Positions 1-22,872 of a DNA stretch of 22,872 nt are shown in pieces (within the stretch, counting starts at the first letter, position 1; each line of letters starts with the position of its first letter). The position numbers and the translations under genes were made by a program. Source of the DNA: a virus; IMG/VR virus record IMGVR_UViG_3300047546_001429, positions 1 through 22,872 of that record; one strand, given 5' to 3'. A model generated the notes under the pieces. The model saw nothing but the letters and a program-made list of their open reading frames with translations, was not told where the DNA came from and ran no database searches.

Positions 1-184
1 TAGTATTAAATTCATCTGCTACTAATCTACTAAAGCGATACTTTTTAATGAATTCAATATGTTCATCAGTTAATTCGAATCTATCAAAATTATCCGTTCC
101 TATTACTATATTTGGTAAATCAGAATAATAATGTAATCCTTGTCCCCAAGTCATCGAACTTCCAGCGAATGCAATTGATTTCAT
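1..184 (-). CDS. SGNH-hydrolase-like protein, N-terminal part only (cut by window edge)
   Basis: An open frame starts with ATG at 184 and runs off the left edge, so about 61 N-terminal residues are visible. Residues 4-15 read IAFAGSSMTWGQ, which resembles block I of SGNH/GDSL hydrolases (consensus GDSxTWG), with Ser in place of the usual Asp next to the first catalytic Ser. It starts 4 bases after the stop of the next gene upstream, which begins with a similar motif, so the two are probably co-transcribed. No Shine-Dalgarno sequence is visible. The family assignment rests on one motif only; the other catalytic blocks lie outside the window and the substrate cannot be inferred. Confidence 0.6.
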   Translation of the reverse strand, partial: MKSIAFAGSSMTWGQGLHYYSDLPNIVIGTDNFDRFELTDEHIEFIKKYRFSRLVADEFNT

Positions 185-188
185 ATTA

Positions 189-1268
189 TTAGATTACTTT
201 TTTGAGACTTCTTTTATATTGTTCATCCGTAAGTGGTTTCATTCCGTTAAACATATCCCAATTTAAAATAATTTCTTCTGTAAATTTTTTATAATTACAA
301 CTACTAACATGTCCTGTTGGACCTATTTTATTATTTAATAATGCATCTATTGTATTTTTTTGAGAACCAAAATCTTCAAACTCCATCCAAATAGGATTGA
401 ATGTATCATCGGTACTTTCAATTTGATTTCGTATTGTCCATTCAAATACACCACCATATTTATGTAATCCTTCTTCTGCAAAAAACCAGCAATATTTGTC
501 CCAATCTATTGAATCATATAAATATTTTGCATATGGATACGCATCATGTCTATATTCTTTGTCCTCCCATGTATTTATAATTTCCTTTTCTACAAATAAT
601 TTATTAATCATATCATATCCATCTTTCCAATTATATGGCATTAATCCATAATCATATTTTAAAGAAAATGAATTATGCATAAAAAAAGTTTTCAATTGTA
701 TTGCATGCTTTTCACAGAAATTTATCAAATAATCGAAATATTCTAACCATTCAAAATAACGGCTTTCATCATTATAGACCGTTTCATAATATTTTTGATT
801 ATAGTCATACACCCTACCTTTACCCAATCTTTCTATTGGGGAATATTTCATATTTGGAACTGCTATATTTAGCCAATATCCATTTTCACCTGCTGTTGTT
901 TTATTTGTATTATAATCATTAACATATTCTATGTGCTCTTTAAAATCAATTTTTTGAACTAATTCTTTAGAAATTAAATGAGAACGTCTGAAATAAGATG
1001 ACCATTGTACAATGACAGCTATTTCTGCCGGGTTTACACCTTCTTTAATTAATTGTTTAACTTTAAAAATAATAGAACGAACAATTAATGAATTGTTGTT
1101 TCCAGGATTACCCATATTAAAAACTTTTATATCAGGAAACTTTTTTTGTAACCAATGTGGGTAATAATGAAATCTATCAGGTTCGTTTAAAAATACGTCA
1201 TCTGTTCTATGTACGTTTACTCTTGTAGCTGATGTGAAAGAACATCCGGATGTAACTAAATATTTCAT
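189..1268 (-). CDS. SGNH-hydrolase-like protein (359 aa)
   Basis: The protein begins MKYLVTSGCSFTSA. The GCSFT motif at residues 8-12 is the block I variant often found in uncharacterised phage and marine-bacterial relatives of SGNH/GDSL hydrolases, where Ser would be the nucleophile. A later GNPGNNNS (about residues 53-60) fits the Gly/Asn oxyanion-hole blocks. The rest is rich in Tyr, Trp and Asp and includes HKYGG near residue 268, a possible site of the catalytic His, though I cannot align it. There is no signal peptide or membrane segment. It lies directly downstream of the long-armed tRNA-like gene and 4 bases before another SGNH-like gene. The family call is moderate. The reaction (esterase, deacetylase or another) is unknown. 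Confidence 0.6.
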   Translation of the reverse strand: MKYLVTSGCSFTSATRVNVHRTDDVFLNEPDRFHYYPHWLQKKFPDIKVFNMGNPGNNNSLIVRSIIFKVKQLIKEGVNPAEIAVIVQWSSYFRRSHLISKELVQKIDFKEHIEYVNDYNTNKTTAGENGYWLNIAVPNMKYSPIERLGKGRVYDYNQKYYETVYNDESRYFEWLEYFDYLINFCEKHAIQLKTFFMHNSFSLKYDYGLMPYNWKDGYDMINKLFVEKEIINTWEDKEYRHDAYPYAKYLYDSIDWDKYCWFFAEEGLHKYGGVFEWTIRNQIESTDDTFNPIWMEFEDFGSQKNTIDALLNNKIGPTGHVSSCNYKKFTEEIILNWDMFNGMKPLTDEQYKRSLKKVI

Positions 1269-1293
1269 TTGTGTTTATTATAAATATATAATG

Positions 1294-1443
1294 CTGTAAG
1301 GGAAGGATTCGAACCATTCATACGGAGATTCGGAAAGTAACACAATCGCTAGCTAGCTGGTGGTCAACCCCATATTACTTTTCTATTTCTTAATCCGTGT
1401 CCACGAGACGAGTGGATGTGTCTGCCAATTTCACCACCTTACA
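1294..1443 (-). tRNA. tRNA-like gene with a giant variable arm (about 150 nt), identity unclear
   Basis: The ends pair perfectly over 7 bp (TGTAAGG with CCTTACA). The D arm (GTGAAATTGGCAGACAC) is of the leucine type, and the T arm contains TTCGAAT, although its stem needs a bulged base. The anticodon arm TCCAC/GTGGA closes the loop TCGTCTC, which would give GUC with C instead of the nearly universal U33. About 80 nt separate the anticodon arm from the T stem. They fold as a long hairpin: plus-strand 1392-1398 pairs with 1322-1330 around a 2-nt bulge, and 1375-1381 pairs with 1334-1340. It could be a class II tRNA with an overgrown arm, a tRNA with an insertion, or a tRNA-derived non-decoding RNA. 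Its 5' end overlaps the stop of the next gene by 5 bases. Confidence 0.6.
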
Positions 1444-1645
1444 ATTTTTGGTCTTTTTTAATGTCAAAAGTTGAATTAAAATATATTCGGATTTGATCGC
1501 TTCTGTAATGTCTAACTATACCACCATCACATAATACTACACACCAAACATCATTTTCAAATGTACCACTATCAGTAACATATATAGCGTAACCATCTTT
1601 GTTATCTTCTACGACTACCGGTATTGGTTTTTTAAATTCTAACAT
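1439..1645 (-). CDS. small conserved phage-type protein of unknown function (68 aa)
   Basis: A 68-residue soluble protein beginning MLEFKKPIPVVVED. The central segment, from KDGYAIYV through DSGTFENDVW to VVLCDGGIVRHY, alternates hydrophobic and polar residues and looks like a small beta-rich fold. It resembles small hypothetical proteins of T4-like and marine phages from memory, but I cannot name a family. It sits between tRNA-Ser(UGA) and the long-armed tRNA-like gene, and its stop codon overlaps the 5' end of the latter by 5 bases, so the two must share a transcript that is cut during tRNA processing. There is no Shine-Dalgarno sequence. Its function is unknown. Confidence 0.7.
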   Translation of the reverse strand: MLEFKKPIPVVVEDNKDGYAIYVTDSGTFENDVWCVVLCDGGIVRHYRSDQIRIYFNSTFDIKKDQKL

Positions 1646-1658
1646 TATAAATTCCTTG

Positions 1659-1746
1659 CGGAAGCTCAGGGATTCGAACCCCGGAATCGCTCATCACGAT
1701 TGCTTGTTTTCAAGACAAGTCCGTTCAACCACTCTGGCAAGCTTCC
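1659..1746 (-). tRNA. tRNA-Ser(UGA)
   Basis: Acceptor GGAAGCT pairs with AGCTTCC. The anticodon stem CTTGT/ACAAG closes the loop CTTGAAA, giving UGA. A long variable arm, typical of serine tRNAs, and a TTCGAAT T loop are present. No CCA is encoded. It reads UCN codons, preferentially UCA. Confidence 0.95.
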
Positions 1747-1752
1747 TTTATA

Positions 1753-2025
1753 TTAAAAAACTTTTTCTTTACCACTCATTCCATCCAAACTATTTTCAGT
1801 ATCGGATTGTCTTCTTCTTGCTTCTTCTGCTTCTCTATATACTCTCATCCATGTTAAGAATATATCTACCGGTGCCAATGCCCAACACATAATTAACATA
1901 GCCAATGTGTCCATACCAGGTGTAATTCCCAATCCACCTGTTTTAACATCTCTGTTCCATTTTTTGAATGACATATATAAACAATATACCAAACAAATTA
2001 AATAATAAGTACCAAAAAATCCCAT
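1753..2025 (-). CDS. small membrane protein of unknown function (90 aa)
   Basis: Two hydrophobic segments are visible: residues about 2-20 (GFFGTYYLICLVYCLYMSF) and about 38-62 (MDTLAMLIMCWALAPVDIFLTW). They are joined by a polar loop containing KKWNRDVKTGG and followed by a charged tail rich in Glu, Arg and Lys (EAEEARRRQSD). This suggests a two-pass inner-membrane protein with a cytoplasmic C-terminus. It lies between tRNA-Met/Ile2(CAU) upstream and tRNA-Ser(UGA) downstream. I do not recognise a family. A phage inner-membrane protein here could concern superinfection or lysis control, but nothing in the sequence shows it. Confidence 0.65.
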   Translation of the reverse strand: MGFFGTYYLICLVYCLYMSFKKWNRDVKTGGLGITPGMDTLAMLIMCWALAPVDIFLTWMRVYREAEEARRRQSDTENSLDGMSGKEKVF

Positions 2026-2056
2026 AATTTTAAATTTTATAGTTGTTAATAAATAG

Positions 2057-2130
2057 TGGACCCACCTGGATTTGAACCAGAGACCTACTGATTATGAGTC
2101 AGTTGCTCTAACCAACTGAGCTATAGGTCC
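2057..2130 (-). tRNA. tRNA with CAU anticodon: elongator Met or Ile2 (lysidine type)
   Basis: Acceptor GGACCTA pairs with TGGGTCC. The anticodon stem ACTGA/TCAGT closes the loop CTCATAA, so the gene-encoded anticodon is CAU. The pairs C4-G69 and C5-G68 in the acceptor are shared with E. coli tRNA-Ile2 and not with elongator tRNA-Met, so a TilS-modified Ile2 reading AUA is a real alternative. There is no C1:A72 mismatch, so it is not the initiator. Confidence 0.93.
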
Positions 2131-2209
2131 GTATCATTGCTATAAACGATATTTGGTTTTATCATTTATATTAACGATAATAAGTTTTGTAATGGCTGTA
2201 CGGTTTGTA

Positions 2210-2287
2210 TCAAATCCACTCCTTTATACGAGCTTCAGTTGTTTCCATTTCATACTTAGCGTCTGTTCCGTCATTCTTACGAATCAT
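2210..2287 (-). CDS. possible 25-aa small open reading frame between two tRNAs
   Basis: In the 164-base spacer between tRNA-Ala and the CAU tRNA, ATG at 2287 opens a frame of 25 codons ending with TGA at 2210-2212. The product begins MIRKNDGTDAKYEMETTEAR and is charged and protein-like. It has no clear ribosome-binding site and no recognisable relative. It could equally be chance in spacer RNA. Confidence 0.25.
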   Translation of the reverse strand: MIRKNDGTDAKYEMETTEARIKEWI

Positions 2288-2294
2288 TACAAAG

Positions 2295-2368
2295 TGGAGA
2301 AGAAGGGAGTCGAACCCATGACCCTTAGAATGCAAATCTAATGCTCTAGCCAACTGAGCTACTTCCCC
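2295..2368 (-). tRNA. tRNA-Ala(UGC)
   Basis: Acceptor GGGGAAG pairs with CTTCTCC (one G-U). The anticodon stem TTAGA/TCTAA closes the loop TTTGCAT, giving UGC. The T loop is TTCGACT. No CCA is encoded. I see no G3-U70 pair; the single acceptor G-U is at that region's third position (G3 with U), which is the classical alanine identity element. Confidence 0.95.
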
Positions 2369-2381
2369 ATTATACTTAACG

Positions 2382-2468
2382 TGCCCCAGACCGGAATCGA
2401 ACCGGTACTCACATTTACGGTGAACAAGATTTTAAGTCTTGCGCGTCTACCTATTTCGCCACCAGGGC
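2382..2468 (-). tRNA. tRNA-Leu(UAA)
   Basis: Acceptor GCCCTGG pairs with CTGGGGC. The anticodon stem CAAGA/TCTTG closes CTTAAAA, giving UAA. It has a leucine-type D arm and a long variable arm. It lies 21 bases downstream of a Bacteroidota-type promoter and is the first RNA of that transcript. Confidence 0.95.
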
Positions 2469-2488
2469 TGCTTATCAAATAACTATTA

Positions 2489-2520
2489 CAAATATACGAA
2501 AGTTATTCTAAACTTCCAAA
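2489..2520 (-). promoter_or_regulatory. Bacteroidota-type promoter upstream of tRNA-Leu(UAA)
   Basis: On the minus strand TTTG (2520-2517) is followed after exactly 20 bases by TATATTTG (2496-2489). This matches the -33 TTTG / -7 TAnnTTTG consensus known for Bacteroides and Flavobacterium. Transcription would start near 2484, just before the tRNA. The block TTTGGAAGTTT and the CG before the -7 box are shared with the SSB promoter. Confidence 0.8.
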
Positions 2521-2528
2521 TATTATGT

Positions 2529-2600
2529 TGGGAAAACAGGATTCGAACCTGCGACCCCTTGGTCCCAAACCAAGTACGCTACCGGACTGCGCTATTTCCC
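2529..2600 (-). tRNA. tRNA-Pro(UGG)
   Basis: Acceptor GGGAAAT pairs with the 3' strand TTTTCCC (one weak pair). The anticodon stem CTTGG/CCAAG closes TTTGGGA, giving UGG. The T arm contains TTCGAAT. No CCA is encoded. Confidence 0.93.
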
Positions 2601-2606
2601 AATTTG

Positions 2607-2678
2607 TAGACTCACGTGGAATCGAACCACGAATAGTTGCTTAGAAGGCGACTGTTATATCCATTTAACTATGAGTCC
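2607..2678 (-). tRNA. tRNA-Arg(UCU)
   Basis: Acceptor GGACTCA pairs with TGAGTCT. The anticodon stem GTCGC/GCAAC (one C-A mismatch) closes CTTCTAA, giving UCU, which reads AGA and AGG, the favoured Arg codons of A+T-rich genes. The T arm is GTGG-TTCGATT-CCAC. Confidence 0.93.
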
Positions 2679-2682
2679 AAAT

Positions 2683-2843
2683 AGTTGTTCCAACCTGCAG
2701 GGTTTTCTTAACATCTCTTTCTCTACAACGTCTGAATTTAATCACATTTGTAGTCCGAATGTTGCTTATGGGAGCTACCCTAGCATCTATGTTACTCTAT
2801 GTTCCTTACCTTGTAACTAGGTGTGTTAAGTTTTAGAACAACT
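2683..2843 (-). ncRNA. candidate structured RNA between tRNA-Asp and tRNA-Arg (about 160 nt)
   Basis: The gene-free spacer is closed by a perfect 8-bp helix (2683-2690 with 2836-2843) and an inner 7-bp helix (2707-2713 with 2824-2830). Inside are hairpins 2723-2728/2748-2753 (6 bp), 2770-2772/2778-2780 and 2791-2795/2813-2817 (5 bp). That is a multi-branched fold with nested stems rather than scattered inverted repeats. It has no tRNA arms, no credible open frame and no family I recognise. It would be released by 5' and 3' processing of the flanking tRNAs. Confidence 0.55.
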
Positions 2844-2845
2844 TG

Positions 2846-2919
2846 CGGAGTGGACGGGACTCGAACCCGCGACCTCTGCCGTGACAGGGCAGCATTCTAA
2901 CCAACTGAACTACCACTCC
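2846..2919 (-). tRNA. tRNA-Asp(GUC)
   Basis: Acceptor GGAGTGG pairs perfectly with CCACTCC. The anticodon stem CTGCC/GGCAG closes CTGTCAC, giving GUC. Discriminator G73 is the expected aspartate identity base. The T loop is TTCGAGT. Confidence 0.96.
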
Positions 2920-2923
2920 ATTG

Positions 2924-2997
2924 AGCTTCCTGTCAGAATCGAACTGACGACCTAATCATTACAAATGACTTGCTCTGGCCTGCTGAGCTAAGGAAGC
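2924..2997 (-). tRNA. tRNA-Thr(UGU)
   Basis: Acceptor GCTTCCT pairs with AGGAAGC. The anticodon stem AGTCA/TGATT closes TTTGTAA, giving UGU. The T loop is TTCGATT. Confidence 0.95.
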
Positions 2998-2999
2998 GT

Positions 3000-3178
3000 A
3001 ATGTAGGGAATGTTTAAGTATCGTTAAAGAGTACCATAACTTTACCCTACATATAGGAAAGTAGAAGATGGTCGCGTGGACGACTACTTTTACGATTGGC
3101 ATTACTCTGGCTATCCAACTCCAATAACCCAACGTATAGCCACGTTAACGGATTATCTTTCCCCAATCAACCTATTTG
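3000..3178 (-). ncRNA. candidate structured RNA with possible pseudoknot, between tRNA-Glu and tRNA-Thr
   Basis: The 181-base spacer has several helices: 3001-3008 with 3045-3052 (ATGTAGGG/CCCTACAT, 8 bp), 3109-3114 with 3136-3141 (GGCTAT/ATAGCC, 6 bp), and a GTCG/CGAC hairpin at 3071-3084 extended by GTA/TAC. CCAAT at 3121-3125, inside the loop of the GGCTAT helix, can pair with ATTGG at 3095-3099, which would make an H-type pseudoknot. No convincing coding frame is present. It is similar in size and setting to the structured spacer at 2683-2843, but I see no obvious sequence match. Confidence 0.5.
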
Positions 3179-3251
3179 TACTCCCAACGGGATTCGAACC
3201 CGTGCTACATCCGTGAAAGGGATGTGACCTAAACCACTAGTCGATAGGAGC
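3179..3251 (-). tRNA. tRNA-Glu(UUC)
   Basis: Acceptor GCTCCTA pairs with TGGGAGT (with G-U pairs). The anticodon stem CATCC/GGATG closes CTTTCAC, giving UUC. The T arm is ACGGG-TTCGAAT-CCCGT. It starts about 11 bases after the -7 box of its own promoter. Confidence 0.95.
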
Positions 3252-3261
3252 GGTTATTATT

Positions 3262-3293
3262 CAAATATACGAAAAAATTTCCATATAGTCAAA
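3262..3293 (-). promoter_or_regulatory. Bacteroidota-type promoter upstream of tRNA-Glu
   Basis: On the minus strand TTTG (3293-3290), 20 bases, then TATATTTG (3269-3262). It has the same spacing and -7 box as the promoters at 2489 and 17478. It would start transcription a few bases before tRNA-Glu, so it serves the Glu, structured RNA, Thr, Asp, structured RNA, Arg and Pro segment. Confidence 0.8.
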
Positions 3294-3353
3294 AAATTGC
3301 CCTCAAAAAAATTTTACAGACTACCCCAAATAATGAAAAAAGTACAGGAAAAC

Positions 3354-3809
3354 TCATATTTTCACTAAATGGTCAGCTGCGTAAGTTGCAATAGGTCCTA
3401 AAGTTTTGTATCTAACTCTATAACCCATTCCTTCCACTAAACCTACCGCTTGTCTTAAAACTTCGTTAGATTTGAATTTAGGGTCTGGATTTATATCAAT
3501 GTCAATCCACTTCACTTCAGGAATACCTGCATTTTTCATAAATTCAGCAGTTTCAACTGCATACCAAACTTCATTAAGTAATCTGATATTTCTAGTTGCT
3601 TCTCTTTTTGTTTTCCACCGATTATATAAAACATGTGCACCTTTTCCTTTATCATAAATTGCTACTACAATAGCATATATAGTTTTATCTGAAAAGTTTT
3701 GTGAATCACATCCAATTAATATCTCTGCATTTGGTTTTGTTTCTAACCACTCTTTTACATATTCAACTAAATCTACTTCTTTACTATCATATAGCCTTTT
3801 ATATTTCAT
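3354..3809 (-). CDS. DUF458 (YkuK-like) predicted RNase H-fold nuclease (151 aa)
   Basis: The protein matches the DUF458/YkuK family, predicted from fold comparisons to be RNase-H-like. Residues 31-38 read ILIGCDSQ, the first strand with its acidic residue. A long strand pair follows (TIYAIVVAIYDKGKGAHVLY). WIDIDINPDP (about 101-110) supplies further acidic residues. The C-terminal VGLVEGMGYRVRYKTLGP and final AADHLV resemble the family's end, where an Asp completes the site. Family members are about 150-170 residues, so it appears complete. It lies inside the tRNA array, between tRNA-Leu(UAG) and tRNA-Glu. This invites a role in RNA metabolism, which is inference only; no substrate is established. 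Confidence 0.75.
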   Translation of the reverse strand: MKYKRLYDSKEVDLVEYVKEWLETKPNAEILIGCDSQNFSDKTIYAIVVAIYDKGKGAHVLYNRWKTKREATRNIRLLNEVWYAVETAEFMKNAGIPEVKWIDIDINPDPKFKSNEVLRQAVGLVEGMGYRVRYKTLGPIATYAADHLVKI

Positions 3810-3828
3810 ATTCTTTATTTTAGTTTTG

Positions 3829-3903
3829 TACCCGTAGAAAGACTCGAACTTTCAATTGGATGGCTTCTAAGACCATTGCGTATGCCAATTCCGCCATACG
3901 GGC
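3829..3903 (-). tRNA. tRNA-Leu(UAG) with a short variable loop
   Basis: Acceptor GCCCGTA pairs with TACGGGT. The D arm GCGGAATTGGCATACGC is of the leucine type. The anticodon stem ATGGT/GCCAT closes CTTAGAA, giving UAG. Only about 6 bases (CCAATT) separate the anticodon and T stems, whereas leucine tRNAs normally carry a long arm. The T arm GAAAG-TTCGAGT-CTTTC is sound. Confidence 0.9.
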
Positions 3904-3910
3904 ATTTTTG

Positions 3911-3995
3911 CGGAAGGAGTGAGATTCGAACTCACGGACCTTTAACAGTCGGCAGTTTAGTAAACTGCTGGTTTAAACCCCTCACCCATCCTTCC
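3911..3995 (-). tRNA. tRNA-Ser with encoded anticodon ACU
   Basis: Acceptor GGAAGGA pairs with TCCTTCC. A serine-type long variable arm is present, with discriminator G. The anticodon stem GCAGT/ACTGC closes TTACTAA, so positions 34-36 are ACU rather than the normal GCU for AGU/AGC. The rest of the molecule looks intact. A34 is rare in bacteria outside tRNA-Arg(ACG). Confidence 0.9.
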
Positions 3996-4001
3996 GTTTT
4001 G

Positions 4002-4072
4002 TGTGACCGGAGAGAATCGAACTCTCACATAAAGTGCCACAAACTTTCGCCCTACCATTAGGCTACGGTCAC
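4002..4072 (-). tRNA. tRNA-His(GUG)
   Basis: Acceptor GTGACCG pairs with CGGTCAC. The anticodon stem AAAGT/ACTTT closes TTGTGGC, giving GUG. The base before the acceptor (4073 on the minus strand) is G, supplying the G-1 needed by histidyl-tRNA synthetase. Confidence 0.95.
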
Positions 4073-4079
4073 CATATTG

Positions 4080-4150
4080 AGGCGAGTACAGGATTCGAAC
4101 CTGTGTAAAAGCTTTTGCAGAGCTCCATATAGCCACTCTACCAACTCGCC
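4080..4150 (-). tRNA. tRNA-Cys(GCA)
   Basis: Acceptor GGCGAGT pairs with ACTCGCC. The anticodon stem GAGCT/AGCTT closes CTGCAAA, giving GCA. Discriminator U73 is the expected cysteine identity base. Confidence 0.95.
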
Positions 4151-4158
4151 TTATTATG

Positions 4159-4231
4159 TAGCCCCATTAGGATTCGAACCCAAAATTCAACGTCCGTAGC
4201 GTTGCGTGATAATCCATTTCACCATAGAGCC
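4159..4231 (-). tRNA. tRNA-Arg(ACG)
   Basis: Acceptor GGCTCTA pairs with TGGGGCT through several G-U pairs. The anticodon stem CAACG/CGTTG closes CTACGGA, giving ACG, the usual TadA substrate whose inosine reads CGN codons. The T arm is TTGGG-TTCGAAT-CCTAA with weaker pairing. Confidence 0.92.
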
Positions 4232-4236
4232 AATTG

Positions 4237-4307
4237 CACGGGTAGAAAGATTCGAACTCTCATCAAAGGTTTTGGAGACCCGTATGCTACCATTGCACCA
4301 TACCCGT
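4237..4307 (-). tRNA. tRNA-Trp(CCA)
   Basis: Acceptor ACGGGTA pairs perfectly with TACCCGT. The loop CTCCAAA gives anticodon CCA. Discriminator G73 is as expected for tryptophan. The outer anticodon-stem pair is mismatched. Confidence 0.94.
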
Positions 4308-4312
4308 TTATG

Positions 4313-4386
4313 TTGGAATAGAAAGACTCGAACTTTCAACCCCCGCCGTATCAGAGCGGTGCTCTAACCAATTGAGCTATATTCCA
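4313..4386 (-). tRNA. tRNA-Ile(GAU)
   Basis: Acceptor TGGAATA pairs with TATTCCA. The anticodon stem CCGCT/GGCGG closes CTGATAC, giving GAU. It reads AUU and AUC. Confidence 0.95.
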
Positions 4387-4391
4387 ATATG

Positions 4392-4464
4392 TGATTCCGC
4401 TGCGGCTCGAACGCAGGACTCCTACATTAAAAGTGTAGTGCTCTACCAACTGAGCTACGAAATC
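4392..4464 (-). tRNA. tRNA-Lys(UUU)
   Basis: Acceptor GATTTCG pairs with CGGAATC. The anticodon stem CTACA/TGTAG closes CTTTTAA, giving UUU. The T loop is TTCGAGC. Confidence 0.95.
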
Positions 4465-4470
4465 ATACTG

Positions 4471-4543
4471 CGGAAATAAGTAGACTTGAACTACTGACAC
4501 CTGCATCTTCAGTGCAGTGCTCTACCAACTGAGCTATATTTCC
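4471..4543 (-). tRNA. tRNA-Phe(GAA)
   Basis: Acceptor GGAAATA pairs with TATTTCC. The anticodon stem CTGCA/TGCAG closes CTGAAGA, giving GAA. The discriminator is G, whereas bacterial tRNA-Phe usually has A73. Confidence 0.94.
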
Positions 4544-4547
4544 AATG

Positions 4548-4619
4548 TTGGCTCTCAGGGATTCGAACCCCAACTATCTGGACCAAAACCAGATGTACTA
4601 ACCGTTATACTAAAAGCCA
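4548..4619 (-). tRNA. tRNA-Gln(UUG)
   Basis: Acceptor TGGCTTT pairs with AGAGCCA. The anticodon stem TCTGG/CCAGA closes TTTTGGT, giving UUG. The T loop is TTCGAAT. Confidence 0.95.
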
Positions 4620-4629
4620 ATTTGAGCAG

Positions 4630-4701
4630 AGCAGGTGAGAGGAATCGAACCTCCGTCTCCTACTTGGAAGGAAGGAGTAATAGCCATTATACGACACCTG
4701 C
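4630..4701 (-). tRNA. tRNA-Gly(UCC)
   Basis: Acceptor GCAGGTG pairs perfectly with CACCTGC. The loop CTTCCAA gives UCC. The anticodon stem CCTTC/GTAGG has one T-T mismatch. Discriminator U73 fits bacterial glycine tRNA. Confidence 0.94.
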
Positions 4702-4709
4702 ATTTTTTG

Positions 4710-4790
4710 TTGGGGTAGACGGACTCGAACCGCCGAACTCGATGAGAGAGGATTTACAGTCCCCCGCAATTGCCACTATGCGATACCCCA
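4710..4790 (-). tRNA. tRNA-Tyr(GUA)
   Basis: Acceptor TGGGGTA pairs with TACCCCA. The anticodon stem GGGGA/TCCTC closes CTGTAAA, giving GUA. A long variable arm makes it class II, as in bacterial tRNA-Tyr. Confidence 0.95.
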
Positions 4791-4795
4791 ATATG

Positions 4796-4871
4796 TAGAA
4801 GATAAGAGATTCGAACTCCTGACCCTTTGGATGTAAACCAAATGCTCTAACACCATCTGAGCTAATCTTCT
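4796..4871 (-). tRNA. tRNA-Val(UAC)
   Basis: Acceptor AGAAGAT pairs with ATCTTCT. The anticodon stem TTTGG/CCAAA closes TTTACAT, giving UAC. Discriminator A. Confidence 0.95.
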
Positions 4872-4876
4872 ATATG

Positions 4877-4950
4877 CGCTCTCTTTTGGACTTGAACCAA
4901 AGACCCTCTGATTAACAGTCAGATGCTCTAACCAACTGAGCTAAGAGAGC
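4877..4950 (-). tRNA. tRNA-Asn(GUU), first tRNA after the terminator
   Basis: Acceptor GCTCTCT pairs with AGAGAGC. The anticodon stem TCTGA/TCAGA closes CTGTTAA, giving GUU. Its 5' end lies only 9 bases after the U-run of the terminator at 4959-4994. No promoter is visible between them, so the array from here on may depend on read-through or on a promoter I cannot see. Confidence 0.95.
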
Positions 4951-4958
4951 GTAAAATG

Positions 4959-4994
4959 AAAAAACCCCTAACTGATTTTATTCGGTTAGAGGTT
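4959..4994 (-). terminator. intrinsic terminator of the 6550-4959 transcript
   Basis: On the minus strand a 10-bp stem (4994-4985 with 4972-4963, one G-U) with a 12-base loop is followed at once by six T residues (4964-4959). It points toward the tRNA array. The plus strand lacks a T-run after the stem, so it works in the minus direction. Confidence 0.8.
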
Positions 4995-5025
4995 TCTAAA
5001 TATTGTTATAAAAATTATTACATTC

Positions 5026-5157
5026 TTATCCTACATCTGTGTCCTCTAACTTACCCGTATAATCCACTTCTTGTGAATTAAACATACAATTGCCCGCCCA
5101 AATCTTATTGCTAAGTTGCGGTAACAAACTAATCGTATGTAAGTTAAAGTTTTTCAT
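5026..5157 (-). CDS. possible 43-aa protein at the 3' end of the giant transcript
   Basis: ATG at 5157 opens a 43-codon frame that ends with TAA at 5026-5028, 32 bases before the terminator stem. The product begins MKNFNLHTISLLPQLSNK and ends DYTGKLEDTDVG; it has no membrane segment and I know no relative. The sequence just upstream is very A+T-rich (TTATATTTATATTCAG), with no Shine-Dalgarno sequence. Its codons end in G or C more often than those of neighbouring genes (ACG, CCG, GCG, GGC, GAC), which argues for caution. Position directly before a terminator favours a real gene; the alternative is chance within structured RNA. Confidence 0.4.
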   Translation of the reverse strand: MKNFNLHTISLLPQLSNKIWAGNCMFNSQEVDYTGKLEDTDVG

Positions 5158-5565
5158 CTGAATATAAATATAATTTTTTTATTTTTTAAGTAAGCTAATC
5201 TAACTTCAAAATACGCCATCCAAGTCATGCTCTGGTTAATATCAGCCTCGTCAAATTAGCCATTTTAAAAGAGAGAAAAAGGGAAACGGCTCTCTCAATG
5301 TAGTGGCCTACTACTTACACCGGCAATCATATCGTGTAGATTGCGTTTATTTATTGGTCTAAAACTTTCCCAAAAAACCGTATGTGTCTATTCCACCATT
5401 TTAGTTTAATTATTTTAGGTCGTCAAACTGCTTGTTTTTCGCACATATGAAGGCTATGCTTAACCGACCACGATATGTGAATAGTTCCAAAGGTTTTTTT
5501 GTTTATTTAAAGTCCTAACTGCTTCTATCTCACTATTCGAGCTTTAATGCAAACGGACTATTTTG

Positions 5566-5606
5566 TTTTACTATTGGAATCGAACCAATATGCAACCATT
5601 GTAAAA
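5566..5606 (-). other. tRNA-like T-arm/acceptor minihelix inside the giant RNA
   Basis: On the minus strand TATTGG-TTCGATT-CCAATA (5590-5572) is a perfect T arm with a canonical T loop. It is followed without a gap by GTAAAA (5571-5566), which pairs with TTTTAC (5606-5601). Only a 10-base linker (5600-5591) replaces the D and anticodon arms. There is no CCA. This is the geometry of a tRNA acceptor-T minihelix, or a T-loop tertiary module. Confidence 0.6.
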
Positions 5607-6554
5607 AATAAATGAGTGAGATTACCTCATTGGGAGCACCATCTTTAGTTGGATTATTTGTTTCCCAACCTATCCACTATCTTTTGAATAGTATCAGTGC
5701 AGTGTTGATGATTATAGATTATCAATCTTTGAGTTGTAAACTACTCTCTCTTTACTCCCCTTCTTCTACCCTGCCGAGCAGATTCATTCTTGCGGAACTA
5801 GAAGCTTTTCGAAAGAATCACAGACCTCTTGCGGAGGTATCGTGGCATTGAACGTCTCAATACTATGTAAACACCTTTCGTTCACAACTGATAGGCACTT
5901 ATGCTTGATTTAAAATTATGGTTTTCAATACCGCAATTGAAATTAAGTTTGTAGATGTGTTCAGGTAGCGGCCTATCAACCAGCTCCCCCACCTTTTGAG
6001 CGAGAGAATACTAAACTACCCGATGTAATATCGGATTACCATTTTTCAAGTTATCTTCATTTATACGGAATGGTGTCCATATAAAAGGATAATATCAGCA
6101 CCACCTGTTTTATTATCATACCTTACGTCCTTTCGGATAGCTTGGTTTTAAGATTACTCTTAAATTGAACACCGCAATAGTATAAAGTGATTAGCCTTAT
6201 ATTTCTTACTGATGTTCTATGGGTTATTCTTATTGTTCTTCCGAACTCAACCGAAGTATCTACTTACCCCGGTCATTCAAACTCTTCCGATATAGTGTTA
6301 CCCTTTCGTACAAAGCTCAAATGATATCCCACTTGCCTACTTAAGTTATTCTCTCCTTACGGGGAGAGTAACCGCAGAACATTTAAACGATTTGTTCCGC
6401 TTTATCCTACTTTCGTAGTTTATTTGACCACCATAGGCGGCGGTTGTTTACTATGTAGAACAAGTCTACTATGTAAAATATTTTCAATGTTTTAAAGAAC
6501 TAAAGTTTGAATACCGAGTATCTTTCATTGCCTTTAAGTTTCAAACTTATAACT

Positions 6555-6586
6555 CGAAGATACAACGTTTTTTTCAAACTGCCAAA
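6555..6586 (-). promoter_or_regulatory. Bacteroidota-type promoter of the giant RNA
   Basis: On the minus strand TTTG (6586-6583), 20 bases, then TATCTTCG (6562-6555), a slightly degenerate TAnnTTTG box. The predicted start near 6550 falls directly at the 5' strand of the first 8-bp helix of the non-coding region, which supports a dedicated transcript. Confidence 0.7.
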
Positions 6587-6605
6587 TTTTATTTGGACTT
6601 TTTTA

Positions 6606-6705
6606 TAACTCTTTGATTATCAATGAGTTAGATAAGATATCCGGCTTTCTTCCCTACTGGGTAGGTCACTCAATCGGTTTTATTATTGATGGCTTCAATC
6701 TTATC
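6606..6705 (-). ncRNA. structured trailer between tRNA-fMet and the giant-RNA promoter
   Basis: An 8-bp helix joins 6631-6638 with 6698-6705 (GATAAGAT/ATCTTATC). Inside it 6654-6658 and 6661-6665 form CCTAC/GTAGG. Next to it lies a hairpin AACTC/GAGTT (6607-6629) extended by TTGAT/ATCAA across one mismatch. No T-run follows on the minus strand, so it is not a classical terminator. It could be an RNase P/3'-processing trailer or a small stable RNA. Confidence 0.4.
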
Positions 6706-6710
6706 TTTTG

Positions 6711-6782
6711 TTGCGGCGGATGGATTCGAACCACCGACCCCAAGGTTATGAGCCTTGTGAGCTACCTCTGCTCTACGCCACG
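6711..6782 (-). tRNA. initiator tRNA-fMet(CAU)
   Basis: Acceptor CGTGGCG pairs with CGCCGCA except for C1 against A72, the hallmark mismatch of bacterial initiators that permits formylation and blocks EF-Tu. The anticodon stem CAAGG/CCTTG closes CTCATAA (CAU). Two of the three classical G-C pairs above the loop are present; the third is A-U. The T arm contains TTCGAAT. No CCA is encoded. Confidence 0.93.
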
Positions 6783-6806
6783 ATGTTGTTTGTTGTTATA
6801 TATATG

Positions 6807-6838
6807 TAAATATACAACAAAAGATTTAATTTTCCAAA
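6807..6838 (-). promoter_or_regulatory. Bacteroidota-type promoter upstream of tRNA-fMet
   Basis: On the minus strand TTTG (6838-6835), 20 bases, then TATATTTA (6814-6807). It lies between the tmRNA and the initiator tRNA and would start transcription near 6802, so tRNA-fMet can be expressed apart from the upstream protein operon. Confidence 0.7.
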
Positions 6839-6858
6839 TATTTTTGGATATTTTTTTT

Positions 6859-7230
6859 TGGTGGAGATGACGAGATTCGAACTCGTGTCTTACAAAGAAC
6901 TAATAATACCAGCATATCACACGTTTATTCAATTATTCACAATTGAAAAATAGATAAGTTTTATACATACATTATCATTATGTCACCCACTCTTATTTAA
7001 AGACTCAGCGAGAAGTAGTCCGATTGCACATTCTATTTAAAGTCCCATGATGTGTACGGGAGGGATTAGGCAGCTACTGCGTAATCCATACCTACGAATG
7101 CCATAAGGTCATCGTAAGTCATTGTTGACATTTCGTCATTTATTGTTTTGTACATAGTTTAAAGAGTTATAGTACATATCTCTACGTGTGGTACTACTAT
7201 TTACATTGCAATCAATTCCATAGCATCCCC
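6859..7230 (-). ncRNA. ssrA: tmRNA (transfer-messenger RNA), one-piece
   Basis: The 5' end GGGGATG (7230-7224) pairs with CATCTCC (6869-6863), followed by an encoded A-CCA. The 3' tRNA-like part has the T arm ACGAG-TTCGAAT-CTCGT, and the 5' part CTATGGAATTGATTG resembles the tmRNA D-loop region. Between them a short frame ends with GMDYAVAA and TAA (stop 7066-7068), clearly related to the YALAA-type degradation tags. The resume codon is uncertain: GTA at 7093-7095 would follow CATTC, similar to E. coli UAGUC, giving tag (A)VGMDYAVAA. tmRNA with SmpB rescues stalled ribosomes and tags nascent chains. It begins 13 bases after the AAA+ gene's stop. It is the only RNA here that encodes CCA. Confidence 0.93.
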
Positions 7231-7243
7231 AATATAATAAATA

Positions 7244-8383
7244 TTAATAAGTTCTAAAACCTATTGTCTGTCTTTCTTCTACTGTCTTATCTTGTTGTTT
7301 ATCAACATTATAAATTTCAGCTAATGTCATTCCTTTATCTGCTACAAAATCCTTACCAACTTCTTTTAATAATTTATTTGTATCTTCTATACTTAAAGGT
7401 CCAAATTTATGTTCTGATATTAATCTACCTTTTCTCAATAATGCTTTATCAATTTTCTCTTTACTCATATTAAAAGTGGCAATTATATGTAAATTTAATA
7501 TATCACCTAATATACCATCACTTAAATTTAATAAGTTAGATACGCCTACTGAGCTACCACTCATTTGTCTATCACCAATTACCTTTTCAGCATCTTCAAT
7601 AATCAAAACACAATCTTTATTTTCCATTAAGAAAGGAACAAAATCTGGACTCACAATACTCTCTGCCATAAAAGGTGGTAAGAATAAAACTTTCTTTCCT
7701 AATTCATGTGCCAAATATTTAATGTAAGTTGTTTTTCCTGTACCTGGATCACCATGTAATAATACTAATTTTGCATTATTATTGTTTTTACCATTAATAG
7801 TATTAACAATATTTTTATGTATCTCATTAAAACCACTACCGTAGTTTAAATCCAGTTCTTTAATAATTGGTTTTTTCAAATCAAATGCTTCAGTTTCAAA
7901 TCCATATGATGTTGATTTTAAAAGATGGATTTTTCCTTTCATATCTTTTTTCAAAAACTTTTTTATATTTGGTAGTGTATTAAATACATATGATACATCA
8001 GTTGTTGTTTGAACCCACCCTTTATATTGTCTGTTTTTAGGATTTTTACCTGCTTTTGCAATCATAGTTTCTTCATCATATAATCCACTTTCATCTAATC
8101 TATTAGATATACCAAACAAAATACAATCATTTGTTTCTTTAATAAATTTTTCGTAAACCGCAGTTGTTGAATATGATGTTGGGTCTGTATAATTTCTTTT
8201 TTCATTTATTAATTGGAATCCATTCTCTTTAAGATATTCAACTATATTATTAGATAACACAATATTAGAACCAAAATAAACTTGATTTATTGTTTTACCT
8301 GTTTTTTCACTTGCATATTTTTCAGATGGGAATTCACCACCATGCCCCGATGAATAATAATTATATTTGGTTTCCTGTAACAT
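7244..8383 (-). CDS. AAA+ ATPase (379 aa)
   Basis: The C-terminal half is a clear AAA+ module: Walker A GDPGTGKT (residues 211-218), Walker B LIIEDAE (about 260-266), sensor 1 IIATFN (300-305) and the Arg-containing RKGR (317-320), in the order and spacing of the classical (Cdc48/Bcs1-like) clade. The N-terminal 190 residues are not recognisable and could carry substrate recognition. An RNLYD-type insertion or extra C-terminal helix bundle is not obvious. It overlaps the SGNH-like gene upstream by 23 bases and is followed 13 bases later by the tmRNA. Such single ATPases are common in large phages as remodelling factors or chaperones; the target is unknown. Confidence 0.85.
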   Translation of the reverse strand: MLQETKYNYYSSGHGGEFPSEKYASEKTGKTINQVYFGSNIVLSNNIVEYLKENGFQLINEKRNYTDPTSYSTTAVYEKFIKETNDCILFGISNRLDESGLYDEETMIAKAGKNPKNRQYKGWVQTTTDVSYVFNTLPNIKKFLKKDMKGKIHLLKSTSYGFETEAFDLKKPIIKELDLNYGSGFNEIHKNIVNTINGKNNNNAKLVLLHGDPGTGKTTYIKYLAHELGKKVLFLPPFMAESIVSPDFVPFLMENKDCVLIIEDAEKVIGDRQMSGSSVGVSNLLNLSDGILGDILNLHIIATFNMSKEKIDKALLRKGRLISEHKFGPLSIEDTNKLLKEVGKDFVADKGMTLAEIYNVDKQQDKTVEERQTIGFRTY

Positions 8384-9134
8384 ATGGTAATAATAATTTT
8401 GTTAGTTCTTTATGTCCTTTTGGTGATGGATGTCCTCTTTCTTCAAACATACTATCATCTTTAAATCCTTTTAGATATTTTGTTAAGTTAATATCTTTAA
8501 AAGATTGTGGAATTTGTTTCCATAAATCTACCAATCCAAAGTAATCTTCCGTATCATCAAATTGCTTAGCTACTTTTTCAGTATTGATATCTTTATTTAG
8601 GGTAAAAATTTCATCTTCATCGTAATTGAAGAATGCATTTATACAAAGATAAGGTATTTTATTTGCTTCACAAAATGATTTAAGGGAAATTATTTGATGA
8701 AAAACCCTTAGTAATGAAGGAGTTAGATGAGTTTGATGAATTACATATTTACTATCTGTTAAATGATGTTCATCTATCTTACCCCATTTATCTTTATGTG
8801 TCCATAATCTTTCGTTTACAAATACATCACCATCAAAATAATCAAATCTAGTGGGTGCTGTAAAAGATATTAAAACAAATATTTCATCTACTTTAACATA
8901 ACCCAATTCTTCATTATAAATTGGTTCACCATTAATAAATTTACATAAATCTCTTAATGTATTTCTATAAATTCTATCATTTGATATACCACTACTAGCT
9001 ACATTGAAATCTATCAAACCTTTTTCTTTGGCTAATAATGTAGAGAAACGATTAGTTCTGTCTTTTAATTCTGACCCCCAACTAACTGAATCACCGTTTG
9101 TATATAATACTTTTAATTTTTTTTCCATACCCAC
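8361..9134 (-). CDS. SGNH/GDSL-type hydrolase (257 aa)
   Basis: Near the N-terminus NGDSVSWGSEL (residues 13-23) is a good block I with the catalytic Ser in GDS. ASSGISNDR (about 46-54) fits the Gly and Asn blocks, and RGHPSPKGHKEL near residue 236 matches block V, whose His completes the triad. The usual Asp of DxxH may be the Glu or Asp just before it (DDSMFEERGH). About 250 residues is normal for the family. No signal peptide is visible, so it acts in the cytoplasm or is released on lysis. It overlaps the methyltransferase gene by 22 bases and the ATPase gene by 23. The substrate (acyl or acetyl ester) is unknown. Confidence 0.8.
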   Translation of the reverse strand: MGMEKKLKVLYTNGDSVSWGSELKDRTNRFSTLLAKEKGLIDFNVASSGISNDRIYRNTLRDLCKFINGEPIYNEELGYVKVDEIFVLISFTAPTRFDYFDGDVFVNERLWTHKDKWGKIDEHHLTDSKYVIHQTHLTPSLLRVFHQIISLKSFCEANKIPYLCINAFFNYDEDEIFTLNKDINTEKVAKQFDDTEDYFGLVDLWKQIPQSFKDINLTKYLKGFKDDSMFEERGHPSPKGHKELTKLLLPYVTGNQI

Positions 9135-10345
9135 ATTGGTTCACAAAAAGTTTTATCACCTGCTTCCCTTGCTTTCTCTAATGCTTCTTCGGTGTATCTA
9201 TCCTCATCACCCTCTATAATTGCTCCTGCTCCTGCTGAACCTGGTCTTTTGGCCATTTCCATACCAATACATCCTAAGTATTCTGCACCCTCTTGTTGCT
9301 CCAAAAATTCATTCATTGGAGTAGTGATTGCTCTATAACCTTTATCACTTCCTTTTGATGCTGCATATACATCTGCAATATTTACAATCAACACACCACC
9401 TTTTTTTAGGGTTTTCCAAATCTTTCCCAATGCTTTGTGAAGAAATTGCTCATTCCACGCATCAATTGTTTTATATCTAACCCAACTTTGAGTATCATCA
9501 TATGAATACCTTTCAACACTAAAATAAGGAGGAGAAGTAAAAGCGATATCGAAATAATTATCGTATCCAGCATAGTCAAAATCTTCAGCTGGACTCTCCA
9601 CAAAAGTAGCTTTTTTTTCCACCTCAAAGAATCCATTATTCTTTTCATAGAACTCTGCTTGTTGTCTATAAATAGGATGATTTTCTTTGCGTGGGTCAAT
9701 ACCTACATAATGTTTTCCATATTCACTAGCATAAAACCCACACAATCTATCACCCCAACCTGCCGCAAAATCCAATACGGTTTCTGCTTTAAACATATCG
9801 TACAATGCCTTTGCTACATTTGGTTTAAACTGAGAACAAATATATTTTCTAAGTGAAAGTGCAACTCTCAATGCCGGTTTATCTATTTCGTCAAACTTTA
9901 AAGTGTACATTGCACCCATTAAAGTGTACATAAAATCATATGTTTCCCAAGTTCTTTTTGGACCAGGTGAAACTGTCCCATCTACACCCCATCTATTCGC
10001 CTGTTGAAAATAATTCGATGCTTCATTACCATTATTAATTCTACGGAAGTATAATTGTTTACCACCATATCCTAAACCAAATCTACTATCACCCGCTTTA
10101 CGAATAAACCACTCATCATCTCTAACTAATTCTTGCCAACGAATACCCTTTAATGCTAGATATTCTTTACGTGCATCTTCTTCTGTAATTTCTGCATATG
10201 GAAGTGGATAGTCCATAGCAATTTTAGCTAAGGATTCTTGTACATCTTCTTTACTAAATGTTTCTTTAATATATGTCCATTGTTCTGCATTAATATACAG
10301 ATATGGAGACATGTTCTTAAATTGATTAAAATATTCTAAATACAT
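9113..10345 (-). CDS. DNA methyltransferase, N6-adenine/N4-cytosine type (410 aa)
   Basis: A Rossmann-type motif I VLDFAAGWGDR (residues 190-200) binds S-adenosylmethionine, an acidic end of strand 2 appears in VGIDP (about 214-218), and the catalytic motif IV is TSPPYF (270-275). (S/D)PPY marks amino-methyltransferases acting on adenine N6 or cytosine N4. KTLKKGGVLIVNIADV (about 314-329) is the following strand. Motif I precedes IV, and a 190-residue N-terminal region may hold target recognition. No restriction enzyme gene is nearby, so it is most likely an orphan phage enzyme used for self-modification or evasion of host restriction. The specificity is unknown. Confidence 0.85.
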   Translation of the reverse strand: MYLEYFNQFKNMSPYLYINAEQWTYIKETFSKEDVQESLAKIAMDYPLPYAEITEEDARKEYLALKGIRWQELVRDDEWFIRKAGDSRFGLGYGGKQLYFRRINNGNEASNYFQQANRWGVDGTVSPGPKRTWETYDFMYTLMGAMYTLKFDEIDKPALRVALSLRKYICSQFKPNVAKALYDMFKAETVLDFAAGWGDRLCGFYASEYGKHYVGIDPRKENHPIYRQQAEFYEKNNGFFEVEKKATFVESPAEDFDYAGYDNYFDIAFTSPPYFSVERYSYDDTQSWVRYKTIDAWNEQFLHKALGKIWKTLKKGGVLIVNIADVYAASKGSDKGYRAITTPMNEFLEQQEGAEYLGCIGMEMAKRPGSAGAGAIIEGDEDRYTEEALEKAREAGDKTFCEPMWVWKKN

Positions 10346-10383
10346 AACTCTAATTTACAAAACTTTTTTTATAAATCCAATTA

Positions 10384-10653
10384 TTATAAGGATTCATTTA
10401 TAGCATTTATATATGCTATCTTAGAACTTAATCCAGTAAAACGGTTTACTTCAACACCATCTTTAACTAATACAATTGTTGGAACGGAACGAATACCATA
10501 TTTTACTACTTCATCTACTTCCGTATCAACATCATATTCTTCAAATTTTACATTTGAATTTGCACTAAATCCTTGTTTAATTTCTGTAATTACCGGTGCT
10601 AATGCCCTACATGGACCACACCATTCTGCACTAAATTTTTTTACTGTTACCAT
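10384..10653 (-). CDS. trxA: thioredoxin (89 aa)
   Basis: The active site WCGPC (residues 11-15) follows the strand KKFSAE, and the cis-proline motif SVPT (about 56-59) is in place, so it should be a working dithiol reductant. At 89 residues it is a minimal thioredoxin, lacking part of the N-terminal strand and helix of the roughly 105-residue family type. The gene overlaps the DUF5522 gene by 23 bases and follows the ribonucleotide reductase, whose C-terminal Cys pair needs re-reduction after each turnover. A role as dedicated reductant of that enzyme is inferred from this arrangement. Confidence 0.92.
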   Translation of the reverse strand: MVTVKKFSAEWCGPCRALAPVITEIKQGFSANSNVKFEEYDVDTEVDEVVKYGIRSVPTIVLVKDGVEVNRFTGLSSKIAYINAINESL

Positions 10654-10837
10654 TTTCTTTTTGTTTTATGTTTTTATTTCCTTTTATATATTTTGGCTCA
10701 TATGGACAATGGCGGCACTTACTACCACAGCAATAACCTCGCTCAAGGTGATACTTAGGAGTGAACACCACTTTACCATTTTCCAAATAATATAACGATT
10801 CATCATCTCTATTTAATTTCACATGCACCCCCTGCAC
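10631..10837 (-). CDS. DUF5522 Cys-rich small protein (68 aa)
   Basis: The core LYYLENGKVVFTPKYHLERG followed by YCCGSKCRHCPY matches the short DUF5522 family, in which a CCGS.C..CPY cluster of four Cys is invariant. The Cys arrangement suggests binding of a metal or an iron-sulfur cluster, though none has been established to my knowledge. A Lys/Asn-rich tail follows. The gene overlaps the reductase gene by 29 bases on one side and thioredoxin by 23 on the other, so all three are translationally tied. This points to a redox or cofactor job connected to nucleotide reduction, which is inference. Confidence 0.85.
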   Translation of the reverse strand: MQGVHVKLNRDDESLYYLENGKVVFTPKYHLERGYCCGSKCRHCPYEPKYIKGNKNIKQKENGNSKKI

Positions 10838-12665
10838 ACGCTAATTCACCACTTAAATCTGTATTATCTTCTAATTCTATTACTTTACTCAAATCAATTT
10901 CATGTAAAGTTTTCATTAATTCTTCATATTTCTCTTTTGTACAATCTTCAAATGGAGCTTGGATGTAAGTACCACCATCATAAGGTAATACCGAAAGTCC
11001 ATTATATGCATCTTTATTTTCCCACATCCATTCACCAACTGCATCCCACTCATGCTCTCTAATTGAAACTGTTGCTGATACATTGTGAGAGTTATTACCT
11101 GTTCTGTGTCCTGGTTTAATCCATTCTTGATGAACTTTCTTAACTCTTTCTAATAATTGAATAGGTGATTCAGTACGGAAGATTGATCCTGCTGGTGCTT
11201 TTTGTGGAATACCAATAACCGCAGTATCATGTGGTCTAAAGTATTCATCTTCTACCAGCTCCGGATGATTTAACAAAAGATGTGTATAAATACTTTCGTT
11301 CTTACCTACTCTTACTCTACGAATGTAGTAATCATTATGCCAAGCGTGAATACCACTACTTGTTCCTAATGTTAATGATGTAGTTCCTGCGGGTTTCACA
11401 GTCGTTGTTCTTGCTGAAACATTTATATTTAATATTCCTGCTACTCTTTTATTTTCTTCTTTAACCGCTTTTGCTGCTTCTTTCATATCCAATTTCAATA
11501 CTGCACCACTACCAATACCCGTCATACTAACACCAATCAATGCATCCTTTTCAGTTGTTCTTTGCCAAATTGGTCTTAAATAATGGAAATCAGTATAACC
11601 CGCTTGCAATGTTCCGATGAATGATGCTGCTTTTACTCTTGAATTCAAGTCATCCTGGTCTACTACATCACTTACATTCACTTCACATAAGTTACAGAAT
11701 TGGAAAGGTCTTAATGCAATTTCACAACAAGGATTAGTTCCCCAATCTTTATCGTTTGATAAGTAGATACCAGGTTCACCCGCTCCACTTGCTTCGATTC
11801 TTTTCCAAAGGTCTAAAAAATATTCCTTTGTAATTTTATGTCTCATTAATACCGCAGAGTTATTTGCTCTACCTCTTTGTGGATTTGTTTCCCACCAAGC
11901 ACCACTCTTACAACTAATCATTTCTTCATCAGTTGCGGAAAATAATGATATTAATGCTGCTCTTCTAATACCACCTGCTAATACTGCATCGGCGATGTGA
12001 CAAATAATGTCATGAACTTCAATTGGTTTTAATTTATCGCTATCATTTTTTGAATCCAAAATACCTTCAATCTTAATCAAACATTCTTTTAATGGTTGAG
12101 GTCCTGGTGCTTTACCACCTGATGTAATTAATCTTGCACCTTTAGGACGAATATCTCTGAAATCAAATACTGGTTTACTTCCACCAAAGAAGTATGCTTT
12201 CATCAATACTGAAATCGAATCTGCCCATCCTTCAATAGAATCACCGATAAGGAATCTTCTTGTTTTATCTACATTTGGTTTTCTAATTTCAGGTAATTGT
12301 TCAACATGATGTTTTTGTACTGAATATCCTACACCAGTTCCACCTAATAATAAAAACATAATTTCTGAAAATACTCTCCAATCATCTGCTGGTGCAAATG
12401 CACAATTGTAAATTCTGTTTGGTGAAATTTCAATTGGTTTACCTGCGAATTGCATTGAACGCATTGAAGGTAAAACTTTTTTATCATAAACAAACTTGTA
12501 ATTCTCTCTAATTTCTTCTTCTAATTTTGGATATTTTTTAATATGCATATCCATATTTCTCGTCACCAGTTCTTCCCATGTTTCTCTTCTGTTTAATTCT
12601 GGTCTAAATTTTGCGTACTTCATGTACACCGTAATGTCTGATAAAATCCTTTGTGAAATGTCCAT
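10809..12665 (-). CDS. nrdJ: class II (adenosylcobalamin-dependent) ribonucleoside-triphosphate reductase (618 aa)
   Basis: The protein resembles monomeric RTPR of Lactobacillus leichmannii. NPCCEI (311-316) supplies the radical Cys313 and Glu315. FCNLCE places Cys324 11 residues later, the same spacing as Cys408/Cys419 of the Lactobacillus enzyme, and Cys88 (YNCAF) is the probable partner of the substrate-reducing disulfide. The C-terminal CAGGAC (610-615) is the swinging CxxxxC pair that thioredoxin re-reduces. It makes dNTPs from NTPs without oxygen or a second subunit, but needs host coenzyme B12. It is about 120 residues shorter than the Lactobacillus enzyme. It starts 155 bases after the helicase gene, behind a sigma70-like promoter candidate. 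Confidence 0.93.
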   Translation of the reverse strand: MDISQRILSDITVYMKYAKFRPELNRRETWEELVTRNMDMHIKKYPKLEEEIRENYKFVYDKKVLPSMRSMQFAGKPIEISPNRIYNCAFAPADDWRVFSEIMFLLLGGTGVGYSVQKHHVEQLPEIRKPNVDKTRRFLIGDSIEGWADSISVLMKAYFFGGSKPVFDFRDIRPKGARLITSGGKAPGPQPLKECLIKIEGILDSKNDSDKLKPIEVHDIICHIADAVLAGGIRRAALISLFSATDEEMISCKSGAWWETNPQRGRANNSAVLMRHKITKEYFLDLWKRIEASGAGEPGIYLSNDKDWGTNPCCEIALRPFQFCNLCEVNVSDVVDQDDLNSRVKAASFIGTLQAGYTDFHYLRPIWQRTTEKDALIGVSMTGIGSGAVLKLDMKEAAKAVKEENKRVAGILNINVSARTTTVKPAGTTSLTLGTSSGIHAWHNDYYIRRVRVGKNESIYTHLLLNHPELVEDEYFRPHDTAVIGIPQKAPAGSIFRTESPIQLLERVKKVHQEWIKPGHRTGNNSHNVSATVSIREHEWDAVGEWMWENKDAYNGLSVLPYDGGTYIQAPFEDCTKEKYEELMKTLHEIDLSKVIELEDNTDLSGELACAGGACEIK

Positions 12666-12819
12666 TTTTTTGTAATAATTTTTGATTAATAAATAAAACT
12701 TTTTTCCGGAAAAGTGTAAAATAGACTTATAATTATGAGTATATTCATATATAGAGTCAAGTTTTTATTAAAAAAAACCTACTTTTTTACATATTTTTTT
12801 CCACACTTCATTATACTTA
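12666..12819 (-). other. intergenic region between helicase and reductase genes with inverted repeat
   Basis: This 154-base A+T-rich gap is the largest within the protein-coding half. It holds the promoter candidate at 12732-12760 and an inverted repeat ACTTTT-TTCCGG-AAAAGT (12698-12715) between that promoter and the reductase start. The repeat may be an operator or a small hairpin in the leader. No small gene is visible. Confidence 0.4.
12732..12760 (-). promoter_or_regulatory. candidate sigma70-like promoter of the reductase operon
   Basis: On the minus strand TTGACT (12760-12755), 17 bases, then CATAAT (12737-12732): one mismatch to each classical hexamer at the ideal spacing. It differs from the five TTTG/TATATTTG promoters of this window. 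In an A+T-rich gap chance is a real alternative. Confidence 0.4.
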
Positions 12820-14178
12820 TTAACCCATATTTTCTATGTATTTTTTGTGTAATAATTTTTTTTCTAAAGTATTGCCATTAGCCGCTTCTTTTTGTGCTAT
12901 GATACCATCTGCGGATTGTGCTTCAAATACATCTATCTGTCCTACCATAGTATCCATCTTTGCAGGAAATGTTAAACCATCTGCACCAAATCTGTTTTTC
13001 ATAACATGGAATCGAGCTGTGTTGTTTAGTTTATCTTTTGCCTTTCTACTTACACTCACAATAAAATCTGCTGTCATTACTTTTGCATAAGAATCTGCGA
13101 TAGAATCTGCTTGAATTACTTCTGAATCAATTGCACCTCTATTAGTTTGTGATGCTGTCCAAACAGGTATTCCTAATTCACCACTCAATCCTCTGATTTC
13201 TTCATATACACCACCTAATTCTGCATACAAACCATCTCTTTTACTAACTGGCTTTAACAAATCCGCATAATCTATAATAATTAAATCGGGTTTAAATCCA
13301 AATCCTCTACATTTTTCTAAGTGTGCTTTGATAGTTTTAACACTTGCTCCTCTTGGTGGATAATATTTTACCATCAATTCTGCTTTATGTCCTTCTAACT
13401 TTCTAACAACTTCTTCTTTTCTATCCTTTAATTCGTTTGATGGGATTCCAGTCAATATAGTATCGTATCTTGTACCTGCATAAATTTCTGATAATTCTAA
13501 TGTATAATGCATTACATTGAATCCTGCTTTAACTGCATCTGCGGCTAATTTACACAACACCCAAGTTTTACCTACACCACTAGGTGCTACTACAACACCT
13601 AATTCACCTGGCCCTAATCCACCATCCATTAATTCATTGATAACTTTCCAACCAGTAGGAACACAATTTCTCTTTGTTACTTCCATACGAGCTGCAATAT
13701 CTTTGAAATAATCATGTCCTAAGTTATTTTCCAATCCCGCTTTTAATGCGTTTTGAACAACAACTCCGATTTCATCCCAGCTCTTTTCTGATTTAATTAA
13801 TTCTACGGATTGAAAGATTGCAGATTTAAGTTTTTGAAATTTAGAAAACTTAATGTATTCTTTTTTAACAAAATCCATATCTTCTGCACCAAAAACATCA
13901 TAGACCTGTTTTAATCTTTCTACGATTTGTTTTTTCTGTGTATCAGACCCTAATGTAGATAATCTTACTTTAAAGACATCTAATGTAGGTGCGGCAAATT
14001 GTTTGTTCTGATAAGATAAAATTTCCTCTACAATCCATCTATCTTGTTCGGTTTCAAAATAATCTTTATTTGTGATTTCTGAAACCTGATTAAGAAAAGG
14101 TAAATCATTTAATAATGCAGCGATTACTTTAGATTGGTACGATTGTCCAAATTTTTCTAATGTGTCTACTGCTTGCAT
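12820..14178 (-). CDS. replicative DNA helicase, DnaB / T4 gp41 type (452 aa)
   Basis: A RecA-fold helicase core occupies residues 175-420: Walker A APSGVGKT (198-205), Walker B LIIIDYADLL (about 299-308) and WTASQTNRG (motif H3, with the polar sensor Gln). The N-terminal 150 residues form a helical DnaB-like N domain, which would bind primase. It should be a hexameric 5'-3' helicase at the phage fork. The start overlaps the stop of the 51-residue gene by one base, and the gene belongs to the SSB-recombinase-exonuclease-helicase transcript. No primase gene is visible in this window. Confidence 0.92.
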   Translation of the reverse strand: MQAVDTLEKFGQSYQSKVIAALLNDLPFLNQVSEITNKDYFETEQDRWIVEEILSYQNKQFAAPTLDVFKVRLSTLGSDTQKKQIVERLKQVYDVFGAEDMDFVKKEYIKFSKFQKLKSAIFQSVELIKSEKSWDEIGVVVQNALKAGLENNLGHDYFKDIAARMEVTKRNCVPTGWKVINELMDGGLGPGELGVVVAPSGVGKTWVLCKLAADAVKAGFNVMHYTLELSEIYAGTRYDTILTGIPSNELKDRKEEVVRKLEGHKAELMVKYYPPRGASVKTIKAHLEKCRGFGFKPDLIIIDYADLLKPVSKRDGLYAELGGVYEEIRGLSGELGIPVWTASQTNRGAIDSEVIQADSIADSYAKVMTADFIVSVSRKAKDKLNNTARFHVMKNRFGADGLTFPAKMDTMVGQIDVFEAQSADGIIAQKEAANGNTLEKKLLHKKYIENMG

Positions 14179-14333
14179 TATTTATTATCTTTTTCTTTTG
14201 TTTCTTTCTTAGGATTTTTAAATTCTTTCCACTCCGATTTAGGAATAAATTTCCATTCACTTGTTGCGTTATAGGCTTCCTTATCACTTACTCTAATAAT
14301 GTTACCTGTTTTTGTACTTTTTAAACACTTCAT
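14178..14333 (-). CDS. small phage protein of unknown function (51 aa)
   Basis: I place the start at 14333 (MKCLKSTKTGNIIRVSDKEA) because ATG there is preceded after 7 bases by GGAGG, one of the few Shine-Dalgarno sequences in the window. A longer frame from 14408 would overlap the exonuclease gene more and adds an unconvincing N-terminus. The body (EWKFIPKSEWKEF) resembles small phage proteins with the pattern VSD..A......Y.Y.PKSEWK, whose function is unknown to me. The tail is Lys/Glu-rich. It is located between exonuclease and helicase and abuts both. Confidence 0.7.
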   Translation of the reverse strand: MKCLKSTKTGNIIRVSDKEAYNATSEWKFIPKSEWKEFKNPKKETKEKDNK

Positions 14334-14355
14334 AGTTTGACCTCCATGTATTTTT

Positions 14356-15384
14356 TTATTTATGTAATTTTGCAAATGTAGATTGAATCCAACTATTAAC
14401 ATCACCAAATGAATTAATAACTTTCATTCCCATTGCCTTTTTTATGAAACCTAATTTATCTAATTTTTCTGAATTATCCAAATATTTTTGGTTAATTGTT
14501 AATTTTTTATTTGTAGGAATATGTGGATCATATAATTGCATTAGTTGATAGTTTCTTTCAACTATATTTTTACTATCTAAAATTGTTTTGTAAATCTTAT
14601 TATCATCCTTACGTTTTTCACACAATTCAAATAATGTATCTATCGTAATTTCCTTTTCTTCTGCCACCTCAGGAAATCTCTTAATAATAGTTTTAAGACC
14701 ACACCCATTAATACCATCAATATTATCGGACTTATCACCATCAAGAGTGCGATAAACCATAAAGTTTGTAGGATGAACACCATACTCTGCCAAAACAAGG
14801 TCAGTATCGTATAATTTTTTCTTTGTTGGTGAATATACTTTAACTCTTTCATTTACTAATTGTAGAAAGTCTTTATCGGCACTCATCAGTACCGCACTTT
14901 CATCCTCTCTTAATAATTGTGAAGCAATATAACCCATAACATCATCTGCCTCAATTCCATCATATAACATTACTTCTACTGGTAAATATTCTAAAAGTTC
15001 AAATAAACCTATCATTTGTCTTTTCATAGATTCACCTTCTTCTTCCGGGTTCATTAAATCTGCGTATGCTCTATTCACTCTAAAACGATTATTACCCCTG
15101 TTCTCTTTATAACCTGAGTATAAATTTTTTCTAGATTTTGAGCCACCCTTACCATCAAATACTACAATACATCTCGTCGCATCATACTCTCTAATTGCAT
15201 AACCAATTCCTTTTAAGAAACCCACTATGCCTCCAATATGATCTCCGTTATCATCCATTGTAGGATTAACTGTCCAACTCCTAATAAAAGTATTAAGACC
15301 ATCAACTATTAATACTTTTTCTTTTCCTAATTGCTGATGGTCTTTTTCTACTTCTTTCAGTAACCTTTTGTATGTTTCGTTCAT
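14356..15384 (-). CDS. 5'-3' exonuclease / flap nuclease, T4 RNase H-like (342 aa)
   Basis: It has the FEN/PIN-type nuclease layout: LIVDGLN (Asp28), VVFDGKGGSKSR (Asp77 and basic residues), YDGIEADD (acidic cluster around 142-148), SADKDF (Asp170, Asp172) and GDKSDNIDGINGCG (216-229), the metal-binding Asp residues with helix-hairpin-helix DNA binding. Such enzymes remove RNA primers and 5' flaps. The family A polymerase at the right edge is cut, so I cannot tell whether it has its own 5' nuclease domain; if not, this protein would supply it. It starts 5 bases after the recombinase stop. Confidence 0.92.
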   Translation of the reverse strand: MNETYKRLLKEVEKDHQQLGKEKVLIVDGLNTFIRSWTVNPTMDDNGDHIGGIVGFLKGIGYAIREYDATRCIVVFDGKGGSKSRKNLYSGYKENRGNNRFRVNRAYADLMNPEEEGESMKRQMIGLFELLEYLPVEVMLYDGIEADDVMGYIASQLLREDESAVLMSADKDFLQLVNERVKVYSPTKKKLYDTDLVLAEYGVHPTNFMVYRTLDGDKSDNIDGINGCGLKTIIKRFPEVAEEKEITIDTLFELCEKRKDDNKIYKTILDSKNIVERNYQLMQLYDPHIPTNKKLTINQKYLDNSEKLDKLGFIKKAMGMKVINSFGDVNSWIQSTFAKLHK

Positions 15385-15389
15385 AACCT

Positions 15390-16511
15390 TTATTCGGTTT
15401 CTATTTCATCTGTATCAATTTCTCCGCCGTCATCTGTTGTAACTGCGTCTAAATCCATAGTTGATTTTTTGTATTGTAAGATTGTTGTTTCACAAATCTT
15501 TTTATAAATTTGTTCTCTTACATCATCTTTAGTTTCCATTAAGTTAATAAAATCTTTTGATTGAAATTTGATAACTTCACCACTATCAGTGTCGATATAT
15601 TCATACCATGCACCACCTTGCTTTACTAACTTATTATCTTTCATAACTTTTAACCAACCACCGTAGTTATCAATACCTCTTTCAAAGAAGATATCAAAAT
15701 CTGCTGAACGTAATGGTGGTCCTAATCGGTTTTTAATAACTTGTGCTCTTACCTTTATACCAACAATTCTATCACCGATTTTTAATTGTCCCATATTCTT
15801 TAAACGAATACGAACCGATGCGTGGAATGCTAATGCTTTACCACCAGATGTAGTCCAAGGGTCACCAAACATTACACCCAACTTTTGTCTTAATTGATTT
15901 GTAAAGATTACAGCAATTCTTTGTCTACCAATTACATTAGTAATCTTTCTCATTGCTTTTGAAATGATGATTGCTTTATCAGTTGCATAACCATCCTTTT
16001 CATAATCAGCATCCATCTCTTTTTTAGTTGATGCCGCTGCTACTGAGTCAACTACGATAGTAACTAATTTGTCTTTATCACCTTTACGAACTTTTTCAAT
16101 GATTGTATCAATTGTTTCAAAAATATCCTCTACTGTGTCTACGTTTACATACAATAGTTTAGATACATCTACTCCAATTGCATCAAAGAATTCTCTACTC
16201 ACTGCAGTTTCAGTATCAATCAATACTGCTATACCACCTTGCTTTTGAGTTTCTGCTAATAAATGTGCTGATAATAAAGATTTACCACTTTGTTCCAAAC
16301 CTGTGATTTCGGTTATTCTACCTACGGGAATACCCCCATAAGGTCTATTAGATACTGCCACGTCTAACATTGCTGTTCCGGTGGAAACCCAACCTGGAAC
16401 GTTGGTTGGGGCTCCATCAGAATCATCATCTAAGAAGAAAGCCACTTTTTGGTCTTTCCACTTTTTATTTAGACTTTCGGCGATTTCTTGTGCTAAATCT
16501 ATTTTCGCCAT
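15390..16511 (-). CDS. RecA/UvsX-type recombinase (373 aa)
   Basis: Walker A GLEQSGKS (71-78) fits GxxxxGK[ST] with the RecA-typical Glu and Ser-Gly. Walker B is TIVVDSVAA (Asp155). FTNQLRQKLGVMFGDPW precedes TTSGGKALAFHASVRIRL, the L2 DNA-binding region and following strand of RecA. The C-terminal about 30 residues are strongly acidic (DDGGEIDTDEIETE), as in many RecA tails. It catalyses strand exchange and likely recombination-dependent replication together with the SSB encoded just upstream (8 bases). T4 UvsX relatives are similar in length (about 390 residues). Confidence 0.94.
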   Translation of the reverse strand: MAKIDLAQEIAESLNKKWKDQKVAFFLDDDSDGAPTNVPGWVSTGTAMLDVAVSNRPYGGIPVGRITEITGLEQSGKSLLSAHLLAETQKQGGIAVLIDTETAVSREFFDAIGVDVSKLLYVNVDTVEDIFETIDTIIEKVRKGDKDKLVTIVVDSVAAASTKKEMDADYEKDGYATDKAIIISKAMRKITNVIGRQRIAVIFTNQLRQKLGVMFGDPWTTSGGKALAFHASVRIRLKNMGQLKIGDRIVGIKVRAQVIKNRLGPPLRSADFDIFFERGIDNYGGWLKVMKDNKLVKQGGAWYEYIDTDSGEVIKFQSKDFINLMETKDDVREQIYKKICETTILQYKKSTMDLDAVTTDDGGEIDTDEIETE

Positions 16512-16519
16512 AACTTAAA

Positions 16520-17377
16520 TTAAGAATTAAATAAATCATCAAATGCCGCTGCTACATCAACTTTACCTTGTGCTTTAGGTGCTTCATCATCCCAAGGTAA
16601 ATCATTTGGTAAAGAACCAATACCTACTCCAGGAATTTCTTTTGCTCCCAATTCTTCTTCAACCTTCTTTGGTTGTGGTGCTAATGTTTGTTGTGTTACT
16701 GATGGAGTTTCATCTTCATCATCAGGTGTACCTGCTGTTGGATTTAACCAATTTTCTAATACTGTCTTTAATTCAGGATAAGATAACTCCGAATAAATGT
16801 CAGTAATGTTTGTTTGTTCATCTAACAATTTTGCTGCAATTTGTGAATTTTCATGTAAAACAGAAACATTTGGTTTTACTCTGATTCGAGTTTCAGGATA
16901 TGTTTTACCTGCTTCCTCTACAATTTCAATAACAACATCTCTACCATTTGTTTCATCTGTAATATCACCGTAATCAGGGTCTGCAATAATTGCTAAAATT
17001 TCTTGATACACAGTCTTACCAAATCCCCAAAATTTTACACCTTCGTTTTCTTGACCTCTAACTACGATTGGTGCAAATGTTCTCAACTTTGGCTCCATTT
17101 TCTTACCCGCTTTCCAGTTTTCAGTATCACCTAATTTCTTAAGTTTTTCTGCAAACTCAACAATTGGGTCAGGTCTGCCAAAAGATGCAGGACTCAAATA
17201 AGTTTTGTTGTTAATGTTGTAGTGAAATAAAAGTTCAATGAAAGGATTTTCTTTGTTGAACTTGTAAGGAACGATTCTAACTATGTACTTTCCAGGTTTT
17301 GGTTTCCACAATGAATCTGTCTTTTTGGATGTGTTTTGCAACGAATTAAGACGTTGCTTAATTGCATTAATGTTCAT
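16520..17377 (-). CDS. single-stranded DNA-binding protein, T4 gp32-like (285 aa)
   Basis: The N-terminal residues carry basic residues of the cooperative-binding type (INAIKQRLNSLQN). The core LWKPKPGKYIVRIVPYKFN through LLFHYNI is the start of the gp32-like OB-fold, and VKFWGFGKTVYQEIL is another conserved family segment. The C-terminal tail is low-complexity and ends in acidic DDEAPK...AAFDDLFNS, the peptide with which SSBs recruit replication proteins. Typical zinc-binding Cys residues of T4 gp32 are not seen. It is the first gene behind the promoter at 17478-17509, with an about 95-base leader. Confidence 0.9.
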   Translation of the reverse strand: MNINAIKQRLNSLQNTSKKTDSLWKPKPGKYIVRIVPYKFNKENPFIELLFHYNINNKTYLSPASFGRPDPIVEFAEKLKKLGDTENWKAGKKMEPKLRTFAPIVVRGQENEGVKFWGFGKTVYQEILAIIADPDYGDITDETNGRDVVIEIVEEAGKTYPETRIRVKPNVSVLHENSQIAAKLLDEQTNITDIYSELSYPELKTVLENWLNPTAGTPDDEDETPSVTQQTLAPQPKKVEEELGAKEIPGVGIGSLPNDLPWDDEAPKAQGKVDVAAAFDDLFNS

Positions 17378-17477
17378 GCTGTTTAAGTTTTAAATGTTTA
17401 AAAATTTGTTTTAAAGTTTAAGATTATTCCGGATTTAATCTCACGTATAAATATCAAAAACCTCAAAACTTATATGT

Positions 17478-17509
17478 CAAATATACGACTATTTTTTGAA
17501 ACTTCCAAA
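17478..17509 (-). promoter_or_regulatory. Bacteroidota-type promoter of the SSB-recombinase-helicase operon
   Basis: On the minus strand TTTG (17509-17506), 20 bases, then TATATTTG (17485-17478). It is followed by a leader of about 95 bases before the SSB start. The upstream half TTTGGAAGTTT is identical to the promoter at 2489-2520. Confidence 0.8.
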
Positions 17510-17510
17510 T

Positions 17511-17855
17511 TTATTTCCATAAAATTGAAACCCCTATAATACTCAATGCCAGTAAGGCTTGTACGAATACCTTTAGGGTAAATGGTTGGTGATAATGATA
17601 TGGATATAGTATCATTCCTACAAATACACCGGTTACAAAGAATAAAAATCTATTGCTCCACATACTACCATTAAACCCCGCTACACCATATTCCGATGCT
17701 TTAATCCATAACCATGTACAAACCACTGCTATGATATAAGGATATGGTGTTTTTATCCAATTTGGCATTTTGAATTGCCAATACATAATATACCAATGAC
17801 CAAATCCACCCAACATAAAAAGGATGAATGATTGTAACACTTTAACTAAATTCAT
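17511..17855 (-). CDS. four-helix membrane protein of unknown function (114 aa)
   Basis: Four hydrophobic stretches are visible: about residues 5-26 (FILFMLGGFGHWYIMY), 38-51 (YPYIIAVVCTWLWI), 68-85 (NRFLFFVTGVFVGMILY) and 94-112 (VFVQALLALSIIGVSIL). It is small, Trp/Tyr-rich and without a signal peptide. The overall form resembles small multidrug-resistance or DMT-like proteins, but no diagnostic Glu in the first helix is present, so I do not assign it. It overlaps the DUF3310 gene by 4 bases (ATGA), showing translational coupling. It ends 2 bases before the -33 box of the SSB promoter. Confidence 0.65.
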   Translation of the reverse strand: MNLVKVLQSFILFMLGGFGHWYIMYWQFKMPNWIKTPYPYIIAVVCTWLWIKASEYGVAGFNGSMWSNRFLFFVTGVFVGMILYPYHYHQPFTLKVFVQALLALSIIGVSILWK

Positions 17856-18229
17856 TTTTGTAAATTTTTAATTTTTCTATCTAAATAGAATAATGCTTTC
17901 TTTAAATCTTCTAATTCTTTTTGTGGATCTTTTTTTCCTGCTCTTGCAACATATTTTACCACATTAAATAAATAAGCATCTTTATCCAATTCCCATGCTT
18001 CACATACTTTAATTACTTCATATGGATTATCCACACCACCATAATGTGCAGGTCCGTTTACCATCTCCTTTATATTAGAATTTTCTACTATATCTTTTGC
18101 TCTTTGAACTGCTTCTGGAAATAATTGGTCTTTACTAATTTTTGGTTTTGCCGGCATTACTATTTGTTTTGTTTTGTTTTTTGTTTGCCACTCTCCTAAT
18201 GGTGGAGTTGGTATTCTATTGCCAAACAT
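17852..18229 (-). CDS. DUF3310 protein (125 aa)
   Basis: The C-terminal half carries the DUF3310 signature of phage proteins: VNGPAHYGGVDNPYEVIKVC, then AWELDKDAYLFNVVKYVARAGKK, then ELEDLKKALFYLDRKI. The family is sometimes annotated as a nucleotide kinase in databases, but its biochemical role is not firmly established. The N-terminal 45 residues are Pro/Lys-rich and look disordered. The gene lies 3 bases after the DUF2061 gene and overlaps the next membrane-protein gene by 4. Confidence 0.85.
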   Translation of the reverse strand: MFGNRIPTPPLGEWQTKNKTKQIVMPAKPKISKDQLFPEAVQRAKDIVENSNIKEMVNGPAHYGGVDNPYEVIKVCEAWELDKDAYLFNVVKYVARAGKKDPQKELEDLKKALFYLDRKIKNLQK

Positions 18230-18232
18230 AAG

Positions 18233-18448
18233 TTATTTTTTATCTTTTTTTAATCCGTACTTAATCCATTTGTACCAAACTCTTTCATGTATATAATACT
18301 GAATAGGTTTGTAAACTAATTCTGCTACCCCAAACGCGGCACCTACTTTAATTGAACCACTTATTAACCACATTAATAAGAATCCAATGGCGGTACTTAC
18401 AATACGATAGGATATGGATTTTGCTATATGTCTCTTAATCAACGGCAT
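18233..18448 (-). CDS. DUF2061 membrane protein (71 aa)
   Basis: The protein matches DUF2061: a basic start (IKRHIAKSISYRIVST), a first hydrophobic segment (IGFLLMWLISG), a second (VGAAFGVAELVYK) and the conserved YYIHERVWYKW near the C-terminus. About 70 residues is the normal length of the family. In bacteria such proteins sometimes occur beside or fused to adenylylsulfate kinase genes, and here an adenylylsulfate-kinase-like gene is two genes upstream. It overlaps the nucleotidyltransferase gene by 14 bases. Its function is unknown. Confidence 0.85.
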   Translation of the reverse strand: MPLIKRHIAKSISYRIVSTAIGFLLMWLISGSIKVGAAFGVAELVYKPIQYYIHERVWYKWIKYGLKKDKK

Positions 18449-18809
18449 ATTCTACTATATCTCCATTTGAATCCATATATCCTTTCCTTATTTTTGTACC
18501 ACTAATCAATTCAACATCAGCAGGAGGAGCGTGATGGATAACATCATAACCTACTCCTCTTCCATAATTTACACTTTCAATATCCGGAATAATTGATATC
18601 ATAATTTTATCCCAATTATCGGTAAAGAATGGTTCGTTTTGTAATTCTTTTAAAACTTGTTGTGCTGTTTTTGGATTGTTTTCATCTACTTGCACATCTC
18701 TAATTGCTACCCAAACGTTCTTTCCTTTGTCTAATTGTTGTCTAATTAACCACTCATGACCTGCGTGCCATGTTTGCCATCTTCCGATAAATAATGCGTA
18801 TTTTTTCAT
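18435..18809 (-). CDS. small HxGH nucleotidyltransferase (124 aa)
   Basis: LFIGRWQTWHAGHEWLI (residues 6-22) is the nucleotide-binding start of the cytidylyl/adenylyltransferase superfamily, with HxGH at 15-18. ISGTKIR near residues 103-109 is a version of the second motif (ISxTxxR) that binds the triphosphate. The family transfers NMP from NTP to a phosphorylated acceptor (as in NMN adenylyltransferase, phosphopantetheine adenylyltransferase or glycerol-3-phosphate cytidylyltransferase); the acceptor here cannot be told. It lies 24 bases downstream of the adenylylsulfate-kinase-like gene, suggesting a joint pathway. Confidence 0.8.
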   Translation of the reverse strand: MKKYALFIGRWQTWHAGHEWLIRQQLDKGKNVWVAIRDVQVDENNPKTAQQVLKELQNEPFFTDNWDKIMISIIPDIESVNYGRGVGYDVIHHAPPADVELISGTKIRKGYMDSNGDIVEYAVD

Positions 18810-18833
18810 AATCCTAATTTAATTAATTTTTTA

Positions 18834-19274
18834 TTATAAACCTAATTTTTCTCTGATTTTTTGTATAGATTCAAATTCTTTATCGTTTGTAGTATCTACA
18901 TCAATAAAGTTTTCTAAAGGTGGTTCATAGTTTGGAACGTGAAAATGTGTTCTACCTCTATCGGTAAAACAATGAACATATAGTTCTACTAAATCTTTTC
19001 CCATCTTTTGTTTAAATTCTTCTCTTTGATCTCTATACGGTGATACCAATGATACAATTGCTATTTCACCTTTTTTATGTAGAAACTGTGCTATCTTTTG
19101 TGCAAGGTCTATATTCTTTCTTCTACCTACTTCTGAATAATCTTTGTTATCAAAAATTTCTCTAATATCATCCCCATCCACTATTGTAACTTTTTGCGTT
19201 GGAAATGATGCTGCTAGCCACGTTGCTAATGTTGTCTTTCCGGCTGCAGGTTGTCCTGTAAACCAATATATCAT
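18834..19274 (-). CDS. adenylylsulfate-kinase-like P-loop kinase (146 aa)
   Basis: GQPAAGKTT (residues 7-15) is the P-loop, VDGDDIRE (about 33-40) corresponds to the LDGDNxR motif of APS kinase, GRRKNIDLAQKIAQFL to its conserved R..N....A.....L helix, and SLVSPYRDQRE to the substrate-binding SPxR..R strand. It would phosphorylate the 3'-OH of adenylylsulfate, but about 146 residues is shorter than the usual 180-200 because the C-terminal part is reduced, and phage relatives may use a different nucleotide. No ATP sulfurylase is nearby, though a small HxGH nucleotidyltransferase follows. Confidence 0.8.
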   Translation of the reverse strand: MIYWFTGQPAAGKTTLATWLAASFPTQKVTIVDGDDIREIFDNKDYSEVGRRKNIDLAQKIAQFLHKKGEIAIVSLVSPYRDQREEFKQKMGKDLVELYVHCFTDRGRTHFHVPNYEPPLENFIDVDTTNDKEFESIQKIREKLGL

Positions 19275-19279
19275 AACTT

Positions 19280-19675
19280 TTAATTTAATTCTATAACATC
19301 AAATACTCTTGTGTATATTTTTTTAACACCTTCTGTATTTGTAACCAATATACAATTTCTATATTTTTCCCAATCTACTTCATATTTGTTATCTAATTGT
19401 CCACCAGTTGCTTCCATAATAACATTGTTCAATGCATTGATTGTATATAAAGTATTACTATGTTTTTTTCTATGAACCAAAATAGTTTTCATTTCTAAAT
19501 TTGGTTGTTCGTTTTCCACTACTACATTATAGGTAACAAATAATTCATTTGGAATATTTTTATTTTGTAAGACATAAATGTAATTATACGCTAATGTATA
19601 GTTATTCTTTATCAATTCTATATGTTGCTCTACATCAGTCTTTGTACTGAATGTGCAAAGTAACTGTGTCTTCAT
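19280..19675 (-). CDS. uncharacterised phage protein (131 aa)
   Basis: A soluble protein starting MKTQLLCTFSTKTDVEQHIE, with alternating strand and helix regions (YNYIYVLQNK, NELFVTYNVV, MKTILVHRKKHSNTLYTINALN). The centre with LVHRKKHSNTLYTINALN looks like a conserved site. From memory, similar proteins occur in large phages near replication genes, but I cannot name a family. It overlaps the stop of the 837-residue gene by one base, so it is translated from the same message. Its function is unknown. Confidence 0.7.
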   Translation of the reverse strand: MKTQLLCTFSTKTDVEQHIELIKNNYTLAYNYIYVLQNKNIPNELFVTYNVVVENEQPNLEMKTILVHRKKHSNTLYTINALNNVIMEATGGQLDNKYEVDWEKYRNCILVTNTEGVKKIYTRVFDVIELN

Positions 19676-22188
19676 TATTTATTTCCTATTGGGATTATAT
19701 GTGATGAATTTGGATTATTCATTGTTATAGAAGTACATCCCTTAGGTCCTCCTTGAACATTTGCCGATGCGAATGTACCAGGATCAAAACTCCAGTTCAT
19801 TCCACATTTAGGGTCAACTCCGTTTAACAATTGGTTTTGTTTAAAATTTCCTTTTGTATCAAACAATTCTCTACTATTTTTAAACAATGTAAATTTAAGA
19901 TCATTATTATAAATCATTTCTACTGCTGCACCCATTCTGCACCAAAGACCTAATTGTTTTTTATATCTTACTTTTTCTTCTTTAGATAAACACTTTCCCG
20001 CACCTTTACTATCAACTTTAGCCGATATTGCTTTTTCTTGTTTTTCCCCTTCTGCTCTAATTTCTTCGGCTTGTTGTTTAGATATAATACCAGATTTTAC
20101 AGCGTCATCAATATATTTATCAATTTCAGATTGTTTTTGTTTTAATTCTTTATCAGATGCTACACTCTGATGGGTAACCATTTCTTCAAACTTTGCTAAT
20201 TTAGCTTTTTGTTCATCCTTAGATAATTTTTGCCATCTTTTTGTTGCTTCTTTTTTTGCATATGCAGTTGCTTCTTCTTCTGATTTACCTGCCTTACGAG
20301 CTGCTTTATAATCTTTATCAAATCCTTCTAATCTAGGATTTTGTTTTTCAAATCTATCTTTTTGTCTAAAAGAATAATCGTACATCTTCATCATCTCTAA
20401 CGTTCTTTCTTTAGTTTTAAATGTACCATTTTTTCCACCAAAAAATTCAGATTGCATTACTCTTTCAATACCACTACTTGCACCACCTTCTAAAAATTTT
20501 TCTGAAACTCCACCTGTAAATACTAAACTTTCAATAATATTAGAATATTTACCGGTAATTTGTTCTGCTAAATCTTTTCCTTTTGAATTAAATTGTAAAA
20601 CATCTCTAGGTGCAAATACTATAATATCTGATATTGGGAATGTACTATCTGCTGGTAAATACGCTTCATATCCTTGTCCTAAATAAATAGAATATCTTAA
20701 TACCTCTACAAAATCAGGAACAGATGCTCTAAATGATGGATTTTGTACCATCATTTGCATTAATTGTTCTACACCTTTTGTATATTCTGCTCTTGCTGCA
20801 TATTTTTGTTGTGGTGTAAGTTTATTCCAATTTGGATTTTCGTAAGGTGATTTTAAATTTTTGTAATAATCTAATATCTTTTTTTGGTCAGGTGTTAATT
20901 GACCATTGTTTGCTTTTCTAAAAAAATATTCAAACTTTTTAATACTTCTATCTCTTACATTAGTTAAGATTGTTTTTCTTCCTTCATCACTCGTTGGTTC
21001 TGCCCCCCAATTAATCATTTGAATTTTATTAGCAACTCTACCATAATAATCTACAACAGCATTGTTTTGCTCTGCTGCTATTATAAGTTTATCTGCTTGT
21101 CTTTGAGCTTCTTCATTGCTCATTTTTTGATTTTTAATAAATGATTTTATTAAATCATCTCTTTTAGGTAGATTTACTTTTTCTATTTTACTTCCATCAC
21201 CAAATTGAAATGAATTTTTATCATGCTTAATTTCAGTTGTAGTATTTTGTGGATTAATACTCATTGCCGTCATACCTTTACCAGGAATAGGTGAAACTGC
21301 TTTTATGTTTCCTTGTGGTTTTGGTTGTGATGCTGGAATATTTTGATTTCCGTATTGAACTAATTTATCTAAATTTTTATTACCAACTTTTATTTTTAAA
21401 TGTTTAGATTCTTTTCCAGGAGGATATACAACATAAAATGCTGCATCCTTTGGATTATCTTTAACTCTCAAATATTTTCCTGCTACTTCTTTTTCTTTTG
21501 CATTTAAAGGTTGTCCATTTAAGGCTTTACTTAAAACTGTAATTATACCCGGACCATCTTTTGCTGGAATACCACCTGCTTTTATTACTTGTGCTAATCC
21601 TTTATTTGCAACTTTTATTGCTGCATTTGCTATTTTAGGATCATCAATAACAGGTCCGCCACTTTTTGTTGATTTTTGTTGTGGAGTTGTTTTAGATACA
21701 GGTGTTGGTTCTTGTGCTTTTGGTTTAGCATAATATTGAGGTTCTTCTGGATTAGGATCATCTACCATATCAATATCTTTTTCACCATAACCACTTTGTT
21801 TTAACATACCCAATGCTTGATGGTATGCTGCTCTTGCACCTGTTCCTTTTTGATCTTTATAATTTAAAGCCGATGCAACAGTTACTTGTCTACCTGTATC
21901 TTTATTTAATACTTTCTTTTTTAATATTGCTGCCAATTTTGGGTCAACATCACTTTTCTTTTGAGGTGCTTCTAATGTAAATTTTTGAGGTGCTAAACTA
22001 ATAGCTTCAAATATTTCGTTTGATGCAAATACATCATAACCCATTTGTTCTAATACTGAACGTAAATGGTTTAATTGTTCTTCTTTAGTAAAATCGGGTA
22101 TTGGAAATGTTTCACAGAATTCTATTAATACATCTTCTATTACTTCATCTAAATTTTCCAAATTAAAGTTCATCATAATTCTTGCCAA
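19675..22188 (-). CDS. large uncharacterised protein (837 aa)
   Basis: Three parts can be seen. Residues 1-90 are acidic and helical. Around 95-130, DTGRQVTVASALNYKDQKGT resembles a short motif also met in large marine-phage proteins. Residues 140-330 are a low-complexity Pro/Gln/Lys linker (KPKAQEPTPVSKTTPQQKST) with mixed segments. The rest is helical, with a Lys/Glu-rich, probably coiled-coil stretch at about 620-730 and a C-terminal region with Cys residues (GKCLSKEEK, LWCRMGAA, PKCGMNW, PKGCTSI) that may bind metal or form disulfides. No enzyme motif is recognised. It overlaps the polymerase gene by 26 bases; Met5 or Met6 are alternative starts. It could be a virion or replication-associated scaffold protein; unassigned. 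Confidence 0.7.
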   Translation of the reverse strand: MARIMMNFNLENLDEVIEDVLIEFCETFPIPDFTKEEQLNHLRSVLEQMGYDVFASNEIFEAISLAPQKFTLEAPQKKSDVDPKLAAILKKKVLNKDTGRQVTVASALNYKDQKGTGARAAYHQALGMLKQSGYGEKDIDMVDDPNPEEPQYYAKPKAQEPTPVSKTTPQQKSTKSGGPVIDDPKIANAAIKVANKGLAQVIKAGGIPAKDGPGIITVLSKALNGQPLNAKEKEVAGKYLRVKDNPKDAAFYVVYPPGKESKHLKIKVGNKNLDKLVQYGNQNIPASQPKPQGNIKAVSPIPGKGMTAMSINPQNTTTEIKHDKNSFQFGDGSKIEKVNLPKRDDLIKSFIKNQKMSNEEAQRQADKLIIAAEQNNAVVDYYGRVANKIQMINWGAEPTSDEGRKTILTNVRDRSIKKFEYFFRKANNGQLTPDQKKILDYYKNLKSPYENPNWNKLTPQQKYAARAEYTKGVEQLMQMMVQNPSFRASVPDFVEVLRYSIYLGQGYEAYLPADSTFPISDIIVFAPRDVLQFNSKGKDLAEQITGKYSNIIESLVFTGGVSEKFLEGGASSGIERVMQSEFFGGKNGTFKTKERTLEMMKMYDYSFRQKDRFEKQNPRLEGFDKDYKAARKAGKSEEEATAYAKKEATKRWQKLSKDEQKAKLAKFEEMVTHQSVASDKELKQKQSEIDKYIDDAVKSGIISKQQAEEIRAEGEKQEKAISAKVDSKGAGKCLSKEEKVRYKKQLGLWCRMGAAVEMIYNNDLKFTLFKNSRELFDTKGNFKQNQLLNGVDPKCGMNWSFDPGTFASANVQGGPKGCTSITMNNPNSSHIIPIGNK

Positions 22189-22872
22189 CGGTTATTTTTA
22201 TTGGATATCTTTGATTTGCTCCCACCATTAATGGGAATACTTCAGTATATAAATATTGTTTTTCGTCTTTACAAACATCAAATACAAACGCATCGTAAGT
22301 ATATAATATAAGTTTAGATTGTTTTCCTTCTAATTTATCTTTTATTTTATTTATTATTGTAATATTTCGCTCAGTTTCATATGATTGTATCAAATAATTT
22401 AATACTTTTGCAGGAGTTACAGGTTCTAATCTTTCTTTATCAATTCTAACTTTATATTCGTAAGTATGAATTGCTCCATCTTTTTGTAATTTTTCATAAT
22501 GAACTTCAGTAAGAACCTGTATTTCTTTAAAATATGGAATGTGCAATAAATCTTTCGATATACCACCATATAGATTACGGAATACTGCAGTTTTAATTTC
22601 ATCTCTATCACTCAATCCCATTTGTTTTCCAATCCATGTATAGAAATCATTTTTATATGCATAGAAATCTGTAATCCATTGATAATCTTTTGTTTGTGTA
22701 GATGAATTTAAATAACCTTTATAAATTAAATCCATCAATAATCTTGGGTGATATGATTCAAAATCACAACTAATTAATTCTCCATCTTCAAATCTACTAA
22801 TAATAGATTTTCTTTCTCCGTTATCTTTTTTAAGTGCTGCAAAATTTACATTACCATGTCTATTTGATGGTC
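22163..22872 (-). CDS. family A DNA polymerase, C-terminal part (cut by window edge)
   Basis: The frame is open to the right edge, so about 235 C-terminal residues are visible. Reading toward the C-terminus: SNRHGNVNFAALKK (the loop before motif A), LISCDFESYHPRLL (motif A with the catalytic Asp), DEIKTAVFRNLYGG (motif B, K..x..YG) and LILYTYDAFVFDV (motif C, where YDA replaces the usual HDE). This order marks the palm and fingers of PolA-like enzymes. It would be the phage replicase. A start inside the window (TTG at 22738) is not real, because motif A lies upstream of it. Confidence 0.9.
   Translation of the reverse strand, partial: PSNRHGNVNFAALKKDNGERKSIISRFEDGELISCDFESYHPRLLMDLIYKGYLNSSTQTKDYQWITDFYAYKNDFYTWIGKQMGLSDRDEIKTAVFRNLYGGISKDLLHIPYFKEIQVLTEVHYEKLQKDGAIHTYEYKVRIDKERLEPVTPAKVLNYLIQSYETERNITIINKIKDKLEGKQSKLILYTYDAFVFDVCKDEKQYLYTEVFPLMVGANQRYPIKITVGKNYDEL

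Follow-up and report, generated by a model that had tools for sequence, protein, structure and literature searches.

A probable phage GOLLD transcription unit with a hairpin and boxA-like leader and a mosaic tail of conserved modules

What does a long stretch of phage DNA without long genes, lying between a tRNA-Met gene and a tRNA array, encode? The stretch in question is positions 4959–6550 of the window, by which we mean the whole virus record analysed here (22,872 bases), and an earlier note had read it as gene-free and as one structured RNA of about 1.6 kb, either GOLLD/ROOL-like or of a new class. We identify it, with a probability of roughly 0.85, as a phage GOLLD transcription unit on the minus strand, built from a leader of ~100 nt, a GOLLD body of ~833 nt, and a mosaic, GOLLD-bound tail of ~650 nt that is conserved in about 30 further phage contigs. 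Long genes are indeed missing: the longest open reading frame (79 aa) lies on the plus strand within GOLLD and was rejected because it overlaps conserved RNA. The tail, on the other hand, holds a conserved ORF of 43 codons (5157–5026), so the stretch is not entirely gene-free. Its GC content of 0.33–0.38 exceeds the 0.25–0.31 of the neighbouring genes, as had been remarked.

The gene content of the window is T4-like for replication (a DnaB-type helicase, a UvsX-type recombinase, a single-strand binding protein, and ribonucleotide reductase), and 24 tRNAs plus one tmRNA are present. The order tmRNA, tRNA-Met, GOLLD, tRNA array is identical in a relative, L010, and this synteny supports the suggested link to the tRNA/tmRNA set. 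The phage-encoded tmRNA (6859–7230, minus) has the tag DEMSTMTYDDLMAFVGMDYAVAA, and the tag in L010 is similar (DEMSTMTFADLMDFVGADLAIA); a second tmRNA was considered and rejected, with no Rfam match up to E=5. GOLLD of the same kind also occurs in two huge phage genomes of 635 and 642 kb. A scan of genome contigs returned two matches, both lacking GOLLD and one of them visibly in coding sequence, and thus the scan yielded no host genome carrying this type of GOLLD.

The identification of GOLLD itself is virtually certain. The Rfam model RF02032 matches the minus strand at 5613–6023 with 274.7 bits (gathering score 150, E 9.7e-78), spanning model positions 1–416 of 416. This model describes the conserved GOLLD 3′ domain only, and the 5′ domain lies outside it. 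The sequence upstream, 6024–6445 (minus, start approximate), is homologous to the 5′ domain of the GOLLD loci that we fetched, and the GOLLD body therefore extends from ~6445 to 5613, or about 833 nt. A motif of the 5′ domain, AAATAAACNNNGAAAGNNNNATAAAG, is found again in at least 120 stretches of viral contigs; the 3′ domain is present in 141 of 159 loci fetched with GOLLD-directed and core-element patterns, and about 140 homologous loci contain both domains. The folding energy of the GOLLD part is far below that of shuffled sequences (z −4.7; 0 of 20), and the two GAAA tetraloops noticed earlier cap hairpins of the 5′ domain (CTAC-GAAA-GTAG and ATCC-GAAA-GGAC). Rfam models singled out GOLLD: ROOL, OLE, and introns gave no match at the gathering score in the window, nor in 4950–6860 up to E=5, so that the broader GOLLD/ROOL-like assignment narrows to GOLLD precisely. 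The env-38 GOLLD, solved by cryo-EM as a hollow 14-mer cage, has the same size as the body in the window, ~833 nt (Kretsch et al. 2025, PMC12286853). A GC dinucleotide is kept in the window loop that we assign, by position only, to L21a of the kissing-loop bridge B8, the single kissing-loop palindrome examined, and GC is found there in 95 of 121 distinct relatives.

Transcription of the unit would begin at a promoter of the Bacteroidota type, TTTG-N20-TATCTTCG (6555–6586, minus), which had been predicted and which is a perfect consensus, TTTG-N20-TATCTTTG, at the equivalent site in L010. Directly 3′ of the promoter come a hairpin (6509–6546, minus), in which a near-invariant loop, AGG.GATGAAAGATACTCGGTAT, is held between paired arms that change together, as judged by eye, in 19 distinct GOLLD leaders, and the boxA-like box AGTTCTTTAA (6492–6501, minus), similar words being present in most GOLLD leaders. 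The boxA-like word is present in 120 of the 126 distinct GOLLD leaders compared, versus 1% when the zone is mononucleotide-shuffled, a frequency that reflects conservation and not independent gain because the leaders are related. The flavobacterial rRNA leaders that we fetched mostly carry AGTTCATTRACATATTG or near variants, close to but not identical with the GOLLD box: GOLLD has AGTTCTTTRA where the flavobacterial rRNA has AGTTCATTRA, an A to T change, and this comparison group may not be that of the host. The extended rRNA-type form is matched by only 32 of 130 GOLLD leaders. By analogy, the hairpin and box could point to antitermination of the rRNA or lambda nut kind, a reading that we hold tentatively and at somewhat less than even odds. 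Further upstream, between tRNA-Met and the promoter, lies another conserved element (6615–6700, minus), laid out as GAAGCCATCAA..AATAAAACCGATTGAGTGACC-hairpin-GGGAAGAAAGCCGGA within a variable outer stem and present in seven distinct upstream regions.

At the other end of GOLLD, the relatives fall into distinct patterns. Of 113 distinct loci, 54 have a terminator within 70 nt past the 3′ domain and give no tRNA signal, and 34 have a tRNA, a T-loop, or an armless tRNA-like hairpin in that place; only two of these 34 also give a terminator call, which may come from tRNA stems or from a terminator behind the tRNA. On inspection, about ten of the remaining 25 loci have degenerate tRNA-Gly-like or otherwise odd tRNAs. 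From this distribution across phages we infer two routes to the GOLLD 3′ end, termination or putative cleavage by RNase P/Z. Odd tRNAs directly behind GOLLD (L012 2900–3006; L013 2882–2955; L141, L146, L149, L152) show hairpins inserted into the D-loop, an anticodon loop of 6 nt, and non-canonical T-loops. In five other loci (L053, L084, L111, L130, L039), a short conserved piece, ACTAAATGGTGGAA..., sits between GOLLD and the terminator and resembles AAACTAAAATGGTGGAATAGAC inside the RNA X of the window, described below.

The window itself has the armless hairpin (5565–5607, minus), which contains several parts of a tRNA: an acceptor stem (7 bp in the family, 6 bp in the window copy), a D-loop-like AATGGTT with its GG, and a 5-bp T-arm whose TTCGATT loop fits TTCRANY. 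Over 14 distinct homologues, 99% of cells are paired and four of seven acceptor pairs are doubly changed, with 0 of 500 shuffles as good; such covariation indicates selection on the hairpin and not decay. Searched against 100 sources, its covariance model matches nowhere but behind GOLLD. The anticodon arm is absent in 14 of 14 homologues and so is CCA from the hairpin, which is therefore not a working tRNA, and neither ARAGORN nor RF00005 calls it. RNA processing at this hairpin is a possibility that we place just short of an even chance; with no CCA or anticodon arm and with an AU-rich acceptor stem, the hairpin may be a poor substrate for RNase P/Z.

Behind the hairpin, the tail continues with RNA X, then the core element, then a microORF, and finally a terminator; its RNA modules are very probably real conserved RNAs. 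RNA X (5261–5564, minus) is ~210–300 nt long in its family, with a shared core at 5473–5261 and a 5′ extension common to the window, L142, and L172. Eleven homologues support six helices, two of which form pseudoknots; their 27 pairs are 98% paired, and ten are doubly changed (0 of 500 shuffles as good); the helices were picked on this same alignment, which makes slid controls, reaching at most three doubly changed pairs, the fairer comparison. Divergent versions in L035, L082, and L138 were aligned and left out of these counts. RNA X has no Rfam match up to E=5, RF00023 included. All genuine matches to its pattern lie behind GOLLD; most extra matches (L160–L171, L173–L185) have no X sequence around them, look like chance hits in other genes, and were rejected.

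The core element (about 80 nt; 5194–5260, minus) is an 11-bp stem enclosing a near-invariant interior, AACC[AG]GAGCATGACTTG..TGG, and six of its 11 pairs are doubly changed over 26 distinct homologues, with 0 of 500 shuffles as good. Covariation of helices, asked for by the earlier note, is thus seen in the armless hairpin, the core element, and RNA X. The exact core pattern occurs in 32 places, and GOLLD lies just upstream in all but one, a chance coding match. A related motif, AACCAGnGCATGACnnGGAT, is found in the leaders of other GOLLD phages, behind a promoter and a boxA-like box and 37–41 nt before tRNA-Met; it precedes tRNA-Met in 36 of 36 loci with an ARAGORN tRNA within 300 nt, a count that leaves out 17 loci with no tRNA call and six that end too soon. 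The core covariance model also matches two tRNA-Met leaders, weakly (E 0.009 and 0.04). In the leader motif, for example at L004 7132–7157 and in 35 other loci, the n and n′ positions form pairs that covary (C-G, A-T, T-A).

X and core are each optional among relatives, and neither turned up apart from GOLLD among 2.9 million viral contigs, a search by exact patterns that miss divergent copies. The structure claimed for the whole stretch holds for GOLLD by folding energy but not for the tail, where X plus core show no free-energy excess over shuffles (z −0.5); pseudoknots may account for the missing signal. Since minimum free energy is silent on X and core, support for the tail comes from covariation.

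The microORF (5026–5157, minus; 43 aa, MKNFNLHTISLLPQLSNKIWAGNCMFNSQEVDYTGKLEDTDVG) has in-frame relatives of 22–53 codons. They come from 28 further loci, always behind GOLLD and on its strand, and share M[KR]..HT..W.G; the search pattern itself demanded that frame. In 86% of pairs dN is lower than dS, but variability at third codon positions only slightly exceeds that at the other two, so the microORF is likely, though not proven, to be coding; it has no Pfam or PHROG relative. A promoter-like box, TATATTTATA, lies ahead of it (5163–5172, minus), and TATATTTAT is about 15-fold enriched 20–30 nt ahead of the ORF starts of this clade, so separate transcription of the microORF is possible. Boxes of the form TATATTTATA or ATATTTATA stand ahead of phage genes at window positions 1288, 5172, and 17454 (minus) and are possibly a phage-specific promoter. 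The unit closes with the intrinsic terminator that had been proposed (4960–4994, minus), an 8-bp stem, a 12-nt loop that exceeds the limit of a generic scanner, and a T-run, placed past the microORF and ahead of the tRNA array; equivalents recur at the same place in relatives.

These parts suggest a sequence of events that can be only conditionally put forward. The promoter would start an untranslated transcript whose first ~60 nt are the conserved hairpin and the boxA-like box, and this leader could suppress termination over the structured, untranslated RNA as in rRNA operons. The GOLLD of ordinary size would then form a 14-part cage, as expected from homology to env-38, and would be freed from the downstream RNA at the armless hairpin, where RNase P and RNase Z might cleave its 5′ and 3′ sides, respectively; other phages have a complete tRNA or a terminator in the slot of the hairpin. 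The downstream RNA would carry RNA X and then the core element, and past these lie the tiny gene with its promoter-like box and the terminator before the tRNA array. Any role of the tail modules is conjecture. The full scheme, in which GOLLD is made in the manner of rRNA, antiterminated and cut at its 3′ end at a worn-down tRNA, and in which two RNAs absent from Rfam and a microprotein act with the cage or its tRNAs, is speculative and, taken as a whole, less likely than not.

The relation of the tail to GOLLD admits two further readings. GOLLD and tail might stay one RNA of ~1.5 kb, with the hairpin, X, and core as a 3′ extension, such as cargo or a handle of the cage, and the hairpin as an uncut T-loop/D-loop module. 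Such a fusion fits the lack of a terminator between GOLLD and X/core, the occurrence of the tail modules only behind GOLLD, and a hairpin that has lost the anticodon arm and CCA of a working tRNA; yet the same slot in relatives holds full tRNAs, which are normally excised, and most GOLLDs terminate right there and need no tail. We judge it unlikely, though deserving serious thought. Alternatively, the tail could be mere neighbourhood, consisting of decayed tRNA genes, a core serving as the leader of a microORF/tRNA operon, and X as a small RNA in its own right, with separate promoters and no tie to GOLLD function. The promoter-like box of the microORF, the core motif that serves as a leader element before tRNA-Met in other phages, and the optional nature of both X and core speak for this view, which is nonetheless doubtful: the acceptor-stem covariation of the hairpin bespeaks selection and not decay, and X and core never occurred apart from GOLLD among the contigs searched, as far as exact patterns reach.

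The idea that the whole stretch is a single giant RNA of a new class, 1.6 kb long, drew on the lack of long genes across the span and on its promoter and terminator, one at each end. It is extremely improbable and gives way before the full-length Rfam match and the roughly 140 homologous GOLLD loci, and before a tail that is modular and optional: the GOLLD body is of normal size, and the extra length comes from separate GOLLD-linked modules and the microORF.

With the stretch taken as a GOLLD transcription unit, GOLLD itself is already known, and the tail modules and the leader would be the new part. The tail modules are absent from Rfam 15, and we found no description of them, of the armless hairpin, or of the leader in the open literature naming GOLLD, a scope that does not include the original GOLLD description. 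We know of no function for GOLLD, a cage-forming RNA. Partners found only next to GOLLD and a leader similar to rRNA antitermination sites offer testable handles on the making, trimming, and use of the cage RNA, and a rule for GOLLD ends emerges in this phage group: a terminator or a tRNA(-like) element.

Several known systems resemble the unit in part. Like tmRNA (RF00023), it combines a short ORF with a nearby tRNA-like piece and pseudoknots, but the window already contains its true tmRNA, X and the hairpin are unmatched by RF00023, and the hairpin has no inserted mRNA-like domain. In the eukaryotic MALAT1/mascRNA pair, a tRNA-like element with a full cloverleaf lies behind a long non-coding RNA and directs 3′ processing by RNase P. 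Here too, the 3′ end of a long non-coding RNA could be set by the tRNA-like element that directly follows it, although this one is an armless hairpin, and the processing is only presumed. Phage nut/put sites and rRNA boxA leaders resemble the unit in that a long untranslated transcript opens with a hairpin and a boxA-like box, even though the GOLLD box differs from the flavobacterial rRNA box. ROOL is likewise a large phage RNA that lies near tRNA islands and forms a cage (PMC12286853), but the window lacks a ROOL match in Rfam. The closest likeness is to GOLLD as described for env-38 (PMC12286853): the window copy has the full 3′ domain, a homologous 5′ domain, and the same length, it is phage-borne, downstream of tRNA-Met and beside a tRNA array, and it keeps the conserved GC in the loop assigned to B8. 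It departs from that GOLLD in being followed by the armless hairpin, RNA X, the core element, and the microORF, and in having a visible leader of promoter, hairpin, and boxA-like box.
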